From contig NZ_JAJISP010000001.1 in the NCBI RefSeq assembly GCF_022132145.1, positions 496,001 through 560,000 on the forward strand: 64,000 bases of DNA, read 5' to 3'. Shown piece after piece: positions 1 to 64,000 of this stretch. The notes below the pieces were generated by a model. That model was not told the DNA's origin, made no database searches, and was given only the letters and a program-made list of their open reading frames with translations. Positions within the stretch are counted from its first letter, which is position 1. Every line of letters begins with the position of its first letter. Both the position numbers and the translations under genes were made by a program. The stretch is from Pseudomonas sp. MMS21 TM103. GTDB lineage: Bacteria; Pseudomonadota; Gammaproteobacteria; Pseudomonadales; Pseudomonadaceae.

Positions 1-312
1 GGTTTCATGACGGCCATCGACGATTTCGGTGCGGGCTATGCCGGCCTCAATCTGCTGGCCGACTTCCAGCCCGACCTGATCAAACTGGACATGGCACTGA
101 TCCGCGGCATCGACCAGGACAGCGTACGGCAGATCCTGGTCGAGGCAACCCTGCAGATGTGCCGCAAGCTGGATATCCGCGTGATCGCCGAAGGCATTGA
201 AACCACTGGCGAGCTCGATGCGCTGCGCGACATGGGGGTGGAACTGTTTCAGGGTTACCTGTTCGCCAAGCCGGGTTTCGAGGCGCTGCCCGAAATACGC
301 TTTCCCTACTGA
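1..312 (+). CDS. EAL-domain protein, C-terminal part only (5' end outside window)
   Basis: This is the last 100 or so residues of a cyclic-di-GMP phosphodiesterase-type EAL domain. The visible motifs are DDFGAGYAGL, which carries the paired metal-binding aspartates, KLD, EGIET and the closing GYLFAKP. All are standard late EAL-domain landmarks. An internal ATG lies at position 7, but the domain clearly starts upstream of the window, so that codon is not the true start. The catalytic EAL signature itself is not visible, so activity cannot be judged. The gene reads toward mscL, about 85 bp downstream, with no shared function implied. Confidence 0.85.
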   Translation, partial: GFMTAIDDFGAGYAGLNLLADFQPDLIKLDMALIRGIDQDSVRQILVEATLQMCRKLDIRVIAEGIETTGELDALRDMGVELFQGYLFAKPGFEALPEIRFPY

Positions 313-397
313 GTTGTTCACAAGCGCTGAGCGCTCGCCTGGCAAGTGCGGCGCACTGCATTACACTCTGCAAAGCATCTACATCAGGGAGTGACAC

Positions 398-811
398 ATG
401 AGTATCGTCAGCGAATTCAAGGCCTTCGCCGTCAAGGGCAACGTGGTCGACATGGCCGTTGGCATCATCATTGGGGCGGCCTTCGGCAAGATCGTCTCCT
501 CCTTCGTCGGCGACGTAATCATGCCGCCTATCGGCCTGTTGATTGGCGGCGTCGACTTCTCCGACCTGGCGATTACCCTCAAGGCCGCCCAAGGCGACTT
601 GCCGGCAGTGCTCCTCGGCTATGGCAAGTTTATCCAGACCCTGCTGGACTTCCTGATCGTTGCCTTCGCCATCTTCATGGCCGTCAAGGTGATCAACCGG
701 CTCAAGCGCGAGGAAGCCGTAGCTCCGAGCCTGCCGCCAGCGCCGAGCCCGGAAGAAACCTTGCTGACCGAGATTCGCGACCTGCTCAAGGCCCAGCAAA
801 GCAAGGACTAG
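398..811 (+). CDS. mscL: Large-conductance mechanosensitive channel MscL
   Basis: This gene encodes a 137-residue inner-membrane channel that opens under membrane tension and releases solutes during hypo-osmotic shock. The N-terminus ([20 protein letters not shown]) and the pore-lining first helix with GxxxGxAFGK spacing match the family closely. A second membrane helix lies at about residues 68-95, followed by a charged C-terminal helix. Length is normal for the family. The start is supported by a GGGAG ribosome site seven bases upstream. It is a single gene, followed by the oppositely oriented reductase gene. Confidence 0.97.
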
Positions 812-862
812 AGCGGCACGCCTGACCGGGCGGCCTCGCGAGTGGCCCGATGGACCGCCTCA

Positions 863-1639
863 TCACCAGTAATTCTCGACTGCCACCTGGCCTGGCCGAC
901 GGTTCAGGCTCAGTTGCAAGTCGCGCTGTTTCAAGAGCTTGCGCGTGTCGTCGATCATCTGCGGGTTGCCACAGAGCATCAATCGCGAGTGTTCGGGGCT
1001 CAGGCTCAGGTCGGCAGCATGCTCCAGCGCGCCGCTGGTCAGCAGCGTGGTGATGCGCCCGTGCAGACAGCCTGGCGCCTGTTCGCGGGTCACCAGCGGC
1101 AGATAGGTGAGTTTGTCGGCGTACTCGGCCAGGTGCTCCAGCGCCGTGAGTCCGTGAATCAACGGCTGATAGGCCAGTTCGCCGGCGGTGCGCGCACTGT
1201 AGACCAGGACGATGCGCTCGAACCGCCGCCAGACCTCGAAGTCCTGGAGGATCGACAGAAAGGGCGCCAGGCCGGTGCCGCTGGCCAGCAGCCAGAGATC
1301 GCGGCCATCGACGAAGCGGTCGAGGGTGAGAAAACCATAGGCCTGCCGGTCCACCAGCAGGCTGTCGCCGGCCTGGAGTCGGCTCAGCTCGGAGGTGAAC
1401 TCGCCGCCGGGCACGACGATGGAGAAGAATTCGAGAAACTCGTCATGGGGCGCCGACACCATCGAATAGGCACGCCAGACCACAGTGCCGTCGGCCTTCT
1501 GCACGCCGAGGCGGGCGAACTGGCCGGCGCGGAAACGATACCCGGAGTCGCGCGAACAACGCAGGCTGAACAGGCTCGGCGACCACACATGCACGTCACT
1601 CAATATCTGCCGGGTGAACTTGTCTTCACTGGCGGTCAT
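863..1639 (-). CDS. fpr: Ferredoxin/flavodoxin-NADP+ reductase
   Basis: The product is a 258-residue FAD enzyme that moves electrons between NADPH and ferredoxin or flavodoxin. The FAD-binding RAYSM motif is at residues 56-60 and the NADP-binding GTGLAPF at 121-127. A CGNPQMIDD nucleotide-binding segment lies near residue 220. The protein ends in ...VENYW. A terminal aromatic residue that stacks on FAD is, from general knowledge, the E. coli Fpr pattern. P. aeruginosa has more than one protein of this family, so this may be the paralogue linked to mscL rather than the main Fpr. The sequence directly upstream of its start is occupied by an inverted-repeat element. Confidence 0.9.
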   Translation of the reverse strand: MTASEDKFTRQILSDVHVWSPSLFSLRCSRDSGYRFRAGQFARLGVQKADGTVVWRAYSMVSAPHDEFLEFFSIVVPGGEFTSELSRLQAGDSLLVDRQAYGFLTLDRFVDGRDLWLLASGTGLAPFLSILQDFEVWRRFERIVLVYSARTAGELAYQPLIHGLTALEHLAEYADKLTYLPLVTREQAPGCLHGRITTLLTSGALEHAADLSLSPEHSRLMLCGNPQMIDDTRKLLKQRDLQLSLNRRPGQVAVENYW

Positions 1640-1669
1640 ACTTCACCCCCTCTGCTGTGCCGAAGATCT

Positions 1670-1751
1670 GGCAGGCCGTAAAAAAACGTAGCGAGCGAAG
1701 GCTAACTTCAACGCGGCATAGCCGAGCGCAGTAGTTTTTCAACGGCCTGCC
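1670..1751. repeat. Short inverted-repeat element (MITE/REP-like)
   Basis: An 82-bp element has ends that mirror each other: GGCAGGCCGT at 1670-1679 and ACGGCCTGCC at 1742-1751. The symmetry continues inward through an A-rich/T-rich arm (AAAAAAACGTAG facing AGTAGTTTTTCAA). The inner GCGAGCGAAGGCTA and TAGCCGAGCGC can also pair, so the whole unit folds into one long hairpin. It sits between the divergent fpr and rlmG genes. No coding capacity is visible. Copies elsewhere in the genome would prove a repeat family. Confidence 0.6.
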
Positions 1752-1794
1752 ACAGTGTCGCGCAAAGCGCCCTTAACAAACACCAGCAGTCTAT

Positions 1795-2919
1795 ATGCCT
1801 ATATTCGTTACGCCTTTTGCCCAGCTCGACCTGATCCGCCAGCCCGAACAGCAGGCCGAACCCCTGCAGGCCTTCGATGCCGCCGACGAGTACCTGCTCA
1901 ATCATCTGCATGAGCAGGGCTTGCCCGCGGATGCACGCGTATTGCTGCTCAACGACAGCTTCGGCGCCCTGGCGGCCAATTTGGCCGGCCGGGCCCAGGT
2001 CACCAGCAGTGGCGACTCGCACCTCGGCTACCTCGGCCTGCAAGCCAACCTGGCGCGCAATCACTTGCCGGCAGACGCGGTCCGCTTCGTACCGGCCAGC
2101 GCAACGGTGCAGGGTCCGTTCGATCGGGTCGTGATCCGCATCCCCAAGACCCTGGCACTGCTGGAAGAACAACTGATCCGCCTGCACGGTCAACTGGCAC
2201 CCGGCGCCCAGGTGATCGCCGCCGCCATGGTCAAACACCTGCCGCGCGCGGCGGGCGACCTGCTGGAGCGTTATATCGGCCCGGTACAGGCCTCGCTGGC
2301 GGTGAAGAAAGCGCGCCTGCTGATAGCCACACCGACCGACAAACCGGTCCCGCTGTCGCCTTACCCAAGCCGCTATCGCCTGGACAAGCCGGCAATCGAA
2401 TTGCTCAACCACGCCAATGTGTTCTGCCGCGAAGACCTCGATATCGGCACCCGCGCCCTCCTGCCCCATCTGCCCAAACACCTCAGTCGCATGCGCGTAG
2501 CGGATCTAGGCTGTGGCAATGGCGTGCTGGGCATTGCCTATGCCCTGGGCAGCCCGCAAGCCGAGCTGACCCTGGTCGACGAATCCTATATGGCGGTGCA
2601 ATCGGCGCTGGAGAACTGGCGTGCGGCCCTGGGCGAGCGCCCGGTGGAGGTCCGCGCCGGCGACGGCCTGGCCGAGCAGGCGGCGGATTCGCTGGATCTG
2701 GTGCTGTGCAACCCGCCGTTCCACCAGCAGCAGGTGGTCGGCGACTTCCTCGCCTGGCGCATGTTCCAGCAGGCCCGCACCGCGCTGGTCACCGGCGGCG
2801 AGCTGTGGATAGTCGGCAACCGCCACCTGGGCTACCACGCCAAGCTCAAGCGCCTGTTCCGCGGCGTCGAGCAGGTGGCGGCCACGCCGAAGTTCGTGGT
2901 GCTTAAGGCGATTAAATAA
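1795..2919 (+). CDS. rlmG: 23S rRNA (guanine-N2)-methyltransferase RlmG
   Basis: This 374-residue SAM-dependent enzyme methylates G1835 of 23S rRNA in E. coli. It has the two-lobed layout of RsmC/RlmG. The N-terminal methyltransferase-like half lacks a clean SAM motif. The C-terminal half has the SAM-binding VADLGCGNG at about residue 235 and the catalytic NPPF at about 306, followed by HQQQ. Length fits the family. No good ribosome site is seen just before the chosen ATG, but the protein begins in the expected place. RsmC is the main alternative; the NPPFHQQ context and length favour RlmG. Confidence 0.88.
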   Translation: MPIFVTPFAQLDLIRQPEQQAEPLQAFDAADEYLLNHLHEQGLPADARVLLLNDSFGALAANLAGRAQVTSSGDSHLGYLGLQANLARNHLPADAVRFVPASATVQGPFDRVVIRIPKTLALLEEQLIRLHGQLAPGAQVIAAAMVKHLPRAAGDLLERYIGPVQASLAVKKARLLIATPTDKPVPLSPYPSRYRLDKPAIELLNHANVFCREDLDIGTRALLPHLPKHLSRMRVADLGCGNGVLGIAYALGSPQAELTLVDESYMAVQSALENWRAALGERPVEVRAGDGLAEQAADSLDLVLCNPPFHQQQVVGDFLAWRMFQQARTALVTGGELWIVGNRHLGYHAKLKRLFRGVEQVAATPKFVVLKAIK

Positions 2920-2939
2920 GTCCGGCACGCCGCTGATCC

Positions 2940-3105
2940 GTAGGCTGGGTTAGCGGCACGGAACACCTTATGCACGAACAACAGCGCTATTCGGCTGCCG
3001 CGTAACCCACCAGACACAAGCCCGGGTCGCCGCCATGGTGGGTTACGGCGCAGCCAATACAGGCGCAACGCAGGACAATCCAGCCATGCGCCTGACCCAC
3101 CCTAC
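2940..3105. repeat. Nested inverted-repeat intergenic element
   Basis: The outer arms GTAGGCTGGGTTA (2940-2952) and TGACCCACCCTAC (3093-3105) match as inverted repeats at 11 of 13 positions. Inside them, CGTAACCCACCA (3001-3012) and TGGTGGGTTACG (3036-3047) form a perfect 12-bp inverted repeat. The GTAGGGTGGGT-type ends resemble intergenic repeats common in Pseudomonas genomes. It lies in the convergent space between rlmG and the cio operon, where a bidirectional terminator role is also possible. Confidence 0.6.
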
Positions 3106-3130
3106 GAAAACATCGTGGATCGGCAGCCGA

Positions 3131-3274
3131 TCAGGGCGTACCCATGCCCGCCGCCTGCATAAACAGGCGCAGCAACCCGGCCACCAGCCCCAGGGCCAGC
3201 ACGCTTCCGGCCCAGATCGCGACCAGCCAGCCGAGACGCTGCCATAGCGGTTTGTTTTCCTGCGCATTCGGCAT
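3131..3274 (-). CDS. DUF2474-type small membrane protein of the CIO oxidase operon
   Basis: This is a 47-residue protein starting MPNAQENKPLWQRLGW and ending MGTP. A positively charged, Trp-rich N-terminus is followed by one membrane helix (WLVAIWAGSVLALGLVAGLL). It starts ten bases after the cioB stop codon, in the same direction. The pattern matches the DUF2474 proteins found behind cyanide-insensitive oxidase genes. Small single-helix subunits such as CydX play a structural role in related bd oxidases, so an accessory subunit is a reasonable inference, not shown here. Confidence 0.8.
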   Translation of the reverse strand: MPNAQENKPLWQRLGWLVAIWAGSVLALGLVAGLLRLFMQAAGMGTP

Positions 3275-3284
3275 CGCCGGCCCC

Positions 3285-4298
3285 TCAGTGATAGCCGTCT
3301 TCCTCGCGTACCTTGCCGCGGAACACGTAGTAGCTCCAGGCGGTGTACATCAGGATGAAGGGGATGATGAACAGCGCGCCGACCAGGATGAAGCCCTGAC
3401 TCTGCGGCGGCGAAGCGGCCTGCCAGATACTGATCGACGGCGGGATGATGTTCGGCCACAGGCTGATACCCAGGCCGCTGTAGCCGAGGAAGATCAGCGC
3501 CAGGGTCAGCAGGAATGGCGAATAGTGGGCGTTGCTGGCCACCGCCCGCAGCAGCGCCCAGGTGCACAGCAGCACCAGCAAGGGCACCGGGATGAACCAG
3601 AACAGATTCGGCAAGCTGAACCAGCGCGCGGCGATCTCGGCATGCGCCAGCGGCGTCCACAGGCTGACCATGCCGGTCACCGCCAACACCACGAACACCA
3701 GCGGCCGCGCCAGGTCGTGCATCTGCTGCTGCAGGCGGCCTTCGGTCTTCATGATCAGCCAGGTGCAGCCGAGCAAGGCGTAGGCGGCGATCAGCGCCAG
3801 TCCGCAGAACAGCGAGAACGGCGTCAGCCAGTCGAGCGCCCCGCCAACGTAGACCCTGTCCACCACCTCGAAGCCGTCGATATAAGCGCCCAAGGCCACG
3901 CCCTGGAAGAAGGTCGCGGTCAGCGAGCCGCCGATGAAGGCCTTGTCCCACAGATGGCGCTTGTGCGCCTTGGCCTTGAAGCGGAATTCGAAGGCCACGC
4001 CGCGAAAAATCAGCCCCAGCAACATGAATACCAGGGGCAGGTAGAGCGCGCTCAAGACCACCGCATAGGCCAGCGGGAAGGCGCCGAACAGTGCCGCGCC
4101 GCCAAGTACCAGCCAGGTTTCGTTGCCGTCCCAGACCGGCGCCACGGTATTCATCATCACGTCGCGCTCGCCTTCGCTCTTGACGAAGGGAAAGAGGATG
4201 CCCAGGCCTAAGTCGAAACCGTCCATGACCACATACATCATCACGCCGAAGGCGATGATCACGGCCCAGATCAGCGAAAGATCGATGCCCATATTCAA
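3285..4298 (-). CDS. cioB: Cyanide-insensitive terminal oxidase (bd-type), subunit II
   Basis: The product is a 337-residue CydB/CioB family protein with about eight membrane helices. It opens with MGIDLSLIWAVIIAFGVMMY and contains the family segments MDGFDLGLG and WDGNETWLVLGG. With CioA it forms a quinol:oxygen oxidoreductase in the inner membrane. Its ATG overlaps the end of cioA by four bases, so the two are translationally coupled. The C-terminus ends in a cytoplasmic RGKVREEDGYH tail. The DUF2474 gene follows at once. Confidence 0.95.
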   Translation of the reverse strand: MNMGIDLSLIWAVIIAFGVMMYVVMDGFDLGLGILFPFVKSEGERDVMMNTVAPVWDGNETWLVLGGAALFGAFPLAYAVVLSALYLPLVFMLLGLIFRGVAFEFRFKAKAHKRHLWDKAFIGGSLTATFFQGVALGAYIDGFEVVDRVYVGGALDWLTPFSLFCGLALIAAYALLGCTWLIMKTEGRLQQQMHDLARPLVFVVLAVTGMVSLWTPLAHAEIAARWFSLPNLFWFIPVPLLVLLCTWALLRAVASNAHYSPFLLTLALIFLGYSGLGISLWPNIIPPSISIWQAASPPQSQGFILVGALFIIPFILMYTAWSYYVFRGKVREEDGYH

Positions 4299-5728
4299 CT
4301 CCTGCCACTCGGGGTGTCGTTATCGTCCAGGCCCTCATCCGCAGCGGACAACGGTCGTGACGGTGTGCGTTGCTGCCCAGGCCCACCTTCGACGGCCTGC
4401 CTGCCTTCGTCGGTGACCGGCCCCTTGCGCACCAGACGCATCATGTAACCGAGCCCGGCGCCGAACAGGGCGAAATACACCACCACGAACAGCATCAGGG
4501 TCAGGCTCATCTGCGCAAAGCTGTGCCCGGATGAGGCATCGGCGGTGCGCATCAGGCCCTGAATAATCCAGGGCTGGCGGCCGATCTCGGTGGTGTACCA
4601 GCCCGCCAGAATGGCGACGATTCCCGATGGGCCCATCCACACCGCCAGATGCAGAAATGCCCGCGACTGGAACAGTCGACCGCGCGTCCGTAGCCACAGC
4701 CCCCAGAGGCCGGTGAGAATCATCAGCATGCCCAGACCAACCATGACCCGGAAGGTCCAGAACACAATGGTCGAGTTGGGCCGGTCCTGCTTGGCGAACT
4801 CTTTCAGCGCCGGCACCTGCTTATCCAGACTGTGGGTCAGAATCAGGCTGCCGAGCGCCGGAATCTCGATCTTGAAGCGAGTCTCTTCGGCGTCCATGTC
4901 CGGCCAGCCGAACAGGATCAGCGGCGTCGGCTCTTCGCCATGGTTTTCCCAATGACCTTCGATCGCGGCTATCTTCGCCGGCTGGTGCTTGAGGGTATTG
5001 AGGCCATGAAAGTCGCCGATCAGCGCCTGGATCGGCGCAACCAGCAGGGCCATCCACATGGCCATCGACAACATCTTGCGGATCGCCGGATTATCCCGAC
5101 CGCGCAGCAGGTGCCAGGCCGCCGATGCGCCGACGAAAAACGCCGTGGCGAGGAACGCCGCCGTGGCCATATGGGCCAGACGGTAGGGGAAGGACGGATT
5201 GAACACCACGGCGAACCAGTCCACCGGGATCACCCGCCCATCGATGATCTCGAAGCCCTGCGGGGTGTGCATCCAGCTGTTGGAGGCGAGGATCCAGAAG
5301 GTCGAAATCAAGGTGCCGAGGGCGACCATCAGGGTGGAGAAAAAGTGCAGACCCGGGCCGACGCGCTGCCAGCCGAACAGCATGACGCCGAGGAAGCCCG
5401 CTTCGAGGAAGAACGCGGTGAGCACTTCATAGGTCAGCAGCGGCCCGGTAATCGCCCCGGCAAAATCCGAGAAGGCGCTCCAGTTGGTGCCGAACTGATA
5501 GGCCATGACCAGGCCGGAGACCACGCCCATGCCGAAGTTGACCGCAAAGATCTTCGCCCAGAAGTGATACAGGTCGCGGTAGACCTCTTGCCGGGTCTTC
5601 AGCCACAAGCCTTCCAATACCGCCAGGTAGCTGGCCAGGCCAATGGTGATGGCCGGAAAAATGATATGGAAGGAAATAGTGAAACCGAACTGGATTCGCG
5701 CCAGGTCGAGAGCCTCTATGCCGAACAT
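4295..5728 (-). CDS. cioA: Cyanide-insensitive terminal oxidase (bd-type), subunit I
   Basis: This 477-residue CydA-family quinol oxidase subunit carries the haem groups. The N-terminal ISFHIIFPAITIG segment supplies the axial histidine (His21), and the GRQPW signature and quinol-loop residues follow later. The loop between helices is short, as in the CIO branch rather than the long-Q-loop E. coli CydA. About 35 residues of low-complexity, polar C-terminal tail follow the last helix. It is the first gene of cioA-cioB-DUF2474. An ANR/FNR box lies about 150 bp upstream. Confidence 0.95.
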   Translation of the reverse strand: MFGIEALDLARIQFGFTISFHIIFPAITIGLASYLAVLEGLWLKTRQEVYRDLYHFWAKIFAVNFGMGVVSGLVMAYQFGTNWSAFSDFAGAITGPLLTYEVLTAFFLEAGFLGVMLFGWQRVGPGLHFFSTLMVALGTLISTFWILASNSWMHTPQGFEIIDGRVIPVDWFAVVFNPSFPYRLAHMATAAFLATAFFVGASAAWHLLRGRDNPAIRKMLSMAMWMALLVAPIQALIGDFHGLNTLKHQPAKIAAIEGHWENHGEEPTPLILFGWPDMDAEETRFKIEIPALGSLILTHSLDKQVPALKEFAKQDRPNSTIVFWTFRVMVGLGMLMILTGLWGLWLRTRGRLFQSRAFLHLAVWMGPSGIVAILAGWYTTEIGRQPWIIQGLMRTADASSGHSFAQMSLTLMLFVVVYFALFGAGLGYMMRLVRKGPVTDEGRQAVEGGPGQQRTPSRPLSAADEGLDDNDTPSGRS

Positions 5729-5877
5729 GGAGCATCCTCACTCAGGTTATTCGGGGCACAGCCGTATGCGCGCGCCTATCGATAGGGAGGGCGCAGAAGC
5801 GCTGTAATTGTTTTTGTCATTGCGCGGTGACGCCGCGTAGCGGACCCAGGCGGCCTCAGCAGAAGCCAGGGCGAACG

Positions 5878-5891
5878 TTGATCTGGATCAA
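5878..5891. promoter_or_regulatory. ANR/FNR box between cioA and the MFS remnant
   Basis: TTGATCTGGATCAA is an exact match to the TTGAT-N4-ATCAA consensus bound by FNR-family regulators (ANR in Pseudomonas). It is palindromic and lies between divergent genes, about 150 bp from the cioA start and 120 bp from the remnant at 6013. In P. aeruginosa, ANR lowers cioAB expression at low oxygen, so cioA is the likely target. The sign of regulation cannot be read from the sequence. Confidence 0.75.
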
Positions 5892-6012
5892 GGAATGAGC
5901 AAAGAGTAACGCCTCACCCGATGCTTGCTGCTGTGGTTATTTGTCGCGCACGCCGCGTGCCCGGCTCGTCAGCCATGCTAGGCTGGCACAACTTAAGTAG
6001 CTAGCTATCTAA

Positions 6013-6471
6013 ATGCCCATGAGCGTCCACGGCAAACTGCTCCTGCGTCACCAGCGTCCCTTCATCGCCTTCTGGCTGGCGCGTGTCGGCACCGCCAGCG
6101 GCTTCCAGATGCTCACCGTGGCCATCGGCTTCGGCCTGTCGACCTCGCCGTGGTTCAGCCTGGCGACGCTGGTGGTGCTGGGCGCAGCGGACATGGTCAG
6201 CATGGTGATCCGTGGCGCCTTCGTGCAGCTGCAGACGCCAGACGAAATGCGCGGCCGGGTCGGCGCGGTGAATGGCCTGTTCATCGGCGCCTCGAACCAG
6301 CTCGGCGAGTTCCGCGCCGGGGTCAGCGCGGCCTGGTTCGGCACCGTGCCGGCAGTGCTGATCGGCGGGGTCGGTGCGCTACTGGTCACCGGCGCCTGGA
6401 TGAAACTCTTCCCCGCCCTGGCACAGCGCGATCACCTCAGCCAACAACACGGGCAGAACAACGCCGCCTGA
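6013..6471 (+). pseudogene. MFS transporter with a large internal deletion
   Basis: This 152-codon reading frame begins like a full-length major-facilitator exporter (LLRHQRPFIAFWLARVGTAS, then QMLTVAIG). It then jumps directly to sequence typical of the C-terminal third: LVVLGAADMVSMVIRGAFVQ, TPDEMRGRVGAVNGLFIGAS and the last helix. Family members are about 400 residues, so roughly 250 residues (helices 2 to about 8) are missing. The frame is kept across the junction, near VAIGFGLSTSPW. The remaining protein cannot form a normal 12-helix transporter. I call it a pseudogene, although it might still be expressed. Confidence 0.75.
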
Positions 6472-6481
6472 ACCCCTGCTC

Positions 6482-6582
6482 AGCGGTTGTGAAAAAATCG
6501 AGCGCCGTAGCGCAACGCCGCAGTGGGCGTTTGGAGGCGGTCGCTGAGGCAGTCGTAGTAGGCGAGAGTTCTTTCACACGCT
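6482..6582. repeat. Inverted-repeat element downstream of the MFS remnant
   Basis: The left arm AGCGGTTGTGAAAAAA (6482-6497) and the right arm TTCTTTCACACGCT (6569-6582) are imperfect inverted repeats enclosing about 70 bp of GC-rich sequence without coding capacity. The form recalls the element at 1670-1751 (A-rich arm, similar size), but the sequences are diverged. It fills the space before the convergent DJ-1 family gene and may also act as a terminator. Confidence 0.4.
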
Positions 6583-6583
6583 C

Positions 6584-7138
6584 TCAATGCACCAGCAGCG
6601 CCTCGGCCACCTGCTTGCGCGTGCCCCTGCCGCGCAGGTGCTCGACCAGGGTCAGGGCGAATTCGAGTGCGGTGCCAGGTCCCTGGCTGGTGATGCAGTT
6701 GCCGTCGACCACCACAGGTTCATCGATGAAGGTGCAACCGCTGAGGCGCTCACTGAAGCTCGGGTAGCAGGTCATGCGCCGCTGCTGCAGCACACCGAAC
6801 GCCTGCAAGGCCACCGCCGGCGCCGCGCAAATCGCGGCGAACAACTTGCCGGCCTTGGCTTGCCGGCGCACCCGTTCGGCCAGCGGCTCATGCTCGGCCA
6901 GGCGCTGGGCACCAGGCATGCCGCCGGGCAGCACGATCAGGTCGAATTCCTGGGCCAGGACGTCGACCAGCATGGTATCGGCGGTCAAGCGGGTACCGCG
7001 GGCGCAGGTGACCATGCGCCGGCCTTCGATGCTGGCGACCACCACCTCGACCTCGGCGCGGCGCAGCACGTCGATCAAGGTCACGCATTCGATGTCTTCG
7101 ACGCCATCGGCAATGGTGACAAGGGCACGTGAAGTCAT
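6584..7138 (-). CDS. DJ-1/PfpI family protein (YajL-like deglycase/chaperone)
   Basis: The 184-residue protein begins MTSRALVTIADGVEDIE and carries the DJ-1 nucleophile in AAICAAPAVA (Cys104), with the partner glutamate Glu14 in DGVEDIE. E. coli YajL and human DJ-1 protect proteins against oxidative and glycation damage, though the exact chemistry is debated. A longer in-frame start exists 46 codons upstream. The chosen ATG has a strong GAGGAGG ribosome site and matches family length. It is transcribed alone, divergent from the purine permease. Confidence 0.9.
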   Translation of the reverse strand: MTSRALVTIADGVEDIECVTLIDVLRRAEVEVVVASIEGRRMVTCARGTRLTADTMLVDVLAQEFDLIVLPGGMPGAQRLAEHEPLAERVRRQAKAGKLFAAICAAPAVALQAFGVLQQRRMTCYPSFSERLSGCTFIDEPVVVDGNCITSQGPGTALEFALTLVEHLRGRGTRKQVAEALLVH

Positions 7139-7367
7139 GTTTGCCTCCTCGAAAAACCCAACGAAAAGCGTCCGCAGGGTCATGTCTGCACCGCGTGCGG
7201 ACGAGCTGTTATGATGCGCGCCTTTTTCCAGATCGCCAGCAAAATCATGCCTATGTGCTTTGCTTTGGGTCTGCACATCGAAGGCGTGACGGAGACACTT
7301 TCGACTGCTGTGGCTGCCTCCAAGTGCCCGCTATCATCACAACCTCTTACGCCATAGGGATCTCTGC

Positions 7368-8660
7368 ATGCTGGAACGAATCTTCCACCTCAAAGCGCAT
7401 CACACCACGGTACGCACCGAGTTCCTGGCCGGCCTCACCACCTTCCTGACCATGGCCTACATCCTCTTCGTCAACCCCAACATCCTGGCCGAAACCGGCA
7501 TGGACAAGGGCGCGGTATTCGTCGCCACCTGCCTGGCGGCCGCCATCGGCTCGGCAATCATGGGCCTGCTGGCCAACTACCCGATCGCCTTGGCGCCGGG
7601 CATGGGGCTCAATGCCTTCTTTACCTACACAGTGGTGCTGACCATGGGTCACACCTGGCAGGTGGCGCTGGGCGCTGTGTTTCTCTCCGGGGTGATTTTC
7701 TTCCTGTTGTCGATCTTCAAGATCCGCGAATGGATCATCAACAGCATCCCCATGGCCCTGCGCGCAGGAATTGCCGCCGGCATCGGCCTGTTCCTGGCAA
7801 TCATCGCGCTGAAGAACGCCGGCATCGTGGTGGACAATCCCGCCACCCTGGTCGGCCTCGGCGACATGAGCCAAGGCAGCGTGCTGCTGGCCTGCCTGGG
7901 TTTCTTCGTGATCGCCGCCCTGGCCTACCGCCAGGTCACGGGCGCGGTGATGATCGGCATTCTGCTGGTCACCGGCCTGTCGGTTGCCTTCGGCTTTTCA
8001 CGGCTCGACGGCGTGGTATCGATGCCGCCATCGCTGCTGCCGACCCTGCTCCAGCTGGACATCGCCGGCGCCCTGGATATCGGCCTGCTCAGCGTGATCT
8101 TTGCCTTCCTCTTCGTTGACCTGTTCGACACCTCCGGCACCCTGATCGGGGTAGCGCAAAAGGCCGACCTGCTGGACAAGGACGGCAAGATGCCTAAGCT
8201 CGGCCGCGCCCTCCTGGCCGACAGCACCGCAACCATGGCCGGCGCCGCGCTGGGCAGCTCGACCACCACCAGTTATATCGAATCCGCCGCCGGTATCAGC
8301 GCCGGCGGGCGCACCGGCCTGACCGCCTGCGTGGTCGCCCTGCTGTTCCTCCTCAGCCTGTTCTTCGCCCCGTTGGCGGGGTCCATCCCGGCCTTCGCCA
8401 CCGCTCCGGCGCTGCTGTTCGTCGCCGTGTTGATGATGAGCAGCCTGGCCCAGATAGACTGGGACGACCTCAGCGTCGCTGCGCCGGTGGTGATCGCCGC
8501 GCTGGCCATGCCGCTGACCTTCTCGATCGCCAACGGCATCGCCTTCGGCTTCATCAGCTGGACAGTGGTGAAACTGCTGGCCGGACGCTGGCGCGACCTC
8601 AACCCAGCACTGGTGGTGTTGTCGGTGTTGTTCGTGATCAAGCTGAGCTGGTTCGCTTAA
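7368..8660 (+). CDS. NCS2-type purine permease (AzgA-like)
   Basis: This is a 430-residue multi-helix inner-membrane protein of the adenine/guanine/hypoxanthine permease branch. Recognised segments are TEFLAGLTTFLTMAYILFVNP, the PGMGLNAFFTY motif, DLFDTSGTLIGVAQKA and the STTTSYIESAAGI substrate-site region. The protein probably imports purine bases by proton symport. Which base is preferred cannot be told from sequence. It stands alone between the divergent DJ-1 gene and trmA. I saw no recognisable purine riboswitch in the 229 bp upstream. Confidence 0.92.
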   Translation: MLERIFHLKAHHTTVRTEFLAGLTTFLTMAYILFVNPNILAETGMDKGAVFVATCLAAAIGSAIMGLLANYPIALAPGMGLNAFFTYTVVLTMGHTWQVALGAVFLSGVIFFLLSIFKIREWIINSIPMALRAGIAAGIGLFLAIIALKNAGIVVDNPATLVGLGDMSQGSVLLACLGFFVIAALAYRQVTGAVMIGILLVTGLSVAFGFSRLDGVVSMPPSLLPTLLQLDIAGALDIGLLSVIFAFLFVDLFDTSGTLIGVAQKADLLDKDGKMPKLGRALLADSTATMAGAALGSSTTTSYIESAAGISAGGRTGLTACVVALLFLLSLFFAPLAGSIPAFATAPALLFVAVLMMSSLAQIDWDDLSVAAPVVIAALAMPLTFSIANGIAFGFISWTVVKLLAGRWRDLNPALVVLSVLFVIKLSWFA

Positions 8661-8760
8661 TGATTTGGTGGGCCAGCGGCGAACCGCTGTGGCCGCCCCG
8701 TGTAACCGCTGCCGGTGGGTTCAAGTCGAGCCTATGGGCCAATTCGCAAATGAGTAGTCC

Positions 8761-9849
8761 ATGAGCCGTTCCCAGTTCGATCCCAGCACCTATGCCGCCC
8801 AACTCGCCGAAAAGAAAGGCCGCCTGGTCGAACTGCTGGCGCCCTTCGATGCCCCCGAACCGGAGGTCTTCGCGTCGCCACCCGAGCATTACCGCCTGCG
8901 CGCCGAGTTCCGCCTGTGGCGCGAAGACGGCGCCCGCCATTACGCGATGTTCGAGGCCGGCGACAAGTACACGCCGATCTTCTTCGAAGACTTCCCCATC
9001 GCCAGCCTGCAGATCAACGCGCTGATGCCGAAGCTGAAAGCGGCCTGGCAGGCCAGCGAGGTGCTGAGTTTCAAGCTGTTCCAGGTCGAGTTTCTCACCA
9101 CCCTGAGCGGCGATGCGCTGATCACCCTGTGTTACCACCGCCCGCTGGACGCGGCCTGGCAGGTGGCGGCAGAACAATTGGCCGCCGAACTGCAGGTCAA
9201 TATCGTCGGCCGTTCGCGCGGCAAGCGCCTGGTCATCGGCCGGGACTATGTGGAAGAAGAACTGCAGGTCGCCGGTCGCCGCTTCCGCTACCGCCAGCCG
9301 GAAGGCGCCTTCACCCAGCCCAATGGCGAGGTCAACCAGAAGATGCTCGGCTGGGCCTACGAGGTTTTGGGCTCGCGCGACGACGACCTGCTGGAACTGT
9401 ATTGCGGCAACGGCAACTTCACCCTGCCGCTGGCCACCCGGGTGCGCAAGGTGCTGGCCACCGAGATCAGCAAATCCTCGGTGAATGCAGCACTGGCCAA
9501 CCTGACCGACAACGCCGTAGACAACGTGACCCTGGTGCGCCTGTCTGCCGAGGAGCTGACCGAAGCCCTCAACGAAGTGCGGCCGTTCCGCCGCCTGGCC
9601 GGCATCGATCTGAAGAGCTACCAGTTCGGCAGCGTGTTCGTCGACCCGCCGCGCGCCGGCATGGACCCGGACACCTGCGAACTGACCCGGCGCTTCGAGC
9701 GCATCCTCTACATTTCCTGCAACCCCGAGACCCTGGCCGCCAACATCGCCCAGCTCAGCGATACGCACCAGGTCACGCGTTGCGCCCTGTTCGACCAGTT
9801 CCCCTACACCCACCACATGGAGTCGGGCGTGCTGCTGGAACGGCGCTAG
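8761..9849 (+). CDS. trmA: tRNA (uracil-5-)-methyltransferase
   Basis: This 362-residue SAM enzyme makes 5-methyluridine at position 54 of the tRNA T-loop. The SAM-binding [14 protein letters not shown], the DPPRAG motif and the catalytic YISCNPETL (Cys320) are all present, followed by HHMESGVLL with the general-base glutamate. Length matches E. coli TrmA. The N-terminus ([15 protein letters not shown]) is typical, and no TRAM domain is present, which separates it from RlmD. Confidence 0.96.
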
Positions 9850-9871
9850 GCGCCACCCGACCTGGCCCGTT

Positions 9872-10199
9872 TCAATCGCCTGCGCCAGCCGTCTTGTCGG
9901 GGTAGATCTTCTTCACCAGCGGGCCGATGGTCAGTCCCTGGATCAGGATCGAGCCGAGGACGATGATCAACAGCAGGTCGCGTTCAGGGCCGGCCGGCAG
10001 GGACAGCGCCAAGGCCACCGAGATGCCACCGCGCAAACAACCCCAGCATCCAGTAGGCCATGCCTGCAATCATCAGCGTCGAGAGCAGCACCCCCACAGT
10101 CGCCATGACCCCGATCGCCGGCGGCAGATTGGTGAAGCGATAGCTGAAGTAAGCCATCAGCGTCGTCAGGCAGATGAATGCCGCAGCCAACTTAAGCAT
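9872..10199 (-). pseudogene. CPA1-family Na+/H+ antiporter remnant
   Basis: The start of a NhaP/CPA1 antiporter is intact: MLKLAAAFICLTTLMAYFSY, then LPPAIGVM. It runs straight into VGVLLSTLMIAGMAYWMLG, which normally lies about 75 residues further on. The sequence then shifts frame into WGCLRGGISVALALSLPAG and IVLGSILIQGLTIGPLVKKI, the C-terminal transmembrane part. Only about 110 of more than 400 residues remain, in two frames, with at least two internal deletions. A few residues are also missing between GPERDLL and VLGSIL. The gene is clearly dead. Confidence 0.85.
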
Positions 10200-10312
10200 T
10201 GCTTATCCTTACGGGTCCATCGGGCAATGAGGGAAGCGGCGCCCTGCAAGCCGCTCGCGCGGTGCGAAGATAACCCGCTCACATTGCGCCAGCGCAAATC
10301 GTCGGCCTCGCG

Positions 10313-10699
10313 TTATAGCCGCGACAGCCCGCGCAAGGCCCAGAAAGCCAACCCGGCGGACACCACCTCGACCAGCAATGCCAGCAGGTTGAAGGTTTGC
10401 TGGGCGCCGCCGTCCAGCCACAGCCCGCCGATGCGCGCCAGTGCCAGCGCGCTGTAGAGCAGCACCAGCAGGGTCAAGGCGGCGCGGCTCAGATCGAGAC
10501 GACTGAGGGCCAGGGCCAAAAACGCCGCCAGACCGATCTGCAGGCCGCCGTAATAGGCGCGCACATCGGTCGCCGCAGCAGGCGCCATCAGCAGCATCCC
10601 ACTGAGGTTGGCCATCTCGTGGGGACGGACGAAATACATCAGGCCCAAACCGGCCAGCGCCAGCATCTGAACAACCAGAATCACACGTGCAAACAACAT
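10313..10699 (-). CDS. DUF4345-type membrane protein
   Basis: This is a 128-residue integral membrane protein with four predicted helices. The pattern MYFVRPHEMANLSGM, then RAYYGGLQIGLAAFLAL in the second helix, is characteristic of the DUF4345 family. No function is established for the family. The gene has its own short upstream region, is transcribed alone, and is divergent from the DUF411 gene. The assignment to family is fairly firm; the role is unknown. Confidence 0.75.
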   Translation of the reverse strand: MLFARVILVVQMLALAGLGLMYFVRPHEMANLSGMLLMAPAAATDVRAYYGGLQIGLAAFLALALSRLDLSRAALTLLVLLYSALALARIGGLWLDGGAQQTFNLLALLVEVVSAGLAFWALRGLSRL

Positions 10700-10830
10700 C
10701 GCCAGCTCCCTGCCCCAAGAATCGTCAACGCAGCATAGGCTGCCCAGGGCATATCCGGATACAGCCGACTATTTGGCCCTTTGCCGGGACAGGGCTATGC
10801 TCGGCCAACGATTTACGGTGGAGTTCAAGC

Positions 10831-11265
10831 ATGCGTCCATTAATCCTTATCGCCGGCCTCTTTGCCGGCCTGGCCCAGGCCGCCGAGCCGATCGACATCG
10901 ACGTGCACCGCGATGCCAACTGTGGCTGCTGCAAGGCCTGGATCAGTCACCTGCAGGAGAACGGCTTCAACGTCATCGACCACGTCGAAAGCGACATGAG
11001 CGCAGTCAAGCAGCGCCTAGGCGTCCCGCCTCGTCTGTCCTCGTGCCATACCGGGGTGATCGACGGCAAGTTCGTCGAGGGGCATGTGCCCGCGGCCGAC
11101 ATCCTCAAACTGCGCCAGCAGCCTGATCTGCTCGGCGCCGCCGTACCCGGCATGCCGGCCGGCTCACCGGGCATGGAGGTGGATGACCGCCAACAGGCCT
11201 ATCAGGTCATCGGCCTGGATCAGCAGGGCAAGGAACGCACACTCGGCAACTACCCGGGCAACTGA
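10831..11265 (+). CDS. DUF411 periplasmic metal-binding protein
   Basis: The 144-residue protein has an N-terminal signal peptide (MRPLILIAGLFAGLAQAAEP). The mature part opens with a thioredoxin-like strand and DANCGCCKAW, whose closely spaced cysteines suit copper or zinc binding. A second conserved segment, LSSCHTGVIDGKFVEGHVP, fits DUF411/CopG-like proteins often found with copper-resistance genes. No copper genes adjoin it here. The reading frame extends further upstream, but only this ATG gives a signal peptide. Confidence 0.85.
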   Translation: MRPLILIAGLFAGLAQAAEPIDIDVHRDANCGCCKAWISHLQENGFNVIDHVESDMSAVKQRLGVPPRLSSCHTGVIDGKFVEGHVPAADILKLRQQPDLLGAAVPGMPAGSPGMEVDDRQQAYQVIGLDQQGKERTLGNYPGN

Positions 11266-11335
11266 CGGCGCCACTGGCGCACGTCCCTAAGAGCAACGAC
11301 ACTAAGCGCCTGCAGATGGCGAAGGGAGCCGGGCA

Positions 11336-12211
11336 ATGCGCTGGAAACGGGCAAGACGCAGCGACAACGTAGTGGATGCGCGCGGCCGCAGTGGCGGATC
11401 ACGCTTTGGCGGGGCCAAGGGTTTGAGTCTCGGCGGGATCGCCGCCGTGGTGGTCATCGGTTTGCTGATGGGCCAGGATCCGTTGCAGATCCTCGGCCAA
11501 CTGGCCGGCCAGGCCACCCAGACCAGCTCGCTCGGCCAGCAAAACAGTGCACCTGCGGCCGGCAACGACGAACAGGCGGAATTCGTCCGCGCGATCCTCG
11601 GCGACACCGAGGACACCTGGCGCGAAATCTTCCAGAGCGCCCAGCGCCAATACCGCGACCCGACCCTGGTGCTGTTCCGTGGCGGCGTCGATTCGGCCTG
11701 TGGCTTCGCCAGTTCGGCGGTTGGCCCCTTCTACTGCCCCGGCGATCAGCGGGTCTACCTGGATATGGCGTTCTTCCGTGAACTGGAGCAACGCTTCGGC
11801 GCCGCTGGCGACTTCGCCCAGGCCTACGTGATCGCCCATGAAGTGGGGCATCACGTGCAAACCCTGCTCGGTGTCTCCGCCAAGGTGAATGCGGCGCGGC
11901 AACGGGGTGAAGCCATGGAGGGCGACAACGGCCTGCTGGTACGCCAGGAACTGCAGGCCGATTGCCTGGCCGGGATCTGGGCCCATCACGCCCAGCGCCG
12001 CCTCGACTGGCTGGAAGCGGGCGATCTGGAGGAGGCACTGAACGCCGCCAATGCCATCGGCGATGACCGCTTGCAGCAACAGGCGCGCGGCCAGGTGGTG
12101 CCGGACTCCTTCACCCACGGGACCTCAGCGCAGCGCGTGCGCTGGTTCAAGCTGGGCTTCGAACAAGGCCAGGTCGGCCGTTGCGATACCTTCCAGCTGG
12201 CACGTCTGTAG
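11336..12211 (+). CDS. ypfJ: Neutral zinc metallopeptidase, YpfJ family
   Basis: This 291-residue membrane-anchored protein has a cytoplasmic basic start (MRWKRARRSDNVVDARG) and one membrane helix near residues 30-50. A zincin domain follows with the HEVGHHVQ active-site helix and the downstream ELQADCLAGIWAHH segment, which supplies the third ligand. It ends with the family's FTHGTS/QR motif region. The catalytic domain is expected outside the inner membrane. Substrates of this family are not established. Confidence 0.9.
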   Translation: MRWKRARRSDNVVDARGRSGGSRFGGAKGLSLGGIAAVVVIGLLMGQDPLQILGQLAGQATQTSSLGQQNSAPAAGNDEQAEFVRAILGDTEDTWREIFQSAQRQYRDPTLVLFRGGVDSACGFASSAVGPFYCPGDQRVYLDMAFFRELEQRFGAAGDFAQAYVIAHEVGHHVQTLLGVSAKVNAARQRGEAMEGDNGLLVRQELQADCLAGIWAHHAQRRLDWLEAGDLEEALNAANAIGDDRLQQQARGQVVPDSFTHGTSAQRVRWFKLGFEQGQVGRCDTFQLARL

Positions 12212-12229
12212 GGGCGGATTTTTCATCCA

Positions 12230-12250
12230 CCATGGCGGCGACCGCCATGG
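12230..12250. repeat. Perfect hairpin between ypfJ and the RIO kinase gene
   Basis: CCATGGCGG and CCGCCATGG are perfect inverted repeats separated by three bases. The hairpin lies between two convergent genes, 19 bp after the ypfJ stop. There is no clear T-run on either side, so a terminator role is plausible but not demonstrated. Confidence 0.45.
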
Positions 12251-12309
12251 ATCGGAGAAATCGGGTTGAACCGGCGCGCCGTCTCAACCTTCGCCCAGCG
12301 TGCGGCCGA

Positions 12310-13197
12310 CTATTGCGCCCAGGGCGGCGGCGGTTCTTCGCCGGCGGGCGCGTCCTCGGCATCGAGTAGCGCCAGCCGACGCGCTTCATCGGCCAGGGTG
12401 GCCTTGATCTCGCGCATCACCGCATCGATATCGGCGGCCTCTTCCGGGTCATCAAACTCGCCGGTTAGCACGCTGTCCGGGGTCAGCTTGCCGGCTTCGT
12501 ACAGTGCCCACATTTCCTTGGCGTACTTGCTGTACTTGAGTTCCGGGGCGAACTGACCGAAGTAGGCGGACATATTGCCGACATCGCGCTCGAGCATGCT
12601 GAAGGCATGGCTATTGGCAGCGGCATCGACGGCCTGGGGCAGATCGATGATCACCGGGCCTTCAGGCCCCAGCAGCACGTTGAACTCGGACAAGTCGCCA
12701 TGCACCAGGCCGGCGCAGAGCATCTTGACCACTTCACCGATCATGAAGGCATGGAATTCGCGGGCATCCTCCGGGTGCAGGTCGACATCGTTGAGGCGCG
12801 GCGCAACAGCGCCCTCATAGTCGAGGACCAGCTCCATCAGCAACACACCCTCGAGGAAGTCGTAGGGCTTGGGCACCCGTACCCCGGCGCCAGCCAGGTG
12901 GAACAAGGCGGCCACTTCGGCGTTCTGCCAGGAATCTTCCTGGCCCTTGCGGCCGTACTTGGTGCCCTTGGTCATGGCCCGCGTATCGCGGCTGCTGCGC
13001 ACCTTACGGCCTTCCTGGTAGACCGCGGCCTGACGGAAACTGCGTTTATTGGCCTCTTTGTAGACCTTGGCGCAGCGCAGCTCATCACCGCAGCGCACCA
13101 CGTAGACTTCGGCTTCCTTGCCACTCATCAGCGGGCGCATCACTTCGTCGACCAGGCCAGCCTCGACCAGGGGTTCAATACGTTTTGGCGTCTTCAT
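12310..13197 (-). CDS. RIO1-family serine protein kinase
   Basis: This 295-residue atypical protein kinase has the RIO ATP-binding loop MSGKEAEVY (residues 24-32), the catalytic HGDLSEFN (166-173) and the metal-binding IDLPQAVD (184-191). The acidic, Pro-rich C-terminus is not conserved. In eukaryotes and archaea RIO kinases act in ribosome maturation, while bacterial roles are poorly known. All catalytic residues appear present. It is a single gene, convergent with ypfJ. Confidence 0.9.
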   Translation of the reverse strand: MKTPKRIEPLVEAGLVDEVMRPLMSGKEAEVYVVRCGDELRCAKVYKEANKRSFRQAAVYQEGRKVRSSRDTRAMTKGTKYGRKGQEDSWQNAEVAALFHLAGAGVRVPKPYDFLEGVLLMELVLDYEGAVAPRLNDVDLHPEDAREFHAFMIGEVVKMLCAGLVHGDLSEFNVLLGPEGPVIIDLPQAVDAAANSHAFSMLERDVGNMSAYFGQFAPELKYSKYAKEMWALYEAGKLTPDSVLTGEFDDPEEAADIDAVMREIKATLADEARRLALLDAEDAPAGEEPPPPWAQ

Positions 13198-13296
13198 TAG
13201 CTTTAATCGTGGGTCCTGTGTTGCCCTATTCGCGTATACCGCCCGTTATACGGCAATCCTCGGGCAGAGCCCAGCCCACGGAGCACCATGTGTCCC

Positions 13297-14184
13297 TCAG
13301 GCGAGCAATAAATGTTGCCGGAGCGCCTCGATGGCATAGCGCACCTTGGCCGGCTGAGCAGCGCGGCGCGGGGTGACCAGATAGATGCCGAACGGTGGCA
13401 AGCGCCAGTCCGGCAGCAGCACGCGCAGGCTGCCGAGCGCCAGCTCGTCGCGGATTTCCTGCTCCGGCTGCAGCGAGATGCCCATGCCCGCCAGGGTGAA
13501 ATGGCGCACGGCGAGGATGTTATTGCAGTTCACCCGACTCTCGATACGCAGTTTCTCCACCGCGTCGCCGGGCCCTTGCAGGTTGAGCACGCTGTGCTGC
13601 GGGTCGCTCAGCACCAGCCAATCCTGGCCGACCAGGTCTTCGGGCCGGCTTATCGACGGCCTGCGCGCCAGGTAGCTCGGCGCCGCGCACAGCAGCATGC
13701 GCGAATCGCCAATATGCCGCGCCACCAGGCTGGAGTCCTGCAGGGTACCGACACGAATGGCCAGGTCGATGCGCTGCTCGATCAAATCGATCTGCTCGTC
13801 ATGGAACAACAGGGTCAGGCTCAGCCCACTGTGCGCCTGCAACAGCGGCGCCAGCGCCGCGCTGATCGGCCGCCCGGAAAACCCCACAGGTGCGGCGATG
13901 CGCAACTCACCCACCGGCGCATCACGCAGCTCGGCCAGACGCTGCTCGGCCTGCTGGGCCAGCGCCAAGACCTGGGCGCAGCTCTGGTAGAACGTGGCGC
14001 CGGCCTCGGTCAGGGTCAGTTTGCGCGTGGTGCGGTGCAGCAGGCTGACCTGGGTGCTCTGCTCCAGCTTGCGAATCTGCTGACTGACCGCCGAGGCGGT
14101 CATGCCCAGTACCTCGGCGGCCGCGACCATCGAGCCGCGATCGACCACGGTGGCGAAAATCGCCATGCGCTTGAGCTGCTCCAT
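13297..14184 (-). CDS. LysR-type transcriptional regulator
   Basis: The product is a 295-residue regulator with an N-terminal winged helix-turn-helix (residues 1-60, including VAAAEVLGMTASAVSQQIRK) and a C-terminal effector-binding domain. It is divergent from the broken NmrA-like oxidoreductase at 14285, with about 100 bp between the starts, the usual LysR-target arrangement. The inducer is unknown. With the presumed target broken, the regulator may now control something else. Confidence 0.92.
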   Translation of the reverse strand: MEQLKRMAIFATVVDRGSMVAAAEVLGMTASAVSQQIRKLEQSTQVSLLHRTTRKLTLTEAGATFYQSCAQVLALAQQAEQRLAELRDAPVGELRIAAPVGFSGRPISAALAPLLQAHSGLSLTLLFHDEQIDLIEQRIDLAIRVGTLQDSSLVARHIGDSRMLLCAAPSYLARRPSISRPEDLVGQDWLVLSDPQHSVLNLQGPGDAVEKLRIESRVNCNNILAVRHFTLAGMGISLQPEQEIRDELALGSLRVLLPDWRLPPFGIYLVTPRRAAQPAKVRYAIEALRQHLLLA

Positions 14185-14284
14185 TAGTAAGCCCTGCTTA
14201 ATAGTGAAAGCCGTTTTAGCCTATTTTTCCGACCTTTATCCAGCTGCGATTATCTGTCTCCAGCAATATTACCGGGAGACCCCC

Positions 14285-14926
14285 ATGAAACTCGCCCTGA
14301 TCGGCGCCAGCGGCTTCGTTGGCGCAGCCGTCCTGCAAGAAGCCCTGAACCGTGGCCACCAGGTCACCGCCATCGTCCGCAACCCGCAGAAACTGCCGTA
14401 ACACGCCGCGCTGACAGCCATGGCTGGCGATGTCTATGACACTGCAGCCCTGACCCGCACCCTGACCGACCACGATGCGGTGATCCATGCCTTCAACCCC
14501 GGCTGGGGCCAGGCCAATATCCGCGAGTTGTTTATCCAGGGCACCCGGTCCATCTACGCCGCGGTCAAGCAGGCCGGGGTCAAGCGCCTGCTGGTGGTTG
14601 GCGGTGCCGGCAGCCTGTATGTCGCGCCGAACCTGCAGCTGCTCGACACGCCGGACTTCCCCGCCGCCTACAAGGAAGGCGCCGAAGGCGCACGCCAGGC
14701 GCTCAACCTGATCCAGGGCGAAAACACCCTGGACTGGAGCTTCATCTCGCCACCGGCCCTGCTGCAGCCAGGCGAACGCAGCGGCCAGTTCCGTCTCGGC
14801 GGCGATCAACTGCTGATGAACGGCGAGGCGCCGGCCAGCATTTCCGTGGCCGACCTGGCGGTGGCAATCATCGATGAGCTGGAACGCCCGCAACATATCC
14901 GCCAGCGTTTCACCGTCGGCTATTGA
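14285..14926 (+). pseudogene. NmrA/NAD(P)-binding oxidoreductase interrupted by a stop codon
   Basis: The reading frame begins MKLALIGASGFVGAAVLQEA with a GASGFVG Rossmann motif and runs 38 codons to a TAA at 14399-14401. The same frame then continues without shift to 14926, through DHDAVIHAFNPGW, KRLLVVGGAGSLYV and a normal C-terminus. Without the stop the protein would be 213 residues, the usual size for this NmrA-like family. A C-to-T change turning CAA into TAA would explain it. Restart at the ATG at 14420 would lack the nucleotide-binding motif. A sequencing error must be excluded. Confidence 0.8.
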
Positions 14927-15030
14927 GCCGGCGTCCTCACCCATAGAGATCCATGAGCGGCGCCAGATGCCGCAGGATCGGCCGGACGCGGTTGCGTTTT
15001 GGCCGCGAACCCGGTCGGCGCTCGACCTGT

Positions 15031-15054
15031 TTCGCGGCTCAATCCGCGCCTACA
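15031..15054. repeat. REP-like sequence
   Basis: TTCGCGGCTCAATCCGCG followed by CCTACAA resembles Pseudomonas REP sequences (a short GC palindrome next to a CTACA tail). The CGCGG/CCGCG arms can pair. It lies 32 bp before the DUF2218 gene. One copy alone is weak evidence. Confidence 0.4.
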
Positions 15055-15085
15055 ACGGTGCTCTTGCCCACACTCTGGAGATCCC

Positions 15086-15367
15086 ATGACCTTGACCGCC
15101 ACCACCCATGTGCCCACCGCGACCCCGGGGCGCTATATCGGCCGCCTGTGCAAGCACTTCGCCCACAAGATCCCGACAAGTTTCGACGAACAGCAAGGCC
15201 GCATCGCGTTCGCTTTCGGCCTGACACTGCTCAATGCCGAGCACGATGGCCTGCGCCTGACCGTGCAGAGCCGGGACCAGGCGCAACTGGACAAGCTCAA
15301 ACATGTAGTCGCCAGTCACTTCGAACGCTTCGCCTGGCAGGAGGCGCTCAGCCTCGACTGGCACTGA
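15086..15367 (+). CDS. DUF2218 domain protein
   Basis: This is a small 93-residue cytoplasmic protein beginning MTLTATTHVPTATPGRYIGR. The segments KHFAHKIP and the C-terminal LDKLKHVVASHFERFAW are typical of the DUF2218 family, whose function is not established. The frame is open further upstream, but this ATG, preceded by TGGAG, gives the expected family length. It lies alone between the broken oxidoreductase and ada. Confidence 0.8.
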   Translation: MTLTATTHVPTATPGRYIGRLCKHFAHKIPTSFDEQQGRIAFAFGLTLLNAEHDGLRLTVQSRDQAQLDKLKHVVASHFERFAWQEALSLDWH

Positions 15368-15529
15368 GCGGCGAATGGCTGGGCCGCGGCTAACGCTGTT
15401 TGTAGGCCGTATCCGCCTGGATGAAGGGGCTTGAGGCGCAATCCGAACGCACGCTTTGAAAGTGCGATTGGTATTGGCGTGCCCGGCATCAGGGTCGACA
15501 ATCGACTGATCATCCTGCGGAGCCGCGCC

Positions 15530-16567
15530 ATGCCCGATACCGACCTTTGCTGGCAAGCCGTCTGCGCGCGCGATGCCACGCGCGACAATCAGTTCGTCTT
15601 CGCCGTGCGCTCCACCGGCATCTACTGCCGGCCGAGCTGCCCGGCGCGGCGGCCGCGACGCGACAACGTCAGCTTTCATGCCACCCCGGCGAGCGCCGAA
15701 GCGGCGGGGTTTCGCCCGTGCAAACGCTGCTCCCCACAGGGCGCCAGCCCGGCCGAACAGCTCGATCAACTGGTCGTCGCCGCCTGCCGCTTGCTGGTCG
15801 AACAGGACAAAACCCCCAGCCTCGCCCAGCTCGCCGCACGCATCGGCCTGTCGCCCTCGCATCTGGCCCGCGCGTTCAAGGCGCGCACCGGGTTGACGCC
15901 GAAGGCCTGGGCCGATGCCCAGCGGCGCGCACACCTGGAGGCCCGCCTGGCGCAGGCCGGGTCGGTGCTGGATGCCGCGCTGGCCGCCGGCTATTCCGAC
16001 ACTCGGGCGCTCTATCAACAGCGCGATGGCTTGAGCCCGGCGCAGCGCCGGCGCCAGGCCGCCGGCGAAACCCTGCGCTACAGCATCGCCGCCTGCCCGC
16101 TCGGCCAGTTGCTGCTGGCCAGCAGTGCCAAGGGCGTCTGCGCCCTGCTGTTCGGCGACGCCCCCGAAACCCTGGAAGGCGAGCTGCGCCAGCGCTTTGC
16201 CGCCGCCCAGTTGCAACGCGACGACGCCGGCCTGGGCGCCTGGCTGCAGCAGGTCATCGGCCAGATCGAGGAGCCGCAACGCGCCGCGCAGTTGCCACTG
16301 GACTTGCGCGGCACGGTGTTTCAGCAACAGGTGTGGCGCGCCTTGCGCCAAATCCCCGCTGGCCAGACCCGCAGCTATGGCGAACTGGCCGCCAGCATCG
16401 ACAGCCACCCTCGTGCGGTGGCGCGGGCCTGTGCGAGCAACCCGCTGGGCCTGCTGGTGCCCTGCCATCGGGTGATCGGCGCCGACGGCGCGCTGAGTGG
16501 CTATCGCTGGGGGCTGGCGCGCAAGGCGGCGCTGCTGAAAGGCGAGGCGCAGGACGCGGACGAGTAA
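15530..16567 (+). CDS. ada: Ada-type DNA repair methyltransferase and regulator
   Basis: This 345-residue protein fuses three parts. An N-terminal Ada zinc domain carries Cys33, Cys37, Cys64 and Cys67, one of which accepts methyl groups from phosphotriesters. An AraC-type helix-turn-helix lies at about residues 85-170. The C-terminal O6-alkylguanine methyltransferase has the PCHRVI active site at Cys312. All key cysteines are present, so both repair and self-regulation should work. A longer reading frame exists upstream, but the ATG at 15530 gives the family N-terminus. Confidence 0.95.
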   Translation: MPDTDLCWQAVCARDATRDNQFVFAVRSTGIYCRPSCPARRPRRDNVSFHATPASAEAAGFRPCKRCSPQGASPAEQLDQLVVAACRLLVEQDKTPSLAQLAARIGLSPSHLARAFKARTGLTPKAWADAQRRAHLEARLAQAGSVLDAALAAGYSDTRALYQQRDGLSPAQRRRQAAGETLRYSIAACPLGQLLLASSAKGVCALLFGDAPETLEGELRQRFAAAQLQRDDAGLGAWLQQVIGQIEEPQRAAQLPLDLRGTVFQQQVWRALRQIPAGQTRSYGELAASIDSHPRAVARACASNPLGLLVPCHRVIGADGALSGYRWGLARKAALLKGEAQDADE

Positions 16568-16720
16568 CCGCACGCCGGCCGCAACGGGCGCTGATCCGCT
16601 CGCCAAGCGTTACCCGGCACCTGCTCCTGTTCGGCAACAGCCCACGGGGTTGGCAGCTGGCAGCTGGTCCAACCCCGTGAAACAATGCGCCTCCACCCCA
16701 GCGCATCTCCCCGGAGCCGC

Positions 16721-17026
16721 ATGAACCTCACCGAACTCACCGCCCGTCTGCACGCCATCCGCGACCGCAATGACTGGCGGCAATTCCACAGCCCGAAGAA
16801 CCTGGCCATGGCCGCCAGCGTGGAGATGGCCGAGCTGGTGGAAATCTTTCAGTGGCTGAGCGAAGACCAGTCGCGCCAGCTCGCCCCGGAGCAGCTGGAA
16901 CATGCCGGCCAGGAGGTCGGCGATATCGTGCTCTACCTGCTGCTGATGTGCAGCGAACTGGGCATCGACATGGAGCAGGCGGTACGCGCCAAGCTGGCCG
17001 ACAGCGAACGGCGGTTCGCACCATGA
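16721..17026 (+). CDS. MazG-like nucleotide pyrophosphohydrolase
   Basis: This 101-residue all-alpha NTP pyrophosphatase is of the dCTPase/RS21-C6 type. The metal-binding EXXE...EXXD pattern is complete (Glu35, Glu38, Glu65, Asp68) within EMAELVEIFQW and EVGDIVLYLLL. It probably removes non-canonical or excess dNTPs. Its stop overlaps the start of cmoM (ATGA), so the two genes are co-translated. The frame extends 12 codons upstream, but the chosen ATG follows a CGGAG site. Confidence 0.88.
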   Translation: MNLTELTARLHAIRDRNDWRQFHSPKNLAMAASVEMAELVEIFQWLSEDQSRQLAPEQLEHAGQEVGDIVLYLLLMCSELGIDMEQAVRAKLADSERRFAP

Positions 17027-17772
17027 CCGACCGGCATTTCGATGAACTGGCGACGCGCTTCGCCGAGAAGATCTACGGCGGCGCCAAGGGCGCTATTCGC
17101 CTGGCGGTGCTCCAGGCCGACCTCGCCGAAGCCCTGCCGGATCGACCGCTGCGGGTGCTGGACATCGGCGCGGGGCTGGGCCACATGGCGCTGTGGCTGG
17201 CCGAACGCGGCCACCTGGTCACCCTCGCCGAACCCGCCGAACCCATGCTCGCCGGTGCCCGCGAGCGCTTTGCCGGGGCCGGCCAACCGGCGAGTTTCAT
17301 CCAGGCGCCCTGGCAGGAACTGCTCGGCCAGCTCGATCAACCCTACGACCTGGTGGTCTGTCACGCGGTGCTGGAGTGGCTGGCCGAGCCTGCGGCCATT
17401 CTGCCCGTGCTGCACCAGCTCTGCGCGCCGGGTGGCTGGCTGTCGCTGGCCTTCTACAACAAGGACGCACTGATCTACCGCAACCTGCTCAAGGGTCACT
17501 TCCGCAAGCTGCGCAAGGCCGAGTTCGCCGGCGAGAAACAGAGCCTGACGCCACAGCGACCGATCGATCCGCGCGAGCTGGCGACGCAACTCGAGGCGAC
17601 TTGGCAGGTCGAAAACCAGAGTGGCGTGAGGGTTTTCCATGACTACATGCCCCACGAATTCCAGACCAAGGCCGAGCTGATCGACCTGCTGGAAATGGAG
17701 CTGGCCTACCGCCGCCACCCAAGCTTTGCCGGCCTGGGCCGCTACCTGCACTGGATCTGCCGACCACGCTGA
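17023..17772 (+). CDS. cmoM: tRNA cmo5U methyltransferase CmoM
   Basis: This 249-residue SAM methyltransferase, formerly SmtA, is predicted to esterify 5-carboxymethoxyuridine in tRNA anticodons. It shows the SAM-binding VLDIGAGLGHMA (residues 45-56), the CHAVLEWL segment and the C-terminal LGRYLHWICRPR expected for CmoM. It overlaps the pyrophosphohydrolase gene by four bases and is followed 12 bp later by a lipoprotein gene, so the three may share a transcript. Confidence 0.88.
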   Translation: MTDRHFDELATRFAEKIYGGAKGAIRLAVLQADLAEALPDRPLRVLDIGAGLGHMALWLAERGHLVTLAEPAEPMLAGARERFAGAGQPASFIQAPWQELLGQLDQPYDLVVCHAVLEWLAEPAAILPVLHQLCAPGGWLSLAFYNKDALIYRNLLKGHFRKLRKAEFAGEKQSLTPQRPIDPRELATQLEATWQVENQSGVRVFHDYMPHEFQTKAELIDLLEMELAYRRHPSFAGLGRYLHWICRPR

Positions 17773-17784
17773 GGGGAGGCATCG

Positions 17785-18381
17785 ATGAACCGCATGGCGC
17801 TGTTATTGTGCCTGGCCCTGGCCGCCTGCCAGAGCCACAACCCTTATACGCCGCAGGCCAACCCGCTGCCGCCAGCCCCGGCGCAGGCCGCCCAGCACCT
17901 CGACCTCAGCGCCTACCCGGCGCCAGTGCGCGATTATGCGCGCTACCGCAGCTGGACCTGGTTGGACGGGCAGCAACCGGCCGGTAGCGCCTGGGCCAGT
18001 CCGGCTCAAGTGCAGGAGGCGCTGAGCCATGCTCTCGATCAGCGCGGCCTGCGCCCGGCACCACCCGGCAGCGCCGCCGACCTCGAAGTCAGCACCGAGC
18101 TGCACCTGCAGCGGCGCATTCGACAGGTTCGCGAGGACTACGACGGCTATTACGGCCACGGCGGCTATCGGCACGACTATGGTCTATGGGGCAGTGCGCC
18201 GCTGGTACGCACCTACGAGGAAGAAGTGCTGATCGTACGCATCGACCTGTTCGACGCTCGGGACGGCCAACCCGTGTGGAGCGGCAGCGCCGAGCTGCTC
18301 AGCGCCGGCCGCCAGGCCGAACGCAGCAAGGCGTTGCGAGCGGCCCTGCAACGTGCCCTGGAGAATTACCCGCCAACCTGA
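17785..18381 (+). CDS. DUF4136 lipoprotein (first of a tandem pair)
   Basis: The product is a 198-residue predicted lipoprotein: signal sequence, lipobox LAAC with the modified Cys at residue 15, then a Pro/Ala-rich linker and a DUF4136-type domain. Segments [21 protein letters not shown] and [16 protein letters not shown] recur in the next gene. A Tyr/Gly/His-rich stretch ([14 protein letters not shown]) interrupts the domain. It has a strong GGGGAGG ribosome site 12 bp after cmoM. Function is unknown; an envelope location is inferred. Confidence 0.82.
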
Positions 18382-18450
18382 TACACAGCAATCATCGGTT
18401 CTTGGCGCACGCACCGGTGTGCATTTGCCCAAGACCCTGGAGGTTCGATC

Positions 18451-19014
18451 ATGCGTTTGCACCTGTTGCTGATTCCCGCCCTGCTCTTGCTCGGCGCCTG
18501 CCAAACCACCCAGCTCAATCGTGACTTCGACCCCAACCGCGACTTCGCCGCCTACCGCAGCTGGAACTGGCAGGCGCCGGCCGTGCAATACAAACCCGAC
18601 GACCCGCGCCTGAAGAGTGACCTGACCGAACAACGCATCCGCAGCGCGGTCGCCGAACAGCTCGACCAGCGTGGCCTGCGAGCCGCGCCCAGCGGTTCGA
18701 CGGGCGACCTCGGGGTGCAGGTCTGGTTGATCGTCGACCAGCGCCAGGACCAGGTCACCACCCAGTACGGCGGCGCCTGGGGCAGCCCATGGGCAGGCGG
18801 TTTCTGGGGCGGCCCGGGCTACAGCGAAACGCGCACGGTGGATTACCAGGTCGGCACCCTGCAGATCGACCTGTATGACAGCAAGGACGGCAAACTGGTC
18901 TGGCGCGGCAGCGCCCGGCAAATCCTGCGGGACAACCAGCCGAACCCGGGCGAACGCAGCGCGGCGATTCGCGAAACGGTGGCCAAGGTACTCAGCCAAT
19001 ACCCACCGCATTAG
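18451..19014 (+). CDS. DUF4136 lipoprotein (second of a tandem pair)
   Basis: This 187-residue predicted lipoprotein (lipobox LGAC, Cys17) is clearly homologous to the preceding gene. It shares FAAYRSWNWQ, LDQRGLRAAPSGSTGDLGV and QIDLYDSKDGKLVWRGSA. The variable middle is Gly/Trp-rich (GGAWGSPWAGGFWGGPGY). A clear GGAGG site precedes the ATG. The pair probably arose by local duplication. No function is known. Confidence 0.82.
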   Translation: MRLHLLLIPALLLLGACQTTQLNRDFDPNRDFAAYRSWNWQAPAVQYKPDDPRLKSDLTEQRIRSAVAEQLDQRGLRAAPSGSTGDLGVQVWLIVDQRQDQVTTQYGGAWGSPWAGGFWGGPGYSETRTVDYQVGTLQIDLYDSKDGKLVWRGSARQILRDNQPNPGERSAAIRETVAKVLSQYPPH

Positions 19015-19133
19015 CCGAACCGCTGAACGGCCTGGCCATGACCGCAGCCGTCGTGGCGCGGCGGCTGCAGACCAGCCTTGGCTCGGCGAAATCATGTTCA
19101 CTTGACGCAATACCCCACTGATCAGGACGCCCG

Positions 19134-19622
19134 ATGAATCAGCCCGCAATGTTTAGCCACCGCCCCGCCAGCGCCGCCGACCTGAGCGCAATAGTCGCGT
19201 TCGCGCAGAGCGCCGAGGAGTTGTTCTTTGCCTACCCGAAGGCCGACTGGCCACTCAGTGTCGGCCAGTTGGCCGCGGCCATGGCCGAGCGCCGCGACAG
19301 CACTGTGGTGCTGCTGAATGGCCAAGTGGCCGGCTTCGCCAATTTCTACCAATGGCGGCATGGCGACTTCTGCGCCCTCGGCAACCTGATGGTCGCGCCC
19401 TGGGCACGCGGCCAGGGCGTGGCGGGCTATCTGCTGACGGTGATGGAGCAGCTGGCGCGCGACCACTACAAGGCCACCCGCATGCAGGTGTCCTGCTTCA
19501 ACGCCAACAGCGCCGGACTGCTGCTCTACCCCAAGCACGGCTATCAGCTCAGCGCTGTGGTCGAGCGCCGCGACTCGCAAGGCGCGCGGGTGGCATTGAT
19601 TCAATTCGCCAAGGCGTTGTAA
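19134..19622 (+). CDS. GNAT family N-acetyltransferase
   Basis: This 162-residue acetyl-CoA-dependent transferase has the GNAT motif A around LMVAPWARGQGVAGYLL, which provides the pyrophosphate-binding loop. A later FNANSAGLLLYPKHGY motif B is typical of single-domain GNAT enzymes. The substrate cannot be predicted. It lies between the lipoprotein pair and the YdcZ transporter, in the same direction but with its own spacing. Confidence 0.85.
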   Translation: MNQPAMFSHRPASAADLSAIVAFAQSAEELFFAYPKADWPLSVGQLAAAMAERRDSTVVLLNGQVAGFANFYQWRHGDFCALGNLMVAPWARGQGVAGYLLTVMEQLARDHYKATRMQVSCFNANSAGLLLYPKHGYQLSAVVERRDSQGARVALIQFAKAL

Positions 19623-19701
19623 GGCAACTCCCCGACCCTCCAATCCTGACTAAATAGGCAGCTTTACGGCATACTTGCGCGCCCGCGCTCTGGAGATACC
19701 C

Positions 19702-20151
19702 ATGCCCGTCCCGATCTGGTGGTTACTCGCCCTGCCCTTTCTCGCCGGCGCCTGCCTGCCGCTGCAAGCGGGGATCAACGGCCAGCTGGCCAAGCAGGTG
19801 TCGAGTACCCTCAGCGCCGCCTTGATCTCCTTTCTGGTCGGCAGCCTGGCGCTGCTGCTGATGGTCCTGGTCCAGCGCGAAGCGCCCAGCCTCAGTGCCC
19901 TCAAGGGGATGACCTGGTGGCATTGGAGCGGCGGCCTGCTCGGCGCCTTCTTCATCTTCATCGCCGCCTTCGCCGGGCCGCGTATCGGCGCCTTGCTGCT
20001 GATGGCGCTGGTTCTGGTCGGCCAGCTGAGCATGGCCCTGACCCTCGATCATTTCGGCTGGGCAGGTTTTCGCGAAGCCCCGGTCAGCCCCGGCAAGATC
20101 GGCGGCTTGCTGCTGATCGTCGCCGGTATCTGGCTGATCAGGCGCGGTTAA
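19702..20151 (+). CDS. YdcZ/DUF606-type DMT transporter
   Basis: This 149-residue protein has five predicted membrane helices. The opening with PLQAGINGQLAKQ, and GAFFIFIAAFAGPRIGAL in the middle, identify the DUF606/YdcZ branch of the drug/metabolite superfamily. Such half-size proteins often act as dimers. The substrate is unknown. A TGGAG site precedes the ATG. It converges with the SdiA-regulated-type gene, whose stop lies 13 bp away. Confidence 0.82.
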   Translation: MPVPIWWLLALPFLAGACLPLQAGINGQLAKQVSSTLSAALISFLVGSLALLLMVLVQREAPSLSALKGMTWWHWSGGLLGAFFIFIAAFAGPRIGALLLMALVLVGQLSMALTLDHFGWAGFREAPVSPGKIGGLLLIVAGIWLIRRG

Positions 20152-20164
20152 TCGGCCGCCGCAA

Positions 20165-21097
20165 TCACTTGCGCTCGAATTTGTAGAACAGATTGGGTTC
20201 ACTGACCAGGTACAGGTTGCCGCGGTCGTCCAGGGTCATGCCTTCGCCCTGCGGCACACTGTCTTGCAGGCCGGCGAAGCCGCCAAGCAACGAGCGGAAG
20301 CTGATCAGCTTGCCCTGGCCGTCCAGCTCCATCAGCAACTTCGACTCATCGCTGAGCAAGGCCAGATGACCGGTCTGTTCGTCGTAGTGCACTGAGGACA
20401 GGTCGGTGGCGAAGACATTCTTGATCCATTCCTCGCGGTCGATCACTTGGAGGTCGAAGTCGCCTTCGATGCTCGCTTTCAGCCCGCGGATTTCATAGAG
20501 CTTGCGCGGCGACTGCTCCTTGACCACGAACAGCCGGTCACCGCCGCGATCGTAGCCGGCACCCTCGAAGCCCTGATTGTCGCCCGCCTCGATACCCAGG
20601 GTCAGCGCCTGGAAATCCTCGCGAAACAAGGCGCCGGGCTGGTCCGGCACCTCGACCACCACCAGCGCCTGGTTACGCTCCTCGGCCAACAACAGCAGGT
20701 CGTCTCCCAGGTAGGTGATGCCCTCCACATCGCTGAAACCGCTCAGCGGATAGCGCGCCAGGACCTCGCCGTCCGTGCTCAGGGCCAGCAACTCTTCCGG
20801 GTTGTTGACCACCGCCCAGAGCTGGTCGCGGCGCTCGTCATAGGTCAACCCGGAGAGGTTATCGCTGACACCCGGCACAGCCTTGGCGTCGACCCGCACC
20901 CGGTATTTCGACAACCACAGGCTGCGGTCTTGCCACTCGGTTTCGTGCCAGGAGGTCTGGATCCAGAAGTACAAGCGGTCATCCAGGTGCAAGGTGCGCA
21001 TTTGGTAAACCAGGCTCAGCAAGACCAACAGCAGCGCCCATGTCCATGGACTTAAGAGAGGTAGCCGTCCGAGCACCCCCTTGGCAGTTGACATCAT
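20165..21097 (-). CDS. SdiA-regulated domain protein (YjiK-like)
   Basis: This 310-residue protein is anchored by one N-terminal membrane helix (residues 18-31, [15 protein letters not shown]). It is followed by a beta-propeller-like domain of the SdiA-regulated family, with [40 protein letters not shown] and [20 protein letters not shown] repeats. The domain should face the periplasm. Function is not known; the family name comes from an E. coli SdiA-responsive gene and does not imply regulation by SdiA here. Confidence 0.82.
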
Positions 21098-21569
21098 CGC
21101 TGGTCACTCTCGCGTGCAGATGGGAGGAGGCAGTCTGCTCCGCGATTGTTGCAATCCGCGTAGCTCAGTAGCGTTCGGCACGCGTGCGCACAGAACTGAG
21201 AGCCCGCGCCAGTCGGCGCACGGGTTGGATCATGCGGCGCCGGCCAAGTTCCGCCACGCGCCGAAGATCAGCCGTGCGCGGGTGCGGGCAAACCCCGTCC
21301 GTGTTAAGGTGCGCGGCCTTTTTTTGCTTCGATGGATAGAGACAGGTCGTCATGACACTGGCCCAACCATTACGCTGCCTGCCTCAGCCGCCATAGCGTT
21401 ACGCCCCTCCTGCATCGCCCCGCCGGTTTCCCGGCAGCTCGGTTGCGCGCCCTTGCGTATCAAAACGCTGTTCGGTCATGCGCTTGTTTTATTTTCAAAT
21501 CTGCCATTCACCCTGTCCGCCCTGCGCTTATTCGCGCGGCAGCACAACCCAGTCCTTTGGAATTACGCC
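21098..21569. other. Long intergenic region upstream of the SulP transporter
   Basis: This 472-bp stretch holds no convincing gene. It contains the divergent upstream regions of the YjiK-like and SulP genes, a T-run (CCTTTTTTTGC near 21320) and a lower-GC patch near 21485-21515. The SulP frame stays open far upstream, but without family similarity. I could not assign a promoter or riboswitch. Confidence 0.5.
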
Positions 21570-23057
21570 ATGCTGCAAAGCCTGAAAAACACTTGGTTGT
21601 TCAACATCCGCGGCGACGTGCTCGCCGGCCTGGTGGTGGCGCTGGCGCTGATTCCGGAGGCCATCGCCTTCTCGATCATCGCCGGGGTCGACCCCAAGAT
21701 CGGTCTATACGCCTCCTTCTGTATCGCCGTGGTGATCGCCTTCGTCGGCGGCCGTCCGGGGATGATTTCCGCCGCCACCGGGGCCATGGCCCTGCTGATG
21801 GTGACCCTGGTGAAAAACCACGGCCTGGAATACCTGCTGGCCGCCACCCTGCTCTGCGGCGTGCTGCAGATCGGTGCCGGCTACCTCAAGCTCGGCTCAC
21901 TGATGCGCTTCGTCTCGCGCTCGGTGGTCACCGGCTTCGTCAACGCCCTGGCGATCCTGATCTTCATGGCCCAGCTGCCGGAACTGACCAACGTCAGCTG
22001 GCACGTCTACGCGATGACCGCCACGGGCCTCGCCATCATCTATCTGTTCCCCTATGTGCCGAAGATCGGCAAGGTCATTCCCTCGCCGCTGGTGTGCATC
22101 CTGTCGATGACTGCCGTGGCCATGGTCCTGGGCCTGGACATCCGCACCGTCGGCGATATGGGCGAGCTGCCGGACACCCTGCCGATCTTCCTTTGGCCGG
22201 ACGTGCCGCTGAATCTCGAGACCCTGGCGATCATCTTCCCCTACGCCGCCGCCCTGGCCGTGGTCGGCCTGCTCGAGTCGATGATGACCGCAACCATCGT
22301 CGACGACCTGACCGACACCACGAGCGACAAGAACCGCGAGTGCAAGGGCCAGGGCGTAGCCAATATCGCCTCGGGCCTGCTCGGCGGCATGGCCGGTTGC
22401 GCCATGATCGGTCAGTCGGTGATCAACGTGAAATCCGGCGGCCGTGGTCGCCTGTCCTGCCTGACCGCCGGCGTCGTGTTGCTGCTGATGGTGGTGTTCC
22501 TCAGCGACTGGGTCAGCCAGATCCCCATGGCCGCCTTGGTCGCGGTGATGATCATGGTGTCGATCGGCACCTTCAGCTGGGACTCGCTGCGCAACCTGAA
22601 GCAGTTCCCACTGTCCACCAACATCGTCATGCTCGCCACGGTGGTGGTGGTGGTCTTCACCCACAACCTGGCCTATGGCGTGCTGGTCGGCGTGCTGCTG
22701 GCGGCGATGTTCTTCGCCAACAAGATCGGCCACTTCATGCACATCAGCTCGGAGGCCGACAACGACGGCACCCAGCGCCACTACAAGGTGGTCGGCCAGG
22801 TGTTCTTCAGCTCCGCCGACAAGTTCGTCGCTGCCTTTGACTTCAAGGATGCGGTTGATAAGGTGAGCATCGACCTGTCCCGTGCGCACTTCTGGGATAT
22901 CACCGCCGTCGCCGCCCTGGACAAGGTGGTGCTCAAGTTCCGCCGCGAAGGCACCGACGTCGAAGTACTGGGCCTCAACGAAGCCAGCGCCACCATCGTC
23001 GACCGCTTTGGCGTCCATGACAAACCCGAGACCGTCGACCAACTGATGGGCCACTGA
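21570..23057 (+). CDS. SulP-family anion transporter with STAS domain
   Basis: The product is a 495-residue SLC26/SulP transporter. About the first 390 residues form the membrane core, with [20 protein letters not shown] and the [14 protein letters not shown] segment. The C-terminal 100 residues form a STAS domain ([20 protein letters not shown]). Candidate substrates are bicarbonate, sulfate or another anion; sequence alone does not decide. The start at 21570 gives the family N-terminus ([16 protein letters not shown]), although its ribosome site is weak. A universal stress protein follows 13 bp downstream, suggesting a two-gene operon. Confidence 0.9.
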
Positions 23058-23070
23058 CAAGGAGCACAGC

Positions 23071-23922
23071 ATGACCCACGTAATGGCTTGTATCGATGGT
23101 TCGCAATCCGCCACCGGCGTCTGCGACTACGCCGCCTGGGCCAGCCAGCGCCTCGACGCACCGCTGTGCTTCCTGCATGTCCTGGATCAGGTCCAGTACC
23201 CACAGCAGAGCGACCTCAGCGGCACCATCGGTCTGGGCAGCCGCGAACACCTGCTGGCAGAACTGGCGGCGCTTGACGAAAAACGCGGCAAGCTGGCCCT
23301 GGAGCAGGGCCATCACCAGCTCGAAGCAGCCAAGGCCCGGGCCATCGCCGACGGCGTGAACAACCCGCAACTGCGCCAACGGCATGGCGATCTGGTGGAA
23401 AGTCTCGGCGAACTGCAAGCGGACATCCGCCTGCTGGTGATCGGCCGTCAGGGCGAAACCAGCGACAACCTCAGCCAACTGGTCGGCAGCCACCTGGAGA
23501 ACGTGATCCGCACCCTGCAGCGGCCGATCCTGGTCAGCTGCGGCGAGTTCAAGGCGCCGCAGAGCTACCTGTTCGCCTATGACGGCAGTGCCACGGCGCG
23601 TAAAGGCATCGAGATGATCGCCGCCAGCCCGCTGCTCAAGGGCCTGCCGTGTCACCTGCTGATGGTCGGCGCCGATACCAGCGACGCCTGGGAACAGCTC
23701 AAGGCCGCCGAACGCGTACTGCAGGGTTCGGCCAGCGAGGTGCACCTGGCAATCCGCGCCGGCGAAGTCGAACCGACCCTGCACGCCTACCAGACCGAAC
23801 ACGGCATCGACCTGCTGGTCATGGGCGCCTACGGCCACTCACGAATTCGCCAGTTCCTGGTCGGCAGCACCACCAGCCACTTGCTGCGCACCAGTGTCAG
23901 CCCGCTGTTGATCCTGCGCTGA
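23071..23922 (+). CDS. Universal stress protein, tandem Usp domains
   Basis: The 283-residue cytoplasmic protein is built from two Usp folds (about residues 1-145 and 155-283). The second carries GAYGHSRIRQFLVGSTTSH, a match to the ATP-binding G-X2-G-X9-GS pattern. The first has the related but less regular IGRQGETSDNLSQLVGSH. It starts 13 bp after the SulP gene with an AAGGAG site, so the two are probably co-expressed and may work together. Its physiological role is unknown. Confidence 0.9.
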   Translation: MTHVMACIDGSQSATGVCDYAAWASQRLDAPLCFLHVLDQVQYPQQSDLSGTIGLGSREHLLAELAALDEKRGKLALEQGHHQLEAAKARAIADGVNNPQLRQRHGDLVESLGELQADIRLLVIGRQGETSDNLSQLVGSHLENVIRTLQRPILVSCGEFKAPQSYLFAYDGSATARKGIEMIAASPLLKGLPCHLLMVGADTSDAWEQLKAAERVLQGSASEVHLAIRAGEVEPTLHAYQTEHGIDLLVMGAYGHSRIRQFLVGSTTSHLLRTSVSPLLILR

Positions 23923-23950
23923 GTCGCCCGCTGCGCTCGGCGCTGGCCAT

Positions 23951-23990
23951 AGGGGCGACGATCTGGATCTCGAACGCCTTCGTCGCCCCT
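23951..23990. repeat. Inverted repeat after the universal stress gene
   Basis: AGGGGCGACGA (23951-23961) and TCGTCGCCCCT (23980-23990) are perfect 11-bp inverted repeats around an 18-base loop, 29 bp after the usp stop. It may end that transcript, although no T-run follows. Confidence 0.55.
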
Positions 23991-24159
23991 GGATGAGCCG
24001 CAACGGCTGATCCAGGACGAGCACAATCACGAGCAGGCAGTCGAACGGGATCAGAGCAAGGTCCGCCGCCTGTCGTCCATGCTCAGTAGCCAAAAGCCAT
24101 GCGCGAAGCCACGCCCGCGCGCGCAGCATCAGCGCATCCACCTGCAATGGCGCAGCTAC

Positions 24160-24194
24160 GGCGGGTCGGTTGCACGCCTGGCGACCGACCCGCC
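24160..24194. repeat. Second inverted repeat upstream of the diguanylate cyclases
   Basis: GGCGGGTCGGT (24160-24170) and ACCGACCCGCC (24184-24194) are perfect 11-bp inverted repeats with a 13-base loop, about 100 bp before the first GGDEF gene. The role is unknown: operator, REP-type or structural. Confidence 0.55.
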
Positions 24195-24298
24195 AGGTTG
24201 CTGCGTATCCGCGCGTCAGCACGCGTGATGGCAAAGTGGCACTCCAGGCCCGACTGACGCATTATGGCGGGGCCCAGCGGTTTTTGTGATCACACATT

Positions 24299-25420
24299 AT
24301 GAGCAACGCCGAAGTACCCCGCGACCCCCAGACCTTTGTCCTCTGGCGCGAAGCCCAGGACACACGAACCCGTACCCGCCTGGGCGGTATCTACTACCTG
24401 CTGGCGTGGTTGCTGACCTGGCTGTTCAGCGACAACCCGACCGAACTGCTGGCATGGGGACTGGCCGGAGCCGGCTGGTTCGCCCTGCTGCTGGCGCTGC
24501 GCCTGGTCCATCGCCTGCCCGCGCAGGAGACGCCACACGCACTGCGCACCTGGCTCGACCGCCACTGGGGCTTGGTTCTGCTGACCGCGCTGTCCTGGGG
24601 ACTGGTGCATGCCTGGGCCCTCACCGAGCCGGCATTCGCCAGTTCCTGGCTGATCGCCACCCTCAGCACCATCGCCTTCAGCACGGCGATGGCCTTCAAT
24701 TTCTCGATGCGCAAGGGCCGCGCCATTGCCGCCCTGCTCCTGCTCTATCTACCCGGCCTGGTCGCCCTGGCCCTGAACTGGCATGAACAGCACGCGATCC
24801 TGATCACCCTGGCCTTCTACTTGAGCTACCTGGTCCTGGCGCTCATCCGCAGCCACCGCGAGTACCACAACACCCTGGCGCTCGAACTCGAACTGCTGGA
24901 ACAACAGCAAAGCCTGGAACAACTCAGCCGCACCGACAGCCTGACCCAACTGGGCAACCGCTATCTGTTCAACAGCCTGTTCCCGGTGATGGTTGCCAAC
25001 GCCAAGCGCCAGAACGAGCCGATGTCGCTGGTGCTGCTGGACATCGACTTCTTCAAGCGCGTCAACGACGAACACGGCCATGCCTGTGGGGACAGCTGCC
25101 TCAGCGTTTTTGCCGAACGCATGCGCCAGATATTCCGCCGGGGCAGTGATGCCCTGCTGCGCCTGGGTGGTGAGGAGTTCGGCGTACTGATGCCCAATAC
25201 CACGCTGGAACAAGCCTGCCTGCTGGCGGAGAGCTTTCGCCTGGAACTGACCCAACATGGCTTCGAAGTGCAGGGCAACACCCTGCCATTGACCTCCAGC
25301 CTCGGCGTCGGCTGCTTCGATCCGCAGCGCGACGACAACGCCGAAGCCTTCTTCAAGCGCGTCGACGATGCGCTCTACAAGGCCAAGGATACGGGCCGCA
25401 ACCGCCTGGTCCAGGCCTGA
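24299..25420 (+). CDS. Membrane diguanylate cyclase (first of a tandem pair)
   Basis: This is a 373-residue protein. About 200 N-terminal residues form six membrane helices, followed by a short coiled coil (ELELLEQQQSLEQLSR) and a GGDEF domain. The active site is GGEEF at residues 290-294, and an RGSD inhibition site lies five residues before it. It should make c-di-GMP and be product-inhibited. The sensor part matches no named domain that I recognise. It is closely similar, end to end, to the next gene. Confidence 0.92.
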   Translation: MSNAEVPRDPQTFVLWREAQDTRTRTRLGGIYYLLAWLLTWLFSDNPTELLAWGLAGAGWFALLLALRLVHRLPAQETPHALRTWLDRHWGLVLLTALSWGLVHAWALTEPAFASSWLIATLSTIAFSTAMAFNFSMRKGRAIAALLLLYLPGLVALALNWHEQHAILITLAFYLSYLVLALIRSHREYHNTLALELELLEQQQSLEQLSRTDSLTQLGNRYLFNSLFPVMVANAKRQNEPMSLVLLDIDFFKRVNDEHGHACGDSCLSVFAERMRQIFRRGSDALLRLGGEEFGVLMPNTTLEQACLLAESFRLELTQHGFEVQGNTLPLTSSLGVGCFDPQRDDNAEAFFKRVDDALYKAKDTGRNRLVQA

Positions 25421-25623
25421 GCAGAAGCGCCTGCGGCCCGAAGCCCCGATACGATCCGGACCGGGGAGATGACGCCCTGGTATCTCGACTGCCGCTCGCG
25501 TTGCGCACGACAACTAGTGCCAATTATCGACCGGGTTGCCCGGCACAATGGCCAGCGGGCCGACCAGAGCAAATGGCCATCGTTCGGCTAGGCTGAAACT
25601 GTAGTTCTCCGAGTACGACGCCG

Positions 25624-26748
25624 ATGAAGCCTGAGCCTGCGGCCCCCAGCACCCGTCTCAGCTTGTGGCGGGAGGCAAGCGATACCCATGTCCGCTCCAG
25701 GTTTGCCGGCTATTACTACCTGCTGGCCTGGGGCCTGCTCTGGTTCACCAGCAGCGAGCCCTTGGAGAGCCTCTGGGCGTGGGCCGGTGGCAGCCTGTTG
25801 CTGCTGGTGTTCTTCGCCCTGCGCAGTCAGCATCGCCCATCCGCACAACTCGACCCGGCGCAGCTGCAGCGCTGGCTGGATTTACACTGGCTCACCATCC
25901 TCCTCCAGTCGATGACCTGGGGCCTGATGCTGGCGGGCCTGCAGTTGCTCCCAGGGATAGTCGCCTCGCACCTGCTGATCATGCTCAGCGCAGTGGTGTT
26001 CGCCACCGCCCTGGCGTTTACCTTCCCGATGCGCATGGGCCGTTGCACACTGGCGATCCTGCTGACCTACCTGCCCAGCACTGCGGTGAAGTTCCACCTG
26101 GGCATCGGCGATATCGGCGAATCCGTGGCATTGGTGGCTTACCTGGTCTATCTGGGTCTGTTCCTCTATCGCTGGAACCGCGAATACTATATCGGCCTCG
26201 AACGCGAACTGCGTCTGCTGCAGCACGGCGAACAGCTGGACCGGCTGAGTCGCACCGACGCCCTGACCGAACTGGGTAATCGTTATCAGTTCAATGCCCT
26301 GCTGCCTGCCTGGCTGGCCAACGCACGTCGACAAAACGGCCAGCTGACCCTGATTCTGCTGGATATCGATTACTTCAAGACGGTCAACGACCAATACGGT
26401 CACCGCACCGGCGACCTCTGCCTGCAGGCCTTCGCCGAACGCATGCGCCAGGTGTTCCGCCGCGACAGCGATATCCTGCTGCGCCTGGGTGGCGAGGAGT
26501 TCGCCGTACTGATGCCCGACACCCCCCTGGAGCAGGCCATCCCGCTGGCCGAGCGTTTTCGCACCTCGCTGGTCGAGCAGCCCCTGCACATCCAGGCGCA
26601 AGTGCAGGAGCTGCCGCTGACCTGCAGCCTCGGCATCGGCCACTTCCTGCCACTGTGCGACGACTCGGCGGAAACCTTCTACAAGCGGGTCGACGACGCC
26701 CTCTATCGCGCCAAGGCCAGGGGCCGCAATCGCCTCGAACCGGCCTAG
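25624..26748 (+). CDS. Membrane diguanylate cyclase (second of a tandem pair)
   Basis: This 374-residue paralogue of the preceding gene has the same six-helix sensor, coiled coil (RELRLLQHGEQLDRLSR) and GGDEF domain. The active site is GGEEF at residues 289-293, with an RDSD inhibition site. Similarity covers the full length, including LWREA(Q/S)DT at the start and GRNRL at the end, so the pair arose by duplication. About 200 bp separate the genes, so separate promoters are possible. Its stop is 4 bp from the convergent glgP stop. Confidence 0.92.
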   Translation: MKPEPAAPSTRLSLWREASDTHVRSRFAGYYYLLAWGLLWFTSSEPLESLWAWAGGSLLLLVFFALRSQHRPSAQLDPAQLQRWLDLHWLTILLQSMTWGLMLAGLQLLPGIVASHLLIMLSAVVFATALAFTFPMRMGRCTLAILLTYLPSTAVKFHLGIGDIGESVALVAYLVYLGLFLYRWNREYYIGLERELRLLQHGEQLDRLSRTDALTELGNRYQFNALLPAWLANARRQNGQLTLILLDIDYFKTVNDQYGHRTGDLCLQAFAERMRQVFRRDSDILLRLGGEEFAVLMPDTPLEQAIPLAERFRTSLVEQPLHIQAQVQELPLTCSLGIGHFLPLCDDSAETFYKRVDDALYRAKARGRNRLEPA

Positions 26749-26752
26749 CCTC

Positions 26753-29203
<2,451 letters not shown>

Positions 29204-29335
29204 AGTCGGCGACCTCGGCGACGGTGGACGAAGAACGGTGGGAGAGCCTCGCTTAAACTCTAGTTGATTCGACCCCAGGCCAGCGGCTCGGGTTCGGCAC
29301 TCCGTCGCATCAGGGGCCGCCGGCCGACGAACGCC

Positions 29336-31267
29336 CTACAGCCTGAAGCTGCCCATCTGCCGCGCCAGATCATCCGCCAGGCCACTCAGGGTCTGGCAGT
29401 CCTCTCGACAACTGCGCACCTCGTCGGCGGTGGCATGCGCCAGGTCGGCGATGCCCTGCACATTGCGGTTGATCTCCTCGGTGACCGACGACTGCTCCTC
29501 GGTCGCCGCCGCCACCTGGGTGTTCATGTCGCTGATGGTTTCCACCTGCTCGGTGATCGCCCCCAGCGATTGGCCGGTGCGCTGGCTGGCCTCGACCCCG
29601 GTGCCGGTGGCGGCCTGGCCGGCATGCATGGAACTGACCGCGGTGTCGGCGCCCTGTTTGAGGCGCAGGATCATCTGCTGGATTTCGTCGGTGGAGCTCT
29701 GGGTACGGCTGGCCAGGGTACGTACCTCGTCGGCCACCACGGCAAAGCCGCGGCCCATTTCACCGGCCCGCGCCGCCTCGATGGCGGCGTTCAGCGCCAG
29801 CAGGTTGGTCTGTTCGGAGATGCCGCGGATCACCGCCAGCACCTGGTCGATGGACGCCACCTGCTCGGCCAGTTCACCCACCGCCGCGGCCGCGCTGCCA
29901 ATGTCGGCGGACATCCGCTCGATGTGCTCGATCGACTGACCGACCACCACACGCGCCTGCTGCGCCTCATCACGGGCACCGTGCGAGGCCTGGGCGGCGC
30001 GGTTGGCATTGCCCGCGATTTCCTGCACGGTCAGGCCCATCTCATGCACCGCGGTGGCGACCATGTCGGTCATTTCCTGCTGCTGGCCGGCGCGCCCCGC
30101 GGTGTTCTCCACCACCCGGGCAACCTGCTCGACCGAGCTACGCAGGCGTTCGCTGGTGGCCAGGACATCGGCGATCAGGCTGCGCTGACTGCCGACGAAA
30201 CTGTTGAAACCGCGGGCCAGATCGCCCAATTCGTCGGCCCGCGACTCATCCAGGCGGCGGGTCAGGTCGCCGCCGCCACCACCGATCTCCACCAACGCCG
30301 CCGTGACCTGGCGAATTGGCCGCACCAGTCCGCGTGCCAGCAGCACCACCAGGCCGAGGAACAACAACGCCACGCCGCCACCGATCAGGCTGCTCATCAA
30401 CAGGGCCTGACGCGCCTCGGCATAGATTTCCGCCTCGGGTATCTCGCTCACCAGCAGCCAATCCAGGGTCTGCAGCGGCTGGGCGATGGCCAGGAAGCGC
30501 TCGCCATCACGCTGGAAGGACACCGCATCGCGGCCTTTGGCCAGCAACTCGCTCGCCGCCTGGTCACCGACCAGCTGGCCGAGGTCGCGGCTATTATTGA
30601 ACTCGGACTGCGGGTGCACCTTGACCTTGCCGTCCGCGCTGACCAGATAGACCCGGCCAGCCTCGCCGAAATGGAAGTTGCGAACCATCTCGGACATCGC
30701 GCTCAGGCTGAAGCCCAGACCGGCCACCCCCAGCGTCTTGCCAGCGGCGACGACACGCTGGTTGATGAACAGGGTCGGTTCGCGGGTGGTCTGGTCGATG
30801 TCGATATCCAGCGAGCGCGCCTTGCCGCCATCGACGAAACCGTAGAACCAGGCATTCTCGGCCGGCCCGCGCGCCAGACTGCGATCGAGGCCCTTGCCGG
30901 TGAAATAGTGACCGCTGTCCAGGCCGACAATAAAGGTCGTCAGGGCTTTTTGCTGAGTCTGCACAGCGCTCAGGTAGCGCACGAACGCGGCCTGTTGAGT
31001 GGTGTCCTCGCCTTGCTCCAGCCAATCCACCACCAGGCTGTTCTCGGCAATGCCACGGGCAGCGGTCAGCGGCTCGGTCAGCACACGCTCGAGATCGTTA
31101 CGGATGGCCAGGATGCTCGCCGGCAACGCCTCCTCGACCAGATAACGCTCGGCCAGACGGTTGACCACCGCCGAATAGATGCCCACCACGATGAGGATGC
31201 TGGCAAGCAACGCCGCGCCCATGCTCAGGATCAGTTGCCACTGAATGCTGCGTTGCCAGAAATGCAT
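29336..31267 (-). CDS. Methyl-accepting chemotaxis protein with periplasmic dCache-type sensor
   Basis: The product is a 643-residue chemoreceptor. Membrane helices lie near residues 10-33 and 285-310 and flank a large periplasmic double-Cache (PDC) domain containing [22 protein letters not shown] domain follows, then a signalling coiled coil with the conserved tip [20 protein letters not shown]. No CheR-binding pentapeptide closes the protein, which ends QMGSFRL. The canonical amino-acid-binding dCache motif was not seen, so the ligand is unknown. Confidence 0.93.
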
Positions 31268-31318
31268 GGGAAGCCTGCCTTGTTATTGTTGTGGGTAGCC
31301 AGAAGAATTGCATACAGC

Positions 31319-31330
31319 ATTGTGCACAAT
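31319..31330. promoter_or_regulatory. Palindrome upstream of the chemoreceptor gene
   Basis: ATTGTGCACAAT is a perfect 12-bp palindrome 52 bp before the chemoreceptor start, in a locally AT-rich patch. It could be an operator. I cannot name a regulator with this consensus. Confidence 0.3.
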
Positions 31331-31533
31331 TTTCCAGGCAGTGACAGTCATTAGCCATTATCGAGCATCCGCACCGACAGCTGGATGAGCGGCCTACCCA
31401 GGACGAATCGAGTACCACCCCTTTCGACTGCCCCCTTTAGACCCACTCTTGGGCGGCGTGCCGCGCGCCCCCTAGCCTAGACTTTAGGCATCACCAACGA
31501 TCACGCCGCCGCGTCTACTAGCGAAGGAATTCC

Positions 31534-31959
31534 ATGAGCGCTACTGAAATCAAAGTCGGCCAACTTGGCATCAACTACGTCGTCGATGGCTCGCAAACAG
31601 CGAGCATCGGAATGTTTGAACTGACAGTGCCACCGGGCTCAAACGTTCCTCCGCCGCACAGTCATTCCAACAACGAAGAATGCCTGTACGTTCTGGAGGG
31701 AACCCTTCGATACACGGTTGGAACTGAGACGCGCGATCTGACGCCAGGGCAAAGCATGAGCACGCCAAAGGGCGTGGTTCATGCTTTCTCGAACCCTTTC
31801 ACCGAGACCACTCGTGCCTTGGTCGTCCAGTCTCCGGACATCGGCGCCCAATACTTCAAAGATGTCGCCGCCGTGGTCAACGCCGGAGGATCGCCGGATA
31901 AAGCGGCCCTGGTGTCCGTGATGTCCAAGTACGGGCTTGTCCTGGCCACACCGAAGTGA
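31534..31959 (+). CDS. Single-domain cupin protein
   Basis: This is a 141-residue cupin with metal-binding motif 1 in PPPHSHSNNEECLYVLEG and motif 2 around TPGQSMSTPKGVVHAFSN. The histidines and glutamate for a metal site are present. Cupins are functionally very diverse, so no reaction is proposed. Its codons (more TCA, CGA and AAA) differ from the neighbours and the region looks less GC-rich, hinting at recent acquisition. A GAAGGAA site precedes the start, and a strong terminator follows. Confidence 0.85.
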   Translation: MSATEIKVGQLGINYVVDGSQTASIGMFELTVPPGSNVPPPHSHSNNEECLYVLEGTLRYTVGTETRDLTPGQSMSTPKGVVHAFSNPFTETTRALVVQSPDIGAQYFKDVAAVVNAGGSPDKAALVSVMSKYGLVLATPK

Positions 31960-31977
31960 TGCCTTACCACTTCAAAC

Positions 31978-31999
31978 CCCTGCAGTTTTAACTGCAGGG
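31978..31999 (+). terminator. Hairpin terminator after the cupin gene
   Basis: CCCTGCAGTT and AACTGCAGGG form a perfect 10-bp stem with a two-base loop, starting 18 bp after the cupin stop. A TTGGCTTTTAG tract follows a few bases later. Confidence 0.65.
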
Positions 32000-32528
32000 T
32001 GAGTTGGCTTTTAGCCTTGATTTGAGACCGGCTAGTGGGCGGCTCCTTTTTAGTCGCCTTTATCTGTCTTTTTCTTTCCTGGGCTAGTAGCGGCCGCTGC
32101 GGGCGAAGGTGTGGCTGAACTCAACCTCGGCGGTGGTTTCGGCGACCGGCCGGCCGTCGACGAACCACCAGCGCCGGCCAGAGAGCCCGCTCGTCCTCCG
32201 GCCACGGCAGGGAAAACAAGCGGTCGGTACTAAGCAGAAGCGTCAGAAACTGTATCGGCTGCATAACGACCCCTACCGAAGACGTATCCAGGCGAACAGC
32301 ACTGCCCAGCAACCTGCTGACGCCCGATAAAGCCCTAACACCCTGTAATCAGGCGACTTTCATGGATAGTACAGCGGCAGCTTCGCACCCAAAGCATGCC
32401 ATTTATCTGGCGCCGATTGTCTGCAATCTGCCTAATCATCAACCAGCAGCAGCCGATCGTCGGAATACTGTCGCAAAGCGCTTAAACACTGTTTCAGCTG
32501 CTTTACAACGTATCGGCGTCGATCTACA

Positions 32529-32560
32529 CCCACATCAAACTGACACCAGGTTGATGTGGG
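32529..32560. repeat. Inverted repeat in the gene-poor region
   Basis: CCCACATCAA (32529-32538) and TTGATGTGGG (32551-32560) are perfect 10-bp inverted repeats with a 12-base loop. No adjacent gene explains it. Confidence 0.5.
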
Positions 32561-32766
32561 CCGCGCTCCTGGGTCAGCACACGAAAGTCATCGGCCTCAA
32601 CCTCAGCCTCAGGACTCCCAACCAGGGATCACAGGACACCGCGAAGCCGCCAACCCCGACCCGGGGCTGGCGGCTTGGGGCCGCTCAGGCCCACACAGGG
32701 AGCATCGCAGCGGAATGGTCTGACTAGTAGGAGAGGAGCGCTCTTTTACCGGACAGGACAACAATC

Positions 32767-33441
32767 ATGGATTACATGCACCCAAGAAGTTCTCGGCAGG
32801 CAGCAGACCACAACCAGCTGACCGCAATGGATGCGGGCAGGCCTTTACGCGGCGGTATGGCGGTTTTACCTACCGCTCTGCTGTCGGCGGTGCTATTCGG
32901 CCTCAGCACGCCAACGCTGGCGGATCACACCGTCGAGCACGTCGTGACCAACCTCAAGGGCGGCCTTGGTGCCCTCGAGCAGCGGGTGTGGGATTGCGAA
33001 CATGGCATCGGCGGCGCCTGCCCTGGCACCAAGGGGGAGAAGGGCGATACCGGCGAGCAAGGCATCCAGGGCGAGAAAGGCGACACCGGCGAACAAGGTA
33101 TCCAAGGCATCCAGGGCAAGAAAGGCGACACCGGCGAACAAGGTATCCAAGGCATCCAGGGCGAGAAAGGCGACACCGGCCCGGAAGGCCCCACCGGCTT
33201 GGCCGCTTGGGAATCCGTATCCGTCGACTGCAACAACTCAGGCGGCAACGTAACCTGCACGGCGAACTGCACCGGGGACAAGAAAGTGCTCGGTGGCGGT
33301 GTTCTCAATACCAATGCCAACTGGTCCGTCATTGCAAGTTACCCAGTAACTGGTACGGGCTGGACAGCAGTGCTATCACGGCAAACCGGTTCGACCACTA
33401 CCAGCGTCACCACTTACGCCCTTTGCGCGAACACCAACTAG
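32767..33441 (+). CDS. Secreted collagen-like protein
   Basis: The 224-residue frame contains a signal peptide around MAVLPTALLSAVLFGLSTPT, with probable cleavage after LA before DHT. This makes the ATG at 32857 a rival to the one at 32767. Then come a short N-terminal domain with two cysteines, 19 uninterrupted Gly-X-Y triplets (rich in GEK, GDT, GEQ and GIQ) and a C-terminal domain. That domain contains the TGDKKVLGGGV and TTYALCA patterns seen in bacterial extracellular domains. Such triplets can form collagen triple helices. A role as a surface fibre or adhesin is inference. A related small secreted gene follows. Confidence 0.82.
   Translation: MDYMHPRSSRQAADHNQLTAMDAGRPLRGGMAVLPTALLSAVLFGLSTPTLADHTVEHVVTNLKGGLGALEQRVWDCEHGIGGACPGTKGEKGDTGEQGIQGEKGDTGEQGIQGIQGKKGDTGEQGIQGIQGEKGDTGPEGPTGLAAWESVSVDCNNSGGNVTCTANCTGDKKVLGGGVLNTNANWSVIASYPVTGTGWTAVLSRQTGSTTTSVTTYALCANTN
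33025..33198 (+). repeat. Collagen-triplet repeats with near-identical 45-bp units
   Basis: Within the collagen-like gene, the units at 33076-33120 and 33121-33165 are 45 bp long. Their first 42 bases are identical, and each encodes GDTGEQGIQGIQG plus a charged residue pair. A shorter 36-bp version precedes them. Near-identity at DNA level shows recent tandem duplication and predicts length variation between strains. Confidence 0.85.
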
Positions 33442-33463
33442 TCCGACCCAGGAGGTATGAGTC

Positions 33464-33766
33464 ATGAACAAGCTTTCGCTTTATATCTGGCCGGTCGTGG
33501 TGATGCTGATGGCCAGCCCCGCACTGGCCGATCATTGCGCCGCCGATGCGGCCGAAGCGCAAAACGCGGTCAACTATGCGGCCTATATCGAACCCAATGT
33601 TCTGGATGCGGTAACGGCCCTCTTCGACGACGCACTCGAGGCCTGTCGACAGGAGGAAGATCAACTGGCCACAGCGGAGTTCGGCTCGCCCATGCTCGAG
33701 CCGGATTATGTGTCGGTCGGCCAATCCATGCTGATCAACGTCACCGCACTGGTCAGCGCCCCATAG
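33464..33766 (+). CDS. Small secreted protein next to the collagen-like gene
   Basis: This 100-residue protein has a clear signal peptide (MNKLSLYIWPVVVMLMASPA, cleavage after LA before DHCAAD). The mature part is about 77 residues, acidic, Ala-rich and probably helical, with two cysteines that could form a disulfide. It starts 22 bp after the collagen-like stop with an AGGAGG site, so the two are very likely co-transcribed. Both proteins have the same LADH cleavage context. I recognise no family. Confidence 0.7.
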   Translation: MNKLSLYIWPVVVMLMASPALADHCAADAAEAQNAVNYAAYIEPNVLDAVTALFDDALEACRQEEDQLATAEFGSPMLEPDYVSVGQSMLINVTALVSAP

Positions 33767-34071
33767 GTCGGCGGCGACAGCCGCTCCCGCCACCCGGGTG
33801 CAAGCGCCGCCACGGCCTTGCACCCTTCTTTCTGCAGTCTACCGTTCCAATTCTCCGGCACACCCCACGCCCCGGCTTGGTCTACTGCATGCACCGCACC
33901 AATTCGGTACACACTTTCCCCCGAATGCAACCCAGGAACAGGCAAAGCACTGACATCTGCCCCACAACCCAATACCCCTGCGAGCCCGCCCCAGCAATGG
34001 CACACTAGTGCCCTTTGCCGCAGCCAATGGATAACCATTGCGGGCGGCGTTCGGCAGACAGGTATTGTTAA
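33767..34071. other. Intergenic region, nothing recognised
   Basis: This 305-bp stretch has no plausible gene, hairpin terminator or known regulatory motif that I could identify. Base composition is C-rich on the plus strand. Confidence 0.5.
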
Positions 34072-34365
34072 ATGCGGGTAGAAGGTTTTTTCGAGTGGCT
34101 CGGCCAGGTGTTCGGTGCAGTCATCCGCTTTGTCGTCGAGTCCATGAGCGGTTTTCTCGGCATGTTTGGCGATGCGTTCGGCGGTTTTATCAACGGCATG
34201 TCCAAGGCCCTGGGCATCACTCCATCGCTGCTGGGCATGCTGGTGCTGGTCATTGGCCTGCTGTTGCTCTACGCCGCCGTGCGCGCGTTCTTGCGCCGCT
34301 CGATCATTGCAGGGCTGATCTGGCTGTTCTTCGGCCTGTGGTTGCTCGGTGGGCTGATTAGCTAG
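34072..34365 (+). CDS. Small membrane protein, family not recognised
   Basis: The 97-residue frame begins MRVEGFFEWLGQVFGAVIRF. It has an amphipathic Phe/Gly-rich first half, a hydrophobic helix LLGMLVLVIGLLLLYAAVRA, a basic RAFLRRS turn and a second helix GLIWLFFGLWLLGGLIS. Codon use looks like real Pseudomonas coding sequence. No function can be offered. A strong terminator lies about 200 bp downstream. Confidence 0.65.
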   Translation: MRVEGFFEWLGQVFGAVIRFVVESMSGFLGMFGDAFGGFINGMSKALGITPSLLGMLVLVIGLLLLYAAVRAFLRRSIIAGLIWLFFGLWLLGGLIS

Positions 34366-34682
34366 TGGCCTCGCGTGCGCCGGATTGCATCCAGGCCACC
34401 CGAGCAAAACCTGGCCCAGAACAAATCCGCAGCTGTCGCTCAGGACACGGGATATGGAGGTCGAGAACAACGGGCAGTGGCCAGGTAACGGCGAACCTCG
34501 CCGGCATGTCGGTGCCGATGGCCCCGCGGGTACGACCTGCTGATCAACAGCTATTGCCACGAAGGCCGAAGCGTTCTGCGCTTCGGCCTTTTCATTGCTA
34601 ACCCACCCCAAGCAGCCTTGGCCCCGACATTGCGCCCGGCACCGCACCGGCGCTGGGCGCTAGGCGGGCCATGGGCCCGAGT
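34366..34682. other. Intergenic region with a terminator and a possible small RNA
   Basis: This 317-bp stretch ends with a strong intrinsic terminator (34562-34590) about 200 bp from the nearest upstream stop codon. No open frame runs into the terminator. Either the membrane-protein mRNA has a long 3' end, or an independent small RNA is made from about 34440-34595. Neither is shown by sequence alone. Confidence 0.4.
34562..34590 (+). terminator. Strong intrinsic terminator
   Basis: AAGGCCGAAGCG and CGCTTCGGCCTT form a perfect 12-bp stem with a five-base loop. TTTTC follows at once, counting the final T bases of the stem. This is a textbook rho-independent terminator on the plus strand. The A-rich left flank is too short to judge for the minus strand. 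Confidence 0.85.
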
Positions 34683-35147
34683 TCACGCGCAGAGGTCGCA
34701 CACCTCGGCATTGGGCGCCAGTTTGAAGAACTCGTCGACCGGCATGTGCACCAGGCTTTCGTGATCCCCTGCTTCCAGGTAGATGTCCTGCTGGCGCACC
34801 AGCATCGGGTCGATCAGCATCTCCAGGCCATAGACCTCGCCCAGCGCCGGAATCGCGCCGCGCTCGCAATCCTTGAACAAACTCACCAGCGCTTGCTCGC
34901 CACTGAGCTGCCAACGCTGCGTGCCCTTGTGCACCTTGCTCAGATCCAATTGCCGATTGGCCGGTAACACGGCCATCAGGTAATGCCCGCGGCGATCGTC
35001 GAGAATCACCGATTTAGCCATTCGCGCAGGAGGAATCCCAGCCTTGCGCGCCGACTCCAGGCTGGTCGCCGAAGGCATGTGTTCGACCAGCTTGAACTGG
35101 CAGTGTGCCCGCTGCAGGCTGCGCTCCAGGGTTTGTGCCATATGCAT
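34683..35147 (-). CDS. YbaK/ProX-type aminoacyl-tRNA deacylase
   Basis: The 154-residue protein has a single YbaK/EbsC editing domain, including the conserved lysine in ARMAKSVILD (Lys45) and the GEVYGLEMLIDPMLV strand-loop region. Such proteins hydrolyse mischarged tRNAs, for example Cys- or Ala-tRNAPro. The specificity cannot be set here. A strong GAGGAGGTG site supports the first ATG; a second ATG lies two codons later. The gene stands alone. Confidence 0.85.
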   Translation of the reverse strand: MHMAQTLERSLQRAHCQFKLVEHMPSATSLESARKAGIPPARMAKSVILDDRRGHYLMAVLPANRQLDLSKVHKGTQRWQLSGEQALVSLFKDCERGAIPALGEVYGLEMLIDPMLVRQQDIYLEAGDHESLVHMPVDEFFKLAPNAEVCDLCA

Positions 35148-35336
35148 GATCCACCTCCTCGACCGCTGGTTTGGCGGTCATTGCTGATTGCCTGCTTCAA
35201 GTCTAGTCAGCCTGGATGCCGGCAACGGCGCAGCCAAGAAACGCTTGCTGCTATAGCGCCTCAGGCATAGTCGAAACAGCACTATCGAACCCACCCTGGG
35301 GTCTGTGCCTATAATCGGCCTTTTCCCGGAGTCGCC

Positions 35337-36710
35337 ATGTCCGCACTGCTCGATGCCTGGCAGCACGCGCCCACCCACAAACGGGTCTGGGCCCTGGCTG
35401 CGCCGATGATTCTGTCCAACCTGTCGGTTCCGCTGGTGGCGCTGGTCGACAGTGCGGTGGTCGGCCATCTGCCCCATGCCCATCAACTGGCGGCGGTAGC
35501 GATCGGTGGCAGCCTGTATACCCTGCTGACCTGGGCCGTGGGCTTTTTGCGCATGGGCACCACCGGCTTCGCCGCCCAGGCCGTCGGCCGCGGTGACGGC
35601 AGCGCGTTGCGTCAGGTGTTGCTGCAAGGCCTGCTGCTCGGCGGGCTGCTGGCGTTAGCCTTGATCCTGCTGGCGCTGCCGTTCAGTGCCGCCGCGCTGG
35701 GCCTGATGCAACCCTCGGCGGAGCTGGAGGCGCTGGCCCGCCGTTATTTCCAGATCCGCTTGCTCGGCCTGCCGGCGGCGCTGGCCACCTATGCCCTGAT
35801 CGGCTGGCTGCTCGGCACCCAGAACGCCCGCGGACCACTGGCGATCCTGCTGACCACCAACCTGCTCAACGTGGCCCTCGACCTGCTGTTCGTGCTCGGC
35901 TTGAACTGGGGCGTGGCCGGCGCCGCCTGGGCCTCGGTGATCGCCGAATGGAGCGGCGCGCTGCTGGGTGTATACCTGGCGCGCCAGGCCTTACGCGCCT
36001 ATGCCGGGCAGATCGACTGGCCGGCGCTGCGCCGCTGGCTGAACTGGCGACCGCTGCTGGCGGTCAATCGCGATATTTTTATCCGCACCCTGGCGCTGCA
36101 GTTGGTGTTCTTCCTGATCACCGTGCAGGGTTCCCGCTTGGGCGACGCCACTGTGGCGGCCAATGCCTTGCTGCTCAACGGCCTGCTGCTCACCGCCCAC
36201 GCCCTCGACGGGCTCGCCCACGCGGTGGAAGCCTTGTGCGGCCACGCCCTCGGCGCCCGCGACCGCCAGGGTTTGCGCCGCAGCCTGATCGTCGCGGGCG
36301 GCTGGTCGCTGCTGGCCAGCCTCGGCTTCGCCCTGTTCTTCCTGTTCGCTGGCCACTGGTTCATCGGCCTGCAAACCGATATCGCCCCGGTGCGCGCCCT
36401 GGCCCTCGTCTACCTGCCATACCTGGCGCTGCTGCCGCTGCTGGCGGTGAGCAGCTACCTGCTCGACGGCCTATTCATCGGCGCCACCCGTGCCCGCGAG
36501 ATGCGCAATGCCATGCTCCTGGCCGTCGCCTTGAGCCTGCCGCTGGCCTGGTTGCTGCAAGCCTTCGGCAATCACGGCCTGTGGCTGGCCTTCCTCGCCT
36601 TTATGCTGCTGCGCAGCCTCTGCCTGGGCACCTATGCCTACCAACTGACGCGAGCCGATCTCTGGTTTGGCCTACGTCCAGCACAAGGAGCTGCACATGC
36701 TCAGCCCTGA
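35337..36710 (+). CDS. MATE-family efflux transporter (DinF-like)
   Basis: This 457-residue inner-membrane exporter has about 12 helices in two repeats. The opening WALAAPMILSNLSVPLVALV then DSAVVGHL, the LRMGTTGFAAQAVGRGD segment and the ALDGLAHAVEALCGHALGAR motif place it in the DinF branch. It probably exchanges Na+ or H+ for a toxic organic compound. It overlaps the following GGDEF gene by 14 bp. Confidence 0.92.
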   Translation: MSALLDAWQHAPTHKRVWALAAPMILSNLSVPLVALVDSAVVGHLPHAHQLAAVAIGGSLYTLLTWAVGFLRMGTTGFAAQAVGRGDGSALRQVLLQGLLLGGLLALALILLALPFSAAALGLMQPSAELEALARRYFQIRLLGLPAALATYALIGWLLGTQNARGPLAILLTTNLLNVALDLLFVLGLNWGVAGAAWASVIAEWSGALLGVYLARQALRAYAGQIDWPALRRWLNWRPLLAVNRDIFIRTLALQLVFFLITVQGSRLGDATVAANALLLNGLLLTAHALDGLAHAVEALCGHALGARDRQGLRRSLIVAGGWSLLASLGFALFFLFAGHWFIGLQTDIAPVRALALVYLPYLALLPLLAVSSYLLDGLFIGATRAREMRNAMLLAVALSLPLAWLLQAFGNHGLWLAFLAFMLLRSLCLGTYAYQLTRADLWFGLRPAQGAAHAQP

Positions 36711-37728
36711 GATACCCGGCAACGAAGAGCTTCGCCAGCAGGTGCTGGATGATCAGGAACTGCTCGACACGCCCGCCGATCCTTATCTGGACACCCTGGT
36801 ACGGGTGGTGCGTGAGTTGTTCGACGTGGAAACCGTGCTGGTCAGCCTGATCGACCACGAGCGCCAATGGTTCAAGGCGCGACTGGGCCTGGACATTGCG
36901 GAGACGCCGCGCACCGTGTCTTTCTGCGGCCATGCGATCCTCGCCAGCGACCCCTTTATCGTCGAGGATGCCAGTGCCGATCCGCGCTTCGCCGATAACC
37001 CGGTGGTCACCGGGCATCCGTTTCTGCGCTTCTACGCCGGCCAACCGCTGTTTTCCGAGAACGGCCAGGCGCTCGGCACCCTGTGCCTGATCCACTCGCA
37101 AGCCAAACAGCTGAACGACCGGCAAATCCGCCTGCTCAGGGACATGGCGACCCTGGTCGAAGGCTACCTCAAGCTGCGCAGCGTCAGTCAGCAGACGGTA
37201 CAACTGCGCGCGGCACTCAGCCGCGAACAACGCAAGGCCATGCTCGACCCGCTGACTCAACTGTGGAACCGCGCCGGCCTCGAACACTTTCTCCAGCGCG
37301 AACTGCGCCTGGCGCAGGAACGCGGCCTGCAGCTCGGTTTACTGTTCTGCGACCTCGATCATTTCAAGGCAGTCAATGACACCCATGGCCACGGCGCGGG
37401 CGATCAGGCCTTGTGGGAAAGCGCCAGGTGCATTGCCGCGGCCGTGCGTCCACAGGACGTGGTGACGCGCAGCGGGGGCGAAGAGTTCGTCGTGCTGACC
37501 CAGGTGCATGACCAGCAGGAACTGCTGCGGATAGCCGAGCGCGTGCGCGGCCAGATCGACAAGACCCCGATCATTACTGGCGGCGTCCGGCTCGGCCTGA
37601 CCGTCAGCATCGGCTGCGCCCTGGCCATGCCCGGCGAAACCCCGGATGCCGCTCTGGCCCGCGCCGACCGGGCGCTGTACCAGGCCAAACACAACGGCCG
37701 CAATCGGGTGGAGCTAGCCAGCGACTGA
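36697..37728 (+). CDS. GAF-GGDEF diguanylate cyclase
   Basis: This 343-residue cytoplasmic protein has an N-terminal GAF domain (about residues 25-160, with VETVLVSLIDHERQWFKA and SFCGHAIL) and a C-terminal GGDEF domain. The GGEEF active site is at residues 260-264, with an RPQD inhibition site. It should make c-di-GMP in response to a small ligand or redox change sensed by GAF. An AAGGAG site six bases before 36697 favours this start over an ATG 30 bases upstream. It overlaps the MATE gene, implying coupling. Confidence 0.92.
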   Translation: MLSPEIPGNEELRQQVLDDQELLDTPADPYLDTLVRVVRELFDVETVLVSLIDHERQWFKARLGLDIAETPRTVSFCGHAILASDPFIVEDASADPRFADNPVVTGHPFLRFYAGQPLFSENGQALGTLCLIHSQAKQLNDRQIRLLRDMATLVEGYLKLRSVSQQTVQLRAALSREQRKAMLDPLTQLWNRAGLEHFLQRELRLAQERGLQLGLLFCDLDHFKAVNDTHGHGAGDQALWESARCIAAAVRPQDVVTRSGGEEFVVLTQVHDQQELLRIAERVRGQIDKTPIITGGVRLGLTVSIGCALAMPGETPDAALARADRALYQAKHNGRNRVELASD

Positions 37729-37948
37729 CAGGCCGGCGAAACCGTACTGGCGCGGCGGAATAACCGCCGTGACCGATCCACAGGGCGCGCAAAGCGAGTC
37801 GAAAGCGCAGTGCATGAGCTGAAATGAACATCTTGATGGCGCGCCTGGTCTGGCGCCCGCATTCAAGGTCTGGAAAACGCCGCATAGTCGAGTGCAATCG
37901 GTATTCAACGCCCTTGCCAAGCGAATCACTGACCAGAGGGAACTCGCC

Positions 37949-38404
37949 ATGGCCGAAGCCATAGCCGCCTACCTGCACTACCTGTCGATCTTCCTGCTGT
38001 TTGCCCTGCTGACCCTGGAGCACCAGCTGTTCAAACTGCCGCTGGATCTGTCGCGGGCGCGCAACCTGATCCGCATCGACATCGCCTATGCCCTGTCGGC
38101 CGGCCTGGTATTGGCCAGCGGCGCTGCGCGCCTGGTCTGGTATGGCAAAGGCCTGGCCTACTACCTGCACAACAGCCTGTTCCACGCCAAGCTCGGCCTG
38201 TTCATCCTGATTGCCCTGCTGTCGGTCCTGCCGACCTGGGTCTTCCTCAACTGGCGCAATGACCTGCAGGCCGGACAGGTGCCGCAGGTCAGCGCTCGCC
38301 TGGGCACGCTGGTGATCATGACCATGCGCCTGGAGTTGCTGTTGCTGCTGATCCTGCCGTTACTGGCAACGCTGATGGCCCGCGGCTTTGGCGCAATGGG
38401 GTAG
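37949..38404 (+). CDS. DUF2214 membrane protein
   Basis: This is a 151-residue protein with four membrane helices, starting MAEAIAAYLHYLSIFLLFAL. The HYLS and EHQLFKLPLDLSRARNLIRID segments fit DUF2214, a family without known function. A charged loop holds LVWYGKGLAYYLHN. The frame is open 19 codons further upstream, but the ATG at 37949 has an AGAGGG site and gives the family length. Confidence 0.8.
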   Translation: MAEAIAAYLHYLSIFLLFALLTLEHQLFKLPLDLSRARNLIRIDIAYALSAGLVLASGAARLVWYGKGLAYYLHNSLFHAKLGLFILIALLSVLPTWVFLNWRNDLQAGQVPQVSARLGTLVIMTMRLELLLLLILPLLATLMARGFGAMG

Positions 38405-38546
38405 GACAGAGGCTAGGACGCAGGGCATCTCGGGCAGAGATCCGCATGCAGCGCAGCGTCAGCTCGCCAGCTGTGCACTACGCTGGCGAACCATGGTGCA
38501 CTGCCTGTGCCGAGTGACGCCGGCTTGGTTGTGGCAGGGCTGCCCT

Positions 38547-40460
38547 TCAGGATGACAGGTAGGACGAGCGGGTCAGGCCCAGACGCAGGGCGTCGAGGAA
38601 CTGGGTGCGCTCGCGGGGGCTGATCTTGGCGCTGGCAACCTTGTCGCGGTAGTGGGTCATCAACTCCTCCGGCGACAGGTGCACGTAGCGCAGCATGTCC
38701 TCGATGGTGTCATGGGTCTCAATCCCGGCGTGGTACACGCTGCCATCCGGGTTCTGGTAGATGTTCACCGAGTCGGTATCGCCGAACAGGTTGTGCATGT
38801 CGCCGAGAATTTCCTGGTAGGCACCGACCAGGAAGATCCCCAGCAGATAATCCTCACCCTCGCGTACTTCGTGCACCGGCAGGCTGGTTTCGATGCTCTG
38901 CTCGTCGACGTACTGACGGATCTTGCCGTCCGAGTCGCAGGTCAGATCCTGCAGTACCGCACGGCGCATGGGTTCTTCGTCCAGGCGGTTAAGCGGCAGG
39001 ATCGGCAGCACCTGGCCGATGGCCCAGGTGTCCGGCAGGCTCTGGAACACCGAGAAGTTGCAGATGTACTTGTCCGCCAGCTTGTCGTTGAGTTCGTCGA
39101 GCACCTGACGATGCGAGCGCTGGCGAGCCTTGAGCGAGTTGTACAGGCGCCGGCACAGGGCGAAATAGCACTGTTCACCCAGGGCCTTATCGGTCAGGCC
39201 GATCTTGCCATCGGCATACTGGCTGGCGATATCGCTCATGTAATGAGTGGCGCGCCAGTAGGTCTCGGTGACCATCTCGATGTCGGTCGGGCCCAGCAGA
39301 TCGACCAGGTATTGCACGGTTTCCGGCAGGCTGGCGACATCGTCGATCTGCGGGATCTTATCGTTGTGTTTCTCCACGTCGGTGACCTGCACCACCAGCA
39401 TGGCGTGGTGCGCGGTCAGCGAGCGGCCGCTCTCGGAGAAGATGTGCGGGTGCGGCAGTTGCTGAGCGTCGCAGAACTCTTTCAACATGCCGACCACCAC
39501 GCCGGCGTAGTCGTCCATGTCGTAGTTGATCGAGCTGGCATTGCGCGAGTGGGTGCCGTCGTAGTCGACACCCAGACCGCCGCCGACGTCGATATGATCG
39601 ACCGGCAAACCCAGGCCACGCAACTCGCCGTAATAGCGGATGGCTTCCTTGAACCCGTGCTGGTAGTCGGCCAGGTTGGCGATCTGCGAGCCCATGTGGA
39701 AGTGCAGCAGGCGGATGCCCTGATCCAGCTTGGCCTCGCGGAAACGCTCGACCACCGACAGCAGCTGTGCCGCCGACAGACCGAACTTGGACTTCTCGCC
39801 GCCGGTGTCGGCCCACTTGGAAGAGGCCAGCGAGGACAGGCGCACGCGCAGGCCGATCTGCGGGGCGACCTTGAGCTCGGCCGCCTCCTCGATCACCAAC
39901 TGCACCTCGGACTCTTTCTCGATGACGATGAACACGTTGTGGCCGAGTTTCTGCCCCATCAGAGCCAGCTTGATGAACTCGCGATCCTTGTAGCCATTGC
40001 AGACGATGGTGCCGCCCTTCGGCGCCAGGGCCAGCACCGCCATCAGCTCGGGCTTGGAGCCGGCTTCCAGGCCGATGGAGACGTTCTGCGTGGCGATGAT
40101 GTTCTCGATCACCGCCTCCTGCTGATTGACCTTGATCGGGTAGAGCGCGGTGTAGCGGCTCTGGTAGTCCAGCCGTGCGATGTTGGCGTCGAAAGCACCG
40201 GTCAACTGGCGCACGCGGTCCTGCAGGATGTCCGGAAATCGCACCAGCAGGGGCAGGCTGAGACCACTCTGGCGCAGCTCATCGATCTGCGCCGACAGGT
40301 CAAAGGGTGTGCTGTCGGGACCGTTCGGACGCACCTCGACGCGACCCTGGTCATTGATCGCGAAATAACCCGCGCCCCAATGGCGAATGCCGTAGACGCT
40401 GCGGCTGTCCGCTACTGTCCACTGGCTGCCGTCATCTTTGCGTGTGCGTCGTACAGACAT
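38547..40460 (-). CDS. speA: Biosynthetic arginine decarboxylase
   Basis: The 637-residue PLP enzyme converts arginine to agmatine, the first step of putrescine synthesis. The PLP lysine is Lys110 in YPIKVNQQ, and the substrate-site cysteine lies in LTCDSDGKI. The N-terminus [19 protein letters not shown] is the Pseudomonas SpeA signature. The frame begins 13 codons earlier, but the inner ATG has an AAGGGAGA site at good spacing and matches known SpeA starts. It opens the PA4839-PA4858-like conserved block. Confidence 0.95.
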
Positions 40461-40647
40461 CGAGGTCTCCCTTGCTGGCGATAAAAGCCCTGAATCCAAT
40501 CGGTCAGGGCGAGAGCAGATTAGCAGTCATTGAGCCACTGCTGCGGGCTTTGCGCGCATGCAGACTCAACGACTGGTATTAAATTTGGCAACGAGCAATG
40601 CCCGGCAGCGGACTCATCTGCAACCGGAAGGTGGAGGTGAGTTGGAA

Positions 40648-41019
40648 TCAGCCGCCGGATTTCTTGGCTTTGAAGCCACGTTTGAGCAGTTCTTCGAGCA
40701 ACAGTTCGACGTGATCGCCCTGAATCTCGATCACCCCATCCTTCAACGAGCCGCCGCAACCGCAGCGTTTCTTCAGGACGCTGGCCAATTCTTTCAACGG
40801 CTCTTCGGCCAGGGCCACGCCACTGACGGTGGTCACCGTCTTGCCGCCACGGCCTTTGGTTTCGCGGCGCACGCGGGCGATGCCGTCACCGGCAGGGATC
40901 AGGGTGTGTTTGCAGGTGCAGGCATCCACCGGCTGACTGCAGCCCGGGCAATGCCGGCCACTGTCGGTGGAATACACCAGGCCGCTGAGGGCGGCGAATG
41001 ACGAAGCTTTCTTGACCAC
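40648..41019 (-). CDS. yciH: SUI1/eIF1-like translation factor (YciH)
   Basis: The 123-residue protein starts VVKKASSFAALSGLVYSTDS, has a short Cys-rich part (CPGCSQPVDACTC) and then a SUI1 domain (ETKGRGGKTVTTVSG, KKRCGCGG, VIEIQGDH). Bacterial YciH can influence start-codon selection; its cellular role is not settled. I chose a GTG start because GAGGAAAA precedes it and the family begins MVKK. The open frame runs 43 codons further upstream without similarity. Confidence 0.85.
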   Translation of the reverse strand: MVKKASSFAALSGLVYSTDSGRHCPGCSQPVDACTCKHTLIPAGDGIARVRRETKGRGGKTVTTVSGVALAEEPLKELASVLKKRCGCGGSLKDGVIEIQGDHVELLLEELLKRGFKAKKSGG

Positions 41020-41324
41020 CGGCTTTTCCTCATGTGGGGTCAGGATAGCGACTGGCCGATATGCATCGACCGCGAAGCCCCACTCTGGCAGGGGCGGCGC
41101 ACCCGAGCTGGACGGCTCGGGCTTGAAGGGCGCGCAGTGTAACGGCAAAAAACCCGGATGCTAAGTGGCAAATTGCGCCATTGATCGCTGGATTGGCCAT
41201 GCTGGAAGTGAGGGCGAACAACAGCACGCGCAATCGCGCACTGACAGAGGGGCTCGGGCAATGCAGGTCGGGGCGCCGCCGGCTGAGGAGCCAGGCCATA
41301 GCCTGCATGCTGGATAGCCCACGC

Positions 41325-41864
41325 TCAGCCCATCCTGCAGGCCAGGTAGCGCTCGAGCGCGGCCAGCGAGTCGGGGCAATAGGGCTTGCGTTTGGTATCG
41401 GCCAAGGCCTCGTCGATGGACATGAAGCGCGCCTCCAGCACTTCTTCTGGCTGCAGCACCAGCGGCGCATCGGACACTGCCGAGTATGCCCTGCACCACA
41501 AGCGGCTTTCGGGTGCGTCATAGAGAAAATGCGCATGTTCGACCAGCACCGCGCCTTCGATCCCAAGCTCCTCGGCCAGTTCGCGAGCAGCCGACTCGGC
41601 GTAACTCTCCCCCTCCAGCACCATGCCACCGGCGGCCACATCCCAATACCCCGGATAGAGCGCCTTGCTCAGGGTCCGCCGGTGCACGCACAGCTCACCG
41701 GCCGAGTTGAACAACAGGATGTAGGTGCCGCGGCCGAGCAGGCGGCGCTCGCGCAACTCCGCGCGCAACACCCCCCCTAGCGGCCGATCCTGCTCGTCGA
41801 CCCAGGCGATCAGCTCGGCATCGGAGGCGGCGCGGTGCGCCCTCTCGGCGTCGGAAATAGCCAT
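41325..41864 (-). CDS. NUDIX hydrolase (YfcD-like)
   Basis: This 179-residue protein has a complete Nudix box, GMVLEGESYAESAARELAEE then LG (G-X5-E-X7-REUXEEXG), in the middle of the sequence. The N-terminal VDEQDRPLGGVLRAELRERRL followed by YILLFNSAGELCVHRRT matches YfcD-type and isopentenyl-diphosphate isomerase-like Nudix proteins. The substrate is unknown. It begins 3 bp after the DUF2333 stop, so the two are in one operon. Confidence 0.88.
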   Translation of the reverse strand: MAISDAERAHRAASDAELIAWVDEQDRPLGGVLRAELRERRLLGRGTYILLFNSAGELCVHRRTLSKALYPGYWDVAAGGMVLEGESYAESAARELAEELGIEGAVLVEHAHFLYDAPESRLWCRAYSAVSDAPLVLQPEEVLEARFMSIDEALADTKRKPYCPDSLAALERYLACRMG

Positions 41865-41867
41865 TGC

Positions 41868-42935
41868 CTAGCCCTGCGACAGCAGTTGACGCAGATCGAT
41901 GAGCCCGGCGTTGGCGCGCGAAATATAGTTGGCCATGACCAGCGAATGGTTGGCCAGCAGACCATAGCCACTGCCATTGAGGACCATCGGGCTCCACAGG
42001 GTTTCCTGTGCGGCCTCCAACTCGCGGATGATCTGGCGCAGGCTGACGGTGGCGTTCTTCTTCACCAGGACATCGGCGAAATCCACTTCGATGGCGCGCA
42101 GCAAATGCGACAGAGCCCAGGCCTGGCCGCGGGCTTCGTAGAAGACGTTGTCGATCTGCATCCATGGCGTCTCGTAAGTGCCCTCGTTGACTTGCACCGC
42201 CTGGCCTTCGACCACGTCTTTCAGGTCGGTATCGGTGTTCAGGCGGATCTGACCGACGCTGGCCGACAAACGCTGCGACAGCGAACCCAGACGAGTCGCG
42301 GCATCGCCCAGCCAGGCGTTGAGGTTATCGGCACGTGAGTAGAACTGTGCGCTCGACTGACTGGGGTCGCCCAACCGCGCCAGATAGCGATCGAGTGACT
42401 TGATCGCTTCGCGATACTCCGCCTCGGATGCCGGCAGCGCCCAACTCTTGTTGTCGAAGTGGAAGCGCGGCTCGGCCTTGGCCAGGTCCGGATCTTCGGT
42501 GGACTGCGACTGCGAGCGGGTGAAGTCCTTGCGCAGGGCGCGCGCCATGTCACGCACCTGCACCAGCACACCAAATTCCCAGCTCGGCATGTTGTCCAGC
42601 CACAGCCCCGGCGGGGCGAGGTCGTTGGACAGGTAACCACCCGGCTTATCCAGCAAGGTGCTGACGACACGCCTCAGGGTGACCGCCGTGGTGTAGCCAT
42701 TGCCCATCTGGTGCTGCGCCCTTTGCGCCGCTGCCTGGGCGCTCTGCTGCACTGAAAATTGCTCCGGCTCCTGACTCCAGTACCAGCCGACCACCAGCGC
42801 CAGCAACAGGTAGAGACCGAGCAAGCCGCCCACTGTCCGGCTGAGCCAGCCACCTCCCAGGTAACTGCGCACGTTATCCACAGAGTCATCGACGCTGTCG
42901 CGCGCGCCTGCAGCGCGTTTTTTCCAGTCCAGCAT
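41868..42935 (-). CDS. DUF2333 membrane-anchored protein
   Basis: The 355-residue protein has one membrane helix near residues 35-55 (TVGGLLGLYLLLALVVGWYW). A mainly helical part outside the membrane follows, containing PPGLWLDNMPSWEFGVLVQ. Family function is unknown, and it is conserved at this place in Pseudomonas next to gcbA and the NUDIX gene. The ATG at 42935 has an AAAGGA site. A longer frame starts 21 codons upstream without ribosome-site support. Confidence 0.85.
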   Translation of the reverse strand: MLDWKKRAAGARDSVDDSVDNVRSYLGGGWLSRTVGGLLGLYLLLALVVGWYWSQEPEQFSVQQSAQAAAQRAQHQMGNGYTTAVTLRRVVSTLLDKPGGYLSNDLAPPGLWLDNMPSWEFGVLVQVRDMARALRKDFTRSQSQSTEDPDLAKAEPRFHFDNKSWALPASEAEYREAIKSLDRYLARLGDPSQSSAQFYSRADNLNAWLGDAATRLGSLSQRLSASVGQIRLNTDTDLKDVVEGQAVQVNEGTYETPWMQIDNVFYEARGQAWALSHLLRAIEVDFADVLVKKNATVSLRQIIRELEAAQETLWSPMVLNGSGYGLLANHSLVMANYISRANAGLIDLRQLLSQG

Positions 42936-43203
42936 GGCAATGTCCTTTATCAACGCATTTGGCTGTTCGACCACAACCCTACACCCAAGGTTGCGCAACA
43001 GCCTTGCACTATAAATGAAGCGTAGGCCGATGCGCAGCGCTGGACCGTAATCTTGCCGACGCTGAAACTCCCGATCCGCGTGACGGTCAATGTGACCGAA
43101 GGCTCACGCTGACAGATCGGCGGTACTGCCGGGCAAACCAGCAGTGATAGCATGGGGCCACCACGGAAGACCGCTTCCTCCGCCCTCCACCGGAATCCGG
43201 GCC

Positions 43204-44823
43204 ATGACCGAGCACGAAGACCCCAGTCTCGACCGACTCAAGCAGCACTTTGCCCAGCGCGTGATCCATCAGGCACGACAAATACTGGAAGTCTGGCAAC
43301 GCCTGCAGCGCAACGAGTGGAACGAGCGCGGCATGCATGAGCTACGCAATGCCACCCTGCTACTGCAGCGCTATGCCGAGCGCTTCGAGCAGGCCGAGCA
43401 CCGCCAGTTGGCCCAAGACATCGGCCATTGCCTGCAGGCGGTCGCGGACAATCGCGGCCGCCTCAACAGCGACCTGATCGGCCAGCTCAACCAGCTCATG
43501 CAGCGCCTGTCGCGTACCGGACTGCGCCGCGGCGACAGCTTCGAGCAGACGGCACTGCCGCCGCTACGCAAACCGGTGTACCTGGCCCTGCAACACCCTG
43601 AGCGGGCCGAGCACCTGGCGCAGCAACTCGAGTACTTCGGCATGACCGCGCAAGCGCTGGACACTGCCAATGCCTTCCGCTCGGCGATGCTCGAGCGCCA
43701 CCCGGCCGCCATCCTCATGGATGTGGACTTCTCCGGTCCCGGAGCCGGCTTGCAGCTGGTCCAGACGGTGCAGGAAGACCTGGAAGAAAAGATCCCCCTG
43801 CTGTTCTACAGTCACCTGGATACCGACATGCCGGCCCGCCTGGCGGCGGTGCGCGCCGGCGGTCAGGAGTTTTTCACCGGCACCCTGGACGCTTCCAGCC
43901 TGCTTGAACGCATCGAAGTGCTCGCCCATGTGGCGCAGTACGAACCCTACAAAGTACTGATCGTCGATGATTCGCGCGCCCAGGCCACCTATACCGAACG
44001 GGCGCTCAACAGCGCCGGAATCCTCACCCGCACCCTGATCGAGCCGATCCAGACCATGGCCGAGCTGGCCGAATTCCAGCCCGACCTGATCATCCTCGAC
44101 ATGTACATGCCGGACTGCAACGGTGCCGAACTGGCCAAGGTAATCCGCCACAACGACCGCTACGTCAGCGTGCCGATCATCTACCTGTCTGCCGAAGACG
44201 ACCTCGACAAGCAGCTCGACGCCATGAGCGAGGGCGGTGACGACTTCCTCACCAAACCGATCAAGCCGCGCCACCTGATCGCCACCGTGCGCAATCGCGC
44301 CGCCCGCGCGCGCAACCTCAAGGCGCGCATGGTGCGCGACAGTCTTACCGGCCTGTACAACCACACCCATACGCTGCAATTGCTCGAAGATACGCGCTTC
44401 CGCGCCCAGCGTGACCAGCAGCCGCTGAGCTTCGCCATGCTCGATATCGACTTCTTCAAGAAGGTCAACGACAACTATGGCCACCCCATGGGTGACCGGG
44501 TAATCAAGAGCCTGGCACTGTTCCTCAAGCAGCGCCTGCGCAAGAGCGACCACATCGGCCGCTATGGCGGTGAAGAGTTTGCCGTGGTCATGCCCAACAC
44601 CGACGCCAGGGCGGCCCAGCTGGTGCTCGACGAGATCCGCCAGCGCTTTGCCGAGATAATCTACCCGGCGCAGCCGCTCGACCTGACCTGCACCTTCAGT
44701 TGCGGCCTCGCCCAGCTGCGGGGCGAGGCCAGCAGCCAAACCCTGACCCAGCAGGCTGACGAGGCGCTCTACGTGGCCAAGCACGGTGGACGCAATCGGG
44801 TCGAGGTGTTCAACGCCGACTGA
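43204..44823 (+). CDS. gcbA: Response regulator diguanylate cyclase GcbA/AdcA
   Basis: The product has 539 residues. An N-terminal helical part (about 1-115) is followed by a first receiver-like domain (about 120-240), a second intact receiver and a GGDEF domain. The second receiver has VDDS, phospho-acceptor Asp299 in LIILDMYMP, and the Lys in FLTKP. The GGDEF domain has GGEEF at 455-459 and an RKSD inhibition site. The first receiver lacks the acidic pair and lysine. In P. fluorescens and P. aeruginosa (PA4843) this protein promotes attachment and affects dispersal. Position next to ctpL and dsbD matches. Confidence 0.9.
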   Translation: MTEHEDPSLDRLKQHFAQRVIHQARQILEVWQRLQRNEWNERGMHELRNATLLLQRYAERFEQAEHRQLAQDIGHCLQAVADNRGRLNSDLIGQLNQLMQRLSRTGLRRGDSFEQTALPPLRKPVYLALQHPERAEHLAQQLEYFGMTAQALDTANAFRSAMLERHPAAILMDVDFSGPGAGLQLVQTVQEDLEEKIPLLFYSHLDTDMPARLAAVRAGGQEFFTGTLDASSLLERIEVLAHVAQYEPYKVLIVDDSRAQATYTERALNSAGILTRTLIEPIQTMAELAEFQPDLIILDMYMPDCNGAELAKVIRHNDRYVSVPIIYLSAEDDLDKQLDAMSEGGDDFLTKPIKPRHLIATVRNRAARARNLKARMVRDSLTGLYNHTHTLQLLEDTRFRAQRDQQPLSFAMLDIDFFKKVNDNYGHPMGDRVIKSLALFLKQRLRKSDHIGRYGGEEFAVVMPNTDARAAQLVLDEIRQRFAEIIYPAQPLDLTCTFSCGLAQLRGEASSQTLTQQADEALYVAKHGGRNRVEVFNAD

Positions 44824-44916
44824 GAACTCGCGCCTACGACGGCTGCCGCCACACGCTCACGGTGGCGCTGGCTATTTTCACACACCCGAGCCCAAATAAG
44901 ACCCGCACCACCGCCT

Positions 44917-44934
44917 CCGTCACAACCCTGTCAT
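44917..44934 (+). promoter_or_regulatory. PHO box upstream of ctpL
   Basis: CCGTCAC-AACC-CTGTCAT shows two 7-bp direct repeats separated by four bases, followed by GAAA. This matches the PhoB binding pattern (CTGTCAT-N4-CTGTCA[C/T]) at 12 to 13 of 14 repeat positions. It lies about 90 bp before ctpL, whose P. aeruginosa counterpart is a phosphate-taxis receptor. Control by phosphate starvation is therefore likely. Confidence 0.7.
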
Positions 44935-45021
44935 GAAAACGCAATAACTTCAGCGCCATAGCGGTTGCGCCCGGATGTCATCGGGCGCACGCCAGCACCC
45001 TTCCGTCTGCGGTCGAGTCCT

Positions 45022-46986
45022 ATGCGCCTGAAATCACTTACCAACCTCAATAGCCTGCTGCTGGTCACCGTCTGCGTGGCGCTGGCCGCCACCCTCTGGT
45101 GGTCGCAGCGCGCCCTGGAGCGCCCCTACCTGCTGATGGAGCGCTACCTGAGCCTGTCCCAGCAGTTCCAGCGGGAGGCGGCGCGCAACATCCTTGGCTA
45201 CCTTGGCAGCGGTGACGCCCTGCAGCACAGCGCGGCGCTCCAGGCCCTGGAAGACCTGGCTCCCGTTATTGCCGAGCTGCCGCCACAACTGGCCGAGGGG
45301 GTGCGCCCCAGCCTGGCCGAACTGCAAAGTTTCAGCGCTAACCAGCTACTCGCGGCCGGCAAGCTGGCAGGCGACCCACAGGGTTTGCTGGTGCAGGCCG
45401 AGCGCGAGATGGCCAGCGCCCTGGAGCAACTGGCTCAGTATGCCGACAGCGCCAGCGGCAATGCGGCGAACGCGTACCGCCAGCCATTGTTTGTTGCAGC
45501 CCAGCACCTGACCCGCCTGGCCCACGCCCGCGACAAGCTGGTCAGCAGTGGACGCAGCGAACTGGCCGGCGCCGTCGAACGCGAACTGGCGGTAGTCGGC
45601 CTGCAGGCACAAGCCCTGGATGCCTTGCCCTTGCTCGGCGTCGCCGATGACAGCAACTCCGGCAGCGATGCCTTTTCCGCCCTGCTGGGCCTGGCCGACG
45701 ACAGCGACAGCACGTCGGCAGAAGACCGCGGCATTGCCCTCAAACGCGATCTTGCCAGCCTGATCAAGCGTTACCCGAGCGAACTGCAGCGCACCCGCGA
45801 CCTGATCGAACGGCGCACCGCCCTGGCCAGCGCCACCCGCAGCCAGGTCGACCGCGTACAACAGGCCCTTGCCACTCTGGAGCCGGCCGTGCGCGCCGAG
45901 CACGGCCGGATCCAGGCCGAAGTGCGCCTGCTCCAGGGCCTGATGATCGGCCTGATCCTGCTGATCGCCCTGGTCATCGATACCATTCAACGGCGCCTGA
46001 CCAAGGTCCTCAACCACCTGGTCCCGGCGCTGTCGGCCTGGGCCCAGGGCGATTTCGCCGAAGATATCAAGCTCGGCTCACGCACCCGCGAACTCTGCGA
46101 CATCGAGGCATCGCTGAACCGCCTGCGCGCCTACCTGGTCGACCTGGTTGGCAGTATTCGCCTGCATGCCGAACAGGTTGCCGGTTCCAGCCGCACCCTG
46201 GCCGATCTCAGCGGCGGCCTGCATGCCGGCGCCGAACGCCAGGCCGGCGATACCGCGCAGATTCGCGATGCCCTCGGCGAGCTGGAGGCAACCATCCAGC
46301 AAGTCGCCGGCGATGCCAGCCAGGCCGCCGGCGCCAGCCGCGACGCCGACCGCGCCCTGGAACAGGGCCAGCAGGTGATCGGCCAGAGCCTCAGCGGGCT
46401 GCATGCGCTGGTCGGCGAAGTGCAGGGCAACGCCCAGGCCATCGAACGCCTGGCCGAGGAAACCGCAACCATCGGCAATGTACTGACGGTGATCCGCGGC
46501 ATCGCCGAGCAAACCAACCTGCTGGCCCTCAACGCCGCCATCGAAGCGGCCCGCGCTGGCGAAGCGGGACGCGGTTTCGCCGTGGTTGCCGATGAGGTGC
46601 GCTCCCTGTCGCAGCGCACCAGCGGTGCCACGGCAGAAATCCAGGAACTGATCGGCCGCCTGCAGCAGGCCGCGCGACAATCCGTCAGCGCCATGCGGAC
46701 CCAGGTCGAACACGCCCAGGCCAGCGCCGGCCAGGCCGAGGCGGCCGATGGTGCGCTGGACGAAATCATCGCGGCGATTCGCACCATCGCCAGCATGGCC
46801 GAGCGCATCGCCGACGCCACCGCCCAGCAGAGCGGCGCGGTCAGCGAAATCCGCGGGCACAGCGAGCGCATCCACCAGCTCGGCGGCGACAACCTGGTAC
46901 GCATCGGCGAAGGCCGCCAGCAAGGCGATCGGCTGCTGCAGGTGGGCGGCCAACTGCACACGGCGGTCCAGGCGTTTCGCCTGTAA
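45022..46986 (+). CDS. ctpL: Chemoreceptor CtpL (phosphate taxis)
   Basis: This is a 654-residue methyl-accepting protein. It starts [20 protein letters not shown] with a first membrane helix, then has a large helical periplasmic domain (about residues 35-300) and a second helix ([19 protein letters not shown]). HAMP and a signalling coiled coil with [20 protein letters not shown] follow. N-terminal sequence and position match PA4844 (CtpL), which mediates taxis to low phosphate through a phosphate-binding protein. A PHO box precedes the gene. An earlier ATG exists but is not family-like. Confidence 0.9.
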
Positions 46987-47155
46987 CGGGGCCGGCGAGG
47001 CGCCGGACAGACTAGCCGCGGCCATCTGTCGCAGGCGCCCAGACCGGCGTGATTAGCGGCCATTGATGCGCCTGACAAGACCGCTTACAGCCTGGACCTG
47101 CCGCTGGGGCGCCGGCTTGGTTATGATGCACTCACGTCCAACCTGCGAGACCGCC

Positions 47156-48940
47156 ATGCGCCGCTTGCTCTACCTGATCCTGCTGCTGGTTGCCCTGCCC
47201 GCTGGCGCAGGCCTGTTCGACAACCGCCCCGCCCCCGCACCACTGGGTGCGTCGCTGAACAACAGCGAGGATTTCCTCCCTGTGCGCGAGGCGTTCAAGC
47301 TCAGCCTGATCGACAGCTCGAGCGACTCGATCAAACTGCGCTTCGTCGCTGCCGAAGGCTACTACCTCTACAAACACCGCTTCCAATTCAGCAGCGAGCC
47401 CGCCGATATCGCCCTGGACGCGGCGCAACTGCCAGCCGGCAAGGCCAAGGTCGACGACTATTTCGGCGATGTCGAGGTGTACTACGGCGTGCTGGATGTC
47501 GAGCTGCCACTGGATAATCCGGACAACCGCCCGCTCAACCTCAGCGTCAGCTACCAGGGCTGCGCCGACAAGGGTTTGTGTTACCCACCGGAAACCGAAC
47601 AGCTGAAGATTGCCGGTGGCCTGCTGGCCACCCCCAGCATCACACTGCCCACCCCGGATGCTGCAAGCAACAGCTGGAGCTGGAGCGACCTGGCGCTGTT
47701 CTTCCTGGCGGGACTGGGCCTGACCTTTACCCCGTGCGTCTTGCCGATGCTGCCGATTCTCTCCGGCGTGGTGCTGCGTGGCCAGGTGGGTGGACTGCGC
47801 AGTTTCAGCCTGTCGCTGGCCTATGTGCTGCCGATGGCCCTCTGCTTCGCCTTGCTGGGCGCTCTGATGGGGGTATTCGGTGCCGGCCTCAACCTGCAGG
47901 CGCGCCTGCAATCGGCGTGGATCCTGGTGCCCTTCGCCGCCTTCTTCGCCTTGTTCGCCCTGGCCATGTTCGGCGTCTACGAACTGCGCCTGCCGCGCCG
48001 CTTCAGCGAACCGCTGGACCGCCTGGCCGGCAAGACCCGTGGCGGCTCTTACGCCAACGCCGCCGTGCTCGGCGTACTCTCCAGCCTGCTGGTATCGCCC
48101 TGCGTATCGGCCCCCCTGGCTGGCGCCCTGCTCTACATCAGCGCCAGCGGCGACGCGTTGGGCGGTGGGTTGAAACTGTTCGCCCTGGGCCTGGGCATGG
48201 GTGCGCCACTGGTGCTGTTCGCCACCGGTGGTGGCGCCCTGCTGCCGAAGTCGGGCACCTGGATGATTGGCGTGCGCAATGCCTTCGGCGTACTGCTACT
48301 GGCGGTCGCCGTGTGGCTGCTCGAACGAGTGCTGCCGGGTCAGCTGTCGCTGGCCTTGTGGGGCCTGCTCGCCGGTGGCGTCGCGCTGTTTCTCGGCGCC
48401 CTGGAACTCGGCCCGAAAACCCACAAGCAGAAACTCAGCCAGCTGGCCGGCCTGGTGCTGCTGGTCTATGCCCTGGCCGCCTGGACCGGTGCCCTGCAAG
48501 GTCAGAACGACCCCTTGCGCCCGCTCGGGCGCATGCCGCTGGCCGGCAGCGCAGGTGAGCAAGTGGAATCGAGCAACTGGCAGACCATCAGCAGCCCGGC
48601 CGAGCTGGATGCGGCCTTCGCCGCCGCGCAACGCGCGGGCAAGCCGCTACTGCTCGACTGGTACGCCGACTGGTGCATCAGCTGCAAGGTGATCGAACGC
48701 GAAGTGCTGAATGCCGCAGCAGTCGCCAGCCAGCTAGGCGACTACCGCCTGGTGCGCTTCGACATCACCGAGAGCAACCCGGCCCAGCGCGCCCTGCTCG
48801 ATCGTTACCAACTGTTTGGCCCCCCGGCAATCCTGTTGTTCGATGCCACGGGTGACGAATGGCAGGATCTGCGCGTAGTTGGTGAAATCGACGCGGCAGA
48901 CTTTGCCAGCCGCCTCAACCAGGCCAGCGAACGCTTCTAA
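47156..48940 (+). CDS. dsbD: Thiol:disulfide interchange protein DsbD
   Basis: This 594-residue protein carries reducing power from cytoplasmic thioredoxin to the periplasm. It has a signal peptide (MRRLLYLILLLVALPAGA), an N-terminal periplasmic domain with the CADKGLCYPP cysteine pair, an eight-helix core with FTPCVLPMLPIL and SPCVSAPLAGAL, and a C-terminal thioredoxin-like domain with WCISC (Cys507 and Cys510). All six redox cysteines are present. The frame opens 31 codons upstream, but only this start gives the signal peptide. Confidence 0.95.
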   Translation: MRRLLYLILLLVALPAGAGLFDNRPAPAPLGASLNNSEDFLPVREAFKLSLIDSSSDSIKLRFVAAEGYYLYKHRFQFSSEPADIALDAAQLPAGKAKVDDYFGDVEVYYGVLDVELPLDNPDNRPLNLSVSYQGCADKGLCYPPETEQLKIAGGLLATPSITLPTPDAASNSWSWSDLALFFLAGLGLTFTPCVLPMLPILSGVVLRGQVGGLRSFSLSLAYVLPMALCFALLGALMGVFGAGLNLQARLQSAWILVPFAAFFALFALAMFGVYELRLPRRFSEPLDRLAGKTRGGSYANAAVLGVLSSLLVSPCVSAPLAGALLYISASGDALGGGLKLFALGLGMGAPLVLFATGGGALLPKSGTWMIGVRNAFGVLLLAVAVWLLERVLPGQLSLALWGLLAGGVALFLGALELGPKTHKQKLSQLAGLVLLVYALAAWTGALQGQNDPLRPLGRMPLAGSAGEQVESSNWQTISSPAELDAAFAAAQRAGKPLLLDWYADWCISCKVIEREVLNAAAVASQLGDYRLVRFDITESNPAQRALLDRYQLFGPPAILLFDATGDEWQDLRVVGEIDAADFASRLNQASERF

Positions 48941-49061
48941 GGCCCACAGTCACATAAATGACGCAAAATACCGCCATCGTGTCGACTATTGCGGGGAACT
49001 GGACAGCCTTGCGCCGTCTCCGGCATAGTCCGCCAGTGCAAACAACAAGGAACACCGGATC

Positions 49062-49505
49062 ATGGCCACCCTACTGGTGCTGCACGGCCCCAACCTGAAT
49101 CTGCTTGGCACCCGCGAACCGGGTGTCTATGGCGCCACCACCCTGGACCAGATCAACCTCGATCTGGAGCGGCGCGCCCGCGAGGCTGGCCATCATCTGC
49201 TCTACCTGCAAAGCAATGCCGAGTACGAGCTGATCGAGCGCATTCACGCCGCAAAAGGCGAAGGTGTCGACTTTATCCTGATCAATCCCGCCGCTTTCAC
49301 TCATACCAGCGTCGCATTACGTGACGCATTGCTGGCGGTGAGCATCCCATTCATCGAAGTGCACCTGTCCAACGTGTACAAACGCGAAGCTTTCCGCCAT
49401 CACTCCTACTTTTCCGATGTTGCAGTAGGGGTGATCTGCGGTCTTGGCGCCAGCGGTTACCGGCTGGCCCTGGAGGCCGCACTCGAACAACTTGAACAGC
49501 CCTGA
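49062..49505 (+). CDS. aroQ: Type II 3-dehydroquinate dehydratase
   Basis: This 147-residue enzyme of the shikimate pathway removes water from 3-dehydroquinate. The [16 protein letters not shown] start, the [16 protein letters not shown] middle and the [17 protein letters not shown] catalytic region are all diagnostic. The active form is a dodecamer in the cytoplasm. An AAGGA site precedes the ATG. The accB gene begins 22 bp downstream, the standard aroQ-accB-accC linkage. Confidence 0.96.
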
Positions 49506-49527
49506 CCTCACTGGGAGTTGAGCCACT

Positions 49528-49983
49528 ATGGATATACGTAAAGTCAAGAAACTGATCGAACTGCTGGAAGAATCCGGCATCGACGAGTTGGAAATTCGCG
49601 AAGGCGAAGAATCCGTGCGCATCAGCCGTCACGGCAAGCAACCGACCTACGCCCAGCAACCCATGTACGCCCCACAGCCAGCACCGGCAGCGCCTGCCGC
49701 TCCTGTTGCCGCCGCCGAAGCCGCCGCACCGGCTGCCGCCAAACTGAACGGCACCGTGGTGCGCTCGCCAATGGTCGGCACCTTCTTCCGGGCCGCCTCG
49801 CCGACCTCGGCCAACTTTGTTGAAGTGGGTACGAGCGTGAAGAAAGGCGACATCCTCTGCATCGTCGAAGCGATGAAGATGATGAACCACATCGAGGCCG
49901 AGAGCAGTGGCACCATCGAATCCATCCTGGGCGAGAACGGCCAGCCGGTGGAATACGACCAGCCCCTGTTCACCATCGTTTGA
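49528..49983 (+). CDS. accB: Biotin carboxyl carrier protein of acetyl-CoA carboxylase
   Basis: This 151-residue protein carries biotin on Lys117 in the EAMKMMN motif. A structured N-terminal segment and a flexible Pro/Ala-rich linker (about residues 45-70) precede the biotinyl domain. With AccC it performs the first half-reaction of malonyl-CoA synthesis. It is directly followed by accC. Confidence 0.96.
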
Positions 49984-50000
49984 ACCGCGGAGAGTCTCCG

Positions 50001-51350
50001 ATGTTGGAAAAAGTCCTGATCGCCAACCGCGGCGAGATCGCCCTGCGCGTCTTGCGCGCCTGTAAAGAGCTGGGCATCAAGACCGTCGCGGTGCACTCCA
50101 CTGCTGACCGCGAACTGATGCATTTGGCCCTGGCCGACGAATCGGTGTGTATCGGCCCGGCCTCCGGTGCCCTGTCCTACCTGAATATTCCAGCGATCAT
50201 CAGCGCCGCTGAAGTCACCGGCGCCACCGCCATCCACCCGGGCTACGGCTTCCTCGCGGAAAACGCCGACTTCGCCGAGCAGGTGGAAAATTCCGGCTTC
50301 GCCTTCATCGGCCCAACAGCTGCGACCATTCGCCTGATGGGCGACAAGGTATCGGCCAAGGACGCCATGAAACGCGCCGGCGTGCCAGTGGTACCCGGCT
50401 CCGACGGCCCGCTGCCGGAAGACGAAGAAACCGCCCTGGCGATTGCCCGCGAAGTCGGTTACCCGGTGATCATCAAGGCCGCTGGCGGCGGCGGTGGTCG
50501 CGGCATGCGCGTGGTGCACAAGGAAGAAGACCTGATCAAATCGGCCAAGCTGACGCGCAGCGAAGCCGGGTCGGTGTTCGGCAACCCGATGGTCTACCTG
50601 GAAAAATTCCTCGGCAACCCACGTCACGTGGAAGTCCAGGTGCTCTCCGACGGCCAGGGCAACGCCATCCACCTGGGTGACCGCGACTGCTCGCTGCAGC
50701 GCCGCCACCAGAAGGTGCTGGAAGAAGCACCGGCCCCGTTCATCAACGAGAAGTCCCGCGCCGAGGTGTTCAAGCGCTGCGTCGATGCCTGCATCGAGAT
50801 CGGTTATCGGGGCGCGGGTACCTTCGAGTTCCTCTATGAGGATGGCAACTTCTACTTCATCGAGATGAACACCCGTGTCCAGGTCGAGCACCCGGTCAGC
50901 GAAATGGTCACCGGCATCGACATCGTCAAGGAAATGCTCAGCATCGCCGCTGGCAACAAGCTGTCGTTCACCCAGGAGGACGTGGTGATCCGCGGCCACG
51001 CCCTGGAATGCCGGATCAATGCCGAAGACCCGGACAACTTCATGCCCTGCCCCGGCAAGGTCAAGCACTTCCATGCGCCTGGCGGCAACGGCGTACGGGT
51101 CGACTCGCACCTGTACAGCGGCTACACCGTGCCACCGCACTACGACTCGTTGATCGGCAAGCTGATCACCTACGGCGCGACCCGCGACGAGGCCTTGGCC
51201 CGCATGCGCAACGCGCTGGACGAGATCGTTGTCGACGGCATCAAGACCAACGTGCCGTTGCACCGTATGCTGGTCCGCGACAAGGGCTTCTGTGAAGGTG
51301 GCGTGAATATCCATTACCTGGAAAAGAAACTGGGCATGGACAAGCACTGA
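50001..51350 (+). CDS. accC: Biotin carboxylase subunit of acetyl-CoA carboxylase
   Basis: The 449-residue ATP-grasp enzyme carboxylates biotin on AccB. The N-terminal [20 protein letters not shown], the glycine-rich ATP loop [14 protein letters not shown] and the catalytic [14 protein letters not shown] are complete. The frame opens seven codons earlier, inside the accB stop region, but the ATG at 50001 has a CGGAGAG site. A very strong hairpin terminator lies about 70 bp after the stop. Confidence 0.97.
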
Positions 51351-51418
51351 TCCCATGACCAGCCGCACGTCGGCGATGCGCGGTTAACGCCGCCAGGTCA
51401 TGCATCATGCATAAAGTC

Positions 51419-51452
51419 ACGACAAGGGCTGCCATTGGGCGGCCCTTGTCGT
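51419..51452 (+). terminator. Terminator after accC
   Basis: ACGACAAGGGCTGCC pairs with GGCGGCCCTTGTCGT over 15 positions (one T-G wobble) around an ATTG loop. This very stable hairpin lies 69 bp after accC and ends the aroQ-accB-accC transcript. The downstream T-run is weak (CTCTGC). Confidence 0.75.
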
Positions 51453-51546
51453 CTCTGCGCGGTGCGGCGGTGGCAGCCGGGCCACCGCTTCAAGTAAGCT
51501 GCGCGGCCAATCGCACCATCACGCCACAGCGCTCACGAGGTTCCCC

Positions 51547-52425
51547 ATGCCCTGGTTACAAGTCCGTCTCGCCATCACCCCGGATCAGGCAGAAACCTAC
51601 GAAGACGCCCTGCTCGAGGTTGGCGCCGTATCGGTAACCTTTATGGACGCCGAAGATCAGCCGATTTTCGAGCCGGACCTGGGCACCACCCCGCTGTGGT
51701 CGCACACCCACCTGCTCGCCCTGTTCGAAGCGGACACCTCGGCCGATGCGGTGTTTGCCCACCTGCAACTGCTGACTGGCGCCGAGCTACCGGAACATCA
51801 CGCCGAGGTGATTGCCGACCAGGACTGGGAACGCAGCTGGATGGACAACTTCCACCCCATGCGCTTCGGCCAGCGCCTGTGGATAGTGCCCAGCTGGCAT
51901 GCGGCGCCCGAACCCGACGCAGTCAACCTGCTGCTCGACCCGGGCCTGGCATTCGGTACCGGCACCCACCCAACCACCGCGCTGTGCCTGGAATGGCTCG
52001 ACGGCCAGGATCTGAGCCACTGCGACGTGCTGGATTTCGGCTGCGGCTCGGGCATCCTGGCCATCGCCGCCCTGCTCCTGGGCGCCCCCCAGGCAGTTGG
52101 CACCGATATCGACCCGCAAGCCCTGGAGGCTTCGCGCGACAATGCCGGGCGCAATGGCATCGACCCAGCCCGCTTCCCGCTCTACCTGCCCGCCGATCTT
52201 CCGCAGCAGCAGGCCGACGTCGTGGTGGCCAATATCCTCGCCGGCCCCCTGGTGGCTCTGGCGGCGCAGATCACCAGCCTGGCCAAGCCCGGCGGACGCC
52301 TGGCCCTGTCGGGGATTCTCGCCGAGCAAGCCGAAGAAGTGCGCGCAGCCTACGCTGACGCCTTCGCACTTGACCCGATTGCCGAGAAGGAGGGCTGGGT
52401 GCGTATCAGCGGCACTCGTCGCTAG
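51547..52425 (+). CDS. prmA: Ribosomal protein L11 methyltransferase
   Basis: This 292-residue SAM enzyme trimethylates ribosomal protein L11. The N-terminal L11-binding domain ([16 protein letters not shown]) is followed by [20 protein letters not shown] and [18 protein letters not shown], and by the NILAGPL catalytic loop. Length is normal. A separate promoter is likely because a terminator lies upstream. Confidence 0.96.
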
Positions 52426-52506
52426 CCCAGACACTGCCGCTTGTTCTGGCTCCTGCGTTAGACTAAACGCGTTACTTCACCTAATCGCAGGCCGCCGGAT
52501 CGTCGC

Positions 52507-53850
52507 ATGACCGAAAGTTTCGTCACCCAGTGCCCCCACTGCCACACCAGCTTTCGCGTCAGCCTCGTGCAGCTTGGGGCAGCCCGTGGTGCCGTGCGCT
52601 GCGGGGCCTGCCTGCACGTATTCAATGCCGCGCAGCAACTGCTCGAGCAGGGACAGCTACCCGGAGCCTCGCTCCAGACAGCACCCTTGGCGCCTGCGCC
52701 GACCAGCCTGGCCGCCGCGCCAGCGCCCCAGACCAAGCCCGGGCAGACCACTGCCCAGCACAAGAGCGACAGCGATACGCTGTGGATTCATGACGACCTG
52801 GACCTGGACAACCTCGACCTTGACGAAGAACTGGCCAAGCTGGAAGAACAGGAACAGCTGCTGGCCCAGCAGTTCCTCGCGCTGAACCAGGCACCCGCGC
52901 ATACCGAGCCCTTCCGCGCCCCGGCGGAGACCGGCAGCCATGACGAAGCCTGGGCCGAGGCACTCCTGCAAGAAGACACGCCGCAGGCGCCGCCGAGCTT
53001 TTCTGCCATTCCACACGAAGACTCACCCCAGGCCCTGGCGCCAGCGGACGATCTGCCAGCGGCCGCGTCGTCCGACCCGGCGCAAGTGGATGACGCTGTT
53101 TACGACGCAGCGCCGCTCACACTCAGCGCACTGGACGCGGACAACCCGGAACCCGCACCGGACGAATCAAGCCAGCGCCCCCTGCGCAACGAACCCAGCA
53201 TCGACGCAGACGCCCTCGACAGCCTGGACGAGCCCGCAACTGACTCCGCCGCGCCGCAGCCTTCCGAGAGAATATCGGCCCGGAGCGAGCCCGGCCTGCG
53301 CGACGAGCACCTGTTCGAGCTGCTCGACGAACCGCTGCAACTGGATGACTGGCAACCGCCACGCAAGCCCTGGGGGCGCTGGCTCGGCTGGGGCCTGCTG
53401 AACCTGCTGGCCGCGACCGCCCTGATCGGCCAGCACATCCACTACAACTTCGACGAGCTGGCACGCCAGGATCAATACCGGCCCTGGTTCGAACAGCTCT
53501 GCCCCGTTATCGGTTGCACCTTGCCGTCCAAGGTCGATATCAACCAGATCAAAAGCAGCAACCTGGTGGTGCGCAGCCACCCCGAGTTCAGCGGCGCCCT
53601 GGTTGTCGATGCGATCCTCTACAACCGTGCGCCCTTCGCCCAGCCATTCCCCTTGCTGGAAATGCGCTTTGCCGACCTCAATGGTCGGTTACTGGCCAGT
53701 CGTCGCTTCAAACCCAGCGAATACCTCGCCGGCGAGCTGGCCGGACAGCTGGAAATGCCGCCGCAGACACCGATTCATGTATCCCTGGACATTCTCGACC
53801 CTGGCGCCCAGGCGGTTAACTACAGCCTGAGCTTCCACTCGCCGGAGTAA
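52507..53850 (+). CDS. Zinc-ribbon DUF3426 membrane protein
   Basis: The product is a 447-residue protein. An N-terminal MJ0042-type zinc ribbon (Cys9, Cys12, Cys32, Cys35) is followed by a long acidic, Pro/Ala/Asp-rich and probably disordered linker (about residues 60-275). One membrane helix (about 291-312) leads to a C-terminal DUF3426 domain outside the membrane (SNLVVRSHPEFSGALVVDA). Function is unknown. The neighbours prmA and dusB are conserved in Pseudomonas. Confidence 0.87.
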   Translation: MTESFVTQCPHCHTSFRVSLVQLGAARGAVRCGACLHVFNAAQQLLEQGQLPGASLQTAPLAPAPTSLAAAPAPQTKPGQTTAQHKSDSDTLWIHDDLDLDNLDLDEELAKLEEQEQLLAQQFLALNQAPAHTEPFRAPAETGSHDEAWAEALLQEDTPQAPPSFSAIPHEDSPQALAPADDLPAAASSDPAQVDDAVYDAAPLTLSALDADNPEPAPDESSQRPLRNEPSIDADALDSLDEPATDSAAPQPSERISARSEPGLRDEHLFELLDEPLQLDDWQPPRKPWGRWLGWGLLNLLAATALIGQHIHYNFDELARQDQYRPWFEQLCPVIGCTLPSKVDINQIKSSNLVVRSHPEFSGALVVDAILYNRAPFAQPFPLLEMRFADLNGRLLASRRFKPSEYLAGELAGQLEMPPQTPIHVSLDILDPGAQAVNYSLSFHSPE

Positions 53851-54035
53851 AGAATCGGGCATGGGGCATCACGCCCCAGCATCCAGGCAACTCCGCCCCC
53901 ACCCATCCCCTCTGGCTCCCAGCTGATCCCGCAGACTCTTTGGGCTTACTCAGGGGCGAATCCACCCGATGGCTATAAGCCAGCAACTGTTCAGAATTTG
54001 TTCAAAACAGCCTTTATCCGGTCATCCAGAGCGGG

Positions 54036-54041
54036 TATGAT
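54036..54041 (+). promoter_or_regulatory. Candidate -10 box for dusB-fis
   Basis: TATGAT lies about 65 bp before the dusB start, with a weak TTTATC at the -35 position 17 bp upstream. The local sequence is AT-richer than its surroundings. This is a plausible sigma-70 promoter, not certain. Confidence 0.35.
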
Positions 54042-54104
54042 TCCCACCCTTTTTCGCAGTCTCCTATTGGTCTCAACAGTACGTCTCTTGAGCAGGGAAG
54101 CCCC

Positions 54105-55103
54105 ATGTCGGCGTTATGCATCGGCCCCTATACATTGCCCAACTCGCTGATTCTCGCGCCCATGGCCGGAGTCACTGACCGGCCGTTTCGCCAGCTCTGC
54201 CACCGTATGGGCGCGGGCATGGTGGTATCGGAAATGGTCACTAGCGATGTGCGCCTGTGGAATACCCGCAAGTCGAGCCTGCGCTTGATCCATCAGGACG
54301 ATGTCGAGCCACGCTCGGTGCAGATCGCCGGCGGCGACCCGCAGATGCTTGCCGAGGCGGCTCAGCGCAACGTCGAACTGGGCGCGCAGATCATCGACAT
54401 CAATATGGGTTGTCCGGCCAAGAAGGTCTGCAACAAGGCTGCCGGCTCCGCCCTGCTGAAGGACGAGGACCTGGTGCGCGAAATTCTTCAGGCGGTGGTC
54501 GCTGCGGTGGATGTGCCGGTGACCCTGAAAATCCGTACTGGCTGGGACCGGCAGAACAAGAACGGCATCATCGTGGCGAAGATTGCCGAGCAGGCGGGGA
54601 TAGTGGCACTGGCGGTGCATGGCCGTACCCGCGCCGACCTGTACACCGGCAATGCCGAATACGACACCGTCGCCGCGATCAAGCAGGCGGTATCTATTCC
54701 GGTGCTGGCCAATGGCGACATCGATTCGCCGGAAAAGGCCAAGGCGGTATTGACTGCCACTGGTGCTGACGGCCTGCTGATTGGCCGGGCCGCTCAGGGC
54801 CGGCCGTGGATTTTCCGCGAGATCGAGCACTACCTGCGCACCGGCCAGAAGCTGGCAGCACCGAGCCTGTTCGAGGTGGAACGTATTCTGCTGGAGCACA
54901 TGGCCGAGTTGCACCTGTTCTACGGCGAGGTGATGGGGGTGCGCATCGCCCGCAAGCATGTCGGCTGGTACCTGGCTACCCTGCCGGGCGCCAGGGAGTT
55001 TCGCGCCCGATTCAATCGTCTGGAAAGTACGGACGCGCAGTACACCAACGTTCGCCAGTACTTCGGCGAACGGCATAATGATGGAGATGGGGTGGCCGCA
55101 TGA
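54105..55103 (+). CDS. dusB: tRNA-dihydrouridine synthase B
   Basis: This 332-residue FMN enzyme reduces specific uridines in tRNA to dihydrouridine. The [16 protein letters not shown] start, the catalytic Cys103 in [18 protein letters not shown] and [11 protein letters not shown] are family hallmarks. It overlaps fis by four bases (ATGA), the classical dusB-fis operon. In enterobacteria the dusB leader controls fis expression with growth rate. Confidence 0.96.
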
Positions 55104-55420
55104 CGATGTTGACCGAGACGTTAGGAACTGGAATGGCTCCCGTGAGCGACAGTACAAGCTTGAAACAGCACCTCAATACGCCGAGCGAAGAAGGGCAAAC
55201 CCTGCGCGGCAGTGTCGAGAAAGCCCTGCACAACTATTTTGCCCACCTCGAGGGCGCGGACGTCACCGACGTCTACAACCTGGTGCTCACCGAAGTGGAA
55301 GCGCCACTGCTGGAAACCGTGATGAATTACGTCAAAGGCAACCAGACCAAGGCCTCCGAACTGCTCGGCCTGAATCGCGGCACCTTGCGAAAAAAGCTCA
55401 AGCAGTACGACCTGCTCTGA
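55100..55420 (+). CDS. fis: DNA-binding protein Fis
   Basis: This 106-residue nucleoid-associated protein bends DNA and regulates growth-phase genes. The C-terminal half, from [20 protein letters not shown] to the helix-turn-helix [20 protein letters not shown], is typical Fis. The N-terminus is longer than in E. coli, as usual in Pseudomonas, which supports the start overlapping dusB rather than the internal ATG at residue 12. Confidence 0.95.
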
Positions 55421-55512
55421 AGCTGCAGACCGGGCATACGGCTTTTTCTTGAAGCTTGCCGCCTGCGGCTCACAGCTCCATACCAATTTTATTACGCCAC
55501 CGGACCCGATCA

Positions 55513-57120
55513 ATGACCGACCAGACCACCCGCCTCCCCGTCCGCCGCGCGCTGATCAGCGTTTCCGACAAGACCGGCATCCTTGAGTTCGCCCGTGAGC
55601 TCGTTGCTCTCAACGTGGAAATCCTCTCCACTGGCGGCACTTACAAGTTGCTCAAGGACAACGGCGTGGCCGCTGTGGAAGTCGCCGACTACACCGGTTT
55701 CCCGGAGATGATGGACGGCCGGGTGAAGACCCTGCACCCGAAGATCCACGGCGGCATCCTCGGTCGTCGCGACCTCGACGGCGCGGTCATGGACCAGCAT
55801 GGGATCAAGCCGATCGACCTGGTCGCGGTCAACCTCTACCCCTTCGCCGCCACCGTGGCCAAGCCCGGTTGTGACCTGGCCGACGCCATCGAGAACATCG
55901 ACATTGGCGGCCCGACCATGGTTCGCTCGGCAGCCAAGAACCACAAGGACGTGGCTATCGTGGTCTCGGCTGGCGACTACGCCGGCATCCTCGACAGCCT
56001 GAAAGCCGGCGGCCTGAGCTATGCGCAGCGCTTCGACCTGGCGCTCAAGGCCTTCGAGCATACCGCCGCCTATGACGGCATGATCGCCAACTACCTGGGC
56101 ACCATCGACCAGCGCGCCGAGACTCTGAGCACCGAAGCCCGCGGCACCTTCCCGCGCACCTTCAACAGCCAGTTCGTCAAGGCCCAGGAAATGCGCTACG
56201 GCGAGAACCCGCACCAGAGCGCGGCGTTCTACGTGGAAGCGCAGAAAGGCGAAGCGAGCATCTCCACCGCCGTGCAGCTGCAGGGCAAGGAACTGTCGTT
56301 CAACAACGTCGCCGACACCGATGCCGCCCTCGAATGCGTGAAGAGCTTCGTCAAGCCGGCCTGCGTCATCGTCAAGCATGCCAACCCCTGCGGCGTCGCC
56401 GTGGCCCTGGACGAGCAAGGCGGCATCCGTCAAGCCTACGAACTGGCCTACGCCACCGATACCGAATCGGCCTTCGGCGGCATCATCGCCTTCAACCGCG
56501 AGCTGGATGCTGCCACCGCCCAGGCCATCGTCGAGCGTCAATTCGTCGAAGTGATCATCGCTCCGAAGATTTCCCAGGCGGCCCGCAATGTGGTGGCCTC
56601 CAAGGCCAACGTGCGCCTGCTCGAGTGCGGCGAATGGCCGGCCGAACGTAGCGCGGGCTGGGACTTCAAGCGGGTCAACGGCGGCCTGCTGGTACAGAGC
56701 CGTGACATTGCCATGATCACCGCCTCCGACCTGAAGATCGTCACCCAGCGCGCCCCCAGCGAGCAGGAAGTCCACGACCTGATCTTCGCCTGGAAAGTGG
56801 CCAAGTTCGTCAAATCCAACGCCATCGTCTACGCCAAGAACCGCCAGACCATCGGCGTCGGCGCCGGCCAGATGAGCCGCGTCAACTCCGCCCGGATCGC
56901 CGCTATCAAGGCCGAGCATGCCGGCCTGCAGGTGGCCGGTTCGGTCATGGCCAGCGACGCCTTCTTCCCGTTCCGCGATGGCCTGGACAACGCCGCCGCC
57001 AACGGCATCACCGCGGTGATCCAGCCAGGTGGCTCGATGCGCGATGCGGAAGTGATCGCCGCCGCCGATGAAGCGGGCATTGCCATGGTGTTCACCGGCA
57101 TGCGCCATTTCAGGCATTAA
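55513..57120 (+). CDS. purH: Bifunctional AICAR formyltransferase/IMP cyclohydrolase
   Basis: This 535-residue enzyme catalyses the last two steps of IMP synthesis. The N-terminal IMP cyclohydrolase domain ([18 protein letters not shown], then STGGTYKLL) is followed by the formyltransferase domain with [12 protein letters not shown]. The frame opens 19 codons earlier, but the ATG at 55513 gives the family start. It is followed by purD after a 199-bp gap containing a repeat. Confidence 0.97.
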
Positions 57121-57256
57121 AATCGGCCGCGATCGGACAGGTATCTGCGGCGTTGCCCGGCCCTTCCCCCATGCTCATTGCCAGAAGGCAACTCCGCTGG
57201 GTGAAGCGCCGGGCGCCTTGCATCTACCAGCCCGATCGCGACCTCGACATTCGTAG

Positions 57257-57282
57257 GGTGGATAGCGCATTTCCTATCCACC
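57257..57282. repeat. Hairpin repeat between purH and purD
   Basis: GGTGGATAG (57257-57265) and CTATCCACC (57274-57282) are perfect 9-bp inverted repeats. The left flank CGTAGGGTGG resembles the ends of the element at 2940-3105, so this is probably a member of the same intergenic repeat type. A second small palindrome (GGGCC/GGCCC) follows. Confidence 0.55.
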
Positions 57283-57319
57283 AAACGGGCCGCAGGCCCG
57301 CCTCCTGAAGGAGAACTCC

Positions 57320-58609
57320 ATGAACGTACTGATCATCGGCAGCGGCGGGCGCGAGCACGCGCTGGCCTGGAAAGTCGCACAAGACCCGCGAGTAACCAAA
57401 GTCTTCGTCGCCCCGGGTAACGCCGGCACCGCCACCGAGGCCAAGTGCGAGAACGTCGCCATCGACGTGCTGGCCCTGGAGCAGCTGGCCGATTTCGCTG
57501 ATAAAAATGTGCAGCTGACCATCGTCGGCCCGGAAGCGCCGCTGGTGGCAGGCGTGGTCGATCTGTTCCGCGCACGCAAACTGGACATCTTCGGTCCGAC
57601 GGCCGGCGCGGCCCAACTGGAAGGCTCGAAAGCCTTCACCAAGGACTTCCTCGCCCGCCATCAGATCCCCACCGCCGATTACCAGAATTTCACCGAAGTC
57701 GAGCCGGCCCTGGCCTACCTGCAAAAGGTCGGCGCACCTATCGTGATCAAGGCCGACGGCCTGGCCGCCGGCAAAGGCGTGATAGTCGCCATGACCCTGG
57801 GCGAAGCCGAAGACGCGGTACGCGACATGCTCGCCGGCAATGCCTTCGGTGAAGCCGGCTCACGGGTGGTGATCGAGGAATTTCTCGATGGCGAGGAAGC
57901 CAGCTTCATCGTCATGGTCGACGGCAAGAACGTCTTGCCGATGGCCACCAGCCAGGACCACAAGCGCGTCGGCGACGGCGACAGCGGCCCGAATACCGGC
58001 GGCATGGGCGCCTACTCGCCCGCACCGGTGGTCACCGCCGCCGTGCACCAGCGGGTGATGGACGAGGTGATCTACCCCACCGTCAACGGCATGGCCAGCG
58101 AAGGCAACGTCTACACCGGCTTCCTCTATGCCGGGCTGATGATCGACAAGGCTGGCCAGCCGAAGGTCATCGAATTCAACTGCCGCTTCGGCGACCCGGA
58201 AACCCAGCCGATCATGGTGCGCCTGGAGTCATCGCTGGTCCTGCTGATCGAGGCCGCCCTGGCGCAGGCGCTGGACAAGGTCGAAGCGCGCTGGGACCCA
58301 CGACCGACCGTCGGCGTGGTCCTGGCCGCTGGCGGCTATCCGGGCGATTACGCCAAGGGTGACGTCATCGAAGGCCTGGACGAGGCGGCCAAGCTGGATG
58401 GCAAGGTGTTCCATGCCGGCACCGCACTCAAGGACGGCCAGGTGGTTACGGCCGGCGGCCGGGTACTCTGCGCCACGGCCATTGGGGCCAGCGTTGCCGA
58501 CGCCCAGCAGCAGGCCTACCGCCTGGCGGAGAAGATTCGCTGGAATGGCTGTTTCTACCGCCGGGATATCGGTTACCGCGCGATTGCCCGCGAACGCGGC
58601 GAGGGATAA
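57320..58609 (+). CDS. purD: Phosphoribosylamine-glycine ligase
   Basis: This 429-residue ATP-grasp enzyme makes GAR in purine synthesis. It shows MNVLIIGSGGREHALAWK, the PTAGAAQLEGSKAFTK segment, SQDHKRVGDGDSGPNTGGMG and EFNCRFGDPETQ. It has an AAGGAG ribosome site. It lies between purH and retS, as in P. aeruginosa. Confidence 0.97.
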   Translation: MNVLIIGSGGREHALAWKVAQDPRVTKVFVAPGNAGTATEAKCENVAIDVLALEQLADFADKNVQLTIVGPEAPLVAGVVDLFRARKLDIFGPTAGAAQLEGSKAFTKDFLARHQIPTADYQNFTEVEPALAYLQKVGAPIVIKADGLAAGKGVIVAMTLGEAEDAVRDMLAGNAFGEAGSRVVIEEFLDGEEASFIVMVDGKNVLPMATSQDHKRVGDGDSGPNTGGMGAYSPAPVVTAAVHQRVMDEVIYPTVNGMASEGNVYTGFLYAGLMIDKAGQPKVIEFNCRFGDPETQPIMVRLESSLVLLIEAALAQALDKVEARWDPRPTVGVVLAAGGYPGDYAKGDVIEGLDEAAKLDGKVFHAGTALKDGQVVTAGGRVLCATAIGASVADAQQQAYRLAEKIRWNGCFYRRDIGYRAIARERGEG

Positions 58610-58797
58610 AGGAAGGACGGCAAATCCGTTCAGCCGCCCAGTCGGACGGCGGGAACAGGGCACGACCCCCAGGCGGGTCGTGTCGCCAGCGCCAAGAGCG
58701 TCAACGCCAGGCAGCGACGGCGCCGCCCTGCCAGTGGTCGCTTTCACCGCGTCTGGACTGGCCATCCCGGCCATATTCCGCTACATAACGGCTTGGC

Positions 58798-58803
58798 TAT
58801 AAT
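58798..58803 (+). promoter_or_regulatory. Candidate -10 box of retS
   Basis: TATAAT, a perfect sigma-70 -10 hexamer, lies 31 bp before the retS GTG. The matching -35 region (around TATTCC) is weak. Confidence 0.45.
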
Positions 58804-58834
58804 CCGGCCACTTATCATTCAAAGGGAATTCAGC

Positions 58835-61618
58835 GTGCGCGGGCTCAGGATTGCCACAGGACTACTCGTCGGTTTGCTCATGGCCTGTCTGTTGCCGACA
58901 GCCATGGCCGAGAACGAACCAGACGCGTTTGACGCGCAGCCCGATAACTGGTCGTATCTGCTCGACCCGAGTGCTGCGCTAACCCTGGAGGATGTGCGGG
59001 CTCGCCACCAGCAGTTCCAGCCCCTCAGCCAACAGGCCTTCACCTTCCCCCCCAGCGAGCAGGCCGTTTGGCTGCATGTCGAACTGCCGCGCCACCAACA
59101 GCCGAACTGGCTGTGGATCTTCGCCCCGCGCGTGCAGTACCTCGACTATTACCTGTTGCGCGATGGCGCGCTCGAGCGCGAGGTCCAGACCGGCGAATCC
59201 AGGCCGATGAGTTCGCGACCGCTCGACTCCCGGGCCTACCTGATGGCGCTGCCGAACGATGACCAGCCGCGCGAAGCCTATGTGCGCATGACCTCGAACC
59301 ATCCGCTGATGGCCTGGTTCAAGATCATTGACGACGCCGGACTGGTGGCCCAGGAAAAACCCGCCTACGTCTTTGGCGCCTTGCTCGGCGGCCTGCTGTT
59401 GCTTGCCCTGTACAGCCTCATCCGCTTTTTCTACAGCCGCGCCGCCTGCTGCCTGTGGTTGAGCGCCCTGCATTTCAGCCTGGCGACCTGTGCGGCGGCC
59501 AATCTCGGTCTCTTCGCCGTCTGGGTGCCCAGCCAGAGCTACAACCAGTCGCTGGTCGCCGACTTGTCGGCGCTGCTGGCCGCCTTCTTCCTGCAGATCT
59601 TCTGTCTCGATTTCATGCGGCAAACACCGGCCCAGCCGGGCAGGTTCAAACACCTGCTGCAAGGCAACGCCGTGCTGATCCTCGCCGTTGCGCTGGTGAT
59701 CGCCAGCACCGGCCTGCTCTGGTACAGCACGCTGATCTACCTGCTGGTGCTAGTCAGTGCCTTGAGCGTCCTGCTGGTGGCTGGTCGTCTCTGCTACGAC
59801 GGTTATCAGCCCGCGCGCTTCATCGTCGTCGGCATGCTGGTATTCATCCTCGGCTTCAGCGCCTGCATCCCGGTATTGCTCGGCCTCGACCAGCTCAATC
59901 CCGGCTGGCTGGTGATTGCCGTCTTCAGCATCGCCACCCTGGGCGGCATCTTCCTCAGCCTCTCGCTCGCCGAACGGCAACGCCAGATCCAGCGCAGCAA
60001 GTTCAGGGAAAGTACCACGCTGGCCGCCAGTGCGGCCGAACTCAAGGCCAAGGCCGACTTCCTCGCCAAGATCAGTCACGAGATCCGTACACCGATGAAT
60101 GGCGTGTTGGGCATGACCGAGTTGCTGCTTGGCACCCCCCTGTCGGCCAAACAGCGTGACTACGTGCAGACTATCCACAGCTCGGGCAACGAACTGCTGG
60201 CGTTGATCAACGAGATCCTCGACATTTCCAAGCTCGAGTCCGGGCAGATCGAGCTGGACGACGTGCAGTTCGACCTCAATGCGTTGATCGAGGACTGCCT
60301 GGACATCTTCCGCGCCAAGGCCGAGCAACAGAAGGTCGAACTGATCAATTTCATGCAACCGCAGGTGCCACGGGTGATCAGCGGCGACCCGACGCGTTTG
60401 CGCCAGACCTTGCTGAGCCTGCTCGACAATGCCTTCAAGCAGACCGACGAAGGCGAAATCCTCCTGGTCGTGGCCCTCGATACCGCAGGCGAACAACCGC
60501 GCTTGCGCATCGCCGTGCAGGACAGCGGCCGCCCGCTGCAGGCCAGCGAGCGCGATGCCCTGCTCAATACCGAACTGCACAGCAAGGACTTCCTCGCGGC
60601 GACCAAGCTCGGCGGCCGCCTCGGCCTGATCATCGCCCGCCAACTGGTGCGCCTGATGCATGGCGAGTTTGGTATCCAGAGCGGCGGTGCCCAGGGTTCG
60701 ACCCTGTGGCTGACCCTGCCCTTGGACAGCCAGCGTCTGGAACAGCCCACGGCCGACCTCGATGGCCCGCTGCAAGGCGCACGCCTGCTGGTGGTGGATG
60801 ACAACGACACCTGCCGCAAGGTGCTGGTGCAGCAATGCAATGGCTGGGGCCTGCAGGTCAGTGCCGTGCCCTCGGGCAAGGAAGCCCTGGCCCTGCTGCG
60901 CACCAAGGCGCACATGCGCGAATACTTCGACGTGGTGCTCCTCGACCAGGACATGCCCGGCATGACCGGCATGCAGCTGGCGGCCAAGATCAAGGAGGAC
61001 CCCAGCCTCAACCACGACATCCTGCTGATCATGCTCACCGGCATCAGCAATGCGCCGAGCAAGATCATCGCGCGCAACGCCGGGATCAAGCGCATCCTGG
61101 CCAAGCCGGTGGCCGGCTATACCCTGAAAACCACCCTGGCCGATGAACTGTCCCAGCGCGGCGGCGACAGCTCGCCGGTGTTCACCCCGACCCGGGTCAG
61201 CGCACCGCTGCATGTGCCGAGCGACTTCCGCATCCTGGTCGCCGAAGACAACACCATCTCGACCAAGGTGATCCGCGGCATGCTCGGCAAGCTCAACCTG
61301 CAACCGGACACCGCCAGCAACGGCGCAGAAGCCCTCAGCGCGATGAAGGCGCAGCCCTATGACCTGGTGCTGATGGACTGCGAGATGCCGGTGCTCGACG
61401 GTTTCTCCGCCACCGAACAACTGCGTGCCTGGGAAACTGCCGAGCAGCGCCCGCGCACGCCGGTGGTGGCATTGACCGCCCACATCCTCAATGAACACAA
61501 GGAGCGCGCGCGTGAGGCCGGCATGGACGGCCACATGGCCAAACCGGTGGAACTCTCGCAATTGCGCGAACTGCTCGAATACTGGATCGCCCAGCGGGAG
61601 ATCCGCCAGCAACACTAA
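58835..61618 (+). CDS. retS: Hybrid sensor kinase RetS
   Basis: The product has 927 residues: a signal segment, a periplasmic 7TMR-DISMED2 domain (about 35-170), seven membrane helices (about 175-385) and a histidine kinase core with His415 in KISHEIRTPMNG. Two receivers follow (acceptors Asp704 and Asp848). RetS (PA4856) binds the kinase GacS and shifts cells from biofilm toward virulence by lowering small-RNA output. The ATP lid looks degenerate (DSGRPL where kinases have DTGxG). I chose the GTG after AAGGGAA; the ATG 14 codons upstream overlaps the likely -10 box. Confidence 0.93.
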   Translation: MRGLRIATGLLVGLLMACLLPTAMAENEPDAFDAQPDNWSYLLDPSAALTLEDVRARHQQFQPLSQQAFTFPPSEQAVWLHVELPRHQQPNWLWIFAPRVQYLDYYLLRDGALEREVQTGESRPMSSRPLDSRAYLMALPNDDQPREAYVRMTSNHPLMAWFKIIDDAGLVAQEKPAYVFGALLGGLLLLALYSLIRFFYSRAACCLWLSALHFSLATCAAANLGLFAVWVPSQSYNQSLVADLSALLAAFFLQIFCLDFMRQTPAQPGRFKHLLQGNAVLILAVALVIASTGLLWYSTLIYLLVLVSALSVLLVAGRLCYDGYQPARFIVVGMLVFILGFSACIPVLLGLDQLNPGWLVIAVFSIATLGGIFLSLSLAERQRQIQRSKFRESTTLAASAAELKAKADFLAKISHEIRTPMNGVLGMTELLLGTPLSAKQRDYVQTIHSSGNELLALINEILDISKLESGQIELDDVQFDLNALIEDCLDIFRAKAEQQKVELINFMQPQVPRVISGDPTRLRQTLLSLLDNAFKQTDEGEILLVVALDTAGEQPRLRIAVQDSGRPLQASERDALLNTELHSKDFLAATKLGGRLGLIIARQLVRLMHGEFGIQSGGAQGSTLWLTLPLDSQRLEQPTADLDGPLQGARLLVVDDNDTCRKVLVQQCNGWGLQVSAVPSGKEALALLRTKAHMREYFDVVLLDQDMPGMTGMQLAAKIKEDPSLNHDILLIMLTGISNAPSKIIARNAGIKRILAKPVAGYTLKTTLADELSQRGGDSSPVFTPTRVSAPLHVPSDFRILVAEDNTISTKVIRGMLGKLNLQPDTASNGAEALSAMKAQPYDLVLMDCEMPVLDGFSATEQLRAWETAEQRPRTPVVALTAHILNEHKERAREAGMDGHMAKPVELSQLRELLEYWIAQREIRQQH

Positions 61619-61940
61619 GTCCGGCCCTGAGCCACCCGGCAGCTGCCGGCGGCGACTGCGTTTCAGGCAAAGCGCAGCGCATGGATCGGCGGCAGGTTGG
61701 GGTGAAGCTGATACGTGCCCTGCGCCGCCCCGGTAGGCAGCCGCTGCCGACCGTGGTTAATCCAACCGGTATAACCGCCGCCGTTGGCGTGGTCCGCTTC
61801 GGCTGCCGAACGACTGCCAGGTTGCCGTGCGCAATTGCCGCAGCGGGCACTGGAGATCGGCACGACAATCCCGGATCATGCAGGCGGCGCCGGCAGTGCC
61901 GGCCACGCCCCTCCCCTCACCCAAGAGACGAGCCCAATCC
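61619..61940. other. Intergenic region between retS and marC-like gene
   Basis: In this 322-bp stretch no convincing gene is seen. A minus-strand frame at 61663-61863 (ending NLPPIHALRFA) has somewhat protein-like composition but no ribosome site or recognised family, so I do not call it. No hairpin terminator was noticed. Confidence 0.45.
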
Positions 61941-62537
61941 ATGGCGTCCGAGTTGTTCAGTCTGTATCTGAAGTTGCTGGTGCTCTACAGCCCATTCTTC
62001 GTGTTGTCCTGCTTTATCGGCCTGAGCCGTGGCTACACGGTCAAGGAGCGCAAGCGCCTGGCCTGGAAGGTCGCGCTTGGCGTACTGATTTCCAGCTTGC
62101 TGCTGTACCTGTTCGGCAAGCACATCTTCACCCTGTTCGGCATCACCATCGACGCCTTCCGGATCGGTGCCGGCAGCGTGTTGTTTATCTCGGCGCTGGG
62201 CATGGCCCAGGGCAAGTCGGCGGTGCAAAGCGACAACGTGCAGCAGGACGTGACCATAGTGCCGCTGACCATCCCGCTGACCGTTGGTCCCGGCACCATA
62301 GGGGCGCTGCTGCTGATGGGGGCCAGCCAGCCGCATTGGAACGACAAACTGTTGGCAGTAGTCGGCATCGCCCTGGCCAGCCTGACGGTCGGCGTGGTGC
62401 TGTACCTGTCGAACCAGTTCGAACGCCTGCTCGGCGATCAGGGCCTGCAGATCGTCAGTCGGCTGATGGGCCTGTTCGTCTGCGCCCTGGCCGCGCAGAT
62501 CATCTTCACCGGGGTGAAGAACTACCTCTCGCTCTGA
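61941..62537 (+). CDS. MarC-family integral membrane protein
   Basis: The 198-residue protein has six membrane helices. VPLTIPLTVGPGTIGALLLM is the MarC/UPF0056 signature, and the N-terminal LVLYSPFFVLSCFIGLSRGY also fits. Despite its name, the family is not shown to cause antibiotic resistance; its substrate is unknown. The frame is open further upstream, but the ATG at 61941 gives the family start. It sits between retS and the urea transport genes, as in P. aeruginosa. Confidence 0.88.
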   Translation: MASELFSLYLKLLVLYSPFFVLSCFIGLSRGYTVKERKRLAWKVALGVLISSLLLYLFGKHIFTLFGITIDAFRIGAGSVLFISALGMAQGKSAVQSDNVQQDVTIVPLTIPLTVGPGTIGALLLMGASQPHWNDKLLAVVGIALASLTVGVVLYLSNQFERLLGDQGLQIVSRLMGLFVCALAAQIIFTGVKNYLSL

Positions 62538-62661
62538 ATCGGTGCGCAGTGGCCTGGCAGCCTGCTCCAGGCCCCTGGCGCGCACCAAAGCTGCGCATTC
62601 AGCGCCACATGAAAAATCCTGAAAACTTGTCCAGCCCTTATGAGACAAGGCTTTGCGAGCG

Positions 62662-62678
62662 TTGGCACGGATGCTGCC
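62662..62678 (+). promoter_or_regulatory. Sigma-54 promoter of urtA
   Basis: TTGGCACGGATGCTGCC matches the -24/-12 consensus (YTGGCACGrNNNTTGCW) at all but two positions. The essential GG and GC pairs are 12 bp apart. It lies 56 bp before the urtA ATG. Sigma-54 with NtrC commonly drives urea and other nitrogen-scavenging transporters. Confidence 0.75.
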
Positions 62679-62733
62679 ATTAGACTGGTGACCCTCCTGG
62701 TCCCACCCAATCGCTGCGCATGGAGCCATAACA

Positions 62734-64000
62734 ATGAAGCGTCGTCCTCTCCTGAAATCCACCCTCGCTGCCAGCGCCCTGCTGCTCAGCGGCTTGTTCC
62801 CGTTCACCGTGCAGGCGGCCGAAACCATCAAGGTCGGCATCCTCCACTCGTTATCCGGCACCATGGCTATTTCCGAGACCTCGTTAAAAGACATGGCCCT
62901 GATGACCATCGACGAGATCAACGCCAAGGGCGGCGTACTCGGCAAGCAACTCGAACCCGTGGTGGTCGACCCTGCGTCCAACTGGCCGCTGTTCGCCGAA
63001 CGGGCTCGGCAACTGCTGAGCCAGGACAAGGTCGACGTGACCTTCGGCTGCTGGACCTCGGTGTCGCGCAAATCCGTGCTGCCGGTGTACGAGGAGCTCA
63101 ACGGCCTGCTGTTCTACCCCGTGCAGTACGAAGGCGAAGAACTCTCGCCGAACGTCTTCTACACCGGTGCGGCGCCCAATCAGCAGGCCATCCCGGCGGT
63201 CGAGTACCTGATGAGCGAAGACGGCGGCGGTGCCAAGCGCTACTTCCTGCTCGGCACCGACTACGTCTACCCGCGCACCACCAACAAGATCCTGCGCGCC
63301 TTCCTGATCAGCAAAGGCGTGGCCGACAAGGACATCGAAGAGGTCTACACCCCGTTCGGCCATAGCGATTACCAGACCATCGTCGCCAACATCAAGAAGT
63401 TCTCCGCCGGTGGCAAGACCGCGGTGATCTCCACCGTCAACGGTGACTCCAACGTACCCTTCTACAAGGAACTGGCGAACCAGGGCATCGACGCCACCGA
63501 CATTCCGGTGGTGGCCTTCTCGGTCGGCGAGGAAGAACTGCGCGGCATCGACACCAAACCGCTGGTTGGCCAACTGGCCGCCTGGAACTACTTCCAGTCG
63601 GTGGAAAATCCGGTTAACAGCGCGTTCGTCGCCAAGTGGAAGGCCTATGCCAAGGCCAAGAACCTGCCGGGCGCGGACAAGGCGGTGACCAACGACCCGA
63701 TGGAAGCCACCTACGTCGGCATCCACATGTGGGCCCAGGCGGTCGAGAAAGCCGGCAGCACCGACGTCGACAAGGTGCGTGACGCCATGGCCGGGCAGAC
63801 TTTCGCCGCGCCGAGCGGTTACACCCTGACCATGGACAAGACCAACCACCACCTGCACAAGCCGGTGATGATCGGCGAGGTCCAGGAAGACGGCCAGTTC
63901 TCGGTGGTCTGGCAGACCGAAGGTCCGGTCCGCGCCCAGCCGTGGAGCCCGTACATCGAAGGCAACGACAAGAAGCCGGATTACGCGGTGAAGTCGAACT
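62734..64000 (+). CDS. urtA: Urea ABC transporter substrate-binding protein (3' end outside window)
   Basis: The visible 422 residues begin MKRRPLLKSTLAASALLLSG and QAAETIKVGILHSLSGTMAI, a signal peptide followed by a type I periplasmic binding protein. The segments VFGC-like TFGCWTSVSRKSVLPVYEE and LLFYPVQYEGEE are specific for UrtA/FmdD-type urea or amide binders. No stop occurs before the window ends. Position after retS and the MarC gene matches the P. aeruginosa urea transporter locus, and a sigma-54 promoter precedes it. A short-chain amide ligand is the main alternative. Confidence 0.92.
   Translation, partial: MKRRPLLKSTLAASALLLSGLFPFTVQAAETIKVGILHSLSGTMAISETSLKDMALMTIDEINAKGGVLGKQLEPVVVDPASNWPLFAERARQLLSQDKVDVTFGCWTSVSRKSVLPVYEELNGLLFYPVQYEGEELSPNVFYTGAAPNQQAIPAVEYLMSEDGGGAKRYFLLGTDYVYPRTTNKILRAFLISKGVADKDIEEVYTPFGHSDYQTIVANIKKFSAGGKTAVISTVNGDSNVPFYKELANQGIDATDIPVVAFSVGEEELRGIDTKPLVGQLAAWNYFQSVENPVNSAFVAKWKAYAKAKNLPGADKAVTNDPMEATYVGIHMWAQAVEKAGSTDVDKVRDAMAGQTFAAPSGYTLTMDKTNHHLHKPVMIGEVQEDGQFSVVWQTEGPVRAQPWSPYIEGNDKKPDYAVKSN

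Follow-up and report, generated by a model that had tools for sequence, protein, structure and literature searches.

A collagen-like protein of Pseudomonas with a C-terminal domain related to PilV shufflon tip segments

Within the window, a 64-kb stretch of Pseudomonas DNA, lies a gene for a collagen-like protein (CLP) whose C-terminal domain is, by profile comparison, homologous to the tip segments of PilV shufflons (Table 1). CLP belongs to the broad kind of bacterial collagen-like proteins, the Pfam entry PF01391 (Collagen) being matched at 39.2 bits (gathering score 27.2) with an E-value of 6e-10, and is set apart as new within it by its tip and by the gene cassette that contains it. On balance we lean towards the view that CLP is a secreted adhesin with a collagen stalk, similar to Lcl of Legionella pneumophila, which bears a PilV-type and probably glycan-binding tip; its surface location, trimeric state, export route and glycan binding, as well as the role of its partner protein, are what we infer for it from the evidence below.

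Table 1. Features of the CLP locus, in window coordinates
Feature	Position	Strand	Remarks
collagen-like protein gene (CLP)	32767..33441	+	224 aa; basis: ORF, Pfam Collagen, orthologues
signal-peptide-like N-terminal region	32767..32922	+	residues 1–52; orthologues with the same layout
N-terminal helix	32926..33000	+	heptad V4 V8 L11 L15 L18 V22 C25 (mature numbering)
collagen-like stalk	33025..33204	+	20 Gly-X-Y triplets; ~17 nm if triple-helical
tandem array	33058..33180	+	45-bp unit, 2.7 copies, 97% matches; Tandem Repeats Finder
CLP C-terminal domain	33205..33438	+	homologous, by sequence, to PilV shufflon tip segments
partner gene sec100 (name coined here)	33464..33766	+	100 aa, signal-peptide-like start, helical
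pbpC 3'-end remnant	32087..32194	-	36 aa, 67% identical; left flank of the site in relatives
core 97-aa membrane-type protein gene	34072..34365	+	right flank of the insertion site
CLP leader with conserved blocks	32362..32766	+	alignment of six leaders

Four parts follow one another along the chain. The first, judged by eye, opens with a long basic and then a hydrophobic stretch and ends in TLA followed by DH, between which cleavage of the signal would be placed; the secretion claimed in the first-pass annotation of this DNA is supported as far as the N-terminus goes. Residues 53–86 contain a helix and two cysteines, residues 87–146 consist of perfect and uninterrupted Gly-X-Y triplets, which number 20 rather than the nineteen counted at first, and residues 147–224 form a separate domain. 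The near-identical 45-bp repeats reported in the same annotation are real, with 97% matches, but amount to fewer than three copies (2.7), and the near-identity of the units within the gene agrees with the recent duplication at the DNA level that had been proposed. The array reaches a Tandem Repeats Finder score of 239, and four of the six rows returned by this program for the whole 64 kb fall within the CLP gene. The pattern is more than chance, since both ends of the protein are kept in five other genomes with the same gene order.

The heptad positions of the N-terminal helix are hydrophobic or cysteine in all six orthologues, and the helix is also present in an AF2 single-chain model of low confidence (mean pLDDT 53). 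This conserved heptad helix, together with its cysteine, is probably the trimer nucleus of CLP, and a likelier one than the C-terminal domain. The stalk of the window protein contains five KGD/KGE pairs and only two prolines; such pairs stabilise proline-poor collagen helices. With its 20 triplets and two prolines it is short and may be thermally marginal. Among the five uninterrupted genes of the family the triplets number 20 (window), 47, 58, 64 and 72, the gene of G060 (L034), whose frame is broken at one N, being left out of these counts as well as of the dN/dS and mosaic tests given further below. The repeat units are GEKGDTGEQGIQGIQ-like in the window, GPVGPQGPQGEV in G224 and GDKGDKGETGDIGPIGLK in G381, and the ends that enclose them are conserved in the six sequences, 25 of 38 alignment columns of the N-part and 17 residues of the C-part being invariant. 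The main repeat units found across the family measure 27, 36, 45, 54 and 81 bp, all multiples of 9, so that gain or loss of copies changes the length of the protein and keeps its frame. Consequently, of the phase or length variation predicted from the repeats, switching of the frame finds no support in the unit lengths, whereas variation in length does exist between species (20–72 triplets between conserved ends), one genome per species having been compared. The five intact genes, with 20 to 72 triplets, constitute a compact natural set for relating stalk length to adhesion.

The family is rare in Pseudomonas, as had been surmised. CLP finds matches at E ≤0.001 in 23 of 398 Pseudomonas genomes, its own included, and the N-part and C-part are both shared in only six (the window, G288, G224, G060, G242 and G381), that is, in five of 397 besides the window. 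The other 17 were rejected as members of the family: among all loci examined, the N-part motif occurs only at the six cassettes, the match in G008 is a PilV tip, those in G079 and G169 are other long collagen tracts, and several more are wrong-frame or low-complexity translations. The tracts of G079 (L013, 72 triplets) and G169 (L021, 67 triplets) are unrelated to CLP and lie in frames devoid of the CLP-family ends. When 95 relatives were searched with the whole CLP, 11 matches at E ≤0.001 were obtained, its own included; six of these come from the 36 genomes outside the genus, and none of the six covers both ends of CLP. The C-terminal profile A1, run against 299 genomes of the phylum, matched in the window's own genome only. 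A related-locus search of genome contigs returned one locus, in a Flavobacteriaceae MAG, with most of the alignment falling on the collagen part; on that contig (L031, 1–7797) collagen-type repeats extend along nearly the whole 7.8-kb stretch. As for a phage origin, a search of 50,697 phage records gave no match to the whole CLP, the C-terminal domain or a PilV tip, and the best PHROGs values (0.016 for the tip, with a tail sheath family, and 0.05 for the partner) were taken as chance. Two CLP tips used as queries found no match on plasmids among 72,556 records. In the open-licence literature no paper with both 'shufflon' and 'collagen-like' was found, and no title among the matches listed for Pseudomonas and collagen-like proteins names such a Pseudomonas protein.

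Bacterial collagen-like proteins often end in domains of unknown purpose, and neither Pfam nor NCBIfam returns a match to the C-part of CLP up to an E-value of 10, or to four of its relatives up to an E-value of 1; it is this domain that can now be linked to PilV tips. G008 gave a single-sequence match (E 6e-5 within that genome) in a stretch of a 0.9-Mb contig which, by eye, looks like a PilV shufflon. This tip or a similar one is carried by 27 plasmid records, all from Pseudomonas, and in L103 and L105, the two examined examples with a near-identical tip, it is flanked by a site-specific integrase gene and by a gene whose annotation reads type II secretion or prepilin-type protein. A profile built from the six CLP C-terminal domains (CLP-only) gives 33.3 bits for the L103 tip and 24.5 bits for the L104 tip, compared with 13.6 and 14.2 bits for the best of their shuffled versions, none of which reaches the true score (0 of 19,946 and 0 of 19,979). 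For L104b, a third tip from a Pseudomonas plasmid, the score with this profile is not significant, two of 19,883 shuffles reaching it; against a wider collagen-cap profile none of 9,885 does so. For the tip homology hhalign gives a probability of 96.6. An outside test took 1282 ORF segments out of 128 kb fetched from the conjugative plasmids R64, P9 and R721, of which three pass with the CLP-only profile, one per shufflon (E-values of 1.2e-9, 1.3e-9 and 5.5e-9), the next value being 0.3; the score of the R64 tip is reached by none of 19,997 scored shuffles. Only one tip per enterobacterial shufflon thus matches the CLP domain. Homologues of the matching R64 tip are present in 1718 plasmid records, several of which (H57, H72, H73, H76, H79 and H80) bear the annotation 'PilV pilus tip adhesin'.

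Across 14 aligned sequences the tip domain keeps six residues (C, GG, P, W, C) without exception. The description of the C-terminal domain as cysteine-containing therefore stands, two of its conserved cysteines being invariant in all 14 sequences, window included, and these two probably form one disulfide. Its proposed use as a trimerisation device fares less well: by its homology with PilV the domain is better explained as a functional tip than as merely a trimerisation knob. In the AF2 model (again of low confidence, mean pLDDT 53) it is all-beta. Foldseek returned nothing for the CLP model at an E-value of 0.001 or below; among solved structures the six-sequence C-terminal profile gave at best a weak E-value of 0.016 over 46 positions (MPT63), and the fourteen-sequence profile nothing better than 2.5. 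Some tip segments of these conjugative type IVb pili (R64, P9, R721 and Pseudomonas plasmids) share with CLP the homologous domain and its position at the end of the protein, whereas the CLP tip is carried by a collagen stalk and the PilV tip by a pilin. As whole proteins the two also differ: where PilV has a type IV prepilin N-part and a shufflon recombinase gene close by, Pfam finds only Collagen in CLP, with none of the seven scanned neighbours of its gene being a recombinase. PilV-type shufflons of Pseudomonas were seen in L104 (P. aeruginosa plasmid pPAC1.3a, 3200–5200), L103 and L037, and most of their tip segments are without a gene in the PLSDB table, which is itself incomplete.

The domain was also searched for on other carriers with a nine-sequence profile (six CLP tips and three plasmid tips, cut-off E 0.01), which matches in eight of 229 Gammaproteobacteria, the window's own included. 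Five of the seven other matches (L106–L110, two of them from one genus) have collagen-type repeats before the domain and so share both elements with CLP. L106 and L108, which are from one genus, differ in being lipoprotein-like, with the collagen part starting right after the lipid-box cysteine, and in L107 stalk and tip are separated by an additional region; the N-parts of L109 and L110 are cut off by the end of the sequence. L111 and L112 (E 0.004 and 0.008) were rejected as collagen caps, as they sit, by eye, in proteins of other kinds. Since the same domain is met on collagen stalks and on plasmid tips, it recurs on both carriers.

With the link to PilV, what the fibre binds can be asked directly as a question of glycan binding. 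PilV variants of TP114 and R64 are described as recognising defined LPS disaccharides (PMC10654706, PMC9045228), the sugars having been assigned, according to passages of PMC10654706, by matings with LPS mutants, and for PilV2 a piece of 97 residues from the C-terminus is reported to bind P. aeruginosa LPS in ELISA (PMC5297154), a comparison made at the level of PilV proteins as a class. The tips A, A', B', C, C' and D' are given as common to R64, TP114 and R721 in the consulted part of PMC9045228; as a matching tip is present in R721 too, the match in R64 should be one of these six. Five of them have an assigned sugar, and B' stands without an assigned receptor in the consulted part of PMC10654706. 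Because one tip per shufflon matches and the sugars of the tips differ, a particular ligand cannot be carried over to CLP.

The other known system to which CLP compares is Lcl, described in passages of PMC11162425 as a trimer, a type II substrate and a cell-aggregating adhesin, and whose repeat number is reported to tune biofilm (PMC11162425, PMC6460258). As far as these sources describe Lcl, both proteins have the same order of parts (signal, N-terminal helix, collagen repeats, C-terminal domain; the signal of CLP being judged by eye) and a changeable number of repeats with a 15-residue unit (PMC11162425, PMC6460258), and the N-terminal helix spans about 25 residues in CLP and 30 in Lcl. On the other hand, the NCBIfam model NF046116 scores 52.6 bits on CLP, against a cut-off of 500, and aligns with residues 85–148 (collagen) only, which places CLP outside the Lcl family by score; nor does an Lcl chain appear in the solved-structure lists of two CLP C-terminal profiles, drawn from a structure set that may contain no Lcl. 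The streptococcal Scl1 and Scl2 likewise have Gly-X-Y triplets but are wall-anchored, and their models score 42.9 bits (cut-off 400) and 41.7 bits (cut-off 325), respectively, on the collagen part of CLP only.

The order of parts found in Lcl, the homology of the tip with PilV and the presence in the window genome of two GspD-type secretins over the family cut-off lead us to propose an Lcl-like fibre with a PilV-like tip. Judging from its N-terminus, the CLP chain would be exported by Sec and would then cross the outer membrane, probably through a type II system. Three chains would be brought into register by the heptad helix at the N-terminus, with its cysteine, and would then wind into a triple-helical stalk, which could measure ~17 nm in the window and up to ~62 nm in relatives. 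The stalk would hold up the small PilV-related tip (related by sequence, all-beta in a weak model), and the tip, by homology, would bind a surface glycan, most simply the LPS of the same or of neighbouring cells, with aggregation, biofilm or host attachment as the outcome. The 100-aa helical partner, which co-occurs with CLP, would probably act as chaperone, anchor or co-subunit. Both stalk and tip appear to diversify, the former through species-specific repeat units and the latter as if exchanged. Three points speak for a soluble secreted matrix or glycan-shielding protein that would coat the cell's own LPS without linking it to another surface: by eye CLP shows neither a lipid nor a wall anchor, a tip of this kind could also bind the LPS of the producer itself, and Lcl is described as aggregating cells (PMC11162425). 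The results fit such a coating function as they fit an adhesin, but we give it a low probability.

The gene order around CLP bears on whether the protein leaves the cell at all. The partner gene is found in six of 398 genomes, the same six as CLP, and only together with it; the mature part of its product is all-helical in a model of modest confidence (mean pLDDT 66), and the protein is probably secreted. The core gene to the right is present in 386 of 398 genomes. In all five cassette-carrying relatives the order is pbpC, CLP, partner, core gene and A2M (alpha-2-macroglobulin), and in 11 of the 12 genomes that best match the core gene and are without the cassette the empty site (pbpC, core gene, A2M) was recovered; in the 15 kb fetched from the twelfth, G222 (L090), pbpC and A2M are both missing. 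The constant place of CLP and its partner between pbpC and A2M would suit a periplasmic accessory of the PbpC/alpha-2-macroglobulin envelope-defence pair, with the collagen rod acting as spacer or scaffold in the periplasm, the more so as A2M and PBP1c have been proposed to work together and several small proteins of the periplasm are partners of the type II A2M complex in P. aeruginosa, according to passages of PMC5764988. However, those 11 of 12 near relatives possess pbpC and A2M without the cassette, and the tip has its relatives in pilus tips, whose site of action is extracellular. Moreover, at the window site (31960–34683) pbpC is reduced to its 36-aa end and A2M is lost relative to the relatives: A2M was not found anywhere in the window genome, nor in G222 (78% complete), by a search that was positive in G381, G187 and G288 at 82–85%. 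Since the window keeps CLP and its partner after the loss of both neighbours, the cassette does not depend on them, and a periplasmic role appears unlikely to us. The same loss indicates that the window locus may be under erosion.

The cassette and its surroundings appear not to share one history. The flanking proteins of G381 are 92% and 93% identical to those of the window and G224, versus 84% and 83% to those of G060 and G242, whereas its cassette proteins are 65% identical to each of G060 and G242, versus 57% and 59% to the window and G224. The flank tree and the cassette tree disagree as well; because some sequences in the former are incomplete (79 to 708 residues), identities were used instead of branch order. 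The occurrence of two cassette subtypes at one site, together with their patchy presence, suggests that cassettes are exchanged there by recombination. In nine of nine comparisons (N-part, tip and partner gene) dN is lower than dS, the dS of the tip against G381 being saturated. That CLP in the window is a decaying remnant which has lost its function in this species is doubtful, for although it has the shortest stalk of the family (20 triplets against 47–72 in relatives) and neighbouring genes have been lost, its frame and that of the partner are intact, dN stays below dS in N-part, tip and partner gene, and the near-identical units point to recent duplication and not only to loss. Silent differences between the window and G224 amount to 15% in the N-part and 60% in the tip (p 6.5e-7), and those between G242 and G381 to 40% and 74% (p 4.8e-4). 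The contrast between N-part and tip lies under 1e-3 in these two of ten pairs; three of the remaining eight lean the same way (p 0.009 to 0.03) and five are without difference. Tips may thus have been exchanged between relatives, bearing in mind that silent differences can be overstated where a diverged tip is aligned. Tentatively, these observations could be extended to a receptor-binding tip module shared by conjugative pilus adhesins and collagen-stalked secreted proteins, for which the Pseudomonas locus would be a chromosomal site of diversification, the one place where a cassette of stalk, tip and partner is acquired, lost and exchanged, tandem duplication changing the length of the stalk and recombination replacing one tip by another. 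Were this true, each species would display its own LPS- or glycan-specific fibre.

Upstream of CLP, a leader of ~400 nt (32400–32766) contains blocks conserved in six cassettes, for example CCGA-CGTCGGA and ACTGACA-CAG, which are possibly regulatory. A 121-aa ORF at 32362–32727 was rejected as a gene, its frame being broken by alignment gaps in homologous DNA. The Pseudomonas sRNA P17 of Rfam, aligned at 32532–32675 (+), is a putative match at most, with 26 bits below a gathering score of 45, and P17 was not seen in the leaders of the two relatives searched (L032 and L036). Between 31900 and 34100, no promoter-like sites were found, compared with 0.8 in shuffles, and one terminator-like site, compared with 2.0. 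At ~4.6 kb from the cassette of G288 (L032, 3482–3571) lies a C4 antisense RNA (Rfam RF01695, 63.7 bits), an element of the phage P1/P7 type.
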